64,000 nt of DNA from Saprospiraceae bacterium (GTDB lineage Bacteria; Bacteroidota; Bacteroidia; Chitinophagales; Saprospiraceae), in NCBI GenBank assembly GCA_022448945.1, contig JAKVCV010000011.1, positions 394,515-458,514 on the forward strand, given 5' to 3'. A program made the position numbers and the translations under genes. Each line of letters starts with the position of its first letter. Positions within the stretch are counted from its first letter, which is position 1. The notes under the pieces were generated by a model. That model was given only the letters and a program-made list of their open reading frames with translations, did no database searches and was not told the origin of the DNA. Below, in pieces: positions 1 through 64,000 of the stretch.

Positions 1-1425
1 TCCTTCGGCGCGAATGCAAGTACAGGATCAACTAGTTGTAATGGTGGAAATGATGGATCCTCTACTGTTACGCTTTCTGGCGGCACTCCCCCATATAGTT
101 ATTTATGGAATGGGGCTGCAAATAATCAAACAACTGCTACTGCTTCAGGGTTAAGTGCGGGGTCATATATTGTAACTATTACAGATGCTACAGGTTGTGC
201 AGAAGTAATAACGACAACAGTATCACAACCTTCGGTTCTCAGTGTTAATGTTAATGTTGACAATCATGTTTTGTGTTATAATGGAAGCGATGGTCAATTA
301 ACAGTAATAGGATCTGGTGGAACTGGACCATATGTTTATTCTTGGTCGAATGGACAAAATTCTAGTACAATAAGTGGACTGAATGCAAATGTCTATTCAT
401 TGACCGTTTCGGATGCAAATGGTTGTATTGTTAATTCATCTGCAACCATTAATGAACCATCAAGTGCACTAAATGCTGTTGTTGGTACTATTACCAACCC
501 TCAATGTAATGGAGCTTCAACTGGAACAATAATTATTAATGCTTCTGGCGGGACTCCTAATTATACCTATAACTTAGGCAGTGGAAGTCAATCATCTAAT
601 ACACTATCTGGGTTGTCAGCAGGTAATTATAACATAACAGTTACAGATGCCAATAGCTGTACAGATATTGTAAACGCAACACTTACAAATCCATCTGGAA
701 TGACTGTTTCAGCGGCTGTCACCTCAAATTATAATGGCGCAGATATTAGCTGCAATGGGGCTTCAGATGGTTCCGCAATTGTAAATGTCTCTGCCGGTTT
801 GGGGCCTTTTACATATCTTTGGAGCCCAGGAGGACAAACTTCTCAGACGGCCATAGGTTTGAATGCAGGCCTTTATACAGTTTCAGTTACAGATGCTAAC
901 AATTGTATTGAATATGTAAATGTTACTCTTGTTGAGCCATCTGCATTATATCTAACTACAATTGATAATGGTAATGGGTCAGCATCAACTATTGCTTTTT
1001 CCGGGACATCTCCTTATACATTTCTATGGGATGCTTCTGCAAATAATCAAACAACTGCTACAGCTACAGGGCTTGTACATAACAATACCTATACAGTTAC
1101 TGTTACAGATGCTAATGGCTGTACTATATCTTCGTCTGTAACTATAAATATTGTAGGTTTGGATAATATTTCCCAATTATCCATGTTTGAAGTAGTACCT
1201 AATCCCAATACAGGACATTTTGAAATAAGGTTTTCTTTTATTCGCCCAGAAGATGTTAACCTAAAACTCGTTAATGTACTCGGCCAAATTCTATATGAAT
1301 TAAATTGTTTTGAAGAATCATATGCAGTTTCTGTAGACCTTCAACATCAGGCTAGTGGGGTTTATTTTGTTGTTTTAAAGACAAGAAACGAATCAATTAG
1401 CCGCAAGGTTATAGTTTCTAAATGA
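1..1425 (+). CDS. SprB-repeat T9SS surface protein, 5' partial
   Basis: The reading frame is open from the first base, so the N-terminus lies outside the window; the first in-frame ATG at 271 is internal. About five SprB-type repeats of roughly 75 residues are visible, each with a CNG..G start, a SGGT.PY.Y.W core and a VTDANGC end. The last repeat is shortened. Two repeats share about 27 identical bases (near 120 and 1040), a sign of recent repeat exchange. The last ~85 residues form a type A T9SS sorting domain: a VPNPNTG motif, then LVNVLGQ, ending in the basic strand KVIVSK. Such proteins are exported through the outer membrane and anchored on the surface as adhesins. The true SprB is a very large gliding adhesin; this fragment cannot be assigned to it. 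The last codons and the terminator are duplicated at 2958-3156. Confidence 0.9.
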   Translation, partial: SFGANASTGSTSCNGGNDGSSTVTLSGGTPPYSYLWNGAANNQTTATASGLSAGSYIVTITDATGCAEVITTTVSQPSVLSVNVNVDNHVLCYNGSDGQLTVIGSGGTGPYVYSWSNGQNSSTISGLNANVYSLTVSDANGCIVNSSATINEPSSALNAVVGTITNPQCNGASTGTIIINASGGTPNYTYNLGSGSQSSNTLSGLSAGNYNITVTDANSCTDIVNATLTNPSGMTVSAAVTSNYNGADISCNGASDGSAIVNVSAGLGPFTYLWSPGGQTSQTAIGLNAGLYTVSVTDANNCIEYVNVTLVEPSALYLTTIDNGNGSASTIAFSGTSPYTFLWDASANNQTTATATGLVHNNTYTVTVTDANGCTISSSVTINIVGLDNISQLSMFEVVPNPNTGHFEIRFSFIRPEDVNLKLVNVLGQILYELNCFEESYAVSVDLQHQASGVYFVVLKTRNESISRKVIVSK

Positions 1426-1604
1426 TAAAAAACGGGGTGTAGTAAATATCCCGTTTTTTATTTTTTCATCTTCCCTTATAATGCATTACTTAATGATGCT
1501 TTTAAATTAGCTGCTTTTTTTCTGAATTCGCAATAGTTATTGTAACTTCACCGCCCTAATTCAGTTAATTGTTTTGGCGGCATCCTTTTATACAAAATAA
1601 TAAG
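1406..1604. repeat. 199-bp direct repeat, copy 1
   Basis: This segment matches 2958-3156 at a constant offset of 1552 bases with only two differences seen (G/A in the terminator stem and G/C in the ttctSaattcg stretch) and no indels. It starts in the last codons of the SprB-repeat gene, covers its terminator, and ends in the intergenic region. Together the copies bracket the DUF285 gene. Confidence 0.95.
1427..1459 (+). terminator. Rho-independent terminator of the SprB-repeat gene
   Basis: The arms aaaaaacggg (1427-1436) and cccgtttttt (1450-1459) are perfectly complementary, with a 13-base loop and a T run, directly after the stop codon. A second copy with one stem base changed lies at 2979-3011. 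Confidence 0.8.
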
Positions 1605-1748
1605 CTGCTTTTGAAAACTTGTAGTGTTTTCTAATCCTTGTTTTTCTTCTGTAGACTCGTATATCATTAGAATTATACTGATGATAATTTCTGATTTCTT
1701 TGTCAAAGAAATTTCCTTTTTTGATATTTTCATCAAAGTTGGCGTCAT
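1476..1748 (-). pseudogene. Possible decayed small ORF on the minus strand
   Basis: An ATG at 1748 opens 66 codons to a TGA at 1548-1550; the same frame continues for 23 more codons, rich in Lys and Ala (FRKKAANLKASLSNAL), to a TAA at 1476. The two pieces could be one small helical protein interrupted by a nonsense mutation. The C-terminal part is also present in the second repeat copy. No family is recognised, there is no clear ribosome-binding site, and a chance open frame in AT-rich DNA is a real alternative. The rest of 1426-1817 holds only the repeat copy and its terminator. Confidence 0.25.
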
Positions 1749-1817
1749 TTGCCTTAGAAAGAATATGTTTAATGAGGGATATTAAAAAATTGTGATAATT
1801 GATATAAATAAAATTAC

Positions 1818-2915
1818 ATGAAAAGATTTAATAACGAATCAATAAAAGATGCGGTCAAAATATGGTATGAAGACAAAGACTCAGCATTAAAAAAATTTGG
1901 TCATATTAGTGAATGGGATGTCAAAGAAGTGACAGATATGAATGAGCTTTTTGGATGGTCATTTGAAGATTTCAATGATGATATAAGCAAGTGGGATGTA
2001 AGTAATGTTACTGACATGAGTGACATGTTTTTAGGAGCTGAAATTTTTAACCAAGATTTAAGCGGTTGGGACGTCAGTAATGTCACAAGCATGTCTAGAC
2101 TGTTTTGGAATGCCAAAGAATTTAATCAAGATATAAGCATGTGGAATGTGAGTAAGGTTACTAATATGTATGGAACATTTCAAGGAGCATTCAAGTTTAA
2201 TCAAGCAATTGGATCTTGGGATGTAAGCAATGTTTTAAATATGAATCAGATGCTTGCATATGCACGTGAGTTTGATCAAGATTTAAGTAGTTGGGATGTA
2301 AGAAATGTCACCAACATGTATTGTTTATTTAAGTACGCTGAGGAGTTCAATCAAGATATTGGAAATTGGAACATAAGTAAAGTTGAAAACATTGGTGAAA
2401 TGTTTAATGGAGCGCATAAGTTTAATCAAGATATAAGCAAATGGGATGTAAGCAATATTGATAATATGAAGAAACTATTTCATGGAGCTTATGATTTTAA
2501 TCAGGATATAAGTACTTGGAATGTCAGTAAAGTATATGATATGAGATCTATGTTTTCTGAAGCTGAGGCATTTAATCAAGATATAAGCAAATGGGATGTA
2601 AGCCAAGTAGAGTGGATGGATAACATGTTTTTTGGAGCACTTAAATTCAATCAGAATATAAGTTCTTGGGATGTCAGCAAAGTTGAGAAAGCAGAGAGGA
2701 TGTTCTATTTAGCCAAATCTTTTAATCAAGACCTTAGTAATTGGAACGTGAGTTCTATGATTAATCTAAAAGAAATGTTTGGTAAAACTGAATCATTTAA
2801 TCAAAATCTAAGTGCTTGGAATCTTCACAAAGAGGCTGATTTAAATGATATATTTTATAAAGCACGAGCACAGACATATAATCCAGAAAAGTGGGGATGG
2901 AATACCGAGGCTTAA
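1818..2915 (+). CDS. DUF285/BspA-like 25-residue repeat protein
   Basis: The 365-residue product consists almost wholly of about 13 repeats of 25 residues with the pattern ISKWDVSNVTNM..MF..A..FNQD, the hallmark of the DUF285 (BspA-like leucine-rich-repeat) family. A short N-terminal helix (NNESIKDAVKIWYEDK) leads in. The repeats should stack into a solenoid and are usually linked to adhesion or protein binding. No signal peptide, lipobox, membrane segment or T9SS sorting domain is seen, so the protein appears cytoplasmic or exported by an unknown route, unlike its flanking surface-protein neighbours. At DNA level some repeats are nearly identical (for example from about 2424 and about 2573), which allows recombination. 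The gene is enclosed by a 199-bp direct repeat, suggesting acquisition or duplication as a unit. Confidence 0.88.
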   Translation: MKRFNNESIKDAVKIWYEDKDSALKKFGHISEWDVKEVTDMNELFGWSFEDFNDDISKWDVSNVTDMSDMFLGAEIFNQDLSGWDVSNVTSMSRLFWNAKEFNQDISMWNVSKVTNMYGTFQGAFKFNQAIGSWDVSNVLNMNQMLAYAREFDQDLSSWDVRNVTNMYCLFKYAEEFNQDIGNWNISKVENIGEMFNGAHKFNQDISKWDVSNIDNMKKLFHGAYDFNQDISTWNVSKVYDMRSMFSEAEAFNQDISKWDVSQVEWMDNMFFGALKFNQNISSWDVSKVEKAERMFYLAKSFNQDLSNWNVSSMINLKEMFGKTESFNQNLSAWNLHKEADLNDIFYKARAQTYNPEKWGWNTEA

Positions 2916-2957
2916 ACTTACACCTATTCACCCCTATCCCTCTCTTGCTGTTACGTT

Positions 2958-3156
2958 AGGTTATAGTTTCTAAATGATAAAAAACGAGGTGTAGTAAATA
3001 TCCCGTTTTTTATTTTTTCATCTTCCCTTATAATGCATTACTTAATGATGCTTTTAAATTAGCTGCTTTTTTTCTCAATTCGCAATAGTTATTGTAACTT
3101 CACCGCCCTAATTCAGTTAATTGTTTTGGCGGCATCCTTTTATACAAAATAATAAG
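2958..3156. repeat. 199-bp direct repeat, copy 2
   Basis: This is the second copy of 1406-1604. It repeats the last six codons plus stop of the SprB-repeat gene and its terminator, but no gene body precedes them here. One stem base of the terminator (2979-3011) is changed from G to A. Beyond the repeat, 3157-3219 shows only loose resemblance to the sequence after copy 1 and then the start of the protease gene. Confidence 0.95.
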
Positions 3157-3219
3157 TTGAAATTTAAACTTTAAGTGTTTTTTGTTTTTAAAAGACTATA
3201 ACTACATAAACCATCACCC

Positions 3220-6200
3220 ATGAGGAATCAAATTTTAGTTAATCTCATTAATAAGTTTTTTTTAATTCTATTTTTTTTAAATATTCCATTACTGCTTTTG
3301 GCCCAAAATAGTTTATGGCAAAAAGTTGAAGAGTCCGAAATACCAAATGTTGGCGTAAGATATATAGTTCCTACAAGTTACCTTACTCTAAAGTTAGATT
3401 TGAAGCAAATGAGCAAAATCCTTTCACAAGCTCCAATGACAAGAACTCCTGAAGTAAAAACAAAACCTACATTTCTTGATATTCCTTGGCCAGATGGTTC
3501 AATTAAAACTTTTCAAATAATAGAATCTCCAGTTATGGAAAAAGGGTTGATGGATAAGTTTCCTGAGATAAAAACCTATGCAGGGTCGGAAGTAGATGAT
3601 CATAGCAAATATATCAAACTAGATCTCACACCACAGGGGTTTCATGCAATGATTCTCACTGCAGGAGAGGGGACTGTATATATAGATCCTTATTCTTTTG
3701 GAGGAGGAGACTTAGAAAATTATATATGTTATTTTAAACATGACTTTAGGTCTTCAGAAGATAAAAAAATGGTTTGCGATGTAATTGGTAACCCAGTTAA
3801 TATTGATGATTTCAACCCTGGAATTAAGGCATCTTCATCTTTTGGAAGTTGTGACTTAAGAACTTATCGCTTGGCTGTTTCTGCTACAGGAGAGTATACT
3901 ACATTTCATGGTGGCACAGTTCCTTTAGCACAGGCTGCTCAAGTTACTACAATGAATAGAGTAAATGGTGTTTATGAACGTGACATGGCTGTTCATATGA
4001 ATATTATTGCTAATAATGATCTTATTATTTATACTAATTCAGCTACAGATCCATTTTCCAATGGCAATACAGGAGCAATGATAAATGAAAATCAAACGAA
4101 TACGGATAATGTTATTGGATCTGCTAATTATGATATTGGCCATATTTTTGGCACTAATAGTGGAGGCTTGGCAGGATTGGGCGTTGTCTGTAGTGGAAGT
4201 AAAGCAAGGGGAGTAACAGGTAGTTCGGCTCCAATTGGAGATCCATTTGATATTGATTATGTTGCCCATGAAATTGGACATCAGTTTGATGCTAATCATA
4301 CACAATATAATTCTTGCAATAGAAATAATGCAACAGCAATGGAACCAGGATCTGCTTCAACTATTATGGGTTATGCTGGTATTTGTGCACCAAATGTACA
4401 GAGTAATAGTGATGATCATTTTCACGGTGTTTCACTAGGGGAAATTGGTGCATTTGTTACAAGCTCGGGTGGAACTTGTGCAGTTACTACAACTTTGACA
4501 AATAGTGCACCAACTATTACAGGTACGAATGCAGGAGTTACTGTTCCAGGGAGCACCCCTTTTGCTTTAACTTGTATAGCCTCAGATCCTAACGGAACAA
4601 ATATTTTATCCTATTGCTGGGAACAAATGAATAACAGTGGAAATGCTACTCAACCTCCAGTGCCTACGAATACACAAGGGCCTAATTTTCGTTCTAATTC
4701 TCCAGATATAAACCCAACGCGATATTTTCCAAACCTAAATGATCTGGCTGCAGGTGTGACTCCGACATGGGAAGTTTTATCTAGTGTATCACGTACCATG
4801 GATTTTAGAGTTTCTGTTCGTGATAATGATCCTGGGGCAGGTTGTACAGATGAGGCTGATGTCACAATTACTGTTGATGGAAATTCAGGGCCTTTTGTTG
4901 TTACTTATCCATCCGCGACTGGAATTACTTGGACAGGGAATATGTCTGAAACTGTTACCTGGACAGTTGGAGGAACTGATGTAAGCCCAGTTTCATGTTC
5001 AAATGTAGATATATATTTATCAACTGATGGGGGGTTAACATTTCCTACACTTTTAGCTTCAAATGTTGCAAATGATGGTTCTCAGCTAGTAACCGTACCT
5101 AATGTTCCTACTACCACGGCCAGAATTATGGTAATTTGTTCAAATGGTACTTTTTTTGATATTTCCGACAATGATTTTACTATTGTTGCTTCGACTTTTG
5201 ATTATACAATTACTGTTACACCAACGAGTCTTAATGTTTGTTCGCCTAATAGTGCATCTTATCAAATAGATATAGGTTCTGTAGGTGGATATAATGATCC
5301 TGTAAATTTATCTGTTTCTGGAGTTCCTACAGGTGGAATTGCTAGTTTTAGTAATAGTACTGTAACTCCTGTAGGCGTAAGTGCCTTAACGGTTTCTAAT
5401 ATTGCTTCTGTTGCTCCTGGAACATTCACATTAACTTTAATTGCAAATAGCACTTCTGGTACAAAGCAACAAGCACTTTTACTCACTGTTTCAGATACAA
5501 CTACTCCGGTAATATTATTAACACCTACGGATGGTGTCGCTGGTATTTCTGTGTCATCAACCTTTAATTGGAGTGCAGCATCTGGTTCAGGGGTGACGTA
5601 TGAGATTGATATTGCCACTGATTCGAGTTTTACAACAATTATTGACAATGCGATTGGGTTGTCTGCAAACACCTATTTATCAAATGTTTTATCTTCTAAT
5701 ACGACATATTTTTGGCGTGTAAGGGCAAGTAATAGTTGTGGAACAGCTCCCTTTTCTAACACATTTTCTTTTACTACTAACAACTGTTCAATTTTTCTAA
5801 GTACAGATATTCCAGTTGCTATTTCAGCTTCAGGAACACCTACCGTTTCTTCTGTGTTAAATATTCCAATTTCTGGGCCTATCTCTGATGTAAATGTAGT
5901 TGGTTTAACAGGGGCTCATACATGGATAAGTGATTTGACGGTTACGTTGGATGGCCCTCAGGGTCTTAGCAATGTTTTATGGTCAGAGATTTGTAATGAC
6001 GAAAATGATTTTGATGTTAATTTTGATGATGCAGCTATATCTCCTACATTACCCTGCCCACCCACTGGTTCAGGAACCTATCAACCTGAAGAGCCATTGT
6101 CTGTTTATAATGGAACCGACCCATTTGGTAATTGGACGCTTACTATTAGTGATGATGAAAATAATGATGGAGGTTCATTGTTAACATGGGGACTTGAAGT

Positions 6201-7605
6201 TTGTACTGGTATCACTAATCCTCCCACTGCCGCATTTTCCCCAAGTAGTTTTACAAGTTGTATTGCTACTATAAGTTTTACTGATAGTAGTTATAATATA
6301 CCTCAATCATGGTTTTGGGATTTTGGAGATGGCAATACGGATACCACTAGAAATCCAACACATATCTATACTAGTAGTGGCACTTATACAGTTAAACTTG
6401 TTGTTTCAAATACTATAGGCACTGATTCTACCACTCAACAATTAACAATTACTTTGCCTTCAGTACCTGTTGTGTCAGATGTAGAAGTGTGTCCTGGTGA
6501 CACGGCTTTTGTTATTGCATCGGTTTCAGGAGTTGCTCAATGGAGAGATTCTTCAAATGGTATTATTCATAATGGCGACACATTAATTATACCAAATGTT
6601 GCAACTTCAGAAGTATATTATGTTGAAAATGTAGTAGCAAATCCATCTCAGTATATTGGACCTCTAAACACTAATATTGGAGGGGGCAATTATCACTCAT
6701 CAGGGTATCATGGAGCATTAAATTTCACTGCTTTACAAAGTTTTGAAATTGTTTCGGCATGGGTAGATGCTGATGGCGCAGGGCCAAGAACAATTACGTT
6801 AGCAAGTGGTGTCAATAATAATGGTAATCCACCAGGTACAGGGATTGCTCAGGTTACTGTAAATTTAGTTGATGGGCCTCAGAGAGTAAATCTTAATATT
6901 ATAGTCCCTGCAGCAGGAGATTATAATATTGGTGGAAACAATGTAGATCTTTACAGAAATAACAGTGGGGCAGGTTATCCATATACTTTGCCAGGTTTTA
7001 TGACTATAAATAATTCTTCTGCTACTACTAACCCAACTGGCTATTATTATTATTTATATGATATTGAAGTGCGTGAACCTAATTGTATATCTGCTCAGGA
7101 TACTGTAACTGTATCGCCTGTTATTAGTAATTTTACTTATGTAGATAATGGTGGCACAGTTACTTTTACAGATGCTTCTACAGGTGCAACAAGTTGGCTA
7201 TGGGATTTTGGAGACAACAGCTCATCGACATTGCAAAATCCTGTACACACATATACCAATCCAGGAACTTATACGATCACTTTAACCATTAATAATGGAG
7301 CCTGTAGCAGCACACAAACATTTAGTGTATTACTTGGATTATCGAATATAAGTAATCAGAGTCCAGATTTAAATATTGTTCCCAACCCAACTAACGGATT
7401 GACAAAAGTTGTTTTGGATAAAGCTTTAAATTTTGATTTAACGATTAAGATATTGGACATAACTGGAAAAAGAATTAAAACTGCTAGAATAGAAAAAGGG
7501 AAATCTTTTGTTGAAGTTGACCTATCAATTTTTCCTGCAGCCGTCTATTCTGTACAAATTAATGGGCGAAGTTTTTCTACAACAAGAAAAATAATTGTCT
7601 ACTGA
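3220..7605 (+). CDS. Secreted reprolysin-like zinc metalloprotease with T9SS sorting domain
   Basis: This 1461-residue secreted protease starts with a hydrophobic signal peptide ending near residue 29 (LLLLAQ). The catalytic zinc motif HEIGHQFDANH lies at residues 350-360 (HExxHxxxxxH), followed by a conserved Met-turn-like SASTIMGYAG, as in metzincins of the reprolysin group. Downstream are beta-sandwich modules, a fibronectin-III-like stretch around 764-857, a proprotein-convertase P-domain at about 862-995 (ending GNWTLTISDD...LLTWGLEVC), two PKD domains (about 1003-1077 and 1301-1372, both with WDFGD), and a T9SS type A sorting domain from about 1384 (VPNPTNG, LDITGKR, KIIVY). It should be exported by T9SS and act on extracellular proteins; the substrate cannot be inferred. 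It is a single-gene unit closed by a terminator at 7626. Confidence 0.93.
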   Translation: MRNQILVNLINKFFLILFFLNIPLLLLAQNSLWQKVEESEIPNVGVRYIVPTSYLTLKLDLKQMSKILSQAPMTRTPEVKTKPTFLDIPWPDGSIKTFQIIESPVMEKGLMDKFPEIKTYAGSEVDDHSKYIKLDLTPQGFHAMILTAGEGTVYIDPYSFGGGDLENYICYFKHDFRSSEDKKMVCDVIGNPVNIDDFNPGIKASSSFGSCDLRTYRLAVSATGEYTTFHGGTVPLAQAAQVTTMNRVNGVYERDMAVHMNIIANNDLIIYTNSATDPFSNGNTGAMINENQTNTDNVIGSANYDIGHIFGTNSGGLAGLGVVCSGSKARGVTGSSAPIGDPFDIDYVAHEIGHQFDANHTQYNSCNRNNATAMEPGSASTIMGYAGICAPNVQSNSDDHFHGVSLGEIGAFVTSSGGTCAVTTTLTNSAPTITGTNAGVTVPGSTPFALTCIASDPNGTNILSYCWEQMNNSGNATQPPVPTNTQGPNFRSNSPDINPTRYFPNLNDLAAGVTPTWEVLSSVSRTMDFRVSVRDNDPGAGCTDEADVTITVDGNSGPFVVTYPSATGITWTGNMSETVTWTVGGTDVSPVSCSNVDIYLSTDGGLTFPTLLASNVANDGSQLVTVPNVPTTTARIMVICSNGTFFDISDNDFTIVASTFDYTITVTPTSLNVCSPNSASYQIDIGSVGGYNDPVNLSVSGVPTGGIASFSNSTVTPVGVSALTVSNIASVAPGTFTLTLIANSTSGTKQQALLLTVSDTTTPVILLTPTDGVAGISVSSTFNWSAASGSGVTYEIDIATDSSFTTIIDNAIGLSANTYLSNVLSSNTTYFWRVRASNSCGTAPFSNTFSFTTNNCSIFLSTDIPVAISASGTPTVSSVLNIPISGPISDVNVVGLTGAHTWISDLTVTLDGPQGLSNVLWSEICNDENDFDVNFDDAAISPTLPCPPTGSGTYQPEEPLSVYNGTDPFGNWTLTISDDENNDGGSLLTWGLEVCTGITNPPTAAFSPSSFTSCIATISFTDSSYNIPQSWFWDFGDGNTDTTRNPTHIYTSSGTYTVKLVVSNTIGTDSTTQQLTITLPSVPVVSDVEVCPGDTAFVIASVSGVAQWRDSSNGIIHNGDTLIIPNVATSEVYYVENVVANPSQYIGPLNTNIGGGNYHSSGYHGALNFTALQSFEIVSAWVDADGAGPRTITLASGVNNNGNPPGTGIAQVTVNLVDGPQRVNLNIIVPAAGDYNIGGNNVDLYRNNSGAGYPYTLPGFMTINNSSATTNPTGYYYYLYDIEVREPNCISAQDTVTVSPVISNFTYVDNGGTVTFTDASTGATSWLWDFGDNSSSTLQNPVHTYTNPGTYTITLTINNGACSSTQTFSVLLGLSNISNQSPDLNIVPNPTNGLTKVVLDKALNFDLTIKILDITGKRIKTARIEKGKSFVEVDLSIFPAAVYSVQINGRSFSTTRKIIVY

Positions 7606-7625
7606 TTTATACACAAAAAAACAGA

Positions 7626-7668
7626 GAAACAAGGACTTTAAAATTTTTACTTTTAAAGTCCTTGTTTC
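7626..7668. terminator. Bidirectional terminator between convergent genes
   Basis: Arms 7626-7643 and 7651-7668 are an 18-base perfect inverted repeat around a 7-base loop; both outer ends are A- or T-rich. It sits in the gap between the protease gene and the leftward membrane hydrolase gene, and can stop transcription from both sides. Confidence 0.85.
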
Positions 7669-7697
7669 ATTAATAAATAGTATTGATTTTAATTAAG

Positions 7698-8933
7698 CTA
7701 TTGTTTCCCCCAAATGCGTAACCAGTGTTTTTTCATCATTTTAGACAGCGATAAATTTTGTGTTCCGCGGTTTTCTTCAACTTGAAAAACGCCATCTTTT
7801 TCAAATATTTTAAAGCGAAAAATATAACGATCTTTTATGGGAAGACTTTCTCCTTTAGGCAAATCAAACATGCCAAATCTTAAATTATTAAACATTAATA
7901 CTCCATTTTCATATTCAGAGATATTATAATAGCCATTTGCAAACCATATTAGAATATCAAGTAATTTTTCACCGTTGTATTTTTCAATGAGATCATGGTT
8001 TTTGGGCAACTTAATAAAATTCACTTTTGGACTTGTGTCAAAAAGGGAGTAAGTGCTATAATAATATGCATCTTTTGCTCTTACAGTTGTTTGCCACAGG
8101 ATTGTATTAAATATTGTTGGAGATGTTATGAACTCTTCATATTCAATCGCCTGGTCTTTTAGGTTTTGTTCAATTATATTATTTACAATAGATTTATTAT
8201 AAAATGTTGATGCCATGTATAAAGTGGATACTGTAATTCCTAGATAATTCCATAGCATTTTTCTTTTAGTTGTTTTTACAAAAAGAACTATTATCAAGCA
8301 TAAAAACATAGGTAATGTATACAATGGGTCTACAATTGAAATGTTGTTAAATGCCACACGATAATTAGAAAATGGTTCAAATATTTGTGTGCCATAAGCT
8401 GTACAAGCATCAATTAACCAATGTGTTAAAAATGCCATAAAATACATAAAGGCCCAGGATTTGAAACTGATCTTATAGGTTACCTTTTTATGATTTTTAA
8501 TACTTGAACGCAGAGATTTGAACAAATATATTGCCCCCCAGGCAATCGGCATTGTTAAGAAAATAATGGTTAAACTTTGTGAATAATATGAAGCAAAACA
8601 GAACCCTGTAAACAAAAGAAAATATAACAGTCCCCACCAGAATGCTAAGGACTTTTGTACATATAAATTTTTGTTCCAGCCCGTTTCATAATATTTTAGA
8701 CTTAACCAACCTAAAAGTGGAGCTGCTAAAACTGTAAATAAAATAGAGTGTGAGATGCCTCTATGGTAAACCAAGCCATATATTTCATGTTCGAGGAATA
8801 GACGCGATAACACATCAAGATCAGGAATAGTTCCAGCGATAGCGCCTACTAAAATGGCTTTGTTGCCCATTTTTTTCCCTAATACAGCATGTCCGACAGC
8901 AGCACCTAATGTAGCTTGAGTTATTGAATCCAT
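7698..8933 (-). CDS. YdjM-family membrane-bound metal-dependent hydrolase
   Basis: The 411-residue protein begins with the YdjM/DUF457 signature: H15 in the first helix, then IPDLD (D38, D40) and HRGISHS (H57, H62), residues expected to bind metal. Several hydrophobic helices follow, including one with HWLIDACTAYGTQ. The last ~150 residues are soluble and probably face one side of the membrane. The family is called a membrane-bound hydrolase by motif; the substrate is unknown in most members. It stands alone, convergent with the protease gene. The intergenic region upstream (8934-9179) shows no further gene. Confidence 0.85.
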   Translation of the reverse strand: MDSITQATLGAAVGHAVLGKKMGNKAILVGAIAGTIPDLDVLSRLFLEHEIYGLVYHRGISHSILFTVLAAPLLGWLSLKYYETGWNKNLYVQKSLAFWWGLLYFLLFTGFCFASYYSQSLTIIFLTMPIAWGAIYLFKSLRSSIKNHKKVTYKISFKSWAFMYFMAFLTHWLIDACTAYGTQIFEPFSNYRVAFNNISIVDPLYTLPMFLCLIIVLFVKTTKRKMLWNYLGITVSTLYMASTFYNKSIVNNIIEQNLKDQAIEYEEFITSPTIFNTILWQTTVRAKDAYYYSTYSLFDTSPKVNFIKLPKNHDLIEKYNGEKLLDILIWFANGYYNISEYENGVLMFNNLRFGMFDLPKGESLPIKDRYIFRFKIFEKDGVFQVEENRGTQNLSLSKMMKKHWLRIWGKQ

Positions 8934-9179
8934 ATCTATCTATAAAACCATAATACCTAATAGACAAAAAAAATACCCTTTTTGTTCTTGATTTAGTTAA
9001 AATTTAATACAATTAGTTTTTTTATTAAAGCCTGTGAATATATTTTTCTTTTTTCATATTTAAAGTAAAAAAAATTGAGATTTTTAATTCTCAAAAATTC
9101 AATATGCTTGAAAAGCACTATTTATAAGTTTAATAAAGATATCTTATATTTATTGTATTGTTTGTAGAAAAATAGAATT

Positions 9180-9632
9180 ATGAAAATTGTCTTACAGCGT
9201 GTAAAAGAAGCATCCGTTACAATTGATGGCAAAGTTAAATCTCAAATTGGCTTTGGGCTGCTATTGCTTTTGGGTATTGAAACTAATGACACAATACAAG
9301 ATGTTCAATGGTTAAGTAAAAAAGTATTGTCAATGCGTATTTTTAATGATCAAGAAGGTAAAATGAATCTATCTATTCAGGACGTCAAAGGAGAAATAAT
9401 TGTTGTAAGCCAGTTCACATTACATGCAAATATAAAAAAGGGGACACGACCTTCTTTCATGCGGGCAGCTCGGCCCGACACAGCCATACCTTTGTATGAA
9501 AAATTTATTGAAATTATTCAAATTGGCTTGTGTAGAAAAGTTGGCACGGGTGAATTTGGGGCAGACATGAAGGTGTCTCTTGTCAATGATGGTCCTGTAA
9601 CTATACTTATGGATTCTAAAAATAAGTTATAA
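9180..9632 (+). CDS. dtd: D-aminoacyl-tRNA deacylase
   Basis: The 150-residue product is a full-length Dtd. It hydrolyses D-amino acids (and glycine mischarged on tRNA-Ala) from tRNA in the cytoplasm, a proofreading step in translation. Visible family motifs are the N-terminal MKIVLQRVKEASVTIDG, the active-site SQFTLHANIKKGTRPSF, and the C-terminal NDGPVTI that contributes the cross-subunit Gly-Pro pair. A near-consensus -7 element (tattgtttg, one base too long) lies shortly upstream. A hairpin terminator follows at 9654. Confidence 0.96.
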   Translation: MKIVLQRVKEASVTIDGKVKSQIGFGLLLLLGIETNDTIQDVQWLSKKVLSMRIFNDQEGKMNLSIQDVKGEIIVVSQFTLHANIKKGTRPSFMRAARPDTAIPLYEKFIEIIQIGLCRKVGTGEFGADMKVSLVNDGPVTILMDSKNKL

Positions 9633-9653
9633 AATAATTATAGGTATAAATAT

Positions 9654-9694
9654 AAAAACCACCCCTTAAAATTATTGTTTAGGAGGTGGTTTTT
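9654..9694 (+). terminator. Terminator after dtd
   Basis: The segment aaaaaccacc pairs with ggtggttttt around an AT-rich loop, with weaker pairing inside and T-rich flanks. It lies 20 bases after the dtd stop and before the convergent coiled-coil gene, so it may serve both. Confidence 0.75.
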
Positions 9695-9715
9695 AATTAT
9701 TTATCATTAACACTG

Positions 9716-10348
9716 CTACTTCATGTTGCGTGCTTGTTTGTCCCACTCATAACGCTTAAACCTAGCAGCAAATCCTTTAATTTTTTTATCTAAAGCTTTT
9801 AATTCTTTATCAGAAAGTTTTGCTAATTGGTTAAAAGAAATAATTCCTTCAGAAGCTAAGTTCTCAGACAATTTTTGTCCTAGACCCTTAATTTTAGTTA
9901 GATCATTTTTTACTTTTTTTATTTCAGGCTTCTTTATTTTTTTTCCATTTTTTGTTGTCTTTTTAACTTTTTCAGCAACTGATTTCTTAGCTTTTTTAGC
10001 TTGCTTACTTGCTTTCTTAGCTTTCTTAGATACTTTTTCTTTTACTTCTTTTAGTTTAACCGCAAAAGCTTCTTTCATATCATCAACCTTTTCAGAGAAC
10101 AATGGTTTATCATCTTCTAAGTCATTTTTTAATTCAAATTCTTCGAGCTTTTCTTCATTGTTTTCTTTTCTGGTTTGAATTTCAGTTCTAATCAAGTCGC
10201 TTAGTTCTTCGAATTTTTTTTCCAAGTTGTTAAGACGTTGCTCAATAGTATTGTAGATCCGATTTTCTAGACCAAGATACTGGCCTTCCATTTTTTCGTA
10301 ACGCTTCTTGAATTCTTTGCTTAGTGTTTTTCTTAGTTTTTTCAACAT
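9716..10348 (-). CDS. Coiled-coil, Lys-rich linker and helix-hairpin-helix protein
   Basis: Counting from the ATG at 10348, this is a 210-residue protein in three parts. Residues ~11-77 form an amphipathic coiled coil; residues ~100-147 are a Lys/Ala-rich, histone-H1-like linker (KKAKKASKQAKKAKK); residues ~149-200 hold a helix-hairpin-helix type domain (LTKIKGLGQKLSENLASEGI). The HhH fold and basic linker suggest DNA or nucleoprotein binding, but the function is not known. The frame could extend to a TTG at 10390, but a -7 promoter element overlaps that codon, so the ATG is preferred. No partner gene is adjacent. Confidence 0.75.
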   Translation of the reverse strand: MLKKLRKTLSKEFKKRYEKMEGQYLGLENRIYNTIEQRLNNLEKKFEELSDLIRTEIQTRKENNEEKLEEFELKNDLEDDKPLFSEKVDDMKEAFAVKLKEVKEKVSKKAKKASKQAKKAKKSVAEKVKKTTKNGKKIKKPEIKKVKNDLTKIKGLGQKLSENLASEGIISFNQLAKLSDKELKALDKKIKGFAARFKRYEWDKQARNMK

Positions 10349-10387
10349 TTTAAATTTTAATTTTACATGATTGATTATTTGGCCCCA

Positions 10388-10395
10388 CAAAAATA
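10388..10395 (-). promoter_or_regulatory. Candidate Bacteroidota -7 element for the coiled-coil gene
   Basis: On the minus strand the sequence reads TATTTTTG, an exact TAnnTTTG, 39 bases before the preferred ATG. No good -33 TTTG is seen. The motif is short, so chance occurrence is possible. Confidence 0.45.
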
Positions 10396-10505
10396 GGATT
10401 TATCAGGCATTTATTTCAGTAAAGGTCCCGAAATCATTTTTTGTTGGCAAAAAGGAGATTTCGATATAAATATTTTGCCGTTGAGTTATTAAGAATAATA
10501 TTAGT

Positions 10506-11468
10506 TTAGAATTGTAACCCAACAAATACTTGGACTCCAAAATTAACATCGTGGTCATTCCTTATGATGTAAGACCCATCATTATTTAAGTCTTTCATTG
10601 AATAGTCATATTTGTCTGTTGTAATATCAATAAAGCTATAGTTTACCCTTGCTCCAATACGCAATCCTTTAGTAAAATAATAGGAGACCCCAGCTTGTAA
10701 TCCAATGTCAAGGATATTAAAGTAATGCTGATCTTGTTTTTCTGTTAGATCAGTCAAATAATAAGCCCCAGGACCTCGAGGGTAATATCTAGTAGTTCCG
10801 TCAATTTTTGCTGATTTAGCAGTCTCATTATAAAGATGTCCAATTGTATCTTTAATGTACTTAAAGTCAAGGTCCATTTCAATAAATTGTGTATTGTCCG
10901 GGTTGTCTGCATCAAGAATATCTGCATCTCCAAATTTAATAGTTCCCAGGGCTTGAGAAGATATTAGGAAGCCAATTGATGCACCAAGATCAAACTGTAA
11001 TTTGTCATCTACCGCTTCAAAATAAAACATTACAGGAATTTCAATATATCCATTAATGATATTCATGCCTGTCTTTTGTTTATAGTTATTGATGGTGTTT
11101 TTTGTGTATTCATTGCCATTTTTATTGTAGCCATAGATGTGTGCTTGTTCACTTCCATATTGTGGCATTTTTAAATATGAATTATCCGCAGATGCAGTGA
11201 AATAGGAACCTTTTTGGACAAAAACTACTTCTGCAGAAACACCAAATTGTTCATGGAACGGAACCTTAATTGTTGCACCAGCTGCAACCCTAACTGTTGT
11301 TTTGTGTTGTTCAAAAACGCCGTCTTCTTCAGGCCCAAATATTGTTGAAAAACTAGCGCCGGCCCGAAGTCCGAACTTTGGTTTTAATAAATCCTGACAT
11401 TTTGCATCAAATCCAGTAATAACAATCAATGAAAAGAAGATTACTTGTATTCTTTTGTTGAAATTCAT
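10506..11468 (-). CDS. Outer-membrane beta-barrel protein (PorT-like family)
   Basis: The 320-residue product has a signal peptide (hydrophobic stretch around residues 8-20, cut near the AKCQ) followed by alternating polar/hydrophobic strands with the pattern FGLRAGASFSTIFG at the start and GVQVFVGLQF ending in Phe, typical of outer-membrane beta-barrels of the outer_membrane_beta-barrel/PorT-like group. No specific role can be assigned; PorT itself is a T9SS component but similarity to this fold alone is not enough. An exact -7 element lies at 11571-11578, giving a leader of about 95 bases. Confidence 0.8.
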   Translation of the reverse strand: MNFNKRIQVIFFSLIVITGFDAKCQDLLKPKFGLRAGASFSTIFGPEEDGVFEQHKTTVRVAAGATIKVPFHEQFGVSAEVVFVQKGSYFTASADNSYLKMPQYGSEQAHIYGYNKNGNEYTKNTINNYKQKTGMNIINGYIEIPVMFYFEAVDDKLQFDLGASIGFLISSQALGTIKFGDADILDADNPDNTQFIEMDLDFKYIKDTIGHLYNETAKSAKIDGTTRYYPRGPGAYYLTDLTEKQDQHYFNILDIGLQAGVSYYFTKGLRIGARVNYSFIDITTDKYDYSMKDLNNDGSYIIRNDHDVNFGVQVFVGLQF

Positions 11469-11570
11469 GTCTTTTTTGTGTTAATAATATATGGTTTTGC
11501 TTATCTTTCAATTAAGTCGTCACAAACGACAGCTAAATCAGGAAAAATTAATATGCTCTGATAGCTAGTG

Positions 11571-11578
11571 CAAAGATA
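11571..11578 (-). promoter_or_regulatory. Candidate -7 element for the beta-barrel gene
   Basis: The minus strand reads TATCTTTG (TAnnTTTG), with a TTG about 15 bases upstream that is closer than the usual -33 spacing. It lies in the divergent gap between the barrel gene and the GSCFA gene. Confidence 0.45.
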
Positions 11579-11689
11579 AAAAAAAGGCTAACAATAAATA
11601 AAACAGATACTTTTCATGTTCACATCATTTTTAAAAACTAATAAATTTTTACAATGGTTGGCTATAGATATTAAATTTTCGTTAAATAT

Positions 11690-12679
11690 ATGAAATACAA
11701 AACGTCAATAGAGATTTCTCCTCCTTCATTTAATATCAGTTATAAGGATTATATATTATCAATTGGTTCTTGTTTTGCTCAAAACATGGCAGCGCAATTA
11801 CAGAATTTCTATTATCATGCTTCTGTCAACCCATTTGGAACATTATATAATCCAATTTCAATAAGAAATAGTTTAGGTTTAATGCTTAATAATTATGAAT
11901 TTCAATCAGAAGACTTATTTTACCACAAGGGCTTATGGAACAGTTTTCAACACCACAGTTCTTTCTCTGCTGCCAATCCGACTAGAGTACTTGAAAAAAT
12001 AAACATTGAGTTGGTTAAATCAAGATCCCGTTTAGAAGAAACTAAGGTGCTTATACTTACCTTTGGAACATCCTGGGTCTATGAACTCAAAAAAACAAAT
12101 AAGATAGTCAGTAATTGTCATAAGTTATCTGCCAATAGATTTAAAAGAAGAAAATTATCTGTTAAGGAAATTATTGATAAACTGGGCCCGCTACTGGAAT
12201 ATCTCAAACAAAAATTGCCTGGAATTAATATATTACTTACTGTAAGTCCGATAAGACATCTTAAAGATGGATTTGAAGAAAATCAAATTAGTAAATCTAC
12301 TCTTATACTTGCTGTGCAGGAGATGGTTAAAAGCGCGAGTTATATTCATTATTTTCCTGCTTATGAAATTATGATGGATGACTTAAGAGATTACAGGTAT
12401 TATGCAGATGATATGATACACCCTAGCAATCTGGCTGTAGAATATATTTGGGAATTGTTTTCAAAATATTATTTAAATGAAAAAGAAGATAAACTTAGAC
12501 AAAGCTTAAAAAAGCTAAATAAAACTATTCTTCACCGCTCTTTTAACCCAACATCAGTCGCACATCAGAATTTTGTAAAACAACAATTAAAGAGTATAGA
12601 AAGAATACAAAAAAGAGCGCCTACTTTAAATTTAGATAAAGCAAAGAAGCACTTTCTTGCTCAGTTGATTGATTCATAA
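11690..12679 (+). CDS. GSCFA-domain protein
   Basis: The 329-residue protein carries the family's name motif GSCFA at residues 26-30 and the following NPFGTLYNPISI. A DMIH motif at residues 241-244 resembles block V (DxxH) of SGNH/GDSL hydrolases, and the Ser in GSCFA could be the nucleophile, so a hydrolase or acyltransferase role on carbohydrates is plausible. No signal peptide or membrane helix is seen. The family is common in Bacteroidota and its substrate is not established. It is followed 61 bases later by the AI-2E-type transporter in the same direction. Confidence 0.85.
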   Translation: MKYKTSIEISPPSFNISYKDYILSIGSCFAQNMAAQLQNFYYHASVNPFGTLYNPISIRNSLGLMLNNYEFQSEDLFYHKGLWNSFQHHSSFSAANPTRVLEKINIELVKSRSRLEETKVLILTFGTSWVYELKKTNKIVSNCHKLSANRFKRRKLSVKEIIDKLGPLLEYLKQKLPGINILLTVSPIRHLKDGFEENQISKSTLILAVQEMVKSASYIHYFPAYEIMMDDLRDYRYYADDMIHPSNLAVEYIWELFSKYYLNEKEDKLRQSLKKLNKTILHRSFNPTSVAHQNFVKQQLKSIERIQKRAPTLNLDKAKKHFLAQLIDS

Positions 12680-12740
12680 AATTAAAATAGTAAATTTAGG
12701 TTAATTATATTGTAATTTAAATGAACACCAAACATCTCTT

Positions 12741-14180
12741 ATGCATCCTATACTAAAAAAATATTCCCACTACATTGGAATTATTTTGTCAGTCGCTCTG
12801 ATTTGGTTTTTAATTTCTTGGTTTAGTGATATTTTTACATGGTTAGTTTTGGCTTGGGTCATTTCTTTATTGGGGTCCCCATTAATGAAATTAATGGGAC
12901 GGATTAAGTATAAAAAATGGGAAATACCTACAAGCCTACAGGCTTTAATAGTGCTTTCTATATTTTATGCTGTTTTAGGTTTGTTTATTGCTCTCATTGT
13001 CCCTGTAATTGCCCAACAGGGCCGCAACCTTGCCGGTGTGGATTATGCCTCAGTAATGGAAAGTCTTGAAGAACCAATCGCACATATTAATGACTGGTTG
13101 GTAGAAAAAGGACTTGCAGATGGTGAATTATCAAATTTTAATTCTACTGATTCTTTGAAGTCAGATATTCCGATAACTCAAGATAGTTTGGGTGTCAATG
13201 TTTTCAAGGACAGCTTATTTGAAAATGTTTTTACTACTACTACAATTAATATTGATTCGATTGTTATTTCGAAAGGAGATACTGTAACAAAGACCAATAT
13301 TAATTTGAATATCGCCCTTACATTGGATGAGCCGACATCTTCGAATGCTGGAATCTATGATACTACAGCTATAGTAGACGCAAATGATAGTCCATTTGAG
13401 CAGCTTCGAAAAAAAATATTTCAATATGTCAGCCCCTCTCAAATAATAACCAGAACAGTTTATTATTTAGTCAGTTTTTTTGGCAATTTTATGGTTGTTC
13501 TTACATCTGTAACATTTATCGCGTTTTTTTTCCTTAAAGATGAAAAATTATTTGGTAGGGCTCTTAAAGCAGCTATCCCCAATAAACAAACTGGTAAGAC
13601 TGATACTGCTCTTGTAAAAATTAAACAATTACTTACCCGTTATTTTAGTGGGATATTATTGCAAATTACACTGATAACATTATATGTTTCTCTAGCATTA
13701 TCCTTTTTTGGAGTGCCAAATTCTTTTTTAATTGCTTTTTTTGCTGCGATTATTAATGTTATACCATATCTAGGGCCATTAATAGGGGCATTGTTTGCCC
13801 TTTTGGTAACTATTAGCTCAAATCTTGATGTGGATTTTTATATAGTTACTATGCCCATGTTATTTAAAGTTGTTGGTGTTTTTGCTTCAATGCAACTTTT
13901 AGATGGGTTTATTTTGCAACCTTATATTTTTTCAAATAGTGTGAAGGCACATCCTTTAGAGATTTTTTTGGTGGTTGTAGTTGGAGCTAAGCTTGGTGGA
14001 ATTACTGGCATGGTCGTTGCTATTCCTATTTATACAATTATAAGGGTTATTGCTGCTGTCTTTTTGCAAGAATTTAAACTGGTACAAAAACTTACACAAA
14101 GCATTAATGACCCAGATGATGGAATCCCTAACCCAGAAGAAAATCTTGATGTGGGTTTTGAAGAAAGTCCCCCGAAATAG
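12741..14180 (+). CDS. AI-2E family transporter with a long extracytoplasmic insertion
   Basis: The 479-residue membrane protein has the AI-2E/PerM layout: N-terminal hairpins (about 11-50 and 66-92), then a core of helices from about 236 with the family stretch AAIINVIPYLGPLIGALFA. The family includes TqsA and Na+/H+ antiporter-like members, so the transported compound is uncertain. Members are usually near 350 residues; here residues ~125-220 are an extra segment rich in Asp, Ser, Thr and Asn between the early helices and the core. The C-terminal tail is acidic. The next gene downstream is a rhomboid protease in the same direction. Confidence 0.88.
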   Translation: MHPILKKYSHYIGIILSVALIWFLISWFSDIFTWLVLAWVISLLGSPLMKLMGRIKYKKWEIPTSLQALIVLSIFYAVLGLFIALIVPVIAQQGRNLAGVDYASVMESLEEPIAHINDWLVEKGLADGELSNFNSTDSLKSDIPITQDSLGVNVFKDSLFENVFTTTTINIDSIVISKGDTVTKTNINLNIALTLDEPTSSNAGIYDTTAIVDANDSPFEQLRKKIFQYVSPSQIITRTVYYLVSFFGNFMVVLTSVTFIAFFFLKDEKLFGRALKAAIPNKQTGKTDTALVKIKQLLTRYFSGILLQITLITLYVSLALSFFGVPNSFLIAFFAAIINVIPYLGPLIGALFALLVTISSNLDVDFYIVTMPMLFKVVGVFASMQLLDGFILQPYIFSNSVKAHPLEIFLVVVVGAKLGGITGMVVAIPIYTIIRVIAAVFLQEFKLVQKLTQSINDPDDGIPNPEENLDVGFEESPPK

Positions 14181-14295
14181 AATAGCTAACTATTAGTATA
14201 TACTTGATGAATTAGTGGTTTTATGGAATTATTAAAATACTGATTTGGTTAAGTTATATAGCATATGTATAAATTGTAGTATTAAAACAAAACAC

Positions 14296-14913
14296 ATGCC
14301 ATTAAAAATAAGATATAACTCTCCAGTAGTGCTTACATTTTCATTAATCTGTATAGGTGTATATGTCGTAGACTTAATTTTTTCTGTAGGTTCTGGCCCT
14401 GACTCTCTAGGGCCTATAACAAAAAATTTTTTCATGCTTAATGGTTATTTTAGTTGGTCAAATCCACTAGATTACCTAAGGATAATAACCTATACAATGG
14501 GTCATTCCAACCAAGCTCATATTATGGGGAATATGTCTATATTTTTACTTATAGCACCTATAATGGAAGAAAAATATGGTAGTAGAAATATTTTCATTAT
14601 GATGGTTACTACTGCTTTGGTAACTGCTTTTTTTCAGCTTGTTTTATTCAACTCAGGATTGTTGGGTGCCAGCGGAATAGTTTTCATGTTTATTGTTCTT
14701 GTTTCTTTTGCAGATGCGCGCAAAGGCACCATTCCATTAACATTTATTTTGGTTGTATTGTTCTTTATTGGAACAGAAGTTATTCACAGTATGCAAAACA
14801 ATAATGTTTCAGAATATGCCCACATTGCTGGTGGGATAATGGGTGCGATATTTGGAATGACGTTTAAAGAAACTTCAAAATCTTCATCAAAGATAACTAC
14901 TATGGATGCCTGA
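14296..14913 (+). CDS. Rhomboid-family intramembrane serine protease
   Basis: From the ATG at 14296 this is a compact 205-residue rhomboid; a TTG at 14245 would add 17 non-homologous residues and is not preferred. The catalytic serine is S126 in GASG and the catalytic histidine H176 in YAHIAGG. The HIMGN segment at residues 75-79 and the following helix match the oxyanion-side region, and EEKYGS replaces the usual L1-loop end. It should cut transmembrane proteins within the inner membrane; the substrate is unknown. Two other rhomboid genes lie at 61.0-62.9 kb. Confidence 0.87.
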   Translation: MPLKIRYNSPVVLTFSLICIGVYVVDLIFSVGSGPDSLGPITKNFFMLNGYFSWSNPLDYLRIITYTMGHSNQAHIMGNMSIFLLIAPIMEEKYGSRNIFIMMVTTALVTAFFQLVLFNSGLLGASGIVFMFIVLVSFADARKGTIPLTFILVVLFFIGTEVIHSMQNNNVSEYAHIAGGIMGAIFGMTFKETSKSSSKITTMDA

Positions 14914-14988
14914 TTACTGTAAATCATTTAGAAAGTATTTTTACTATACTTAATCATATTAATTCTTATGTTTATTGCTCGACAGAGA

Positions 14989-17508
14989 TTAAAACTTAGG
15001 AGCAAAGCTAATATTAATACCAAAAGACCTAATGTCAGGTTGATTTAAATGTGTTAATCTCCATAAAAAATCAACACGCAATATTTTGAGTATATTTTCA
15101 ATTCCAAAGCCAATTTCAGCATATAAACCAGGAGCAGAAACTCCTTCCGGGAAATCATAAAGAGAAAGGTTTTTTTGTTCAACTGTCCCATAAAGGCCTT
15201 TAAAAATAAAAAGAGAGCGCAATTTTAATTTTTTAATTAGGGGGATAGAGTTAAATATAAGACCGTCAAAATGGTGTGTGATCCAAATTGTTGCATACAT
15301 ATCACTTACAAATTCAAATTCATTCATTAAATTAAAAGCAAAAGCATTACGCATTATAGATTCATTGCCAAGAAGAACTGACATTGCAGGGTAGGGCACT
15401 GATCCGAATGACTTAGAGGCATGCACTTGATACTTTGTATATCCAATAGGTGAGTTTAAACGGTGGCGCATTGAAAAATCAATTTTATGGTAATTGTGTT
15501 CGCTATGTAAAAGCCCTTTAATGCCTGCTGTATAGGTTAAATCTAAAATAGGGTATTCTGAGTTTAAGGAGTATCGTTTAAATCCGGAATTGTCAACCCA
15601 AAACCTTTCTTCATGACCCCAGTGCACCTTAAATATAAATTCGGAAGTAGTAAGATGTGGCAATATAGTTTCGCCCTGATTTTTACTAAATACAAAACCT
15701 TCGTTAACAGAATAAAATCTTGTCCACTTATAAGACAATTTGGTATAAAACCCCATAAACCAATCTTTTTGCCAGGAAACAAACCCTTCGTCCATTTTCA
15801 TTAGCCTGTCCATTGGCATTGATCTGCTAATCACATTCATGAAATCATCGTGTTGAACAGCTCTGTTGTCTTGGCTAAGCATTCTATAGTCGGAAAACCA
15901 TGAGAAATGTAATAGGTTCCATTTTCTGTTTTTTGAAGGCATTAGCCACTTTAATTCAGAACCATATTTCCAAGACTGATCTTTTATACCATAAGCACTA
16001 TAAATAGAAAACTGATACTTCTTAGAAAACTTTTTTGTAGTTCGCATACCCAATTTAAATCGATAGCCTTCTATTTGGTTCCAACTAAAAAATTCTGAAT
16101 AACTGCCAAATTCAACTTTACCAGCACGAATATGAGAAGTAATCAGGGAATACAGTAAATGATCCATGTTCTTATAAAAACGGGTTCTACGAATAGAATC
16201 AATCATTTCATATGTTCCATATCCTAAGGAATCTAAACCCAAGGGTCTGATGGAGTCCCATTCATTCATGGTTAATTCATTTGATCTTTCATTATACATC
16301 ATATTTTCCTGCGTTAACACTTCAGGTTCAAAAACAGGATTTAAAGACGTATTATAACGCCATAATTTTTTACGTATGCGTATTTGATTTTTTCTTTGGC
16401 GGTTTTTGCGTGAACCAAAATCAAAAAAGGCAAATGCTACTTTAGCATTCATTATTTCCTTTTCCTTTAACCAAACCTTCTCTGCAGTTTGTTTATACGT
16501 ATGTGAACCTTCTAATTCCTTAATGAAATTCAATGCAATATGTGGAGATATTTCATAGTTTATAGATGCAATACCATAGCTGGCTTTGTGAATCCATGCC
16601 ACCCCCATAAAAGTAAAGTCTTGTTTCCTTTTTCCAACAAAAGTAAGTTCATAATACTTTTCATTTTCAATGACTGAACTGTCAGTTAAAAAATATTTGT
16701 ATGTTAAGTTTGCAGTGCTGGCAAATGGACTAATAAAAGATTTTCCAGTCAATATGATTAGATCTTTGTAAAAGTTCATTTCGTCAAGCTCAGTACCAAT
16801 AAAATCAGTTAAAGATTCATTGTCCATGCCAGACATTTTATCAGCAATAATATTAATTTTCTTTTTTAAAGGATTTTTTTGATAACGAACTTCGGTAATC
16901 GTTTCCCTGATCATCATAGGAAGGAATGGAGTGCCTGTTTTATCTTTCGCAACATAATCATCAATAACCGAAAGAGGTTTTAATAAAAACTTGAGCCCTA
17001 TTATGTTTTTATTGGGATTAAACCAGTCAAATCCTGTTTGGGTGTAGTCAGTGTATTTGTAAGAAGAAAGGTTGTCAATGGAGTTTTTTGAGCGATTATT
17101 TTTCACTTGTCGCCATAATGCAATTGCTGCGGTATCTTTTACTATCTTTTTGCGTTTTGCACGAACAGTTGCCGTTCCGAGAGAAATACCCAATTCATTT
17201 AATTCAATGTTTATTTCTTGTTCTGACCCACAAACAACTGGATAGGTTGCTTCTGCATAACCAAGATAACGAATAACAATGCTATCTACTTCAACTGAAG
17301 AATTAAGTCTATATTTTCCATTAATGTCAGAAGTGACCCCCTGTTGAGAATTTTTAAAATACAAATCTGCTAATGGTAGTTCTTGGCCTGTGCGTGCATC
17401 CAAAACCTTCCCATATACTATAGTATTGGTGATACCACATTGAGCAGCTACAAATTTATTTGTAACAAAGAACAAAAAAAACCAAATGAAAAATTTAAAA
17501 GTATACAT
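14989..17508 (-). CDS. DUF5686 protein with carboxypeptidase-like regulatory domain
   Basis: The 839-residue protein has a signal peptide (ends near VAAQ), a carboxypeptidase regulatory-like beta-sandwich at about 28-110 (YGKVLDARTGQELPLADLYF, GVTSDINGKY), and a long DUF5686 region. The C-terminal ~400 residues show alternating strands and end in a Phe (SFAPKF), as expected for an outer-membrane beta-barrel. It resembles TonB-dependent receptor architecture without a plug domain. The function is unknown. It is convergent with the rhomboid gene and divergent from mnmG. Confidence 0.85.
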   Translation of the reverse strand: MYTFKFFIWFFLFFVTNKFVAAQCGITNTIVYGKVLDARTGQELPLADLYFKNSQQGVTSDINGKYRLNSSVEVDSIVIRYLGYAEATYPVVCGSEQEINIELNELGISLGTATVRAKRKKIVKDTAAIALWRQVKNNRSKNSIDNLSSYKYTDYTQTGFDWFNPNKNIIGLKFLLKPLSVIDDYVAKDKTGTPFLPMMIRETITEVRYQKNPLKKKINIIADKMSGMDNESLTDFIGTELDEMNFYKDLIILTGKSFISPFASTANLTYKYFLTDSSVIENEKYYELTFVGKRKQDFTFMGVAWIHKASYGIASINYEISPHIALNFIKELEGSHTYKQTAEKVWLKEKEIMNAKVAFAFFDFGSRKNRQRKNQIRIRKKLWRYNTSLNPVFEPEVLTQENMMYNERSNELTMNEWDSIRPLGLDSLGYGTYEMIDSIRRTRFYKNMDHLLYSLITSHIRAGKVEFGSYSEFFSWNQIEGYRFKLGMRTTKKFSKKYQFSIYSAYGIKDQSWKYGSELKWLMPSKNRKWNLLHFSWFSDYRMLSQDNRAVQHDDFMNVISRSMPMDRLMKMDEGFVSWQKDWFMGFYTKLSYKWTRFYSVNEGFVFSKNQGETILPHLTTSEFIFKVHWGHEERFWVDNSGFKRYSLNSEYPILDLTYTAGIKGLLHSEHNYHKIDFSMRHRLNSPIGYTKYQVHASKSFGSVPYPAMSVLLGNESIMRNAFAFNLMNEFEFVSDMYATIWITHHFDGLIFNSIPLIKKLKLRSLFIFKGLYGTVEQKNLSLYDFPEGVSAPGLYAEIGFGIENILKILRVDFLWRLTHLNQPDIRSFGINISFAPKF

Positions 17509-17605
17509 ATGCCATCTAAATTGACCAAGGGCTACAATCTAAACATAAAAGAAAACGGAATGTTCACAGAAGAATCAAGAAAAAATGCCGTTAGTGGTTT
17601 TATTG

Positions 17606-17613
17606 CAAATATA
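17606..17613 (-). promoter_or_regulatory. Candidate -7 element for the DUF5686 gene
   Basis: The minus strand reads TATATTTG, an exact TAnnTTTG, about 98 bases before the start codon in the divergent gap with mnmG. Confidence 0.45.
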
Positions 17614-17717
17614 CAATAAATAAAATTCTTAATTTTTTACAAATGATGATATAAGTAATAATTAATTGTCTTTTAGTCAAAAACTTATATAGATTTAATA
17701 AAAACTCTCTAAAGTTG

Positions 17718-17725
17718 TATCTTTG
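17718..17725 (+). promoter_or_regulatory. Candidate -7 element for mnmG
   Basis: The sequence TATCTTTG is an exact TAnnTTTG, 48 bases before the mnmG ATG. No clear -33 TTTG is seen at the expected spacing. Confidence 0.5.
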
Positions 17726-17772
17726 TAAGGGATAACAATTTTTTTTATAAAATAGTAATAATTTTTTGATAA

Positions 17773-19635
17773 ATGTTTCCGGAATATGATGTCATTGTTG
17801 TTGGAGGAGGGCACTCAGGTTGTGAAGCTGCAATAGCAGCTGCTAATATGGGGTCTAATGTACTTTTAGTTACCATGAATATGGAAACAATAGCTAAGAT
17901 GTCTTGTAATCCTGCAATGGGCGGTGTTGCAAAAGGTCAGATTGTTCGTGAAATTGATGCCTTAGGGGGTTATTCGGGAATAGTTACTGATCATACGATG
18001 ATACAGTTCCGCATGTTAAATCTTTCGAAAGGACCTGCCATGTGGAGCCCGAGGGCACAAAGTGACCGCATGCGCTTTGCTGAAAAATGGCGCATGATGC
18101 TTGAATCACATCCAAATGTATCGTTTTGGCAGGAAATGGTTGTGGGCCTTATTGTTAAAAATGGTGTTATTAAAGGAGTTAGAACTTCTTTGGGGTTAGA
18201 AATTAATTCTAAGACCGTTATTCTAACTAATGGAACTTTTTTAAATGGGGTTATACATATTGGTGAACGGAAGATTAGTGGCGGGCGAGCTGGGGAACGT
18301 GCTTCCACTGGTATTACTGCGCAATTAATTGAATTGGGATTTGAAGCAAATAGAATGAAAACCGGGACACCTGCTCGTGTAGATGGTCGTACGATTGATT
18401 GGGATGTGATGGAAATTCAGCCCGGGGACGAACCTGCTGGAAAATTTTCATACACCGATACACCAAAACTGCAAAAACAACGTCCTTGTCACATTACATA
18501 TACTAATAAAGCAGTTCATGAGATTCTGAAAACAGGTTTTCAGAAATCTCCTATGTTTACAGGTAGGATACAGGGGATTGGACCTCGTTACTGCCCTTCT
18601 ATTGAGGACAAAATTGAACGGTTTGCTGATAAGGAAAGACATCAGCTTTTTATAGAACCCGAAGGGTGGGATACATGTGAAGTATACGTTAATGGTTTTT
18701 CAAGCTCTTTGCCTGAAGACATTCAGTACAAAGCCATGAAGCTGATTCCTGGTTTTAAAAATGCGAAAATGTTTCGCCCTGGCTATGCTATAGAATATGA
18801 CTTTTTCCAGCCAACACAACTAAAAGTAACGCTGGAAACCCGTTTGGTAGAAAATCTTTTTTTCGCTGGACAGATTAATGGTACTACTGGCTATGAGGAA
18901 GCTGCTGCACAAGGCCTTATGGCAGGAATTAATGCGCATCTAAAGATTCAGGAAAAAGATCCTTTTGTTTTGAAACGATCTGAAGCCTATATTGGTGTCC
19001 TTATTGATGATTTAATAAACAAAGGGACAAAAGAACCTTATCGGATGTTTACCTCGCGGGCAGAACATAGAATCTTACTTCGTCAGGATAATGCAGATAT
19101 TCGTTTAACTCATTTAGCCGAGAACTTAGGGATTCCAGTAGCAGAAAGGATGGTCCGGGTAAAAGAAAAAATTACTGCGCAAAATAAAATTGCTGAATTT
19201 GTTCGTAATTATAGTATCTCTCCGGAGGAAATAGATCAAATTCTTTTAGCAAAAGGCTCTGCACCATTACGTCAAAAGATGAAAATGCACAAGATTCTGA
19301 TGAGGCCGAATATGGAGATAAAAGATTTTATGAAAGCAATTCCTATGGTTCAGGAATATATGAATCAATTTGAGGAGGAGTTTGTTAGCAGTGCAGAGAT
19401 CAACTTAAAATATGAAGGGTATATACGCAAGGAAAAAGACCAGGTAGAAAAAATAAACCGCTTGGAAAATGTTCGCCTTTATGATAGTCTAGATTATTCT
19501 GCAATTAAAGGTCTTTCTTCTGAAGCGGTTGAAAAACTAAATCAATTAAAACCCGCAACTATTGGCCAAGCAAGTCGTATTAGCGGTATTTCACCTGCCG
19601 ATATTTCAGTTTTATTAGTATTTGTAGGCAGGTAA
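17773..19635 (+). CDS. mnmG: tRNA uridine-34 carboxymethylaminomethyl modification enzyme MnmG
   Basis: The 620-residue product is a full-length MnmG (GidA). With MnmE it installs the carboxymethylaminomethyl group on wobble uridine 34 of certain tRNAs, using FAD and methylene-tetrahydrofolate. The FAD-binding GGGHSGCEAA is at residues 11-20, and the family signatures CNPAMGGVAKGQIVREIDALGG, GTFLNGVIHIGE and TSRAEHRILLRQDNADIRLT are all present. The C-terminal helical domain that contacts MnmE and tRNA is intact (ending GISPADISVLLVFVG). It is a single-gene unit; its partner mnmE is not in the window. Confidence 0.98.
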   Translation: MFPEYDVIVVGGGHSGCEAAIAAANMGSNVLLVTMNMETIAKMSCNPAMGGVAKGQIVREIDALGGYSGIVTDHTMIQFRMLNLSKGPAMWSPRAQSDRMRFAEKWRMMLESHPNVSFWQEMVVGLIVKNGVIKGVRTSLGLEINSKTVILTNGTFLNGVIHIGERKISGGRAGERASTGITAQLIELGFEANRMKTGTPARVDGRTIDWDVMEIQPGDEPAGKFSYTDTPKLQKQRPCHITYTNKAVHEILKTGFQKSPMFTGRIQGIGPRYCPSIEDKIERFADKERHQLFIEPEGWDTCEVYVNGFSSSLPEDIQYKAMKLIPGFKNAKMFRPGYAIEYDFFQPTQLKVTLETRLVENLFFAGQINGTTGYEEAAAQGLMAGINAHLKIQEKDPFVLKRSEAYIGVLIDDLINKGTKEPYRMFTSRAEHRILLRQDNADIRLTHLAENLGIPVAERMVRVKEKITAQNKIAEFVRNYSISPEEIDQILLAKGSAPLRQKMKMHKILMRPNMEIKDFMKAIPMVQEYMNQFEEEFVSSAEINLKYEGYIRKEKDQVEKINRLENVRLYDSLDYSAIKGLSSEAVEKLNQLKPATIGQASRISGISPADISVLLVFVGR

Positions 19636-19641
19636 CAACTG

Positions 19642-19662
19642 GTTTCTATGAAAATGAGAAAC
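19642..19662. terminator. Short hairpin between convergent mnmG and lipoprotein genes
   Basis: gtttct pairs with agaaac around a 9-base loop. The stem is weak and T runs are absent, so terminator function is uncertain, but it fills the only space between two convergent genes. Confidence 0.3.
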
Positions 19663-20162
19663 TACAACCTGCTAAAGGTAGCCAAGCATGTATCAATACT
19701 TCCACCAATAGTATCATTAACTATATAATTAACAATTAAGTTAGTGTCTATTAGGGAACCGGTTCCAGTTAGAATAGTTCCATTTGTAAAGGTCGTGTCA
19801 ATAATAAAAGTAGAGGAGGTGTTGTGAGTTGCCATTATTGGGGTTCCTAGGCTTCCTAGTGTGCTAAAATCAATAGTTTTAGGTGATGTAGGAGTGAGGG
19901 TTACAGGATAATTAGTTGACCCTGAATGGGTTCCTGTGCAGCTATCACTAACTGTATAATTGCCAGCCATTTTTGTTGTCCACTGTATTGTACATAGTCC
20001 AGAAGTATCTTGTTCGTATCCGCCAATACATAAACAAGTTCCTGTTACTGTATCACAAACTCCATTGTCACAATTAATGCCGTCACAAGGATTTGGGTCG
20101 CAGGAGACCAACAAAAAAAATAAAAGAAAGGTGCTAAATGGTAATTGCAATACCTTTTTCAT
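19662..20162 (-). CDS. EGF-like lipoprotein
   Basis: The 166-residue product has a lipoprotein signal peptide with a lipobox LVSC (Cys21). Residues ~22-57 form a small Cys-rich EGF-like module (six cysteines with the CDNGVCDTVTGTCLC pattern). The remainder is Thr/Ser-rich beta-type sequence (NYTVSDSCTGTHSG, TGTGSLIDTNLIVNY) seen in many Bacteroidota lipoproteins that may bind ligands at the cell surface. It should be anchored in the outer membrane. No function is known. It is the last gene of a leftward group that begins with ricT at 24.7 kb, but 42 bases separate it from the HMG-CoA reductase gene, so cotranscription is likely, not proven. Confidence 0.8.
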   Translation of the reverse strand: MKKVLQLPFSTFLLFFLLVSCDPNPCDGINCDNGVCDTVTGTCLCIGGYEQDTSGLCTIQWTTKMAGNYTVSDSCTGTHSGSTNYPVTLTPTSPKTIDFSTLGSLGTPIMATHNTSSTFIIDTTFTNGTILTGTGSLIDTNLIVNYIVNDTIGGSIDTCLATFSRL

Positions 20163-20204
20163 GTCTATTTTAATTTTAATGCTATTATAATGTTTAGCTT
20201 GTTT

Positions 20205-21752
20205 TTATCTGTTACGGCCATATTCTTCATGGCTAGAGACCCAGTCTGATGAAGATATAGCAGAGCCAAGAGAAATTTCGCCAGCCAAAACAACGCCGGC
20301 AATAATTTCAGCAAGCTTATTGACCTTGTTTTTTCCTACACAATCAAGAATCTGTAAACATTCTTTTTGAGTTGCTAATCCTGTTCCTCCTCCATAAGTA
20401 GCAATAATTAAAGATGGGATAGTAATTGATATATACAAATCTCCTTCCTTTGTTATTTCTGTATATGCAATTCCTGCTGAAGATTCTGACACATTAGCAA
20501 CATCTTGGCCGGTAGCAATAAATATAGCAGTTATGGCATTTGCAGAATGAGCGCCATTATTATTTGCTCCTGACATAATAGAACCAATATTTGCAACACT
20601 TGAATGATAAGCAAGTTGTTCTGGCTCAACACGCATATGTTGTATCAAAACATCTCGCTTTAGTGTTACTTCTGCTGTCACTCGCTTTCCTCGAGTACGC
20701 ATGATATTAACCTGAGAAGCCTTTTTGTCGGTTGCGAAATTAGATTCCAAGTAGAAATGTTTGACTTCGTTTTCTGTGTAAGCCTCTAAAATCCAACTAC
20801 ATGCTGCAAAAGTAGCTCGGCCTACCATATTTTGCCCAGCTGCATCTCCCGTTGAGAAATTAAATCGTAAAAAAGCAAACTTGTTAGATAAATAAGGGTC
20901 AATATATTGCAACTTAGCTACACTTGATGTTGCTTCAGCTTCTTCAGCGATTTTTGAAAAGTTCTTTTTAGTCCAATCCACAAAATCTCTTGCTGCTCGA
21001 GCATCTTCAAAAACAAACACAGGAGCTCTTTGCATGGCATCTCTAACAACCGTACACTTAACGCCGCCTGATAAATTCATGACTTTTATCCCTCTGTTAT
21101 AGGATGCGACTAGAGTTCCTTCTGTTGTTGCCATAGGGACCAAAAATTCTCCATTAGCATATTCACCATTAACCTTGATTGGGCCAGCAAGACCCATTGG
21201 AATTTGAGCAACCCCAGTGAAATTTTCACAATTCCCTGCCAAAATATGAGGGTCAAATGAGAAATGGGCTGAATGTTTAAGTTCTGCCCCTGTGATTTTT
21301 TTAGCAAAATCTTGACGAGCGTGAATGGCATTTTTAGAATAATCATCAATAGAATCTCTTGGAATAACGACCCTGTTATCATCTTTCATAGACACGCCAT
21401 CTTCAACTTCTAACGTGAGATCTCCAAACGGCTCAGCCCTAAACGTAATCTCTAGTTTATATTTCCCATTTTCAAGATGAGGAATGGCACAGATCATATC
21501 AACAGTATCCCGTAAATTGAATTGAATAGGATTGGATGTACTTAATCCTCCTGGATCTAAAGTAGACCCATCTCCTAATTGAAGTTTTATAGCATTTTCA
21601 GGAACAACATTATCATTTATTTTAACTCCTTTTAACCCAGTAAAAGAAGCATCACTTAATCTATTTTTAATACTAAATTTCACACCACCACTAACATTTT
21701 CCAGACTATTAAATGTATAGAGTTGCTTAAGGATTAATCTTGGAATTTTCAT
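20205..21752 (-). CDS. Hydroxymethylglutaryl-CoA reductase with N-terminal extra domain
   Basis: The 515-residue enzyme should make mevalonate from HMG-CoA, the committed step of the mevalonate pathway to isoprenoids. The catalytic part from about residue 140 shows the substrate-binding GVAQIPMGLAGP, the catalytic-Glu motif VPMATTEGTLVAS, the cofactor-binding STGDAAGQNM, and a C-terminal SSHEEYGRNR with the catalytic His. These motifs follow the biosynthetic, class I-type pattern. The first ~110 residues (LENVSGGVKFSIKNRLSDASFTG and on) are an additional beta-rich domain of unknown role found in Bacteroidota homologues. No other mevalonate gene is within the window. Confidence 0.93.
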   Translation of the reverse strand: MKIPRLILKQLYTFNSLENVSGGVKFSIKNRLSDASFTGLKGVKINDNVVPENAIKLQLGDGSTLDPGGLSTSNPIQFNLRDTVDMICAIPHLENGKYKLEITFRAEPFGDLTLEVEDGVSMKDDNRVVIPRDSIDDYSKNAIHARQDFAKKITGAELKHSAHFSFDPHILAGNCENFTGVAQIPMGLAGPIKVNGEYANGEFLVPMATTEGTLVASYNRGIKVMNLSGGVKCTVVRDAMQRAPVFVFEDARAARDFVDWTKKNFSKIAEEAEATSSVAKLQYIDPYLSNKFAFLRFNFSTGDAAGQNMVGRATFAACSWILEAYTENEVKHFYLESNFATDKKASQVNIMRTRGKRVTAEVTLKRDVLIQHMRVEPEQLAYHSSVANIGSIMSGANNNGAHSANAITAIFIATGQDVANVSESSAGIAYTEITKEGDLYISITIPSLIIATYGGGTGLATQKECLQILDCVGKNKVNKLAEIIAGVVLAGEISLGSAISSSDWVSSHEEYGRNR

Positions 21753-21865
21753 TATATAATTATTTATGGATAAAAGTATAGAAAATTAATCAGTGTTTTT
21801 CAGCGTAAAAATAGCAAAGAAAAAATTAATAATTAAATCTCAGATATCATCTTAAATTATTCTCC

Positions 21866-22879
21866 CTATAAAATCCCTGCAGAGTTTTTATACAAAACCT
21901 GTATTATAACATCTCCAACAGCTCCAAGTGTATGCTTGTCAATAATAGACATGTTGTCTTTATGTGTATGCCAATAATGGCCAAAAGTGCCATTGGCAGT
22001 TGGATTCGTTGGTAAATTAATTATGTCAATAGTTGGGATTTTTGCGATATCATTGATAAAAAGATGATCATCAACTAATTCGTGAAATTTATCGTTCACA
22101 AACAAATCACTATACCCCAACCCCAAGGCTTCACCCCAAACTTGATTTACAACACCTGCTGCATGACGTACAGAAAGACCTTCTCGTGGGAACCGTGCCC
22201 CCTTTGAGCCTACCATGTCAAATAGTATTCCCATGTAAGGCTTTTTTGCCATAGTGTGCATGTTTTTGCTCCAATGCTGAGAGCCTATACACCATGTTTC
22301 TTTACGGTATTCTCCTTTTGCATTACTCGATTCCCCTTGGTCTTCTGCATCAAAAAGTACAATGTCAATACCAAGGTTTATTTCTTTAGTACTTATAGCT
22401 CTTGCCAGTTCGATTAATACGGCTACACCACTGCCTCCATCATCCGCACCTAAAATAGGTTTCTCCTTGTTTTCTGTATCTTGGTCTGCTATTCTTCTGG
22501 TGTCCCAATGTGCACATAGGAGCACCCTAGTTTTTAATTCCGGGTTAATTGTAGCGATAATGTTTTTTATGTGCATTGGTTGATCATCAAAACCAGTAAC
22601 ATCTGCTTCTTGAAATTTTGTATTCCATCCAAAGGAATCAAATTTTTTCTTTAACCAATCTGCGCAGGCATTATGTTCTTTTGTTTCTGGAACTCTAGGG
22701 CCAAAATCAACTTGTTTTTGGACATAACTAAAAGCACTATCTCTGTTAAATTCAGGAACATCAATTATGGGGTCAGTATGTGTATAGTTGATAGAATTAT
22801 CAGTTTCACAACTAAAACTAGAAATTATAATTAGAGCAGTCAGCAATAAGTATATCAAAGTAAATTGTTGTTTTTTCAC
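21866..22879 (-). CDS. M28-family lipoprotein, glutaminyl-cyclase-like
   Basis: The 337-residue product has a lipoprotein signal (lipobox ending at Cys24) and an M28 aminopeptidase fold. Likely zinc ligands are H124 and D126 (CAHWDTR), D146/D147 (GADDGGSG), D180/E179 (DAEDQGE) and the late WHTHKDN histidine near residue 304. The sequence layout, with FGPRVPET at the front and GADDGGSG in the middle, is that of bacterial glutaminyl-peptide cyclotransferases, which convert N-terminal Gln to pyroglutamate. Bacteroidota T9SS/SPI-exported proteins often carry such pyroglutamate ends, which would fit. Aminopeptidase activity is the alternative. It lies between gldH and the HMG-CoA reductase gene on the same strand. 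Confidence 0.85.
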   Translation of the reverse strand: MKKQQFTLIYLLLTALIIISSFSCETDNSINYTHTDPIIDVPEFNRDSAFSYVQKQVDFGPRVPETKEHNACADWLKKKFDSFGWNTKFQEADVTGFDDQPMHIKNIIATINPELKTRVLLCAHWDTRRIADQDTENKEKPILGADDGGSGVAVLIELARAISTKEINLGIDIVLFDAEDQGESSNAKGEYRKETWCIGSQHWSKNMHTMAKKPYMGILFDMVGSKGARFPREGLSVRHAAGVVNQVWGEALGLGYSDLFVNDKFHELVDDHLFINDIAKIPTIDIINLPTNPTANGTFGHYWHTHKDNMSIIDKHTLGAVGDVIIQVLYKNSAGIL

Positions 22880-22928
22880 AAAAGTTATTTGTTTTAATTT
22901 ATAAATTTTAAGTCATTTATTTGTTGGC

Positions 22929-23405
22929 TTAGATAGCCTCGTTTATTGTTAGCCTTAAACTTTGTATTCCTTCTAGAGGATTGTTTCGTGTAAATTGAGT
23001 AAATATTATTTTATATGCGCCTGAAACGTCAAACTTTGTTTTTGTAATAAATGGAATCTTACTGATACAAACTTCTGAATTGCATTTGCCTTTCCATTTG
23101 CCTTTTCTTGTTGCAAGTTCTACAGTGTTTTGTTGGCGCTGTGCCAACCCTCCAGGGGCATAGGATTCTACTAAACAATAAAAGTTCTGATATTGATAGT
23201 CTATATCATGTTGTACCTCTAAATAAATATTATATAATTTCGAACTATCTTCAATAACAAAATTAAAATTAATTGGATTATCAATTGACCATTCACTTTT
23301 TTCAATAATAATTGTCTCGTCATAAATTGAAGAGTTGCAACTAAAGAAGAAAGGGAATAATAAGATAACAGTACACCTGATTAAAAAGGAGTAAATGTTA
23401 ATCAT
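22929..23405 (-). CDS. gldH: Gliding-motility lipoprotein GldH
   Basis: The 158-residue lipoprotein (lipobox FFSC, Cys23) matches GldH in length and in its pattern: an early YDE-W segment, the middle YAPGGLAQRQQNTVELATRKGKWKGKCNSEVC, and the ending FDVSGAYKIIFTQFTRNNPLEGIQSLRLTI. GldH is needed for gliding in Flavobacterium, and gldH next to ricT is the usual arrangement in this group. It starts two bases after the ricT stop, so the two are almost certainly cotranscribed. The exact molecular role of GldH is not established. Confidence 0.85.
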   Translation of the reverse strand: MINIYSFLIRCTVILLFPFFFSCNSSIYDETIIIEKSEWSIDNPINFNFVIEDSSKLYNIYLEVQHDIDYQYQNFYCLVESYAPGGLAQRQQNTVELATRKGKWKGKCNSEVCISKIPFITKTKFDVSGAYKIIFTQFTRNNPLEGIQSLRLTINEAI

Positions 23406-23407
23406 TT

Positions 23408-24679
23408 TTACTTTGTTTTGTTAGTGTTATTATTGTTATTAGGGTTTTTATTTTTCCCCTGGGGGTTATTTTTCTTTCGTTTCTTATTTCTGTTGTTATT
23501 TGATTGTTTATTTGGGCCTTGTTCGTTTTTAGTTTTATTTTTCGCTCCTCTTTTACTATTTCTTTTTTTTCTTTTCTTTTTATTAGACAGAGGTTTTAGT
23601 TCAAGACTTCCGGCACCATCAATAAAGTTTAGTTCTTTGTCCTTTATATCTATAAAATCACTTACAACACTAACATCTTTTAAACTTTCTGGAACCGTCC
23701 CTTTTTTATTTAGTTCTGTTAATTCTTTGACTTGCTCAATAGATAGTTGGTGAATTTCAGAAATACCAAAATCTGTTTTATATGCAAAAAACATAATTCG
23801 TTTAAAGATATCTGTTTTAATGAGAATAGCATTTCCCTTTTTAGTTTTTATAGTATTAACATTTTTAGGGAATTCCTGCAGGACTTCTAGATAAGCATTA
23901 AGTTCATAATTTAGGCAACATTTGAGTCTTCCACATTGGCCAGATAATTTAGACTGGTTAATGGCTAGGTTCTGATAACGCGCAGCTACAGTAGAAACTG
24001 ACATAAAATCTGTTAACCATGTAGAGCAACAAAGTTCCCTGCCACATGATCCTATGCCACCAATTCTTGCGGACTCCTGGCGGGCACCTATTTGTCGCAT
24101 TTCTATTTTTACTTTGTATTCTCTAGCAAATACTCGAATAAGTTCTCTAAAGTCTACACGTCCATCCGAAGTATAATAGAAAGTTATTTTCCGCTTATCT
24201 CCTTGGTATTCAACATCTCCTATCTTCATGTCCAACCCCAGGTCATTAACAATAACTCGGGCGCGTATCATTGCCTCTCTTTCTGAATCGCGTGCATCTT
24301 TTAATCGTTCTCGATCTCTTTCATTAGCAATTCGAAGAACGTTAGGTAATACTTTGCGATCAATTTTTTTTCGGTTTTTAAGGCGCAATTCAACTAATTC
24401 GCCCATTAATGAAACTTGTCCGATATCATAACCAGTTGCTGTGCTTTCTACAGCCACTAAATCTCCTGTAGAAATGTAAACAAAGTCTGGTTTTTTAAAA
24501 ATTTCTTTCCTGGAGCCATTATTAAAACTAACCTCTACTAGATTATACGCTCCGTAGTCTGGCAAATCAATATGCGATAACCAATCAAATGAGTTTAATT
24601 TATTACAACTGGCTGAGCAGTTTCCTTTACACCCTGTTGGCTCTCCATTTTTGGTAGTTGAGCAACTAGAACATCCCAT
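23408..24679 (-). CDS. ricT: PSP1-domain protein RicT (iron-sulfur regulatory subunit)
   Basis: The 423-residue product has the PSP1 core with family motifs YYTSDGRVDFRELIRVFA, IGGIGSCGRELCCSTWL and GRLKCCLNYE; these cysteines bind an iron-sulfur cluster in the Ric (YaaT) complex. In Bacillus subtilis this complex assists RNA processing by RNase Y. The N-terminus adds five cysteines (C3, C6, C17, C21, C25), an additional likely metal site. The last ~60 residues are a low-complexity tail of Lys, Arg and Asn that may contact RNA. In Bacteroidota it is next to gldH, as here. Upstream, an imperfect inverted repeat at 24694-24758 lies in the leader. Confidence 0.9.
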   Translation of the reverse strand: MGCSSCSTTKNGEPTGCKGNCSASCNKLNSFDWLSHIDLPDYGAYNLVEVSFNNGSRKEIFKKPDFVYISTGDLVAVESTATGYDIGQVSLMGELVELRLKNRKKIDRKVLPNVLRIANERDRERLKDARDSEREAMIRARVIVNDLGLDMKIGDVEYQGDKRKITFYYTSDGRVDFRELIRVFAREYKVKIEMRQIGARQESARIGGIGSCGRELCCSTWLTDFMSVSTVAARYQNLAINQSKLSGQCGRLKCCLNYELNAYLEVLQEFPKNVNTIKTKKGNAILIKTDIFKRIMFFAYKTDFGISEIHQLSIEQVKELTELNKKGTVPESLKDVSVVSDFIDIKDKELNFIDGAGSLELKPLSNKKKRKKRNSKRGAKNKTKNEQGPNKQSNNNRNKKRKKNNPQGKNKNPNNNNNTNKTK

Positions 24680-24693
24680 CTTTATATATTAAA

Positions 24694-24758
24694 ACAAGTT
24701 GGAACAATGTATTTTAATCACAAAATATGTGTAAATGCATTGTTTTCTAACAACTTGT
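24694..24758. other. Imperfect inverted repeat upstream of ricT
   Basis: acaagttggaacaatgtattt (24694-24714) is matched, with a five-base insertion and small changes, by the complement of 24733-24758. It could fold as a leader structure of the ricT transcript. The rest of the 357-base gap to 25037 holds only a weak A/T-rich inverted pair (tttaggg...ccctaaa near 24860-24925) and no gene. Confidence 0.4.
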
Positions 24759-25036
24759 GTGATTATTAAAAAAACCTTCAAAAGGTATGTAGGCTAATCA
24801 ATATAAAGCAAAGAATAAAATTGATGTTAACCTAACTATTGAATTGAATTCCTTTTTTAGGGCATTTGAGTCTCAATGAAAGACCGTAAAGAAGAAAAAA
24901 TGTCTTCCTTCTATATCCCTAAATGCATACTCTTATTATTAGTAATGTCTACAAAAATAGTAAATTATTGTTGAATAATCATTGTGGACAGGTTAAACTT
25001 AAAATTATAAGCCAATTTGTATATAAACATATTAGC

Positions 25037-26491
25037 TTATGCTATCATAGCGAACCCATCTCTCCTGTCATCCCCAGATGCAAATAAGTCATCCCCTTTT
25101 TTATGGATTGTGTGTACTCCTCCAAAAAACATTGCGGGGGCTTCCCAATTAATTACATTAAGTTGATCCACAGGGAGATGTTTTTGAATAAATGCTGGTT
25201 CTAAGTTCAATTCAGAATGTTCATTATGCATCCGAGCCGCATCTACTGCAGTATCAACATCCATCCCAAAATCGATTATATAATGTAATACCTGAACAAT
25301 AACTGAGGGGATTCGACTTCCACCACCTGTGCCTGTAGCAATTTCGAATTTGCCTTCTGAGTTAACAACAAGAGTAGGAGACATCATAGAAGAAAGACGT
25401 GTGTCAGGCACCCAACTATGATAACCGTTTGGAAGCAAAGAAGCCTCTCCAAGCATATTATTCATCATAATATTTGTTCCTGGAACCATATAGCCACAAC
25501 CCTCACCATTGGACATAGTTATATTTATCGCATTACCTTTTTTGTCTACAATGTTAAAGTGGGATGTGCTACCCCATTTTTTATTTAAATTAGGGACAGT
25601 CTTTTCAATGCGATATACTTCATCTATAATTTTTTGTAATGTCTGTACATGTTGAGTGCTAAAAGGCTGATAATTGTTTTGAAATCTTTTTTCTAATTTT
25701 CGCATCATAAGACCTATTAATGTGCCTCCGATACTTGGCAGGGGATTGGTTAGAATTATTTTATTACGGTATGGGAATGATAAAGGTTTGCTACTATTGA
25801 CTTTGTAATCCACCATATCATCCATAGTAAGCGCACCACCTTTGGAACAGCTGTCTTCGACTAATTTCTTTGCGAATTCACCTTCGTAAAATTCTCTTTT
25901 ACCCTCTTTTACTAGAAATTCAAGATAATCTGCTAATTTAGGCATATGTAATTTCTTGCCAACAGCAAGAGGTTCTCCTTCTGGATAAAATATTTTTCTA
26001 GCTTCTTCTTCTTTGGTCATTATGTCCTCTAAAACACAAATATCAAAAAACTGAAAATCATTAATAACCACGCCTTTTCGAGCATATTCTAAAGCAGGTT
26101 CTATTAAAACATGCATTGGCATTGTTGCAAAATGTTCATGAATATGATAAATCCCTGCAATTACACCAGGTGCTGCCATAGCACCCATACCTATATAAAA
26201 AGTTTCAGATGTTTCACCAAAATTTACAATCATAGGTTCAAATTCCATTTCCGAGACAGGCCTTTTTACTTTTGGCGTTTGGCAAAAAAAGTCTAAAAAA
26301 ACAGATTTTCCCTGAGCCGTTAAAACATTTGCAAACGCTCCCCCTCCTGCTGAACTCATACATGGTTCCGAAATAAAAGAAGCAAAAAATGCAGCAATAG
26401 CGGCGTCAAAGGCATTTCCCCCATCTTTTAATATGAGGGCTGCAGCTTCTGCAGTTTTATGGTGACCTGCGGCAATAATTCCTTTTGTCAT
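25037..26491 (-). CDS. Gamma-glutamyltransferase family protein
   Basis: The 484-residue product has the Ntn-hydrolase GGT fold. The N-terminal AAEAALILKDGGNAFDAAIAA-type helix and PCMSSAGGGAF are present, and the autocleavage/nucleophile Thr aligns with T309 in GSTSHFNIVDKKGNA. The GYMVPGTNIMMNNMLGE segment that forms the glutamate pocket is present. It lacks a signal peptide, so unlike secreted glutathione-degrading GGTs it seems cytoplasmic. The substrate may be glutathione or another gamma-glutamyl compound. It stands alone between ricT and ogt. The 239-base gap to ogt holds no further gene. Confidence 0.85.
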   Translation of the reverse strand: MTKGIIAAGHHKTAEAAALILKDGGNAFDAAIAAFFASFISEPCMSSAGGGAFANVLTAQGKSVFLDFFCQTPKVKRPVSEMEFEPMIVNFGETSETFYIGMGAMAAPGVIAGIYHIHEHFATMPMHVLIEPALEYARKGVVINDFQFFDICVLEDIMTKEEEARKIFYPEGEPLAVGKKLHMPKLADYLEFLVKEGKREFYEGEFAKKLVEDSCSKGGALTMDDMVDYKVNSSKPLSFPYRNKIILTNPLPSIGGTLIGLMMRKLEKRFQNNYQPFSTQHVQTLQKIIDEVYRIEKTVPNLNKKWGSTSHFNIVDKKGNAINITMSNGEGCGYMVPGTNIMMNNMLGEASLLPNGYHSWVPDTRLSSMMSPTLVVNSEGKFEIATGTGGGSRIPSVIVQVLHYIIDFGMDVDTAVDAARMHNEHSELNLEPAFIQKHLPVDQLNVINWEAPAMFFGGVHTIHKKGDDLFASGDDRRDGFAMIA

Positions 26492-26730
26492 GAAATTAAT
26501 TAGGGAATAAGAAAAGTGCTTAAAGAATTAAATTACATTATCATTACTTGTCAAGTAAAAAAGCAATGGATAAAGGTAAAAGTAAGGTATAAAAAATACA
26601 AATATTGAACTTAAATTTAGCGGTTCATTAACAATGGCTTAACGAAAATAATTATAACATTTATTTTCTTCTAGCTTTTTGTGGTGAAATGTAAGATCGA
26701 GGAGGTTATTAATGTTAGAATATATGATTA

Positions 26731-27216
26731 CTAAAATAGTTTATTTTGAATGCCATAAAATTTTGATTTTTCAAGTTCTAATAACCAACGTTTTGTTTCC
26801 AATCCATATGCAAATCCTGTAAGACTACCGTCAGAGCCAATAACTCTGTGACAGGGTGCAATTATGGCAAAAGGATTCTGTCCAATACACCGTCCAACTG
26901 CTCTGACCGCATTTCTGGTGCTGACTTTTTGAGCAATATTTAAATAAGTAGTTGTTTTTCCATATGGGATATTAAGTAACTCAGACCACACTTTTCGTTG
27001 AAATTTAGTTCCTTGGTTAAAATCTAAATCAACAGAAAAACGTTCGAGTTCATTTTTAAAATAGGCATCTAATTCATTGATGCACAATGTTATGTAGTGA
27101 GGAAGTTGGCCTGAAAAATGCTTTGTTTCTTCTTCTATCCTAAGTGAAGTTATTTTGCCACCATTACCTTTAATAACGAATCTTCCTATAGGGGAGTTAT
27201 AATAAGTTTTAATCAT
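26731..27216 (-). CDS. ogt: Methylated-DNA-protein-cysteine methyltransferase
   Basis: The 161-residue protein carries the alkyl-accepting cysteine C122 in the motif PCHRVIGSDGSLTGFAYG, which takes the methyl group from O6-methylguanine in DNA and is spent in the reaction. The DNA-binding helix-turn-helix segment AVGRCIGQNP precedes it, with Cys110 where Ala is usual. No N-terminal Ada metal-binding region is present, so this is the short Ogt type. The gene overlaps the ybjN-like gene by four bases (ATGA), so they are cotranscribed. Confidence 0.95.
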   Translation of the reverse strand: MIKTYYNSPIGRFVIKGNGGKITSLRIEEETKHFSGQLPHYITLCINELDAYFKNELERFSVDLDFNQGTKFQRKVWSELLNIPYGKTTTYLNIAQKVSTRNAVRAVGRCIGQNPFAIIAPCHRVIGSDGSLTGFAYGLETKRWLLELEKSKFYGIQNKLF

Positions 27217-27662
27217 TGCTTTAAAATAGGGGGGACACCTGGCTTCCCATTGTTTAAATAGCGAAGGCGTAGTTTAGGAGAAAAATTACTTACGTATTTA
27301 CTTATTAACATTATCATCCCATAAGCTTCTTCAGAGTCTAGACCTTCTGCAAATCTGGTTCCTTTCAACACAACTTTTTCACCATGCACTGCAAAAGCAA
27401 TACCACATAGTTCAAGGTTAATTTGTAATAATTCCCTAAACAATACGGATTGAGCTTCTTCAGGGATATCCATTACATGAGCAACTACTTGTAAATAGGC
27501 AACCTGATTAGGCTCATCTTTCCAGACGTCTATCCAAATCGTATATTCTCCTCTTTGCACAGTCCATTCGCCAGATTTTTCCCCTCGGAACATACTGGGG
27601 GTAAGACCTATCTTAGTAATAGCTGCCTCAACGGCATTGTAATATTTCTTTAATTCCTGCAT
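27213..27662 (-). CDS. YbjN-domain protein
   Basis: The 149-residue protein matches the YbjN family, whose fold resembles type III secretion chaperones: the pattern EWTVQRGEYTIWIDVW, then LLQINLELCGIAFAVHGEKVVLKG and the ending GLDSEEAYGMIMLISKY. Its function is unknown; homologues are linked to stress and to protein binding. It is followed by ogt with a four-base overlap. Two exact -7 elements are found upstream (27740 and 27776). Confidence 0.8.
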   Translation of the reverse strand: MQELKKYYNAVEAAITKIGLTPSMFRGEKSGEWTVQRGEYTIWIDVWKDEPNQVAYLQVVAHVMDIPEEAQSVLFRELLQINLELCGIAFAVHGEKVVLKGTRFAEGLDSEEAYGMIMLISKYVSNFSPKLRLRYLNNGKPGVPPILKQ

Positions 27663-27739
27663 ATTTAAAAAGACTATTTCTACTTTTATATTTATTAAAC
27701 ATATTAAGCCTTTAAATTAAGGTCTATCGATAGCAAATG

Positions 27740-27747
27740 CAAAAATA
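27740..27747 (-). promoter_or_regulatory. Candidate -7 element for the ybjN-ogt pair (nearer)
   Basis: The minus strand reads TATTTTTG, an exact TAnnTTTG, about 78 bases before the start codon. Confidence 0.4.
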
Positions 27748-27775
27748 AAATATATGCGACTTTTGATCTAATCTA

Positions 27776-27783
27776 CAAAAGTA
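27776..27783 (-). promoter_or_regulatory. Candidate -7 element for the ybjN-ogt pair (farther)
   Basis: The minus strand reads TACTTTTG, an exact TAnnTTTG, about 114 bases before the start codon. It lies close to the start of the divergent permease gene; which of the two elements is used cannot be told. Confidence 0.35.
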
Positions 27784-27813
27784 TGAAAAGTGCCCTTAAT
27801 ATGTTGAAAACTT

Positions 27814-28983
27814 ATGTATAATGTTTTCTTAAAGACTCCTATAATGCTGAATTCTGTTAAGTTGATTTTTTTTAATATCCAATTTTGGTTGCGATTGGCT
27901 TTTGCCTTTTTTATTCCTTTTTTGTTCTTTTCTGCTATTATGAATTTTACTGCAGAGAGGATTAATCTTACAATGGGAACAATTCATAAACCCACAATAG
28001 GTTTAGTTAAAGGAAATAATTTGCCTAATTCTTTACGTGAATTATTTCGCTTAAAAACAAAAATAATACATCTTGAGAATAGAGATGAAGTTTTACACTT
28101 CTTAGAACTTGACAGCATTCATATTGGCCTTGTTTTCGACATTCAATCAGTTCCAAATAAAAAACACTATGAAGGGGAAATTGAATGTATTTTTAATGGA
28201 ATGCAAAACAGTAAAGAAGTTGACGAAGTTTTACATCTTCTGGAAAAATATGAAGATAGAATAATTGATAATAATGCTCAGGAGAAAGGGTTGGAGAATT
28301 CGGTTATTAATCCTATTGTTTTGAAGAAAACCAATATTCTGGATCCTTTTTTGTTAATTCATAGAATAATGGAGCAAGTCAAAGGGATTGCTTCTAATAC
28401 GCTTAACTTGATTTTTATCCTGATAATAATCTGGTCTATCAGAGCATTGGTCATAAAAGCTGAATTTGAAGGGGAATCCCTTTTTGTGAGTAACCTGTTC
28501 ATGATTTTGATTGCAACTTTATTACATATGATAGTTGTTTATATAGGTATTCAAACAGGTATAAACAGTGAAGTTGAAGGTGTAACTAAAAGTTTGGTTT
28601 TAAGTATTCAAAATCTATTAACATTGGAAAAATTAACTAGTCTTTTTATACTCTGGTTGCCCAATTGGTTATTTATTATAGGCCTTTTTGGAGTGGTTGT
28701 TTCTATTAGTAAAAATACTATCATGGCATATTCTAATAGTTTTGCCATTTCAATATTACTTTTTATTGTTGTTTTTATAAGTTTGATTCCAGTAGAAGAA
28801 CTTGGGATAATTCAAACAATATTACCTATTACTAATGTATTTGGCTTGGGCCATTTGATTTTTAAAGACATATCTGATTCAATTACTTGGTATACTTCCT
28901 TTATGTTCACTTCTATTTGGGCTGTATTAATTAATTTTCTTTGGTTCAAAATAAAAAAAACCCAAAAAGTTAACCTAAGTTAA
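27814..28983 (+). CDS. ABC-2-type permease-like membrane protein
   Basis: The 389-residue protein has one membrane helix near residues 24-45, a soluble region of about 150 residues, then about six further helices from residue ~195 to the end. This is the layout of ABC-2 / ABC2_membrane_3 permeases such as NatB or the YhgE type, which export drugs, sodium or lipids with a separate ATPase. No ATPase gene is adjacent, so partner and substrate are unknown. Recognition rests on topology and general sequence feel, not on a specific motif. Confidence 0.55.
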   Translation: MYNVFLKTPIMLNSVKLIFFNIQFWLRLAFAFFIPFLFFSAIMNFTAERINLTMGTIHKPTIGLVKGNNLPNSLRELFRLKTKIIHLENRDEVLHFLELDSIHIGLVFDIQSVPNKKHYEGEIECIFNGMQNSKEVDEVLHLLEKYEDRIIDNNAQEKGLENSVINPIVLKKTNILDPFLLIHRIMEQVKGIASNTLNLIFILIIIWSIRALVIKAEFEGESLFVSNLFMILIATLLHMIVVYIGIQTGINSEVEGVTKSLVLSIQNLLTLEKLTSLFILWLPNWLFIIGLFGVVVSISKNTIMAYSNSFAISILLFIVVFISLIPVEELGIIQTILPITNVFGLGHLIFKDISDSITWYTSFMFTSIWAVLINFLWFKIKKTQKVNLS

Positions 28984-29116
28984 CCGCTTTATACGAGTTT
29001 CTGGCCTCATATTTTTTTAATGTTAGCTATATTATATTTTTATTTTTTATTTCGCTTCAAACATTTTTTTCGTATACTCAGGGATATTGATAATGTAATC
29101 TTAGAAATAAATTCAG

Positions 29117-30745
29117 ATGGCCCATAAGTGTTTATTATGTTTGTATCTACTATTGTTTTTTTTGCCAATAGCGTATTGTCAGAATTTCAATACTGTATGG
29201 GCAAAAAGTATTGGTTGGTATAATAATGAGTATTCTTCAGAAATTGCTATAGATAAACAAGGCAATATATGGGGTGTGTCATATATTGATGGTTCTTTGG
29301 ATACAATAAATAATATGGGTCTTGACGATGTTTATCTTTTTAAAAGCGATTCATATGGAAACATTTTAATTGAATTTAGTTTTGGTGGAAGTCATAAAGA
29401 CAGGGGTTTTCACTTAGCTATAGATGAACAAAATAATTGCTGGGTTTCTGGTTATTTTAATGATAGTCTTTGGGTCGGCCAGCAAGTTTTTGAGAGCAAA
29501 GGAAATTCAGATGCTTTTTTAATAAAATTTTCACCAGATGGACAATTCTTGTGGGGAACAAATTTGGGGAATACAGGGTTTGATCAGGGAAAACATATAG
29601 CAATACATGATAATACTGTTTATTGGGCTGGCAATTTCCAAGGTAGTATTATAATCGGTTCTGACACACTAGAGGGACACACAAATAGTGACAATTACCT
29701 AATTAAAATGGACACTTTAGGCAATTATATTTGGGCAAAACAATGGGGGTCTCCAGCAATAGAAGATATTTTGGGCCTGAATATAAATAGTCATGGCAAT
29801 ATCCTTGTTTCTAGTCTCTATAGAGATATTGTTTATATTGGTGGGGACACCTTATATGGGAATACAACGGGCAATACATTATTGACTCAATACGATGACA
29901 AAGGAGATATTTTATGGAACTACACTTTTGGTGGTATTTCTTCTGGCATTGATCAGGATGGATACGATAATATATATCTAGCAGGATCTTACCAAGATGA
30001 GATAAATATTAATGGTACCCAGCTTGTCCCATTCCAGGAATTTGATGCCTATGTCCTTTCTCTTGACTCCAGTGCTCAATTTAGATGGTTATGCCCCCTT
30101 CAAGGTTATGATTTGATCATGACTAATCATTTACTTTGGAACGAAAGTAGAAAGGAGTTATACGTATCTGGTGTATTTCAAGGCACCATTTTTTATGGTA
30201 ATGATTCCCTTGAAAGGTCTTCATTTGTTCCTAGTCATATTAATAATCAAATATTTGTCATTTCTTTAGATGAAGATGGGAATGCTATAAACGATCAAAA
30301 ATTTGACGGAGAATGGGTTTCTAATATACTGGTTGATAATACTTCGAATGCATTATATATGTTTGGATCATATCAATCTATTACTGAATTTGATACAATA
30401 ACTCTTTATGCCTTTGGAGGATTAGAACTTTTTTTAGCAAAATTTAATTTTCACACAGTAAATATTAAACCTATTAATATTAGATTATTTGAAAATCCAG
30501 TAGTTTTCCCAAGTCCTATAAATAAAGAATCGAATTTAAAATTTGATATGGCATATTCTAGTGACATAACAATTACGGCTATTGATGTCAATGGGCAGGT
30601 TGTGAAAGAAATTCACAATGGCAGATTAACAAAAGGAAGGCATATTATCCCGTTACAATTTGATAAAGAAATATTTGAAGGGATCTATTTCATAATATTA
30701 CAAAATGACACCCAAAAAGATTATATTATATTTGTTAAGCAATGA
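29117..30745 (+). CDS. SBBP-repeat-like beta-propeller T9SS protein
   Basis: The 542-residue secreted protein starts with a signal peptide (ends near AYCQ) and consists of repeated ~50-residue blades with the SBBP pattern G..F.GS..I...T..G..D.YL.K.D..G...W (for example residues around 120-240). The blades should form a beta-propeller. The C-terminal ~75 residues (VVFPSPINKESNLKF, AIDVNGQVV, EGIYFIILQND, DYIIFVKQ) are a T9SS type A sorting domain, so the protein is likely displayed on the surface or released. Role unknown. The YHYH gene follows 79 bases later on the same strand. Confidence 0.8.
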   Translation: MAHKCLLCLYLLLFFLPIAYCQNFNTVWAKSIGWYNNEYSSEIAIDKQGNIWGVSYIDGSLDTINNMGLDDVYLFKSDSYGNILIEFSFGGSHKDRGFHLAIDEQNNCWVSGYFNDSLWVGQQVFESKGNSDAFLIKFSPDGQFLWGTNLGNTGFDQGKHIAIHDNTVYWAGNFQGSIIIGSDTLEGHTNSDNYLIKMDTLGNYIWAKQWGSPAIEDILGLNINSHGNILVSSLYRDIVYIGGDTLYGNTTGNTLLTQYDDKGDILWNYTFGGISSGIDQDGYDNIYLAGSYQDEININGTQLVPFQEFDAYVLSLDSSAQFRWLCPLQGYDLIMTNHLLWNESRKELYVSGVFQGTIFYGNDSLERSSFVPSHINNQIFVISLDEDGNAINDQKFDGEWVSNILVDNTSNALYMFGSYQSITEFDTITLYAFGGLELFLAKFNFHTVNIKPINIRLFENPVVFPSPINKESNLKFDMAYSSDITITAIDVNGQVVKEIHNGRLTKGRHIIPLQFDKEIFEGIYFIILQNDTQKDYIIFVKQ

Positions 30746-30824
30746 AAAAAGATCAAATTTCTTTAGGTGGTTGATTTAATTGCATTATTTAAAAATTGTC
30801 ATAAAACTTAATACTTTCATATTG

Positions 30825-32141
30825 ATGAAAAAAACAAAAAAATTGAATCTAGCTATTTTTTATTTGATCTTTCCTTTCTATTTAACAGGACAAGATCCTA
30901 TTATAAATGATTGGATTTTAAGTGCTGGGACAGCTACTTATGAATATTATCCAAACTGGCCTCAAAACACATCTAATATACAATCTGTTAACATGGCAGA
31001 CTCTGCCGATGTTTTGCAAATATGTACAACATCTACAAATGTATTTGTTCGTGCCAATGGTTTGGGTAGTTATTTGATGGGCCCTTGGTTAAACCCCACG
31101 TTGCCTGCTGCGCAAAATAAAACTTTTAAATTCACGCGATTTCCTCAACCAGAAATGGGGCCAAAAACTGGAACTCCCAAAGGTGCAATAGGGCTGGCCT
31201 TAAATGGCATACCTATGTTTGGGTATGGGGATGCGCGTTCTTATGATCATCAATTGAACTCAAATGTTACTAATGGAGATGGGGTATGGAATGCAGACGC
31301 ATGGGTTTCAGAAGGATCTACAATGGACCCAAATGGAAATGGGCATAGTGAAGGAACTGGAACGTATCATTATCATGCGAACCCTTTAGTGCTATATCCA
31401 GATAATGATTCCATGCATTCTCCAATAATAGGATTTGCATTTGATGGCTACCCAATTTATGGCCCATTTGGATATTCAGACCCTAACGATTCTCTTAGTA
31501 CAATAGGGCGGGTTTCTAGTAGTTATCAATTGCGTACTATAACAGTTAGGAATACTTTGCCCAATGGGCAGGTAGCTAATCCTGCTGGGCCCAATGTAAC
31601 TGCTGGGGGAAATTTTGACCTTGGCACCTATATTGAAGACTATGAATTTGTTGCTAATTCTGGAGACTTGGATGAATTTAATGGTCGTAATTGTATTACT
31701 CCAGAATATCCAGGAGGGACATATGCATATTTTTTAACTACCAAACTCAATGGTGAGCCCGCTTTTCCATATTTTATGGCTGCGGAATATTACGGCCAAG
31801 TGTCTTCTAATTCGATTGGTGCACAAGCGGGGAATAGTACTATCCCTGGAAATGCCGATTGCAGTATTTTTACAAAAATATCGTACTTTAAGAACAATCC
31901 TATTAAATTAAAATTATTCCCCAACCCTACTGAAGAATTGGTTAATATAACAGTTGAAGAAAGTGGCCCTTATGACATTCTTTTGCTTGATGCTCAAGGA
32001 TCTATTGTTTATTCACGAACTAAATATATAAATGAATTTATGCATTTAGATGTTTCTTTCTTGCAGAATGGTATATATTTTATTCGTTTAATAAACAACA
32101 AGAACAACCTATTTTATTACAATAAAATACAACGAAAATAA
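30825..32141 (+). CDS. YHYH-domain T9SS-exported protein
   Basis: From the ATG at 30825 the product has 438 residues; a TTG at 30780 would add 15 residues before the signal peptide and is not preferred. A signal peptide ends near LTGQD. The YHYH domain is marked by TYHYHANP at residues 180-187 and by the later GFAFDGYPIYGPFGY. A type A T9SS sorting domain closes the protein (LKLFPNPTEELVNI, LLDAQGSIVY, YNKIQRK). The YHYH family is of unknown function in bacteria. It is convergent with a hypothetical gene at 32186. Confidence 0.85.
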   Translation: MKKTKKLNLAIFYLIFPFYLTGQDPIINDWILSAGTATYEYYPNWPQNTSNIQSVNMADSADVLQICTTSTNVFVRANGLGSYLMGPWLNPTLPAAQNKTFKFTRFPQPEMGPKTGTPKGAIGLALNGIPMFGYGDARSYDHQLNSNVTNGDGVWNADAWVSEGSTMDPNGNGHSEGTGTYHYHANPLVLYPDNDSMHSPIIGFAFDGYPIYGPFGYSDPNDSLSTIGRVSSSYQLRTITVRNTLPNGQVANPAGPNVTAGGNFDLGTYIEDYEFVANSGDLDEFNGRNCITPEYPGGTYAYFLTTKLNGEPAFPYFMAAEYYGQVSSNSIGAQAGNSTIPGNADCSIFTKISYFKNNPIKLKLFPNPTEELVNITVEESGPYDILLLDAQGSIVYSRTKYINEFMHLDVSFLQNGIYFIRLINNKNNLFYYNKIQRK

Positions 32142-32185
32142 AACAACAAAAACAATTAAAATTTATTTGTTTTAATAAAGGAAAT

Positions 32186-32695
32186 CTATTTACGCGTTGT
32201 AATTTTTAGGTTAAATGCACCTTTATTTGCCTCATCTATTCCAGCAACTCCAACAATTACGTTCATTGGTATATTGCCTGATTTTATCATGATGCGATCC
32301 AATTCTCCGTAAGGCTTACAGCTAGATGCACAACCTGATTTACTTACGTGTTCAACATATGGCGGCACAATATAGCTTTTTGAATCGATCATGTAGCCAT
32401 AAATACTCATGTCTCCCCGCGTAATTAGTTCAACTAGTACCTTAGTTTCTGCTGGCACTTCAAAGGCATGCAAAACATGATGTCCATCAAAAAATCTTTT
32501 TTGTTCCTTTGTATAACAATTAATGGTATTTATCATCCCAAATCTTAGATCAACATATTTTCCTTCAGACAAACTACCGCTAAAAACTGTTGTGTTATTT
32601 AATTCAACATTAAGCACCTTAACGTGTTTTGGGAATTGCGCATTAGCAGAGAATAAAATAATAAATAACAGTAGGGTACATATTAAGTATTTCAT
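32186..32695 (-). CDS. Hypothetical secreted protein
   Basis: The 169-residue product has a clear signal peptide (KYLICTLLLFIILFSANAQ) and a beta-rich body with three closely spaced cysteines (C124, C128 and an earlier one). No family is recognised. It sits between the YHYH gene and the M1 peptidase gene, about 120 bases before the latter's stop on the same strand, so a shared transcript is possible. Confidence 0.6.
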   Translation of the reverse strand: MKYLICTLLLFIILFSANAQFPKHVKVLNVELNNTTVFSGSLSEGKYVDLRFGMINTINCYTKEQKRFFDGHHVLHAFEVPAETKVLVELITRGDMSIYGYMIDSKSYIVPPYVEHVSKSGCASSCKPYGELDRIMIKSGNIPMNVIVGVAGIDEANKGAFNLKITTRK

Positions 32696-32814
32696 TTTTC
32701 TTTTTTTAAGGGATAATTAAGAATTAATTGGTTGTATTATTTACAATAAATTTATAATAAAAAAGATAAAACATGGCAAGTATAAAATTTAAATTTAATC
32801 TTAGAGGAAAAAGC

Positions 32815-35800
32815 TTAGAAAAATAATTCGTTAACTACTTTTTCTAAGCGAAACCGACTTAGATTAAAGCTAAAAGTAATTCTTTTATAAAAATCTTTCC
32901 CAGAAAATGACTTCACGTAGTTTTCAATGTTATTAGTTCCAAACAATGGCAAATAAATACCTGCTGCTCCATCCCAGATATCAAACATAATACCTCCGCT
33001 AACAAAGATTTCATCAGCTGGGTTTGTTATTGTAACTGCAGGAGCTGTGTTTTTATAATATCCTATGTCTAAAAATGGTTTAATTTTTAGGTATTTCGTG
33101 CGAAATGGTAATTTAATGGGGATGTCCGACTTAATATTGAGTGCAAAAATAAAAGTGTTGCTAGACCCGAAATCTTGAATGTTTTCTACAGCAGTTTTAA
33201 ACCCGCCTTCTCTTATCGATATTTGTTGTGACAATGCATTTTCTTGTTCTCTACGTGCCATAATATTGTCATCATAATGAAAATCTTTCCTGTTGCCAGC
33301 AATTAATTGTAAAGAATAATCACCAAATTCTCTATCAGTATGAAAAAGGAACGCACCTGTAAATATACGCAGATCCACAGCCCAGATATCGCTATACATA
33401 ATTTTAAAATTCGATTCTAGAGATAATTTTATATAATGTTCTCTTTTGTTGCCATTGTTATAGTTAGCATACTCTAACATTGTTAGAATATTCATAGGGG
33501 TCTGAACAGCTTTATTTTTATAATTATAAATTAATCGATGAGTGCTTCGCCAAGTAACATCGTTGCCAGTATAAACAAAAGCCGAATCCACTTGTCCAAA
33601 CACACCATTTTCTTCTATAATGAAAGCGTTTTCAAAGCGCATTAAATGGCGTTCTCTACTTATATCAGATGTTTTGGCAAGTTCCAATTCTATAAACGGT
33701 GTGATTTTATAAAACCTCTCTTTATAGGTGTAAGGACGATCGGAGGAATAAGGTTGTCGGTATTTGTGATATGTTTTAAAATTCAGACCTTCTGTAAGCC
33801 GGTGTTTTTTGATAAAGCTATTGTGTTTTAGTTCCGCCATTCCTACAGGTGCAAGGGGAAAAGTGCCAAAAAATGGGACGATTGCATATTCCCATGTTCT
33901 TCTGGGGACTGGAAGGTTATAGATTGCAGGCCCAATCATTAGCCCATCATATAAATTGAAGCCTATTAAAGGGAAAATATTGATCCTGGGTTTTTCAGGG
34001 TTTTTAAAATCTGCTAAAAACTTAAATTTCAATGGCTCTCCTTTTTTGAATATACCATATTTTCTGATCTCATTATTGTTTCTGTTAATCTCAGGCATTT
34101 CTTTTTCAGCATCTATTCGGTATGTCACTACCTCAGCAGATTTTATTTCAACCACAGAATCCTGACCCTTTTGTATTGGGTTAACCCAAACCTTATCTAT
34201 AATTTTCCCTTTATCATTTAACGCAGTTAAAGAAAAAGGAGCTTCAATTTCGCCTTTGTTTTGTATTGAAATTCTAGCTTTATTATGTTTATTACAGCAA
34301 CTGTATTTTGTTGCAGCATAGTCAATGTGTTTGGTAGAATTTATAACATTATCAAAAAACCAATTTAATTTCTTAGTGCTTTCGGCTTCAAATATGGTTC
34401 TTAAATCTTCTGGTTGGGGGTGCTTGAATTTCCATTTCTCGTAATATTTTTTTAGTATCCTATCTAATTCTGCTCTTCCGAGATATTGTTGCAAATATCG
34501 AAAAGACATGGTTGGTTTAGCGTAGCCACAAATATAATAATTGATAAAAGAAAGGTCCTGAGAGCGACTTTCAATTGCCTGATCAGTATAGTTTTTGCTT
34601 TCATACAGATAAGCAAGATATTCAGTGCCAGCGCTAAACTTGTAATAATCAGACATATATCTTGAGTCCATATAGGAATTCCAGCCTTCGTCCAACCATG
34701 GATGATCCCGTTCATTACTTCCCAATATTCCATAAAACCAATTATGCCCAATCTCATGAGTAATTACATTGTCAAGACCCGCATCAGAATTTGCTGAACC
34801 AATAACAGTCACCATAGGATACTCCATGTCACAACCCCTATAATCACTCTGAACTACAGAAACAGATTGATATGGGTATTCACCTACAATTTCAGAATAG
34901 AACTTCAATGCTCTCTTTGAATATTTCATCGCATTTTTCCATAAATCTGCTTCAAGATTGTTGAACATGACATAGCAAGCAACTTCTTTTCCTGAGTTTA
35001 GTTTAATTTTATCCTTTTGTACATAATAGCGTTTATCAGCGAACCAGGCAAAATCATGAACATTTTCAGCAGTATACTGAATGGTTTTCATTTTTAATGA
35101 AGAAGACGGAAAGGTGTCTTTCTCAAGAGCCAGATCATCGAACTTTAGTTTTTTACAATTTCGAATCTTATTGTCCAAAAAATCCATTTCAGATTTGGTT
35201 TGTAAATTGCCAGTAGCAGCAACTACATAATTTTTTGGAAGTGTTATTTTTACATTAAAAGATCCAAATTCAGAGTAAAATTCTCCCTGGTCAAGGTAGG
35301 GCATCTGATGCCACCCATCATTGTCATATACTGCGGGCTTTGGATACCATTGACAGAGCATATATGCTTGACCTACATGCGCTAAGCGGGAGAAATCTGC
35401 GGGAATCTTTACTCTAAAAGGTGTTTTTATTACTATTGTCTCTTTGGGTTTGCAAGGCTCAGGTAAGTGTAGTTTTGCAATATCGGGATTTATATAATCT
35501 TCCTTCCATTTTATAGGTGTATTATTGCATGTGAAAAATAATTTGTCGATATACCCTCTATCCCTTTTTTTGCTAAAATGAAAATCTAAACGCCCTTGAT
35601 TTAATAATTGTTTGGCAAATGCTGTTTGTTGATGTTTATATGCGTTTGGCCATAAATGAAAATATAAAAATGACAAAGTGTCAGAAGAATTATTGGTGTA
35701 TTTAATTTCAATATTGCCTTCCAAAATATGACTGCTGTCATTAAGTACCACTTCTATTAAATAATCAACTTTTTGCTGAAAATAAGAGGAGTCTTGACCG

Positions 35801-35898
35801 AATAAAATACTCGTTTTCAATAAGATTATAAACTCAAAAAGGAGCTTTAAATAGTTTAAATTTATTGAATGCATTTTAATGGTTTTAGCCTTTTTCAT
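32815..35898 (-). CDS. M1-family metallopeptidase with C-terminal outer-membrane-barrel-like domain
   Basis: The 1027-residue protein has a signal-like N-terminus and an M1 peptidase unit. The zinc motif HEIGHNWF starts at H381 (H381, E382, H385) and the third ligand E404 follows 18 residues later (DHPWLDEGWNSYMDSRYM). The usual GAMEN exopeptidase motif is altered here to GCDMEYP. After a beta-sandwich part near residue 600, the last ~380 residues show alternating strands (for example GLMIGPAIYNL, LSLESNFKIMY) and end in Phe-Phe, as in outer-membrane barrels. It would act as a surface- or periplasm-facing aminopeptidase tethered by its own barrel. The barrel call is inference from strand pattern. 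Confidence 0.83.
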   Translation of the reverse strand: MKKAKTIKMHSINLNYLKLLFEFIILLKTSILFGQDSSYFQQKVDYLIEVVLNDSSHILEGNIEIKYTNNSSDTLSFLYFHLWPNAYKHQQTAFAKQLLNQGRLDFHFSKKRDRGYIDKLFFTCNNTPIKWKEDYINPDIAKLHLPEPCKPKETIVIKTPFRVKIPADFSRLAHVGQAYMLCQWYPKPAVYDNDGWHQMPYLDQGEFYSEFGSFNVKITLPKNYVVAATGNLQTKSEMDFLDNKIRNCKKLKFDDLALEKDTFPSSSLKMKTIQYTAENVHDFAWFADKRYYVQKDKIKLNSGKEVACYVMFNNLEADLWKNAMKYSKRALKFYSEIVGEYPYQSVSVVQSDYRGCDMEYPMVTVIGSANSDAGLDNVITHEIGHNWFYGILGSNERDHPWLDEGWNSYMDSRYMSDYYKFSAGTEYLAYLYESKNYTDQAIESRSQDLSFINYYICGYAKPTMSFRYLQQYLGRAELDRILKKYYEKWKFKHPQPEDLRTIFEAESTKKLNWFFDNVINSTKHIDYAATKYSCCNKHNKARISIQNKGEIEAPFSLTALNDKGKIIDKVWVNPIQKGQDSVVEIKSAEVVTYRIDAEKEMPEINRNNNEIRKYGIFKKGEPLKFKFLADFKNPEKPRINIFPLIGFNLYDGLMIGPAIYNLPVPRRTWEYAIVPFFGTFPLAPVGMAELKHNSFIKKHRLTEGLNFKTYHKYRQPYSSDRPYTYKERFYKITPFIELELAKTSDISRERHLMRFENAFIIEENGVFGQVDSAFVYTGNDVTWRSTHRLIYNYKNKAVQTPMNILTMLEYANYNNGNKREHYIKLSLESNFKIMYSDIWAVDLRIFTGAFLFHTDREFGDYSLQLIAGNRKDFHYDDNIMARREQENALSQQISIREGGFKTAVENIQDFGSSNTFIFALNIKSDIPIKLPFRTKYLKIKPFLDIGYYKNTAPAVTITNPADEIFVSGGIMFDIWDGAAGIYLPLFGTNNIENYVKSFSGKDFYKRITFSFNLSRFRLEKVVNELFF

Positions 35899-36095
35899 AA
35901 AATATACTGTAATTTACAAAAATTAAAGTTTTGTCAAAAATTGTAAAATAATTACTAATGGAATAACATTTGATTTATAATAGTTTAATCAAATAAATTA
36001 TTCTTTTAATAGGCAATAAATAAAGAAAGTTTTAATAATTAAAAATGCTATTTATTTTTAATTTATAACATAAACAAAATAGTTACAAACAGTTC

Positions 36096-36124
36096 TTGAC
36101 AATTGAATTATTTATTTGTATATT
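36096..36124 (+). promoter_or_regulatory. Promoter candidate of sigma70-like consensus before the TPR gene
   Basis: TTGACA (36096-36101) is followed after 17 bases by TATATT (36119-36124), close to the classical -35/-10 form rather than the Bacteroidota TTTG/TAnnTTTG form. An 11-codon ORF (ATG 36154 to stop 36189) ends five bases before the TPR gene start. The rest of 35899-36194 is AT-rich with nothing else seen. Confidence 0.5.
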
Positions 36125-36194
36125 TAAACCAAACGGATAAATATACTATATACATGGATATATTGTTCATTTTAAACCCAAACAACTAACCTAG

Positions 36195-37607
36195 ATGGAA
36201 GCACATGATTATAATGGCGAACATCAACCTGATTTGAAATTACTGGTAAAACGTTATGAGGACATGTTACTTGAAGGAGGAATTACTTTCCTTGAAGCCG
36301 ATAGTTTTCTTATGTTATCAGATTATTATGAAGATGAAAGTAATTTCAATCTAGCTTTGGATGTAATACGTCACGCAATTCAACAACATCCTTTTTCTAC
36401 TTCTTTGTTTATTCGAAAAGCTCAGCTCCTCTCAGAACAAGAAAAATATGATTTAGCTTTTAATGCTTTGGATATGGCTGTATTATATAGCCCTTCGGAG
36501 TTGGATATTTATCTTACTAAAGCAGACATATATTTGAGAATGCTTCAGCATGAGAAGGCACTACAGGTCCTTTCTATAGCAAAAGAGTATGCAGGAGTTA
36601 TAGATTTAGCAGATATTCATATTTTGGAATCCACTATTTATGAAACAAAAAAGAACTATTCGAAAGCTATTGAATGCTTGAAATGTGCGCTTTCAAAAGA
36701 TGCCTCAAACGATATTGCCTTGAGTCGTTTATGGGGACTATATGACTTGGCTCAGGAATATGGAAACGCAATTGCTTTTCATAAAGATTTTATTAATGAA
36801 AACCCATATTCTTATTGGGCATGGTTTAATTTGGGCCACGCTTATTTAAATCTAGAAATGATAGAAAATGCGGCTGAAGCATTTGATTATGTAATTGTTA
36901 TAAATGACAGGTTTGAACCTGCCTATCATTATTACTCAGACTGTCTAATTGGTTTAGGTAAATATGATTTAGCTCTAAGATATTTAAACGAATATCAGGA
37001 TTTTTTTAAAGCAGATGCTCAAGTTTGGTATTATATGGGTCAATGTTATGAGTTTAAATCAGAATATAAAAAAGCAATATATTTTTACACAAAAGCACTT
37101 GATACAAATAACTTTGGCGGTCGTATTTATCACTGTATTGGGAATTGTTATATTATGCAAAACTTATGGGACTTGGCAGAAAAATCCTTTTTGCAAGCCT
37201 ATAAAATTGACAAGTTCAATGAAGAATTTTGTTTGTCTTTGGCTGATACTTATGATGCTTTAGGAGATTCAGAAAAAGCGCATGACTTTTATCATAAAGC
37301 ATTGGCTATTGCTCCGAAAGAAATTAGCATATGGATTCATTACATTGAATTTTTAATGGATGAAGAATGCTATTCTGTTGCGATTGAGATGCTTGCTGAA
37401 GCAAAAGAGTACATAGATGATATTATTCTTGATTATGCTTTAGCAGCAGTTTTACTTGAATCAGGTCAGCGTCAGGAAGGGTTTATTGTTTTAGGGCGTG
37501 CGCTGAACGACAACTATAAAGCCCATAAGCATTTTTTCCAGATTTCTCCTAAACTAAAAGAAGATGCTTCCGTTGCATCGCTTATTATGCATTATCACGA
37601 AGAATAA
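36195..37607 (+). CDS. Tetratricopeptide-repeat protein
   Basis: The 470-residue protein is made of consecutive TPR units of 34 residues (for example YDLAFNALDMAVLYSPSELDIYL and AWFNLGHAYLNLEMIENAAEAFDY). About ten repeats cover nearly the whole length. There is no signal peptide, so it should be cytoplasmic and act as a scaffold for protein partners. No partner gene is adjacent; it is convergent with the M48-like gene, only nine bases from its stop. The function is not known. Confidence 0.88.
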   Translation: MEAHDYNGEHQPDLKLLVKRYEDMLLEGGITFLEADSFLMLSDYYEDESNFNLALDVIRHAIQQHPFSTSLFIRKAQLLSEQEKYDLAFNALDMAVLYSPSELDIYLTKADIYLRMLQHEKALQVLSIAKEYAGVIDLADIHILESTIYETKKNYSKAIECLKCALSKDASNDIALSRLWGLYDLAQEYGNAIAFHKDFINENPYSYWAWFNLGHAYLNLEMIENAAEAFDYVIVINDRFEPAYHYYSDCLIGLGKYDLALRYLNEYQDFFKADAQVWYYMGQCYEFKSEYKKAIYFYTKALDTNNFGGRIYHCIGNCYIMQNLWDLAEKSFLQAYKIDKFNEEFCLSLADTYDALGDSEKAHDFYHKALAIAPKEISIWIHYIEFLMDEECYSVAIEMLAEAKEYIDDIILDYALAAVLLESGQRQEGFIVLGRALNDNYKAHKHFFQISPKLKEDASVASLIMHYHEE

Positions 37608-37616
37608 ATTTCAATA

Positions 37617-38420
37617 TTAAGGTAATGTGGCAATCATAGCTGAGTAATTTCCATTGTCTCCATTGTCATGCCAGAGGCTTGTGGAGCAACCAATAAGGGC
37701 CGCTTTGTCATTTATTTTTGTAATTCTATCATCAAGTTGTGAATGGCAATTCCAAAACCTGTTTATTAAAGGCAAGCCTTGATATAATTTACTAAATAAA
37801 AGCCCTGTGCTATTACATGCATATTTAGTTGTTCCTAAGTAGTCAACGGATAAGTCATCAGTAATGATTTCAAAATCTTCACTATAAGATAATACTCCTA
37901 GATCTGAAATCACTTCACTGATTTCTTCAGAAACTGCATTGCCATTTGCAATTGAAATTAATTTATTTAATCCATGTGCTGAAGTTATAGCTGATGTTGT
38001 CTGACGTTGATCATTATGTGCAATCAAATGTGCTAAAAGCCCAGCTAATTGATCTACTTTGTCCAAATATTTTAACATTCCCGTATAAACATATAATGAC
38101 CCACCCGGGACACTGAATGCGTTAACTATAGAGTCATTATGAATAACACGTAATCTCCAATCATATTTTTCCTTATATTTAATATCAGGAGAAATAAGTA
38201 TATCTTCTAACATGGAATACAAAAAAGCATAGACATCAGGGTGTAGCGTTTGGTTCAGTACCAGAAAATCATTTGGTCTAGATGCTATCTCTTTATCTAA
38301 TTGAATTCCCAGATTAATATCCTGTTGAACACTAAAAACATTGATGGGGCTATCACAAGAGTTTAAACAAATTAATTTTATTAAAAAAAAACTGATTAAT
38401 ATTGAATACCTAAACATCAA
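37617..38420 (-). CDS. M48-like lipoprotein lacking catalytic residues
   Basis: The 267-residue product is a lipoprotein (lipobox LNSC, Cys22). The M48 pattern is clear: VNAFSVPGGSLYVYTGMLKYLDKVDQLAGLLAH aligns with the family's segment before HExxH. However, the motif reads HLIAH at residues 131-135, so the general-base Glu is Leu. The later zinc-ligand Glu (normally SxExEAD) aligns with EDFEIITDDL at 181-190, where it is Ile. Both His remain. The protein should therefore be an inactive protease homologue, perhaps a chaperone or substrate-binding relative of BepA-type proteins. No frameshift or stop interrupts it, so it looks maintained rather than decayed. Confidence 0.75.
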   Translation of the reverse strand: MMFRYSILISFFLIKLICLNSCDSPINVFSVQQDINLGIQLDKEIASRPNDFLVLNQTLHPDVYAFLYSMLEDILISPDIKYKEKYDWRLRVIHNDSIVNAFSVPGGSLYVYTGMLKYLDKVDQLAGLLAHLIAHNDQRQTTSAITSAHGLNKLISIANGNAVSEEISEVISDLGVLSYSEDFEIITDDLSVDYLGTTKYACNSTGLLFSKLYQGLPLINRFWNCHSQLDDRITKINDKAALIGCSTSLWHDNGDNGNYSAMIATLP

Positions 38421-38538
38421 AAATTTAGTTTTTTATAAACAAATAAAAACAAGGATAAAAAAGTACTGATAGGTAAATACGAAAGCACTTTAATTTTGTC
38501 TGCCTTATGGATATATTAGCAGTAGAATAGTAAAAAAA

Positions 38539-39504
38539 TTATACTAATGCTGTTTTTCTTTGCAATACTCTTTGTACGGCATTAACTACATCTATAGTGT
38601 CTAGACCGTATTTTGCAATCAAATCAGGTACTTTGCCACTTTCTCCAAAAGTGTCCTTAACTGCTACAAATTCCATTATTGTAGGATTGTTTTGAGAAAG
38701 TACTCTTGAAATACTTTCGCCCAAACCACCAAGAATATTGTGTTCTTCAGCTACAATTACTGCTTTGGTTTTTGCTGCAGATTTTAAAACAGCTGTTGTA
38801 TCCAAGGGTTTAATAGTGTGAATATTTATTATTTCACAACTGATTCCTTCTCGCTCTAGTTGTTTTGCGGCTTCTATAGTTTTCCACACTAAATGGCCTG
38901 TAGCGAAAATACTTACATCAGTTCCTTCATTTAACAATAAAGCTTTTCCAATTTCAAAATTCATGTGCTCAGTAAACATAGGCCAACCGGGTCGCCCAAA
39001 TCTTAAATAAACAGGTCCTTCGTGATCAGCAATAGCGATTGTGGCTGCTTTAGTTTGGTGGTAATCGCACGGATTAATAACTGTCATTCCGGGTAACATC
39101 TTCATCATACCAATGTCTTCAAGTGTTTGGTGTGTGGCTCCATCTTCTCCTAATGTAATTCCAGCATGAGATGCACAAAGTTTCACATTTTTTCCTGAAT
39201 AGGCCACTGACTGACGAACTTGATCATAAACTCTTGATGTTGAAAAATTTGCAAAAGTTCCTGTGAAGGGGATTTTCCCTGCAGTTGCGAGACCTGCAGC
39301 TACGCCAATCATATTTGCTTCAGAAATTCCCATTTGAAAAAACCTTTCAGGAAAATCATTGATGAACTTGTTCATCTTTAATGACCCTACTAAGTCAGCA
39401 CAAAGGGCAACAACATTTGGATTGTCTTTGCCTGCCTGGTATAAACCATCTCCAAAACCATCTCTAGTAGCTTTTTTTCCTGTACTTACAATATTTTTTA
39501 ACAT
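38539..39504 (-). CDS. Transketolase, C-terminal subunit
   Basis: The 321-residue product is the C-terminal half of transketolase, containing the pyrimidine-binding part (SEANMIGVAAGLATAGKIPF, with the conserved catalytic Glu region GISEANM) and the C-terminal domain. Together with the N-terminal subunit encoded just upstream it forms the split enzyme that moves two-carbon units in the pentose phosphate pathway with thiamine diphosphate. The gene order N-subunit then C-subunit on one strand with 41 bases between them indicates one transcript. Confidence 0.93.
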   Translation of the reverse strand: MLKNIVSTGKKATRDGFGDGLYQAGKDNPNVVALCADLVGSLKMNKFINDFPERFFQMGISEANMIGVAAGLATAGKIPFTGTFANFSTSRVYDQVRQSVAYSGKNVKLCASHAGITLGEDGATHQTLEDIGMMKMLPGMTVINPCDYHQTKAATIAIADHEGPVYLRFGRPGWPMFTEHMNFEIGKALLLNEGTDVSIFATGHLVWKTIEAAKQLEREGISCEIINIHTIKPLDTTAVLKSAAKTKAVIVAEEHNILGGLGESISRVLSQNNPTIMEFVAVKDTFGESGKVPDLIAKYGLDTIDVVNAVQRVLQRKTALV

Positions 39505-39545
39505 TATAATTGATTTAGAATTTATAAAATTGATGTTATTAATAT

Positions 39546-40394
39546 TTAGAGAGGGTAATCTCCAATAGTTTCCTCTAGTTGCGCTAAAGCAATATCTTTT
39601 TGTTCGTCATTTGGAGGTTTCCCATGCCAGTGGTGTGTCCCGGACATAAAATCCACACCATGACCCATATCTGTTTTCATTAAAATTGCAACAGGTTTGT
39701 TTTTGCCTGTCTTTGTTTTTGCTTCAGTGAGAATTTCTAAAACATTAGTCATATCATTGCCTTGCATATGTAATACATCCCACCCAAAAGATAACCATTT
39801 GGCTTCTAAATCACCTAAGCTTAATACATCGTCATTAGGCCCGTCTATTTGTTGACCATTCCAATCAACGGTTACGATTATATTGTCAATTTTTTTATGT
39901 GCCGCAAACATCATTGCTTCCCATATCTGACCTTCCTGTAATTCCCCATCCCCTGTTAAAACATATATTATTTTATTGTCACCATTCATTTTTTTTGCAA
40001 GAGCCATTCCCAAGGCAACGGACAAACCCTGACCTAATGAACCAGATGCAACTCTAATTCCTGGCAACTTTTCGTGAGTTGCTGGATGTCCTTGTAAACG
40101 AGAATTAATGGATCTAAAACTTGATAATTCTTCAATTGGGAAATAACCAGAACGAGCTAGGACACTGTACCAAACAGGAGAAATGTGACCATTAGATAAA
40201 AAGAAAACATCTTCGTCTTTCCCATCCATGTTAAAAGAAGGGTTGTGGTCCATTACTTTTTGGTATAATGCAATAAAAAATTCTGCACATCCTAAAGAGC
40301 CGCCTGGATGACCACTTTGACATTTATGTACCATTCGAATAATGTCGCGGCGAACCTGTGAAGCCATGCGTTCTAATTCTTGAATATCAGCCAT
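39546..40394 (-). CDS. Transketolase, N-terminal subunit
   Basis: The 282-residue product is the thiamine-diphosphate-binding half. The cofactor motif starts with GDG at residues 148-150 (TGDGELQEGQIWEAMMFAAHKKIDN). Substrate-side motifs SGHPGGSLG (27-35) and SNGHISPVWYS are present. It must pair with the C-terminal subunit downstream to be active. The split organisation is normal for many Bacteroidota and archaea. An exact -7 element lies at 40440. Confidence 0.94.
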   Translation of the reverse strand: MADIQELERMASQVRRDIIRMVHKCQSGHPGGSLGCAEFFIALYQKVMDHNPSFNMDGKDEDVFFLSNGHISPVWYSVLARSGYFPIEELSSFRSINSRLQGHPATHEKLPGIRVASGSLGQGLSVALGMALAKKMNGDNKIIYVLTGDGELQEGQIWEAMMFAAHKKIDNIIVTVDWNGQQIDGPNDDVLSLGDLEAKWLSFGWDVLHMQGNDMTNVLEILTEAKTKTGKNKPVAILMKTDMGHGVDFMSGTHHWHGKPPNDEQKDIALAQLEETIGDYPL

Positions 40395-40439
40395 ATTTAG
40401 CTTAATGTTAAATAGTGTAAAGAAGGTAAATTGTCATAA

Positions 40440-40447
40440 CAAATATA
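40440..40447 (-). promoter_or_regulatory. Candidate -7 element for the transketolase operon
   Basis: The minus strand reads TATATTTG, an exact TAnnTTTG, 46 bases before the start codon of the N-terminal subunit gene. Confidence 0.5.
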
Positions 40448-40630
40448 AGCTTTTTATTTTTTTTGTTGACATTAATAGGGGGTGGATTTTTCCTTTTTTA
40501 TATAAATAAAATGAAATAAGTGAAAATAGGGTCCTGTGTTAATTTAATTCGACACCAAAGACGTATATGAAATGTCATTTAATTCAAAAAATATAAGTTG
40601 AAGACTATGAAATTTTCAAAATATAAAAAA

Positions 40631-41887
40631 TTAACTTTTAGGTGGGGTGTCAGGGATTCTGTTAACTTGTATTTTTTCAATTTTAGTATTACTAACTTCT
40701 AAAATTGTAAATTTGTAGTTTTTAAGTCTAATGATTTCGCCTTGTTCAGGAATATCTTCCTGTAATGTTACAATTAAACCTGATAAAGTATGATATTCTG
40801 AGCTTTCTGGAATGTCTAAGTCGTATTCTTTATTGATTAGGTCAATTTCGTTTCTCCCTGAAAAAATATATTCATTTTCATTGATTTTTAAATCTTCTTC
40901 ACCTAGGTCATGTTCGTCTTCTATTTCCCCAAAGATTTCTTCAAGAATATCTTCAAGTGCAACAACTCCAGCAGTTCCTCCACGTTCATCAACAACCCAG
41001 GCTAAATTAAGTTTTTCTTTAATTAGTAAATTCATTACATCCTGTACAGGAGTAAATTCATATACCAATGGGATTTTCCACAAAATATCTTTTATAGATC
41101 TAGGACCTTCAAATAGTCTTTGATGATGAACATATCCTTCTATGTAATCAATACTTTCATTATATACGAGTAATCTGGACAGGCTGGTTTCAATAAATTT
41201 GTCTCGAAGCTGATCTATACTTTCATTGATTTCAATACTCCCAATTTCATTTCTAGGAATCATGCAATCCTGTACAGTTAAGGTGTTAATATGTAATGCA
41301 TTTTTAAAGAGTCTAGTGTCAATATCATCTTCGTCCGTTGTCTTGATTGTATGAATAAAATGCTCAAGGTCAAGCCGGGTAAAAACTTGTTTTGTAGATT
41401 CGTTTGGGATTTTAAATATTTTTTCAATTAATGTATTTGAAGTTTTTATCATTATCCAAACTAAGGGTGTTAAAAGCCATTGAATAATATATAATGGGTA
41501 GGCAAAAAGAAATAATATTCCTGTCGGGTTTATTTGAAAAGACACTTTTGGTAAGAATTCACCTAAAATCAGAACAACTATAGTCGTTATAAGAGTAGCT
41601 TGAATAGTTCCGCCAAATTCATCAATGTTTATCGAAAAATATTGTTCTAAAAAACTCCCGGCAAGAAGACTCAGTATAACCAATACTATATTGTTACCCA
41701 CAAGAGTGGTTCCAAGAAATTCTGAAGGTTTGTCCTGAAATCCCGCAAGAATAAGACCACGTCTATTACCTTTTTTTCGTTCTACTTCAACGCGCACACA
41801 ATCTGAAGAAATAAAAGCTATTTCTATTCCTGAAAAAAAACCTGAACATAATAAAAAAACAAGAAGGATTAAAAAATCAAATAACAT
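40631..41887 (-). CDS. Hemolysin/CorC-type membrane protein with CBS domains
   Basis: The 418-residue protein has the CNNM-like DUF21 membrane domain (about 1-175, starting with GFFSGIEIAFISSD), a pair of CBS domains (about 200-320), and a C-terminal CorC/HlyC domain (FSGRNEIDLINKEYDLDIPES..YHTLSGLIV). Proteins of this type are linked to magnesium/cobalt efflux; in Flavobacterium the related GldE is tied to gliding, but this protein's start differs and the name is not applied. It lies 267 bases downstream of lptC on the same strand. Confidence 0.85.
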   Translation of the reverse strand: MLFDFLILLVFLLCSGFFSGIEIAFISSDCVRVEVERKKGNRRGLILAGFQDKPSEFLGTTLVGNNIVLVILSLLAGSFLEQYFSINIDEFGGTIQATLITTIVVLILGEFLPKVSFQINPTGILFLFAYPLYIIQWLLTPLVWIMIKTSNTLIEKIFKIPNESTKQVFTRLDLEHFIHTIKTTDEDDIDTRLFKNALHINTLTVQDCMIPRNEIGSIEINESIDQLRDKFIETSLSRLLVYNESIDYIEGYVHHQRLFEGPRSIKDILWKIPLVYEFTPVQDVMNLLIKEKLNLAWVVDERGGTAGVVALEDILEEIFGEIEDEHDLGEEDLKINENEYIFSGRNEIDLINKEYDLDIPESSEYHTLSGLIVTLQEDIPEQGEIIRLKNYKFTILEVSNTKIEKIQVNRIPDTPPKS

Positions 41888-42154
41888 ATGGTGATTAAAT
41901 AAACTGTATGCTTGTGTAATGATAAATTAGTTCTTCAATATGTATGTAGAATGTAAATGATTATTGTTTAATGAACGTATATATCTTAATAAGCTTATAC
42001 TCATTATTCATTGATTGAGTTTCATTTTGTTTTGAATAGTTGGTTGGAAACAAGGTAATAAAATTATTGGTTTAGAGTAAATTTTGAAGAACATGAATTA
42101 TTTTTTAGATACTAAAGTTCTTAAATTGTACGTTCTTACTTAATAGTTTTATAC

Positions 42155-42715
42155 TTAAAAAGGGCTATTTACAACATTTTTTGATTCGACCATGCCTTTT
42201 ACTTCATAAATTTCCCAGTTCGTAAAATCTAAATTGGATTTAAATCCAAATCCTGTAATAATTTGTGAAGGGGTAGTGATTTTTACAAATTTGTTTGAAT
42301 AGATTTGTTCTGAAGGTTCATCCCATGTCAATTGATTAGTTTCCAATAGTTCCTTTTTGCTGTTCCAAATTCTAACGCTGTCTTTCAGGTACACAATATG
42401 TTCTTTTTGGAATTGTTCTGCATATTTAGCAACCAATCTACTCGTTTGAATATGATGGTCATTATAAAAATCTACTTCTACGCCATCTGGAAAAATTTGT
42501 TTTGGGTTTTTTTTATCAATGTATCTTAATAAAGTGGGAGCATGTATTTCAACCCGTACTATTGCTGAGTCGCTATATAATAATTGAACCCCACTGACAC
42601 GTTCAATCCCAAAATTGTCTTCTAATGTTATATCTTCTAAGTCTTCAAGTTCATTTCCATTACAAGATGTTAATGTCATTGCTAAGAATAGAAAAAATAT
42701 TTTAAGCTGATTCAT
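42155..42715 (-). CDS. lptC: LPS export lipoprotein LptC
   Basis: From the ATG at 42715 the product has 186 residues and a lipobox (LTSC, Cys18); an upstream ATG at 42742 would add nine residues before the signal and is less likely. The body shows the OstA/LptC-like beta-jellyroll pattern with VQLLYSDSAIVRVEIHAPTLLRY and the DGVEVDFYN segment common in Bacteroidota LptC. LptC passes lipopolysaccharide from LptBFG to LptA across the periplasm. Bacteroidota LptC proteins are often lipoproteins rather than membrane-spanning. It precedes the CorC-type gene on the same strand. Confidence 0.82.
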   Translation of the reverse strand: MNQLKIFFLFLAMTLTSCNGNELEDLEDITLEDNFGIERVSGVQLLYSDSAIVRVEIHAPTLLRYIDKKNPKQIFPDGVEVDFYNDHHIQTSRLVAKYAEQFQKEHIVYLKDSVRIWNSKKELLETNQLTWDEPSEQIYSNKFVKITTPSQIITGFGFKSNLDFTNWEIYEVKGMVESKNVVNSPF

Positions 42716-43010
42716 TATAATTTCCAAATTGATATTGATCATAATATAAATTTATATAAATATAGTTGTTTTGTAACTTTATTGTTTAATTTTTAGTTTA
42801 ATTAATTATAATCAAAATATATGTTATAACATCTCTAAATTTAGTTAAAAATTTGTTGAAATGCTCTAACTATATAAGATTACATATTGAACTAAAAACT
42901 TCTCTAATTTAACTTTATAACTTTTTTTGTCTAAAAGCAAAAGTTTTGTTAAATAGGGCTGTTAAAATTTGGAAATATAGACTTTTAGTGTTAGATTTAT
43001 TCACCATAAA

Positions 43011-43059
43011 AGTTTAAGTGGAGTAACTCGATATCAGTCTGGTTGCTCCACTTTAAACT
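43011..43059. other. Long hairpin in the lptC-hpf intergenic region
   Basis: agtttaagtggagtaac (43011-43027) pairs with gttgctccactttaaact (43042-43059), with one bulge and one mismatch, around a 14-base loop. It is not followed by a T run and is far from any gene end, so a terminator is unlikely. The 527-base gap 42716-43242 contains no ORF of note; a small RNA or a regulatory leader for hpf is possible. A partial direct repeat (aggcaacaataaca / aggcaacattaaca) lies at about 43060 and 43115. Confidence 0.5.
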
Positions 43060-43242
43060 AAGGCAACAATAACACAATGGTTCATGAACTGCCGTCTAAT
43101 AACTTTGGTTTTGAGGCAACATTAACAAGGGATAATTTATATATATCTTTTTTGCATCTTGAGGTGTTTTTTTATTCTAGAATGTCGGGGCAATTGTTTT
43201 CAAAACTATAGGCAAAATATTTAATTAATAAAACTGACTCAT

Positions 43243-43539
43243 ATGGAAATCACGAAACAGGCCTTAAACTTTGAAGCTGATTCTAAACTTATGGAATTTG
43301 TTGATAAAAAGTTGGTCAAATTGGAAACTTTTTTTGACAACATTGTTAGTGCTGATGTTTGTCTAAGATTACAAAAAACCGGACAAGTACAAGATAAAAT
43401 TGCTGAAATTAAAGTGAAGGTTCCTGGTTCTGTTTTAGTGTCAAAACAAACAAGTAAATCTTTTGAGGAATCTGTTGATTTAGGAGCTTCTTCTTTAAGA
43501 AGACAATTAATAAAGTATAAATTGAAGAAATACAAATAA
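43243..43539 (+). CDS. hpf: Ribosome hibernation-promoting factor, short form
   Basis: The 98-residue product matches short HPF/YfiA proteins: QALNFEADSKLMEFVDKKLVKLETFFDNI at the start, a VCLRLQKT strand, and a basic C-terminal helix. It binds the decoding region of 30S subunits and stabilises inactive ribosomes in slow growth. It stands just before the tRNA-tuf promoter, as in other Flavobacteriia. Confidence 0.9.
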   Translation: MEITKQALNFEADSKLMEFVDKKLVKLETFFDNIVSADVCLRLQKTGQVQDKIAEIKVKVPGSVLVSKQTSKSFEESVDLGASSLRRQLIKYKLKKYK

Positions 43540-43564
43540 AAAACACCGTTTTTCTATAAAAAAT

Positions 43565-43594
43565 TTTGAGATTTTAAAAAAGGTTGTATATTTG
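43565..43594 (+). promoter_or_regulatory. Promoter of the tRNA-tuf operon
   Basis: TTTG at 43565-43568 and an exact TATATTTG at 43587-43594, separated by 18 bases, fit the Bacteroidota -33/-7 promoter form. It is upstream of four tRNAs and tuf. Confidence 0.65.
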
Positions 43595-43656
43595 CAAGCG
43601 CTTAGAGGGATAGCCCTCTTCGAAGTTCTTAAAAAAGCAAGTATACAACCTTTTTT
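43576..43656. repeat. Inverted repeat mirroring the promoter
   Basis: Bases 43576-43595 (which contain the -7 element) are repeated in inverted form at 43637-43656 with 19 of 20 matches. Between them lies a second small hairpin, agaggg/ccctct at 43604-43619. The right copy ends in a nine-T run. On the minus strand it presents a -7-like TATACTTG. Confidence 0.85.
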
Positions 43657-43659
43657 TTT

Positions 43660-43733
43660 GCCGATATAGCTCAGCTGGCTAGAGCAGCTGATTTGTAATC
43701 AGCAGGTCGTGGGTTCGAGTCCCTCTATCGGCT
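43660..43733 (+). tRNA. trnT: tRNA-Thr (anticodon TGT)
   Basis: Acceptor GCCGATA pairs with TATCGGC; the anticodon loop is tttgtaa with TGT, reading ACA codons. A standard GGTTCGAGTCC T-arm is present. The 3' CCA is not encoded. It is the first of four tRNAs before tuf. Confidence 0.95.
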
Positions 43734-43775
43734 CTTTTGCATAAACAAAATTAAGTGAAATCTTAGTTTTTGGAA

Positions 43776-43858
43776 GGGGGTGCGCCGGAGTTGGAGAGCC
43801 GGGCCAGACTGTAAATCTGGTGTCTACGACTGAGTAGGTTCGAGTCCTACCACCCCCA
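43776..43858 (+). tRNA. trnY: tRNA-Tyr (anticodon GTA)
   Basis: Acceptor GGGGGTG pairs with CACCCCC; the anticodon loop is ctgtaaa with GTA. A long variable arm (tgtctacgac region) makes it a class II tRNA of 83 bases, as expected for bacterial tRNA-Tyr. Confidence 0.95.
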
Positions 43859-43912
43859 CTGATATGCTTTTATTATAATTTAAGTATTTTGTGCTCAAAT
43901 TTATGATTAAAA

Positions 43913-43985
43913 GCGGGAGTAGCTCAGTTGGTAGAGCATTAGCCTTCCAAGCTAACGGTCGCGGGTTCGAGTCTCGTCTCCCGCT
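43913..43985 (+). tRNA. trnG: tRNA-Gly (anticodon TCC)
   Basis: Acceptor GCGGGAG pairs with CTCCCGC; the anticodon loop is cttccaa with TCC, reading GGA and GGG codons. Confidence 0.95.
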
Positions 43986-44057
43986 CAAATTAAATTTTGT
44001 AAGGAACTTTTGTTCCTTTATTATTTATATATAGAGCATTTGAAATTTGGCGATTTC

Positions 44058-44129
44058 GCCAACGTAGCTCAGGGGTAGAGCACCACCTTGGTAAGGTGGG
44101 GGTCGGCAGTTCAATTCTGCTCGTTGGCT
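44058..44129 (+). tRNA. trnT: tRNA-Thr (anticodon GGT)
   Basis: Acceptor GCCAACG pairs with CGTTGGC; the anticodon loop is ttggtaa with GGT, reading ACC and ACT codons. It is a second threonine isoacceptor in the same operon and the last tRNA before tuf. Confidence 0.95.
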
Positions 44130-44239
44130 CTATTCTTCATTAATTGAAAAGAAATAAACAATATAGTTACCACTTATAATGGTGTTGTGTTGTTTTATTA
44201 AAAAACATTTATTAAACATTTTAATTATCTAGACTAATC

Positions 44240-45427
44240 ATGGCTAAAGAAACGTTTGATCGCTCAAAGCCCCACGTTAATATAGGAACTATTGGACACG
44301 TGGATCATGGTAAGACCACTCTTACTGCTGCAATAACTACGGTTTTGGCAGATTCAGGTCTTGCTGAGAAAAAAGACTATTCATCTATAGATGCTGCTCC
44401 AGAAGAAAAGGAGCGTGGTATTACTATTAATACAGCACATGTTGAATATGAAACTGTAAATCGTCATTACGCACACGTAGACTGTCCGGGTCACGCAGAT
44501 TATGTAAAAAACATGGTAACTGGAGCTGCTCAAATGGATGGAGCTATTTTAGTTGTTGCTGCAACAGATGGTCCTATGCCTCAAACTCGTGAACATATTT
44601 TGTTGGCGCGTCAGGTAGGTGTACCTAAGATTGTTGTTTTTATGAACAAAGTTGATCTTGTTGATGATCCAGAAATGCTAGAACTAGTAGAAATGGAAGC
44701 AGGGGAGATTTTAGAATCTTATGGATTTGAAGATTGTTCAGTTATTCAAGGATCTGCACTTAAAGCATTAGAAGGAGATGCTGGTGGTGTTGCTGCAATC
44801 AAAGAATTAATGGAAGCTGTTGACAATGATATTCCACTGCCAGTTCGTGATGTAGAAAAACCATTTTTAATGCCAATTGAAGATGTATTTTCTATAACAG
44901 GTCGTGGTACTGTTGCTACTGGACGTATTGAAAGAGGTGTTATTAATACAGGAGATGCTGTTGATATTATTGGTTTTCAAGCTGCTGGAGAAAAATTAAC
45001 ATCCACTGTGACAGGAGTTGAAATGTTCCGTAAAATTTTAGATCGTGGTGAAGCTGGTGATAATGCTGGTCTACTATTAAGAGGTGTTGATAAGGAAGCG
45101 CTTAAAAGAGGTATGGTAATCTGTAAACCAGGTTCTGTTAAACCGCATACTAAATTTACTTGTGAAGTATATGTTCTAAGTAAAGAGGAAGGTGGTCGTC
45201 ACAAACCATTTTTTAATGGGTATCGTCCGCAATTTTATTTCCGTACTACTGATGTAACAGGTGCTATCCAGCTTCCAGAAAATGTAGAAATGGTTATGCC
45301 TGGGGATAACCTTACAATTACTGTTGAGTTGATTGCTCCTATTGCTATGGAGAAAGGATTGAGATTCGCAATCCGTGAGGGTGGACGTACTGTAGGTGCT
45401 GGGCAAGTAACAGAAATTCTTGCGTAA
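44240..45427 (+). CDS. tuf: Elongation factor Tu
   Basis: The 395-residue product is a complete EF-Tu. GTP-binding motifs are GHVDHGKT at 19-26, DCPGH at 81-85 and NKVD at 136-139; the switch I segment [17 protein letters not shown] is present, as are the aminoacyl-tRNA binding domains ending in AGQVTEILA. It carries aminoacyl-tRNA to the ribosome with GTP. It follows four tRNA genes and is followed by tRNA-Trp and secE. No fusA or S10-cluster gene is near; this is the tufB-like position. Confidence 0.99.
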
Positions 45428-45428
45428 T

Positions 45429-45447
45429 AAAAGGGCTATAGCCTTTT
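45429..45447 (+). terminator. Weak hairpin after tuf
   Basis: aaaagg pairs with cctttt around a short palindromic centre (gctatag), just after the tuf stop. It has a short T run and may give partial termination before tRNA-Trp and secE. Confidence 0.35.
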
Positions 45448-45497
45448 GTAAATAAAAATATGTAGGGTTGGGCACTTTGTTGCTTAACCCTTCGTTT

Positions 45498-45570
45498 ACG
45501 GGTGTAGCTCAATTGGTAGAGCATCGGTCTCCAAAACCGAGGGCTGGGGGTTCGAGTCCCTCCACCCGTG
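45498..45570 (+). tRNA. trnW: tRNA-Trp (anticodon CCA)
   Basis: Acceptor ACGGGTG pairs with CACCCGT; the anticodon loop is ctccaaa with CCA. It lies between tuf and secE, the usual Flavobacteriia order. Confidence 0.95.
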
Positions 45571-45602
45571 CTAACTATCATTTGATTTTAACATTTATTA
45601 TC

Positions 45603-45776
45603 ATGATTGGATATTTAAAGCGTAGTATGAATGAACTTACCCAAAAGGTAACTTGGCCTACTTGGTCAGAATTGCAAAAAACAACTGTCGTTGTTCTTGC
45701 GGGATCAGTTTTTTTGGCTTGCCTGATAGCTCTAATGGATGCTATCTGGGTAAGAGCTTTAGGTTTTTTATATTAA
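45603..45776 (+). CDS. secE: Preprotein translocase subunit SecE
   Basis: From the ATG at 45603 the product has 57 residues: an N-terminal amphipathic part with the family motif VTWPTWSELQKTT and one membrane helix (VVLAGSVFLACLIALMDAIW). It is the small SecE subunit that holds SecY together in the inner-membrane translocon. An open frame continues upstream through the tRNA-Trp gene but is not coding. Confidence 0.92.
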   Translation: MIGYLKRSMNELTQKVTWPTWSELQKTTVVVLAGSVFLACLIALMDAIWVRALGFLY

Positions 45777-45810
45777 AGATTATTGACCTTTGAATGCAAA
45801 TTTTGCGATT

Positions 45811-46386
45811 ATGGCTTCTGCAGAAACGAAATGGTATTGTTTGAGAGTGGTTTCTAACAAAGAACGTAAAATAAAAGAACGTTTGGATTTGGAAATAGAC
45901 CGTAATGATTGGCGTAATGTCATACCTAATATAATTGTTGCTACGGAGAAAGTATATAAAATTCGCAATGGGAAAAAAGTTGTACTTGAACGTACGCTTA
46001 CACCGGGCTATATTCTTGTTGAGGCTGTAATTAAGCAAACTCCTACTGGAGTAAAATCCGCTTTGAATGGGAATGTTATTCAGGCAATAACATCTATTAA
46101 AGATGTGATTCATTTTCTCGGTAAAAAAACACCTATCCCTATGAGGGATCATGAGATTACAAGGATCTTGAGTAAAGTTGACGAGTCAGCAGAAAAGGGA
46201 GAAGAACTGGCAGATCCATTCCTTGTAGGTGAAGATGTAAAGGTTACAGATGGACACTTTAAAGATTTTACTGGTGTAGTAAAAATGGTTAATGAAGAGA
46301 AGAAAAAAATCGTTATCATTACCAAAGTATTTGGTAGAGAGACCGAAGTTGAATTGAATTTTATGCAAGTTGAAAAAAACGTTTAA
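45811..46386 (+). CDS. nusG: Transcription termination/antitermination protein NusG
   Basis: From the ATG at 45811 the product has 191 residues; a TTG at 45790 would add seven residues and is not preferred. The N-terminal NGN domain starts KWYCLRVVSNKERKIKERL and includes TPGYILVEA; the C-terminal KOW domain shows VGEDVKVTDGHFKDFTGVV. It binds RNA polymerase and links it with ribosomes or Rho. The gene lies 34 bases after secE. Confidence 0.96.
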   Translation: MASAETKWYCLRVVSNKERKIKERLDLEIDRNDWRNVIPNIIVATEKVYKIRNGKKVVLERTLTPGYILVEAVIKQTPTGVKSALNGNVIQAITSIKDVIHFLGKKTPIPMRDHEITRILSKVDESAEKGEELADPFLVGEDVKVTDGHFKDFTGVVKMVNEEKKKIVIITKVFGRETEVELNFMQVEKNV

Positions 46387-46400
46387 AATATTTGTAAGTA

Positions 46401-46844
46401 ATGGCTAAAGAAATAGAAACATTTATCAAACTTCAAGTAAGAGGAGGACAGGCTAACCCTGCACCACCCGTAGGACCTGCGTTGGGTGCTAAAGGTGTCA
46501 ATATCATGGAGTTCTGTAAAAGATTTAATGCAGAAACCCAAGAGAAAATGGGCCAAATTTTACCAGTTACCATAACTGTATTTAAGGACAAATCCTTTAG
46601 TTTTATAATCAAGACTTCTCCAGCAGCAGTTCAGCTATTATTAGCAGCTAAGCTGAAGAGTGGTTCAGCAGAATCTAACCGTAATAAAGTGGGTTCTGTT
46701 ACATGGGACCAGGTTAAAACAATTGCAGAGTCTAAAATGGTTGATCTTAACTGTTTTACAATAGAGTCAGGAATGAAAATGATTGCTGGAACTGCAAGAA
46801 GTATGGGGATTAAAGTTGTCGGTGTTGCACCGTGGGCGAATTAG
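46401..46844 (+). CDS. rplK: Ribosomal protein L11
   Basis: The 147-residue product is a full-length L11 with the motif [26 protein letters not shown] at the start and the RNA-binding C-terminal domain ending [11 protein letters not shown]. It binds the GTPase-associated centre of 23S rRNA. It begins 14 bases after nusG. A 178-base structured spacer separates it from rplA, unlike the tight rplKA pair of many bacteria. Confidence 0.98.
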
Positions 46845-46869
46845 TTTGATTTGTAATTATATAACAAAA

Positions 46870-47004
46870 TAGTTCTGACGAACTAATGTCTCTTTGAAAA
46901 AAGTTCATAGAGCATTTTTATAAACCCAAACTTCTATTGTATGTTTTGGGAATTTTGAAAAGTATTTTAAAAAGGATGAAGAGCACAACCTCTTAATCTC
47001 ATCC
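46870..47004 (+). promoter_or_regulatory. Structured rplK-rplA spacer, candidate L1 autoregulatory leader
   Basis: The spacer holds four possible hairpins: tagttc/gaacta (46870-46885); a ctct...agag stem near 46890-46912 followed by a T run; cccaaac/gttttggg near 46924-46950; and a two-part stem 46974-47004, where ggatga pairs with tcatcc and agag with ctct around a six-base loop, with a five-base bulge on one side. The last structure, 18 bases before the rplA ATG, resembles a bulged-stem ribosomal-protein binding site. L1 binding is inference. Confidence 0.45.
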
Positions 47005-47022
47005 AGAAAATTTTTTATTAAA

Positions 47023-47721
47023 ATGGGAAAAATTACTAAAAGAAGAGCAGAAGCTGAAAAGAAAATCGAAGCTGGCAAGCTCTATCCCCTAGAGGAAGCA
47101 ATGGCCCTTATTAAAGAAGTCAACATTGCGAAATTTGATGCATCTGTAGATCTTCATATCCGTTTGGGTGTGGATCCACGTAAAGCTGACCAAAATCTTC
47201 GAGGAACGATAAGCCTTCCTCACGGTACAGGTAAAGACAAGAAGGTTTTAGCGCTCTGTACTCCTGACAAGGAAGAGGAGGCCAAAGCCGCCGGAGCAGA
47301 CTATGTAGGGTTAGATGAATATCTGACTAAAATGCAAGGTGGTTGGTTAGATATAGATGTTATTGTCGCAATGGCTAATGTAATGCCAAAGCTTGGTCGT
47401 CTAGGTAGAGTATTAGGGCCTCGTGGTCTTATGCCTAATCCAAAGTCGGGAACAGTTGTAACTGGAGGGCAAAGCATCGGAGATGCTGTTAGCTCAATAA
47501 AAAAGGGAAAAACCTCTTTTCGTGTTGATAAATATGGAATAATTCATACATCTGTTGGACGTGTATCCTTTACTGCAGAAAAATTATTTGACAACGCTTC
47601 TGAAGTATTGAATACAATTAATAAAATGAAACCTTCATCCGCAAAAGGGACTTATATGAAGAGTGTAACGGCTGCAACAACTAATAGTCCAGGTGTTGCT
47701 ATAAATACTAAGTTGAAATAA
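47023..47721 (+). CDS. rplA: Ribosomal protein L1
   Basis: The 232-residue product is a complete L1 with the signature DIDVIVAMANVMPKLGRLGRVLGPRGLMPNPKSGTV. L1 forms the mobile L1 stalk and in many bacteria represses its own operon by binding mRNA. The preceding spacer carries a possible binding structure. rplJ follows after 43 bases. Confidence 0.98.
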   Translation: MGKITKRRAEAEKKIEAGKLYPLEEAMALIKEVNIAKFDASVDLHIRLGVDPRKADQNLRGTISLPHGTGKDKKVLALCTPDKEEEAKAAGADYVGLDEYLTKMQGGWLDIDVIVAMANVMPKLGRLGRVLGPRGLMPNPKSGTVVTGGQSIGDAVSSIKKGKTSFRVDKYGIIHTSVGRVSFTAEKLFDNASEVLNTINKMKPSSAKGTYMKSVTAATTNSPGVAINTKLK

Positions 47722-47764
47722 TTTTCGAACTCTTTAGATAAAGTTTTAAAAATAATTATTAAAA

Positions 47765-48298
47765 ATGACAAAAGCAGAAAAAACATTAGCGATTGAAGAG
47801 TTATCGATGAAGTTTGCAGATAGCAATTCTTTTTATTTGACAGACTGTTCTGAACTAAATGTTGAAACAATAAATAATCTTAGGCGCAAGTGCTTTGAAC
47901 AAGGCATTAAACTTAAAGTAGTAAAAAATACTTTAATAAGAAAGGCTTTAGAAAAAGCTGCAGAATCCAATAATGAGAATTATGAGGATTTATATACTGT
48001 ACTCAAAGGTGCTTCGGCACTCATGTTTACTGAAACAGGTAATGCTCCAGCGAAGCTCATAAAGAATTTTAGAGAAGAAAATGATAAGCCATTGTTAAAA
48101 GCCGCTTTTATAGAATCAGAGGTTTACCTTGGTGATGATCAATTAGAATCATTAGTCAATATCAAGTCAAAAGAAGAGCTGATCGGAGATGTTATTCTTA
48201 TACTACAATCGCCAATCAAAAACCTTATTGGATCTCTTCAGTCTGGTGGAAGCACTATTTCTGGATTGCTCAAGGCTTTGGAAGAGCGTGCTAACTAA
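47765..48298 (+). CDS. rplJ: Ribosomal protein L10
   Basis: The 177-residue product matches L10 with the RNA-binding N-terminal domain (LRRKCFEQGIKLKVVKNTLIRKAL) and the C-terminal helix that binds L7/L12 dimers (SPIKNLIGSLQSGGSTISGLLKALEER). It is the base of the ribosomal stalk. rplL follows after a 136-base spacer with a terminator-like hairpin. Confidence 0.97.
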   Translation: MTKAEKTLAIEELSMKFADSNSFYLTDCSELNVETINNLRRKCFEQGIKLKVVKNTLIRKALEKAAESNNENYEDLYTVLKGASALMFTETGNAPAKLIKNFREENDKPLLKAAFIESEVYLGDDQLESLVNIKSKEELIGDVILILQSPIKNLIGSLQSGGSTISGLLKALEERAN

Positions 48299-48314
48299 AT
48301 TGTAATCTGAATGG

Positions 48315-48340
48315 GTTGTTTTTGTTACAGACAACTTTTT
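48315..48340 (+). terminator. Terminator-like hairpin between rplJ and rplL
   Basis: gttgt (48315-48319) pairs with acaac (48331-48335), extended by two weaker pairs inside, followed by five T. It may attenuate the transcript between L10 and L7/L12. Confidence 0.4.
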
Positions 48341-48434
48341 ATCTAGGATACTCGGCGCTTCCAGTTGAGTGTGCTGTATAAATCTTATTTAGAAACTTAT
48401 TTCTTTTTAGAAATTATTAAAATTAATTATTAAA

Positions 48435-48812
48435 ATGTCTGATTTAAATCAATTAGCTGAACAACTAGTTAACTTAACAGTAAAAGATGTTAAAGAACTA
48501 GCTGACATTCTTAAAGAAACTTATGGCATTGAGCCTGCTGCTGCTGCTGTAGCTGTTGCTGCTAGCTCTGGAGATGGTGGAGGAGACGAAGCTGCTGCTA
48601 AAACTGAATTTGATGTAATGTTGAATTCAGCGGGTGCTGCTAAGTTAAAAGTAGTCAAAGAAATCAAAAATTTATTGGGTATAGGTCTTAAAGACGCTAA
48701 GGCTCTTGTCGATGGTGCTCCTTGTGCAGTAAAAGAAGGTGCTCCAAAAGATGAGGCTGAAAGCTTAAAAACCGCTTTAGAGGCCGTAGGAGCTGAAGTA
48801 GAGTTGAAATAG
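48435..48812 (+). CDS. rplL: Ribosomal protein L7/L12
   Basis: The 125-residue product has the N-terminal dimerisation helix region, the Ala/Gly-rich hinge ([22 protein letters not shown]) and the C-terminal domain [27 protein letters not shown] that recruits elongation factors. It binds L10 as dimers. Confidence 0.98.
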
Positions 48813-48869
48813 TAATGTTTAGTTGTAGCGGGGCAAATATCCTGTTCAGCACTATACTTTTCTTTAAAG

Positions 48870-48905
48870 TGTAGGCTTAGTTACCATATGGCAGCTAAGC
48901 CTACA
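48870..48905 (+). other. Perfect inverted repeat in the rplL-rpoB spacer
   Basis: tgtaggcttag (48870-48880) is perfectly complementary to ctaagcctaca (48895-48905), around a 14-base loop. It may act as an RNase processing site or antiterminator partner of the terminator-like hairpin that follows at 48921. Confidence 0.6.
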
Positions 48906-48920
48906 TCTCTATTATTGACT

Positions 48921-48952
48921 AAACTGACAAAGGTCAGTTTTTATCTGTTTTT
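48921..48952 (+). terminator. Terminator-like attenuator between rplL and rpoB
   Basis: aaactgac (48921-48928) pairs with gtcagttt (48933-48940) around a four-base loop and is followed by T-rich sequence. A partial terminator at this site is known in Escherichia coli, where it lowers RNA polymerase synthesis relative to ribosomal proteins; the same use here is inference. Confidence 0.65.
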
Positions 48953-49027
48953 AATTAATTAAATATCTTGGCAATTTTAATTATTCTGGGATATTTTTCT
49001 GCATCGTAACTATATAAAATTAGCTTC

Positions 49028-52000
49028 ATGTCGACTACTAACAATTCAAGCCACCGTGGTGCACCAACAAACAAAAGATACAGCTTTGGTAAAATTAAGC
49101 ATGAGTCAGAATATCCTGACTTTTTGGAAATTCAAGTAAAATCTTTTCAAGAATTCTTCCAACTGGAAACAACACCAGAAAGTAGAATCAATGAGGGACT
49201 TTATCAAGTTTTTCAAGAGAATTTTCCTATTACTGATGCTCGCAATATTTTTGTTTTAGAATTTTTAAACTATTTTATTGACCCTCCACGCTATTCTTTG
49301 GAAGAATGTATGGAACGTGGGTTGACTTATAGTGTACCTCTAAAAGCAAAATTGAAACTCTCTTGTAATGATGAGGAACATGTAGATTTTGAACAAACTG
49401 TTCAAGATGTATTTTTGGGTAATATCCCTTACATGACACCGAAAGGAACTTTTGTTGTAAATGGTGCAGAAAGGGTTATTGTTTCTCAGTTACATAGATC
49501 ACCAGGAGTGTTCTTTGGACAGAGCCGTCATCCTAATGGCACAAAAATTTATTCTGCTCGTGTCATTCCTTTTAAAGGGGCATGGATGGAATTTGCAACG
49601 GATATTAATTCTGTCATGTATGCATATATTGATAGAAAGAAAAAGTTCCCAGTAACTACCTTGCTTCGTGCTATAGGATATGATAATGATAAGGATATTT
49701 TAAATCTCTTTGGTTTAGCCGATGAAATTAAAACTGATCGGAAAACTTTAGAAAAAAATATTGGCAGAAAATTAGCTGCTCGTGTTTTACGTAATTGGAC
49801 TGAAGATTTTGTTGATGAAGATACAGGAGAAGTAGTCTCTATAGAGCGGATTGAAATTATTCTTGAACGTGATATTGTTCTTGATGAAAAAAATATTGAA
49901 GATATATTAGAAGTAGGTGTAGAGACTATTATTCTACAGAAAGAAGATGTTGAAGAAGATTATTCAGTAATTTATAATACACTTCAAAAAGATACTTCTA
50001 ACTCTGGTATAGAGGCTGTTCAACATATATATCGTCAGCTTCGTGGTTCGGATCCGCCAGATGAAGAAACAGCTAGAGGTATAATTGAAAAATTGTTTTT
50101 CTCTGATAAACGGTATAATCTTGGAGATGTTGGCCGGTACAAAATTAACAGAAAATTAGAGTTGTTAACTCCTATTGATGTTAGTGTTTTAACCAAGGAG
50201 GATATAATCGAGATTGTAACTTATTTGGTGCGCTTAATAAACCAAAAGGCTGAAATCGATGACATTGATCATTTAAGTAATCGCCGAGTTCGAACCGTAG
50301 GCGAACAATTATATTCTCAATTTGGAGTTGGATTGGCACGTATGGCTCGGACTATTCGTGAAAGGATGAATGTGCGCGATAATGAGGTGTTTACACCTGT
50401 AGATTTAATTAATGCCAGAACATTGTCATCTGTTATTAATTCTTTCTTCGGCACTAGTCAATTGTCGCAATTTTTAGACCAAACAAATCCTCTTTCTGAG
50501 ATTACGCATAAACGACGTATTTCTGCATTAGGTCCTGGGGGATTATCAAGAGAACGCGCTGGTTTTGAGGTTCGTGATGTTCACTACTCTCATTATGGTC
50601 GTTTATGTACTATTGAAACACCTGAGGGACCAAACATTGGGCTTATTTCTACGCTTTGTGTCCATGCCAAAATAAACAAAATGGGATTCATAGAGACGCC
50701 CTATAGACCTATTTTGGATGGAATAAAGGTAGATTTTGATAACTCTCCTCAATATTTATCTGCTGAACAGGAAGATTTTAAGACTATAGCTCAGGCAAAC
50801 GCTAAATTAAACGATTTAGGAGAATTTGCAACTGATCGTGTTAAATGTCGCAAACATGGTGATTTCCCTGTTTTAAGTCCTGATGAGATTGAGTTTATAG
50901 ATATTTCTCCTAATCAAATTGTAGGCGTATCTGCATCACTGATTCCTTTCTTGTCTCATGATGATGCTAACCGTGCTTTAATGGGTTCAAATATGCAACG
51001 TCAAGCTGTTCCTTTGCTAAAGCCTCAGGCACCAATTGTAGGTACTGGCCTAGAAGCAAAGGTAGCTAGGGATTCAAGAATGCTTATCAATGCAGAAGGA
51101 GACGGGGTTGTTGAATATGTTGACTCTGCAAAAATAGTTGTCAAATATGATCGTACCGAAGAAGAACGCGCAGTCTCTTTTGAGGGAGATTCTACTACTT
51201 ATGAGTTGATTAAATTTAGAAGAACAAACCAAAATTCATGTATTAATTTGAAGCCTATTGTTTCTAAAGGTGAACGTGTGCACAAAGGTAAAGTTTTATG
51301 TCAGGGATATGCTACTGAAGATGGAGAGCTAGCACTTGGCCAAAACCTTAAAGTAGCCTTCATGCCTTGGAAAGGATATAATTTTGAAGATGCAATTGTT
51401 CTTTCTGAACGTGTTGTACGTGAAGATATTTTCACTTCCTTACACATTGAAGCTTTTGAAGTAGATGTTCGTGATACTAAATTAGGGGAAGAAGAATTTA
51501 CAAATGATATACCTAACGTTAGTGAAGATGCCACTAAAAATCTTGATGAGAATGGTCTCATTAGAATCGGTGCATGGATAAAGGAAAGAGATATAATTGT
51601 TGGTAAAATTACACCTAAAGGAGAATCTGATCCAACTCCTGAAGAAAAATTGCTAAGAGCAATATTTGGTGACAAAGCCGGCGATGTTAAAGACGCATCT
51701 TTAAAGGCATCGCCATCTACAAAAGGAGTTATTATTGATAAACGCTTATTCAAACGTGCCAAGAAAGATAAGGTGCAAAAAGCAATGGATAAAAAGTTGC
51801 TTTCTAAACTGGATGAGTCTCACAATAATGAAATGTCGGATCTTAAGAATAGGCTAGTAGAAAAGTTATTGAAATTGTTAAAAGGGAAAAAAGCACTTCA
51901 AATCAAAAGTATTTATAATGAGAATATGATTGAAGAAGGTGCTAAATTTTCTGAGCGAAGCCTTCAGGATATTGATTATTCTGCCGTTGATTATTCTAAT

Positions 52001-52861
52001 TGGACTAATGACGAAAAAACAAATAATTATGTTCGCGATTTGTTACATAATTATAGTATTAAAGTCAATCAATTGATTAGTAACTATAAACGTGACAAGT
52101 TTGCTATTACTATTGGAGATGAGTTGCCTGCGGGAGTTTTGAAATTAGCTAAAGTATATTTGGCTAAAAAACGTAAACTAAAAGTAGGAGATAAATTAGC
52201 AGGGCGCCATGGTAATAAAGGTATTGTAGCGAAAATTGTGCGTGATGAAGACATGCCTTATTTAGAAGATGGAACACCAATGGATATTATTCTTAATCCT
52301 TTGGGAGTGCCTTCACGTATGAATCTTGGCCAAATATTTGAAACAGTACTTGGTTGGGCAGGAGAGAAACTTGATATGAAATTTGCTACTCCTATTTTTG
52401 ATGGTGCGAAAAGTAATCAAATTGATAAGTTTGTTAAAGAAGCGGATTTGCCAAATTTTGGTCAAACGCACCTTTACGATGGGGAAACCGGAGACAAATT
52501 TCACCAGGAAGCAACTGTTGGTGTGATTTATATGTTGAAACTTGCGCATATGGTAGATGATAAAATGCACGCTCGTTCTATAGGACCTTATTCATTGATT
52601 ACGCAACAGCCGCTTGGAGGTAAAGCTCAATTTGGTGGACAGAGATTTGGTGAGATGGAGGTATGGGCCTTGGAAGCATTTGGTGCTGCTAGTATCCTCC
52701 AGGAATTGTTGACAATTAAATCTGATGACATTATCGGTCGAGCAAAAGCGTATGAAGCTATTGTAAAGGGTGATAATTTGCCTGTTTCTAGTATTCCTGA
52801 ATCGTTTAATGTTTTGGTTCATGAATTAAGAGGATTGGCTTTAGAAATTCAATTTAATTAA
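49028..52861 (+). CDS. rpoB: RNA polymerase beta subunit
   Basis: The 1277-residue product is a complete beta subunit. Landmarks are the rifampicin region ([53 protein letters not shown], shown by its parts), the [21 protein letters not shown] segment, [15 protein letters not shown], and the C-terminal [24 protein letters not shown]. The clamp-facing region near residues 925-1025 carries a lineage-typical helical insertion. The gene is followed 139 bases later by rpoC. Confidence 0.99.
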
Positions 52862-53000
52862 ATCGTTTTCATTTGCAATAATATGTAGTAAATAGTATTT
52901 AATACATTAAGCTTACATATTGACAGATATTGAAATATTTTGGAACTTAATCTTTTCAGTGCTCTAAAACGGCACAACTATATTGAAAAAAAATAGATTT

Positions 53001-56000
53001 ATGCCTTTTAAAAAGAATTATAATACAAAGCCGAAATCTCAATTTAACTCTATTATATTGAGTTTGGCTTCTCCTGATGCCATTTTGGAACGTTCATATG
53101 GAGAGGTTTTAAAACCTGAAACTATAAATTATCGTTCTTATAAGCCAGAACGTGACGGATTGTTTTGTGAACGTATTTTTGGCCCTGTAAAGGATTACGA
53201 ATGTTATTGTGGCAAATACAAACGTATTCGCTATAAAGGAATTGTTTGTGATCGTTGTGGAGTAGAAGTAACTGAAAAAAAAGTGCGTCGTGAGCGGATG
53301 GGCCACATAAAATTGGTGGTTCCTGTTGTTCATATTTGGTATTTTAAATCATTGCCCAATAAGATAGGGTATTTGTTGGGTTATTCTTCCAAAAAATTAG
53401 AGACTATTATTTATTATGAACGATATGTGGTTATTCAACCAGGTGTTGTTGCTGATAAAGGTATTAATGGAAGTGAAGAAAGAGATTTGATAACAGAGGA
53501 GGAATATCTTGATATTCTTGATATGCTGCCTAAAGAAAACCATTTATTACCTGATGATGATCCAAATAAGTTTGTTGCCAAAATGGGAGCAGATGCCGTA
53601 AAAGAACTCTTAAGTCGAATGGATTTGGATAAGATTTCATATGAACTTCGTCATAAAGCAGCTACAGAAAACTCTCAACAACGTAAATCTGAAGCCTTGA
53701 AACGATTGAGGGTTGTTGAAGCTTTTAAAGATGGGCATACCCGGATGGAAAATAAGCCAGAGTGGATGGTCATTGAGTATTTGCCTGTCATTCCACCTGA
53801 ACTTAGACCATTGGTTCCTTTAGATGGAGGACGTTTTGCTAGCTCTGATATGAATGATTTGTATCGACGTGTAATAATTCGTAACAATCGTCTTAAACGA
53901 CTACTGGAAATTAAGGCACCAGAGGTGATTTTGCGTAATGAAAAACGTATGCTTCAAGAGGCTGTAGATTCTCTATTTGATAATTCTCGTAAATCTAATG
54001 CTGTAAAAGCAGAAGGAGGACGTGCGTTGAAATCTTTAAGTGATGTATTAAAAGGTAAACAAGGTCGTTTTCGTCAAAACTTATTGGGTAAAAGGGTTGA
54101 TTATTCTGGTCGTTCTGTAATTGTTGTAGGCCCTACTCTTAAACTTCATGAATGTGGTATTCCTAAGGGAATGGCTGCAGAGTTGTTTAAACCTTTTGTA
54201 ATTCGAAAATTAATAGAAAGAGGAATAGTAAAAACGGTAAAGTCAGCTAAAAAATTAGTAGATAGGAAAGATCCGGTTATTTGGGATATCTTGGAAAATG
54301 TTCTTAAAGGACATCCTGTTATGCTTAATCGTGCTCCTACATTACACCGTTTATCTATTCAGGCTTTTCAGCCTACATTAATAGAAGGGAAAGCTATTCA
54401 GTTGCACCCATTAGTATGTTCAGCATTTAACGCAGATTTCGATGGTGACCAAATGGCTGTTCATGTTCCTTTAGGTAATCAGGCAATTTTAGAAGCACAG
54501 ATTTTGATGCTTTCTTCTCATAACATGTTGAATCCTCAGAATGGTACTCCAATTACTTTACCATCGCAGGACATGGTTTTAGGGCTTTATTATTTGACTA
54601 AAGAAAAACGAAATATTGGTGATGTTGTGGTCAAAGGCGAAGGCCGTAACTTTTATTCTTCTGAAGAAGTTATTATTGCATATAATGAAGGGAATATAGA
54701 TTTACATGCTCTTATCAATGTTCGTGCTAGGACAATGGATGAAGAGGGGAATTTTGTTTATAACCAACGAATAGAGACAACTGTTGGACGGGTTATTTTC
54801 AATGAAAAAGTGCCAGAAACCGTTCCTTTTGTTAATCAGGTATTGTCCAAGAGAAATCTTAAAAAGGTAATATCTGGAATATTGAAACTTACAAATACTA
54901 GTACTACGGCTACATTTCTTGATGATATAAAAGACATGGGTTTTTACTGGGCTTATCGTGGCGGGTTATCATTCAACTTACCCGACTTGATTACTCCTTC
55001 TATCCGTCAAAAACGATTGGAGATGGCTCACGAAGGAATAGATGATATATGGAATAATTATAATATGGGCTTGATAACTAATAATGAACGTTACAATCAG
55101 ATTATTGATGAATGGACTCAAGCTGATAATGAGATTACTAATGTTTTGATGGATGAAATGGCATCTCACAAACAAGGATTTAATTCTGTTTATATGATGT
55201 TGGATTCCGGAGCTAGGGGGTCTAAACAACAGATCAAGCAATTGTGTGGTCTAAGGGGGCTGATGGCTAAACCAAGAAAATCTGGTGACACTGGAGGAGC
55301 GATTATTGAAAATCCCGTATTGGCGAATTTCGTTCAGGGATTATCGGTACTGGATTATTTTATATCAACACACGGTGCTCGAAAAGGTTTGGCAGATACA
55401 GCTTTGAAAACTGCCGATGCCGGATATTTAACGCGACGTTTGGTCGATGTATCGCAGGATGTTGTTATCAATCTGGATAGTTGTAATACACTTAGGGGAA
55501 TTAAGAGAACTGCAAATATTGAAAATGACAAAGAAGTAGAGTCTTTAGCTGATAGAATTGAAGGGCGATACCTTTTGGAAGATATAGTTCACCCTGAAAC
55601 TGGCGAGGTCCTTGTTTCATCAGAAGAAGTGATTTCGTCTGAAAAAGCACAACAGATACAAGATATGAATATTGAATCTGTAATGGTTCGTTCAGTTTTA
55701 ACTTGTGAAGCTAAACGAGGAGTTTGTCTTAAGTGCTATGGTAAAAACCTTGCCACGGGTAGATTGGCTGAGAAAGGAGATGCTGTGGGTATTATTGCGG
55801 CACAGTCTATTGGTGAACCAGGTACTCAATTAACGCTTCGTACATTTCACGTTGGGGGTACCGCATCATATACAGTAGAAGAATCAAGTTTAGTCTCTAA
55901 GTTTCAAGGGCGAATAGAGTTTGATGGAGTTAGGACTGTCATGTATAAAGATGAGGCAAAAGGAGTCGAGTATCCTATTGTAATTTCACGTTCAGGGGAG

Positions 56001-57347
56001 ATGCGTATCGTTGATGTGAATACAAATCGCGTTTTATCCACTAATTATATTATGTATGGATCTTCTCTTTTTGTTAACGATGGGGATGTGATTGAAAAAG
56101 GAGATAAGGTTTGTGAATGGGATGCCTATAATGCTTCTATTATTTCTGAATTTGATGGTTCTATTGAATTTGAAAACATTATTGAAGGTAAAACATATCG
56201 TGTAGAAAGAGATGATTTAACAGGGCATGAGCAATTTGTTGTCATAGAATCTAAAAACAAAAAACAAGTTCCTGCGATAAAGGTTGTTGATAAAGATGGA
56301 GAAGTGCTCCGTTCTTATAATGTTCCTGTTGGTTCTTTCATTGATGTAGTAGATGAACAAAAAGTTGTTAAAGGGCATTCAATAGTTAAAATTCCTCGTG
56401 TCATGGGGAAAATACAGGATATCACAGGAGGACTTCCTCGTGTTACTGAACTTTTTGAAGCAAGAAAACCATCCACACCTGCCGTCGTTACTGAGATTGA
56501 TGGTATCATAAGCTTTGGAAGGATTAAGAGAGGTAACCGAGAATGTATTGTTACCGCCAAAGATGGACAGAAACGTAAATACCTTATTGGTTTGTCCAGA
56601 CACATTCTTGTTCAAGAGGGAGATTTTGTGCGTGCAGGTATGCCACTATCAAACGGTAATATTGTGCCTCATGATATTTTGTCAATTGAAGGGCCATTTG
56701 CTGTACAACAATATTTAGTAAATGGGGTTCAAGAAGTATATCTTGCTCAAGGTATAACAATTAATGATAAACATATTGAAGTGATTGTTCGCCAAATGAT
56801 GAGAAAAGTTCAGATTCTAGATGCAGGAGATACTAAGTTCTTGGAGAAAGAAGCCGTATCAAAAGAAGATTTCAGGGAAGAAAATGAATACATTTTTGAT
56901 AAGCTTCTTGTAATTGATGCTGGAGGATCGTCAAAAATCCAAGCAGGAATGTTGATTACTGAAAGGCAATTTCAGGAAGAAAAAGCTTACCTGAAGCGTA
57001 ATGAACGCAAATCTCTGTCTGCTAGACAAGCAATACCTGCTACATCTAAACCATTATTGCAAGGGATTACAAAGTCTTCTTTAGGCACAAAAAGTTGGAT
57101 TTCTGCTGCATCTTTCCAAGAAACAACTAAAGTGTTGAGTACTGCATCTATTTCTGCTGCAGCTGACCAATTAGTTGGGCTCAAAGAGAATGTTATTGTA
57201 GGAAAGAAAATTCCTGCGGGCACTGGAATGAGACATTATGATAATATTATTGTTGCTGATATGGAGAAAATGGAAGCTATTAAGGCCAAACAATTGGCAG
57301 AGGAGGCTGCGGGAATAGAGGAGGAACAGGTAGTAATTGGTGAGTAA
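53001..57347 (+). CDS. rpoC: RNA polymerase beta' subunit
   Basis: From the ATG at 53001 the product has 1448 residues; a TTG at 52983 is not preferred. The N-terminal zinc-binding region [20 protein letters not shown] is present. The catalytic Mg2+ site is NADFDGD at 477-483. The second zinc region ([13 protein letters not shown]) and the trigger-loop area ([18 protein letters not shown]) are intact. It completes the catalytic core with RpoB. Two terminators follow. Confidence 0.99.
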
Positions 57348-57373
57348 TAGAACCTTTATAGAAATCATATAAG

Positions 57374-57397
57374 CTGGCTTTAAGCGGCCAGTTTTTT
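57374..57397 (+). terminator. First terminator after rpoC
   Basis: ctggc (57374-57378) pairs with gccag (57387-57391), followed by six T. It lies 27 bases after the rpoC stop. Confidence 0.65.
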
Positions 57398-57414
57398 ACA
57401 ATGAGTCTTAAAGT

Positions 57415-57454
57415 AAAAAAAGCGTCGTATAGTTTAACTATGCGACGCTTTTTT
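57415..57454. terminator. Strong bidirectional terminator after rpoC
   Basis: The left arm aaaaaagcgtcgtatag and the right arm ctatgcgacgctttttt pair over 17 bases with one G-U wobble and a short loop. Both sides end in A/T tracts, so it stops rpoC and the leftward membrane-protein gene. Confidence 0.85.
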
Positions 57455-57483
57455 ATAATTTTTTTCTATTATATTGGGTTTTA

Positions 57484-57867
57484 TTATTCTTTAGCTTTTA
57501 AATAACCAATAATAGATAGACCTAACATAGCGATATCAGGTATTGCTACTTCAATTGAAAAGTTCATTAAAGGTTCATTAGCCATTACGCCAAAGAAAAT
57601 ATACATTAGCACTATCGATCCAATAATATATCCCATTAAAAGGTTCTTGGCAGTTTCTAGTGAAGAGTTTCGAGAGAGTAATAATATTAACCCAATCATT
57701 AACAGTGCAGGCGAAAGACCATAGTGAAATAATTCGCCCATTCGTAATACATCAGTATTTTTAGAGTTAACAATTTGACTGGACATTGAACTAGCAAATA
57801 TTAGCACAAGTATACCCATTAATGTATTATAAACACCAAGAATGGATAAAGATATTTTTGTTTTCAT
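57484..57867 (-). CDS. Small membrane protein, unknown function
   Basis: From the ATG at 57867 the product has 127 residues and four hydrophobic helices (starting SLSILGVYNTLMGILVLIF). An upstream ATG at 57903 adds 12 residues. No family is recognised; the layout resembles small DUF-type four-helix membrane proteins. It ends by the bidirectional terminator after rpoC and follows the esterase gene on the same strand by about 55 bases. Confidence 0.6.
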   Translation of the reverse strand: MKTKISLSILGVYNTLMGILVLIFASSMSSQIVNSKNTDVLRMGELFHYGLSPALLMIGLILLLSRNSSLETAKNLLMGYIIGSIVLMYIFFGVMANEPLMNFSIEVAIPDIAMLGLSIIGYLKAKE

Positions 57868-57921
57868 AAGTCTCAAAATTATTAATGAAGAAATTAGTTC
57901 CAATGCATTTGGTAAAATATT

Positions 57922-58944
57922 TTATTCAAGGTACATTTTTTTTTCTACTGTACCATCATCATAGATGTATATAAGCGGAGTGTTGGGGTTTAAATGTGTT
58001 TCTCTGCCTAAAAGGTCAACAATTTTAATTAATTTTTTGTTTGGAGAGATTAGTTCATAACTAGAATTTATTGTATTGTTTCCAACTTGGCTAAAGAAGT
58101 TCCAAATCTCTTCACTTGCCCAAAAATCATCATTACCCCATGGTGCAACGTCAAACCATTCATGAATTCCATTATTTACTTTATATAGCCATACTTTATA
58201 TCCTGTATTAATATTGTTATATTTTGTTACTTCAGTAACAAAATTATCATTATTAATGTCAGGCATATTATAATTCGTATTATAAATACAAGCATTATGA
58301 TTTGTCCAAAAGGAAACGGTCGTATCAACAGGGTAATAATTTCCAACGCCTTGATAATAACCTCCATTATAATTAAATTCAATATCATTTGTTCCATTGA
58401 GAATAAATACTGAGATATTGATTGAAGGAGTGCAAATAATAGGCCAGCCATTGGTTATAAAATCCCACATGGCTCCCCCAAGTGGAGCAATAGCGGCAAA
58501 GATATCTGTAGTTTGACAATTTGCTATGTGGTAACACATTTCTGCACCATAAGAAAATCCTGTTGCAAAGACTCTATCTAAGTCTAATTGATGTTCACCC
58601 CACAAAGAATCATTAAGGGCCTTTATAAAATCTATATCAGAGAATCCTGAAACATCCCATTCAGTCATTCCAGAACTTCCGGTAAGTGCTGTTGGATAAC
58701 AAACTGCAAAATTATTTTGATCGGATAAAATATTAAATGCAGTTGTTGACATTATATCAGAACCACTACTTCCCCAACCATGTAATACATATACAATTGG
58801 AGAATTTACTGGCAGATTATTTGGGATATGCAAATAATACTCACGTTGAATATTATTATGAGAAAAATAAAAAGGCCCGTTTTGAGCAAATCCAACTAAT
58901 GGCATGAAAAGTAATCCTAACATTATATTTAGATAGATTTTCAT
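57922..58944 (-). CDS. PHB-depolymerase/feruloyl-esterase-like T9SS hydrolase
   Basis: From the ATG at 58944 the product has 340 residues; the frame runs back into the tRNA gene, so the upstream start is not used. A signal peptide ends near VGFAQ. The alpha/beta-hydrolase pattern is clear: oxyanion VYVLHGWGSSGSD and the nucleophile elbow GFSYGAE with S131. The late GIHEWF supplies the likely catalytic His. It resembles the LpqC/esterase PHB family. The C-terminal ~60 residues (ISPNKKLIKIVDLLGRET, LIYIYDDGTVEKKMYLE) look like a T9SS sorting domain with an unusual ending. It is likely secreted; the ester substrate is unknown. Confidence 0.8.
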   Translation of the reverse strand: MKIYLNIMLGLLFMPLVGFAQNGPFYFSHNNIQREYYLHIPNNLPVNSPIVYVLHGWGSSGSDIMSTTAFNILSDQNNFAVCYPTALTGSSGMTEWDVSGFSDIDFIKALNDSLWGEHQLDLDRVFATGFSYGAEMCYHIANCQTTDIFAAIAPLGGAMWDFITNGWPIICTPSINISVFILNGTNDIEFNYNGGYYQGVGNYYPVDTTVSFWTNHNACIYNTNYNMPDINNDNFVTEVTKYNNINTGYKVWLYKVNNGIHEWFDVAPWGNDDFWASEEIWNFFSQVGNNTINSSYELISPNKKLIKIVDLLGRETHLNPNTPLIYIYDDGTVEKKMYLE

Positions 58945-58967
58945 AAAGCCTTTTTTAATGAAAAAGT

Positions 58968-58997
58968 AAAAAACCCACTCGAATGAGTGGGTTTTTT
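58968..58997 (-). terminator. Terminator of tRNA-Met
   Basis: aaaaaacccactc (58968-58980) pairs perfectly with gagtgggtttttt (58985-58997) around a four-base loop, just downstream of the leftward tRNA-Met. Confidence 0.85.
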
Positions 58998-58998
58998 G

Positions 58999-59072
<74 letters not shown>

Positions 59073-59137
59073 ATTTGTTGTTAGATAGATTTGCATGTTA
59101 TTATATTACCAGATGATAAGAATGGCAATTAACTTTC

Positions 59138-59145
59138 TATCTTTG
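59138..59145 (+). promoter_or_regulatory. Candidate -7 element for the HAD gene
   Basis: TATCTTTG is an exact TAnnTTTG, 56 bases before the preferred ATG at 59202, in the divergent gap with tRNA-Met. Confidence 0.45.
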
Positions 59146-59201
59146 TATTACAAAATTAAGTATTTGTGATTAATAAAACAATTTTTGTTAATAATAATTC
59201 C

Positions 59202-59840
59202 ATGAAGGCAATAAAAAATATAATTTTTGATTTGGGGGGTGTTTTAATACATTTAAATGTAAACAAAACCGAAGAGGCATTTACTGCTTTATTGGGAGAT
59301 AAAGAAGCTCATTCTGAAGAAGCCTTATTATTACTAAATAGTACCATATTTTTTGATTTAGAAGTTAATGCTATTAGCGAAGAAGCCTTTCTTGAAGCCA
59401 TTCAACAGCAAGTTCAAAATCCTGTTAGTAAAGCACAAATTGAAACAGCTTGGAATGCTATGTTGCTTACATTCCCTGTACAGGGGTTAAATTTAATAAG
59501 TGATTTGAGAGCCGCAGGATATCGCCTTTTTGTTTTAAGTAATACGAATAGTATACACATGAGGGCTTTTAGAAAAATCCTTCAAAAAGAACATGGAATT
59601 AATGATTTTGATTCATTGTTTGATAAAACATATTATTCTCATTTAGTAAAATTAAGAAAGCCCAATGGAGCTATTTTTCAATATGTTTTGGATGATCAGC
59701 AAATAGACGCTAATGAAACTTTGTTTATAGATGATAATTCTACTAATTTGTTAGGTGCGACTAAACTTGGAATTCATGGCTTATTGCTTGAAATGAATGG
59801 CAATGTTGACAGTGAAGTTAGGGCTTATTTGCAAATGTAA
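59202..59840 (+). CDS. HAD-superfamily hydrolase
   Basis: From the ATG at 59202 the product has 212 residues; a GTG at 59166 would add 12. Motif I is FDLGGVL with the nucleophile D10 (DxG form, second Asp replaced by Gly, as in YihX-type sugar phosphatases). Motif II is VLSNTNS, and motif IV is FIDDN with two Asp. A helical cap lies between. The likely substrate is a small sugar phosphate, but this is not determined. It is a single-gene unit convergent with the EEP gene. Confidence 0.87.
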   Translation: MKAIKNIIFDLGGVLIHLNVNKTEEAFTALLGDKEAHSEEALLLLNSTIFFDLEVNAISEEAFLEAIQQQVQNPVSKAQIETAWNAMLLTFPVQGLNLISDLRAAGYRLFVLSNTNSIHMRAFRKILQKEHGINDFDSLFDKTYYSHLVKLRKPNGAIFQYVLDDQQIDANETLFIDDNSTNLLGATKLGIHGLLLEMNGNVDSEVRAYLQM

Positions 59841-59850
59841 TAAGTGAAGA

Positions 59851-60939
59851 CTAAAGTCTTAAATAAACAGATATCGGATAATGATCGGATGTAGCATTAG
59901 GGATCACTTCGAATTTATCTATTTTTAAATTAGGACTTGTAAAGATATAGTCAATCCGCAAAAATGGTAAAGAACCAGCATAAGTGCTTCCAAATCCAGT
60001 TCCTTTTTCAGTAAAAGAATCTTTTAGACCATGAGATAGTTGATTATATGCATATGAACTAGGAGTATCGTTTAGGTCACCACATACTAATACAGGATAA
60101 GGGCTTTTTTGGATGTGTTTGGAAACATATTTTGCTTGTTCTTCACGAAGCAGAAAAGCTTGTTTTAGCTTGTTTTCGATTCTTTTGTATTTTTTTAGTG
60201 TTTTATTTTTCCTAATTGAAGAGAGGTTTTCTGATTTAAAAATTTCATTTTCATCCATACCTAAACGAATTGACTGGAGATGAAAACAGTAAACTCTTAT
60301 TAATTGTTGTTTATACTGGATGTCGGCATAAATAGCCCCATTATAACTTCCTTCAAAGTCAATTTTACCGTGAGACCTAATGGGGTACTTTGAAAAAATT
60401 GCTAGACTGCTACCTCCTGCAGTATAAGAATGCTTCAAACCTATTGTATCTGATAAAAATGCTATAGCTTTTTCAGTATAAGCTTTTGTTTTACCAGCAA
60501 ATTCTTGACCACAAAAAATATCTATGGGATGCTTTTTTATTGTAGTTAATATTTTTTTTTCAGCAATATTAAGTTTTATTTCATTTATGAGGTTTGTGCT
60601 ATTAAAATAATGAACATTATAACTCATAAGACCAATAGAATCAGTCGTTGGTTCTGATACTCGATAGTTAAGCCCCCAAAAATTAAAAAAATGTTGAAAA
60701 CCTATAATCAAAACTAATGTAGAGAGATAAAAAAAGCGCTTTCGTTTGTATAGCCACCAAAAAGCAAAAAAAAGGTTAAGGAAAAATAAGTATGGATAAC
60801 CAATAGCCAAGAAAGCAAACCAATAAATATGAGAAGGGGGTATATGAGGAGCCATGTATACACACAGCAATAAAAGACTAGCTACAATATTGAATCCAAA
60901 GAGCATCTTGTACATCGTGTCTTTTATCCAATGTAACAT
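59851..60939 (-). CDS. Endonuclease/exonuclease/phosphatase-family membrane protein
   Basis: The 362-residue protein has three N-terminal membrane helices (about 12-90) and then an EEP domain facing one side of the membrane. The metal-binding and catalytic motifs are MSYNVHYFN, CGQEFAG (catalytic Glu), VCGDLNDTP (Asp-Asn pair), RIDYIF and SDHYPI (Asp-His). Substrates in this family include DNA, inositol phosphates and lipids; the membrane anchor favours a lipid or surface substrate, but this is inference. The next gene on the strand is a rhomboid, 100 bases upstream. Confidence 0.85.
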   Translation of the reverse strand: MLHWIKDTMYKMLFGFNIVASLLLLCVYMAPHIPPSHIYWFAFLAIGYPYLFFLNLFFAFWWLYKRKRFFYLSTLVLIIGFQHFFNFWGLNYRVSEPTTDSIGLMSYNVHYFNSTNLINEIKLNIAEKKILTTIKKHPIDIFCGQEFAGKTKAYTEKAIAFLSDTIGLKHSYTAGGSSLAIFSKYPIRSHGKIDFEGSYNGAIYADIQYKQQLIRVYCFHLQSIRLGMDENEIFKSENLSSIRKNKTLKKYKRIENKLKQAFLLREEQAKYVSKHIQKSPYPVLVCGDLNDTPSSYAYNQLSHGLKDSFTEKGTGFGSTYAGSLPFLRIDYIFTSPNLKIDKFEVIPNATSDHYPISVYLRL

Positions 60940-61039
60940 GTTGTATATTTAAAGAATTGAATATTAAATTGAGTAATAATTTATTGTATAATAATCAGTT
61001 TGTTTTAATTATAAGTATTAACATTTTTGCCATAAAAGT

Positions 61040-62020
61040 TTACTGATATCTATCTAAAAATATTTTTTCGTCTTCCGATAAACCATCATATCCTGATCTC
61101 TTTATTTTGTCTAGAATTGTATTTAAACAAGCCTCTCTACTCATCTCTTTGTATTTTTGGATAAAAGAACGTCCATATTCATTGCCAAAGTAGTCACTTT
61201 TTTGACTGCCTTTATACACTTTCATTGAAGCCTTAAAAGTGCTTTGGGTTTGCAATTTCCCTTTGTGCTTTCTCTTTGGATTTTTTTTATTTTTCTTAAA
61301 TTTATATAATAAATTATTTACTGGTATTGACAAATCATTTCCTTTCCTGTATTGATGTATATACAGCCAACCCATAAATGCGCCTCCAAGATGAGCAAGG
61401 GCCCCTCCTGAGTTTCCTCCAGGAAGGATAATTAAATTATATATAATCCACAGTATGGCAACATATTGCAATTCTACAGCACCAATCAGAAATAAATGAA
61501 TAGTACCTTTAGGGTTTAGGGTTGCAGCAGCCAGAACTATAGCCATTACGCTAGCAGAAGCCCCGACTAAATTTCCTGTACCAAATGAAAAAGCAGGGAA
61601 AATATTATAGCCAATCGTAAAAGCAAGAGCGCCTACAATGCCTCCCAAGATATAAATTGGAAATATTTTTTTATTAGGAAGGAGTGCATTTAATTTGTTT
61701 CCAAACCAATAAAGGACAAGCATATTCATTAAAATATGAAAAAAGTCACTATGTAAAAACATATAGGAAAAAATAGTCCAAAAACGAAATGGGATCTGAG
61801 ATAAATCAGAGGGAAAATAGAACCAGTTTTCTATGAATGTCCAATAATGATCAGGTTCTGTATGAGAATTTGTTAGTTTTTCATGTCCTAATATCAAAAA
61901 AACAGGAACGTAAATTAAAGCCAAAGAAAGATGTACAGCAATGTTAACCATTATCAATTTGATTATGGCATTACCCTGCTGGTAGCGTAATTTAATATCT
62001 TCCAAAATATTTGCTGGCAT
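61040..62020 (-). CDS. Rhomboid-family protease with C-terminal tail
   Basis: The 326-residue protein has rhomboid helices up to about residue 225 with catalytic S155 in GASAS and H210 in LAHLGG. The HILMN at 95-99 fits the oxyanion helix. The last ~100 residues are basic and soluble (KKNKKNPKRKHKGK, then YGRSFIQKYKEMSREACLNTILDKI), typical of a Bacteroidota rhomboid subtype. A tandem rhomboid gene lies 199 bases upstream. Substrate unknown. Confidence 0.88.
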   Translation of the reverse strand: MPANILEDIKLRYQQGNAIIKLIMVNIAVHLSLALIYVPVFLILGHEKLTNSHTEPDHYWTFIENWFYFPSDLSQIPFRFWTIFSYMFLHSDFFHILMNMLVLYWFGNKLNALLPNKKIFPIYILGGIVGALAFTIGYNIFPAFSFGTGNLVGASASVMAIVLAAATLNPKGTIHLFLIGAVELQYVAILWIIYNLIILPGGNSGGALAHLGGAFMGWLYIHQYRKGNDLSIPVNNLLYKFKKNKKNPKRKHKGKLQTQSTFKASMKVYKGSQKSDYFGNEYGRSFIQKYKEMSREACLNTILDKIKRSGYDGLSEDEKIFLDRYQ

Positions 62021-62219
62021 GATGTATTAAGATCTTGAGTGTTTTTTATAATTACAATTTTTATCTAAACTTGTATTATAAGTCGCTTATTTATTGGGAT
62101 TTGTGATATAAAATTATAGAAATAGAATGCTTCAAAAATCAAACCAATTTCATCAAAAAATCATTGATTAATATTTAGTTCTAACAAATTTGATAGTAAT
62201 TAAAAAGAAAAAAGTAAAT

Positions 62220-62942
62220 CTAAAACCTAGAACCTTGTTTGCGCCAAAATACTATAATTATAACTCCAAAAATAGCGCCACCAAGATGGGCAAAATGAGC
62301 AATACCTGTTTGAGCATTACTAATTCCTAAAAATAGTTCTATTACTCCAAATATCAATACGAAAAATTTAGCCTTTAGTGGGATCGGAGGTAAGATTAGA
62401 TATATAACTCTATTTGGGTACAATAGCCCAAAAGCTGCTAATAAACCATAGACTGCACCTGAAGCACCTACAACTGGTATGTTTACCAATAAGTTTAATT
62501 TTGCGAAATCAGGATTGGTATAATTTTGGCCATTTAAAATCGCTCCCCTTCCTTCTGTTAAAACCATATTTACAGCATCTATGTTTAGATTTTGCATTAC
62601 TTGATAGGCTTCTAAATAATGAATTGTGGAATGTAAAAAAGCAGCGCCTAATCCAGTCATTAAGTAGTAAAATAAAAATTTCTTCGGTCCAAATGCTCTT
62701 TCAATTTCACCTCCAAACATAAACAGTGCAAACATATTGAAAAATATGTGACCGATTCCGCCGTTATCATGCATAAACATGTGAGAGACAATCTGATATG
62801 GCTGGAAATGTTCGCTCATCAATGGGTATAAAGCTAAATGATGCGTCAATGAAGGTATAGCCATTGTTGCCAAAAACATCAATAAATTGATGATAATCAG
62901 GTTTTTTGTGATTTCAGGGATTCTAGAAAATTGCTGTTGCAT
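62220..62942 (-). CDS. Rhomboid-family protease
   Basis: The 240-residue protein is a compact rhomboid with S161 in GASGAVYG and H219 in FAHLGG. HIFFN at 65-69 matches the oxyanion side and GGEIERAFG follows it. It starts 15 bases after the NifU-type gene stop, so the two may share a transcript. Tandem rhomboids next to an EEP gene are common in this phylum. Confidence 0.9.
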   Translation of the reverse strand: MQQQFSRIPEITKNLIIINLLMFLATMAIPSLTHHLALYPLMSEHFQPYQIVSHMFMHDNGGIGHIFFNMFALFMFGGEIERAFGPKKFLFYYLMTGLGAAFLHSTIHYLEAYQVMQNLNIDAVNMVLTEGRGAILNGQNYTNPDFAKLNLLVNIPVVGASGAVYGLLAAFGLLYPNRVIYLILPPIPLKAKFFVLIFGVIELFLGISNAQTGIAHFAHLGGAIFGVIIIVFWRKQGSRF

Positions 62943-62957
62943 ATATATAATATTCGA

Positions 62958-63578
62958 CTAACCCATAATAGCTTCAACAGCTTTTACTTCAGGAATCATG
63001 CGCTTTAACATACCTTCAATTCCTACTTTTAGTGTCCCGGAAGAAGAAGGGCAGCCACTACAAGCACCTTGAAGAACTACATTTACTACTCCATTTTCAA
63101 AAGAATGAAATTTAATATTACCACCATCCATTTCAACAGCAGGGCGTACATATTTGTCTAAAAGTTCTTTTATTTTAGTGACAAGATCAGCATTGTCTCC
63201 AATATATTGTTTTTCTTCTTTTGCTTCCATTGCGGCTTTTGCATCTTCAAAACCCTCCGAGACTATTGCTTTGCCTTCTCCAATATAATTTTTAATGAAG
63301 TTTTTTAAGTCCAGCATAATGTCAGGCCATTCTTGATGCTCATCTTTGGTTATCGTAATAAAGTTATTACAAATGTAAACACCTTTAACATAATTAAAGC
63401 TAAATAACGCTGTTGCAAGAGGAGACCACTTCTTGGCAAGGTCTAATTGTTCAATTGGGAAGTCAGCCATCTTTCTCGCATAAAGCATTTGATTGGTTAC
63501 AAATTTTAATGTTCCAGGATTTGGAGTCTGTTCCGTATAGAGCATTATAGGAGGTTTCTTTGTTTCTTTATTATTCAT
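62958..63578 (-). CDS. NifU-type Fe-S scaffold/carrier protein
   Basis: The 206-residue product has an N-terminal Nfu_N scaffold domain (LYTEQTPNPGTLKFVTNQML) and a C-terminal NifU domain with the cluster-binding CSGC (C173, C176) in GACSGCPSSSGTLK. It carries iron-sulfur clusters to apoproteins. The gene leads a leftward group with the rhomboids. An exact -7 element lies at 63664. Confidence 0.92.
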   Translation of the reverse strand: MNNKETKKPPIMLYTEQTPNPGTLKFVTNQMLYARKMADFPIEQLDLAKKWSPLATALFSFNYVKGVYICNNFITITKDEHQEWPDIMLDLKNFIKNYIGEGKAIVSEGFEDAKAAMEAKEEKQYIGDNADLVTKIKELLDKYVRPAVEMDGGNIKFHSFENGVVNVVLQGACSGCPSSSGTLKVGIEGMLKRMIPEVKAVEAIMG

Positions 63579-63663
63579 ATATCAATTGTTATTAAAAAGC
63601 AAGCAAAACGAACTACTGTATTCTTTAACGAACCTTGAAGATACAAGATTCATTATGTTTATG

Positions 63664-63671
63664 CAAAAATA
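63664..63671 (-). promoter_or_regulatory. Candidate -7 element for the NifU-type gene
   Basis: The minus strand reads TATTTTTG, an exact TAnnTTTG, 86 bases before the start codon. The rest of 63579-64000 holds no ORF of note. Confidence 0.45.
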
Positions 63672-63964
63672 ATAAAAAAGCCCTTTTCTTTTGTCATTAT
63701 CTTTTTTTTAATAAAATAAACAATTTTGAGATGCTATTGTCTATTATAGGAATATTTCTTATTCTCTTAATACGAATTTTTATTGTTACTGGTTACAAAT
63801 AAACTTTTGTCTAGTAAATAAAATTAAACTTCTGGGGGTTTTATATTTATGTGTTTTTCAGTGACTTGCAATAGGTTTATATTTTTGGATTGTTTAGATT
63901 CTAAAAAAGCATGAAAAGAAGAATTTTAATGGCCAAATAAGTTTAGAATATAGGTAGAAAACGC

Positions 63965-63972
63965 TACTTTTG
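63965..63972 (+). promoter_or_regulatory. Candidate -7 element for a gene beyond the window
   Basis: TACTTTTG is an exact TAnnTTTG close to the right edge, reading outward. No start codon of a gene follows inside the window. Confidence 0.35.
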
Positions 63973-64000
63973 TATTATCTGTTTTGTAATGTGAGAAAAA

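Follow-up and report, generated by a model that had tools for sequence, protein, structure and literature searches.

In Escherichia coli, the frd terminator overlaps the ampC attenuator, and the hairpin acts on the downstream gene's own transcript too. Fold-back inhibition in IS10 and IS50 relies on a hairpin that is formed only by incoming transcripts and hides the translation start. In the boxB-boxA leaders of rRNA operons, a small hairpin followed by a GTTCTT-type motif lies early in the leader of a stable RNA. Intrinsic terminators and Bacteroidota sigma-A promoters are each well known; at the locus described here, between a presumed ribosome hibernation gene (hpf) and a tRNA-tuf operon, the new part is their apparent superposition in a form that would spare the operon's own RNA.

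Promoter and inverted repeat between hpf and the tRNA-tuf operon

The locus belongs to a marine Saprospiraceae bacterium, a relative of Aureispira, and lies in a window (the whole stretch of DNA analysed) of 64,000 nucleotides. The upstream, co-directional gene is one that we take to be hpf, a name that comes from the sequence-only reading and from family knowledge; the first matches of its product in a protein search were Aureispira contigs, with 82% and 79% identity. Downstream lies an operon of four tRNA genes and a gene that, by family knowledge of its sequence, is presumably tuf. The genus search gave matches in 9/9 genomes, the host's own counted in. The gap between hpf and the operon holds an inverted repeat of 20 nt, 95% complementary and with arms 41 nt apart; its single T-G mispair in DNA is a wobble pair in RNA. 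The stem and its T run span 37 to 120 nt 3′ of the hpf stop codon.

Table 1. Features of the hpf–tRNA-tuf region, numbered from the first nucleotide of the window.
Feature	Position	Strand	Basis or remark
hpf-like ribosome hibernation factor gene (presumed), 98 aa	43243-43539	+	ORF; co-directional upstream gene
-33 element TTTG of the tRNA-tuf promoter	43565-43568	+	sequence; 18 nt before the -7 element
Left arm of the stem, AAAAAAGGTTGTATATTTGC	43576-43595	+	inverted-repeat search; about -23 to -4
-7 element TATATTTG, within the left arm	43587-43594	+	sequence
Predicted transcription start, ~43599	43598-43600	+	from the TAnnTTTG placement in Flavobacterium psychrophilum
Inner hairpin AGAGGG-ATAG-CCCTCT	43604-43619	+	formable in both transcript kinds
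boxA-like GTTCTTA (tentative label)	43625-43631	+	presumed from likeness to the boxA motif
Right arm of the stem, GCAAGTATACAACCTTTTTT, within the operon leader	43637-43656	+	inverted-repeat search
Nine-T run at the stem base, abutting the tRNA; its first six T are right-arm bases	43651-43659	+	sequence
tRNA-Thr(TGT), first gene of the tRNA-Thr/Tyr/Gly/Thr-tuf operon	43660-43734	+	
tuf (EF-Tu, presumed), 395 aa	44240-45427	+	ORF

Two studies (PMC7366714, PMC9723704) give TTTG / TAnnTTTG as the consensus of the Bacteroidota sigma-A promoter, and the tRNA-tuf promoter fits both boxes, the second as TATATTTG. Because the TAnnTTTG box of Flavobacterium psychrophilum lies at -12 to -5 (PMC9723704), the start is predicted at ~43599, and the left arm would end about 4 nt 5′ of it. 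RNA born at this promoter would therefore lack the left arm.

The -7 end and start region (43591-43603) have the form TTTGCNN(N)CGCTT, which by eye recurs in many Saprospiraceae tRNA-tuf fronts and, in one genome (G021), in promoter-like stretches that lie in tandem ahead of the 16S genes. It is possibly a signature of stable-RNA promoters; the full pattern has only four matches in the 458.5 kb of the window's contig. Four genus genomes hold stand-alone second tRNA-Thr(TGT) genes (L047-L050) that have a similar promoter, lack the mirrored arm and follow a co-directional frame ending ~140-185 nt upstream. In other genus loci (L051, L055, L056, L057), arrays of 13-18 tRNA genes within ~3 kb include a tRNA-Thr close to the chromosomal copy; these arrays look like mobile or phage-type ones.

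A long imperfect hairpin, AAGTTTAAGTGGAG...CTCCACTTTAAACT, occupies 43010-43060 in the 500-nt gap before hpf and has no T run. A search of Rfam with 42700-44300 returned only tRNAs at gathering score, with nothing for the stem or for this hairpin; matches to let-7 and mir-1175 were weak, far under the gathering score, and were discarded.

Folding of the two transcripts

The sequence-only reading had described 20 nt, the -7 element among them, that recur inverted 41 nt away with one mismatch, and the repeat withstood shuffling. The 85-nt strand folds at -36.1 kcal/mol as compared to -13.9 ± 3.1 kcal/mol in shuffled sequences (z -7.1; 0/200), and pairing of the left arm with the leader scores -25.5 as compared to -8.1 ± 2.0 (0/500). 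The second hairpin that it placed between the arms and the run of nine T are present in the sequence as well. Of the inverted repeats listed for the window, 21 in all with a length of 16 nt or more, three are 18 nt or longer and pair at 95% or better: the promoter element and two hairpins with short loops (gaps of 7 and 1 nt).

In the minimum-energy fold of the hpf read-through RNA all 20 arm pairs are formed, with a mean probability of 0.97-0.98 over three transcript lengths; in RNA starting at 43599 none of the 20 is. Since the left arm lies upstream of the predicted start, the 20-bp stem is impossible in the operon's own leader, and in these folds it would be formable only in RNA arriving from hpf. 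A leader structure, one of the possibilities raised earlier, thus holds for the read-through RNA and fails for the RNA that the promoter itself makes.

The repeat shows two features of an intrinsic terminator: RNA coming from the gene upstream folds into a stable hairpin, and a U tract lies directly 3′ of the stem. We compared it with 110 hairpin-plus-T6 sites in 458.5 kb of one contig, 30 of which follow an ORF of 100 codons or more on the same strand at a distance of up to 250 nt and are not themselves inside an ORF. Among these 30, the element ties for the best pairing score and has the lowest fold energy, the latter helped by its inner hairpin. Its 41-nt loop is far above the 3-6 nt that prevail in the stronger terminator-like sites of the contig, and a simple terminator scan for loops of 3-8 nt did not return it; a short loop is usual and not obligatory, so the long one lowers confidence in a terminator and does not exclude it. 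Only one of the 110 sites, this element, carries TAnnTTTG in or beside its left arm, a count that proves nothing alone because the frequency of the motif predicts about one such overlap by chance. A DNA search of the host's genome with 43540-43740 gave eight matches: the query site on each of the two strands, a promoter that resembles it and five tRNAs. No second copy of the element was among them.

We consider it fairly probable that hpf has its intrinsic terminator in the inverted repeat, whose 5′ arm also houses the tRNA-tuf promoter. RNA entering from hpf would carry both arms, fold the 20-bp stem and stop in the T run. RNA born at the promoter would carry only the right arm and the T run, form no stem and, because the 5′ arm is missing, continue into the tRNAs and tuf; the element would thereby sort transcripts by their place of origin. 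The earlier suggestion closest to this one was that the right copy, with its T run, could pause polymerase; an action on polymerase is retained here as termination, which we infer together with an insulating purpose. The cell needs a hibernation factor and EF-Tu in opposite growth states, which would make insulation sensible: the growth operon would be shielded from the hibernation gene in very little DNA.

Conservation and alternative explanations

Ten Aureispira rows were aligned, from nine genomes of the genus and from Aureispira sp. Cli_1 (L068). Nine are distinct, as the L043 leader equals that of L042; L066, L067 and L069 repeat the same 140 nt as L039, L040 and L046 and were left out of the row statistics. 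In 10/10 rows hpf lies upstream on the same strand, the -7 element is identical, and the longest T run in the last 30 nt before the tRNA has 6-9 T. In L068 this run adjoins the stem base with one G between, and 11 other bases precede the tRNA. Conservation of the inverted copy, the comparison that the sequence-only reading had proposed, gave a divided answer within Aureispira. Arm pairing is kept at 0/500 shuffles in six of the nine distinct rows (the window, L039, L040, L041, L042 and L068); it has decayed and lost significance in the other three (114, 38 and 67 of 500 shuffles in L044, L045 and L046). A scan of L069, identical in sequence to L046, found no replacement hairpin. Decay in a third of the distinct rows, with no replacement found in the one of them scanned, counts against a terminator.

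Twenty-five loci were found via hpf, 21 outside Aureispira and four within, L066, L067 and L069 included. A short-loop hairpin with a T run lies within 70 nt of the hpf stop codon in 12 of the 21 outside loci, and a -7 match follows that hairpin in nine of these and is missing in three. An hpf terminator is thus common in relatives, and none was found as a separate element in the four Aureispira loci scanned. The scan also detected no short-loop hpf terminator in 9/21 outside loci, so loci without one are not confined to Aureispira. (By eye, L077 shows a GC-rich hairpin and a T run; the scan did not score it and it stands outside the count.) No hairpin covers the -7 element in any of the 16 outside loci that have a -7 match; the other five lack a match in the stretch scanned, and three of the outside loci have no tRNA within the locus. 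By comparison, such a hairpin is present in three of the four Aureispira loci and absent from one (L069). The nearest -7 match follows the hpf stop codon by 47-74 nt in Aureispira versus 73-336 nt elsewhere. Comparison of gaps and hairpins across the hpf loci therefore points to a short gap in Aureispira with terminator and promoter superposed. On balance we favor, by a little, a start-selective terminator that uses the untranscribed part of a promoter as its 5′ arm, and that would have arisen in Aureispira as the region behind hpf became shorter and the terminator of that gene merged with the tRNA-tuf promoter.

The same RNA anatomy would also suit a processing or 3′-protecting element, an RNase III-type site that parts hpf mRNA from tRNA-tuf RNA with little termination, and a structured loop of this size is unusual for a terminator here. 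Processing leaves unexplained why the T run is kept in every row and why a separate hpf terminator, present in so many relatives, was not found in the Aureispira loci. We regard it as unlikely.

A broader set of operon fronts bears on the leader itself. Outside the GTDB genus 67 were collected, 27 among the matches listed and 40 from further down the list, the latter chosen among loci whose match reached the first tRNA. With L028 dropped for want of its first tRNA 66 were kept, and as L102 and L124 have no -7 match, 64 were tested; their -7 matches were picked automatically and some picks may be wrong. A hairpin over the -7 element occurs in one of these 64 Saprospiraceae fronts, L037, which is Aureispira Cli_1 again, the same as L068. 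It is also the only front whose promoter-leader pairing reaches 0/300 shuffles; the lowest counts among the other 63 are 6, 8 and 13 of 300 (L108, L034 and L030).

In two related Lacibacter loci from the hpf set (L085, L086), the -33 region TTTGCTGTTTT pairs with the leader AAAGCAGCAAA (1 and 2 of 200 mononucleotide shuffles). No T run accompanies this pairing, and a separate hpf hairpin with a T run is present. The pairing may be a second kind of promoter-leader pairing, or chance.

The operon's own leader, with its inner hairpin, boxA-like GTTCTTA and U-rich stretch, might instead be an antitermination or tRNA-processing unit in which the right arm resembles the promoter only by coincidence. 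The motif GTTCT[TA][AG] occurs in 8/10 Aureispira rows, and among leaders from further afield (L074-L090) 16 of 17 hold G[TA]TCTT, a count made without a chance control; the inner hairpin appears in the promoter-born folds of the rows examined, weakly in L046 and in a different form in L068. Such a unit does not predict a right arm that pairs with untranscribed promoter DNA, as it does in the six rows at 0/500 shuffles, and among the other Saprospiraceae leaders only that of Aureispira Cli_1 behaves in this way. This account appears no more likely than processing. In the tRNA-Thr leaders of L074-L090, G[TA]TCTT often follows a CCC...GGG hairpin and looks like a boxB-boxA leader. GTTCTT is absent from the 420 nt before two 16S genes of G021, and the genus leaders hold a GTTCTTA-like motif; no 16S rRNA gene was found in the assemblies of G000 and G199, and the host's genome gave none.

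The changes within the arms suggest pairing in RNA. Over 180 cells, the arm pairs comprise 135 Watson-Crick, 23 G-U, 6 A-C and 16 other combinations. Without RNA pairing G-U and A-C would be about equal, so the G-U excess points to plus-strand RNA; this support is modest, with an excess of only 8 to 4 by distinct pair positions and among related rows. The left arm varies little, as required of a promoter. In seven of the nine distinct rows the plus strand gives the better fold of the two strands, which favors a terminator. The minus strand does so in L045 and L046, and this speaks against one, as does the lack of two-sided covariation (0/20 pairs, and 0/21 in another test); in the covariation test, 73/500 shuffles reach the observed pairing.

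These changes also bear on a DNA palindrome, another of the earlier suggestions; two regulator sites at the tRNA-tuf promoter would then be bridged or bound apart. In the window the copies differ hardly at all and the -7 element falls within the left one; compared with the window, L068 has a spacing shorter by 11 nt, about one DNA turn. The -7 element lies 54-58 nt from the right-arm base in nine rows, a spread of 4 nt, and 44 nt from it in L068. The right-arm changes lean to G-U pairs and not to symmetric DNA, and the host's genome yielded no second element. We do not favor a palindrome and judge it very improbable.

Still less probable is a functionless, neutral remnant of a local inverted duplication, which would agree with the decayed rows and with the missing covariation. 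In the tree, the two main branches within the genus both carry the strong pairing form, as does the distant L068; loss elsewhere is then the simpler reading (four of the seven inner branches are unresolved). A neutral remnant does not account for arms kept so widely despite diverged hpf and tRNA flanks, nor for the T run that adjoins the base of the stem wherever they are kept.

A divergent promoter in the right arm, firing antisense towards hpf, is barely tenable and is rejected as the best refuted of the rivals. In its favor, minus-strand TATACTTG is one base off the -7 consensus in the window, and L039 has an exact TATATTTG. Against it, the exact minus-strand TAnnTTTG is found in only this one of the 10 rows, and the position where a -33 TTTG would be needed falls in the tRNA 5′ end, where the window has none.

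Implications and comparison with known systems

If a terminator with an embedded promoter is the correct reading, one short piece of DNA would both end the transcription of one gene and start that of the next, and transcripts would be sorted by origin without a dedicated protein. A hibernation gene and a growth operon would be kept apart by a natural insulator of compact form. The element would also caution that searches for terminators restricted to short loops may overlook superposed signals. The literature within reach (titles and abstract openings, with most subscription papers outside) held no promoter-terminator superposition of this kind in bacteria.

Intrinsic (Rho-independent) terminators after hpf in Saprospiraceae and Chitinophagales (L072, L074, L085, L088) likewise place a stem directly followed by a T run shortly after the stop codon. 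Their like has loops of 3-10 nt, whereas the loop here is long and structured, and unlike in ordinary intrinsic terminators the 5′ arm here doubles as the promoter of the next operon. The tRNA-tuf leader resembles boxB-boxA leaders in its small hairpin followed by a GTTCTT-type motif, with a function that is putative here. As in frd-ampC, one hairpin would end one operon within the control region of the next; in contrast to frd-ampC, RNA born at the promoter would lack one arm. The element shares with IS10 and IS50 a local promoter that starts inside the hairpin, so that foreign transcription would be neutralized, but here the T run points to transcription termination, and the operon is a chromosomal housekeeping one.
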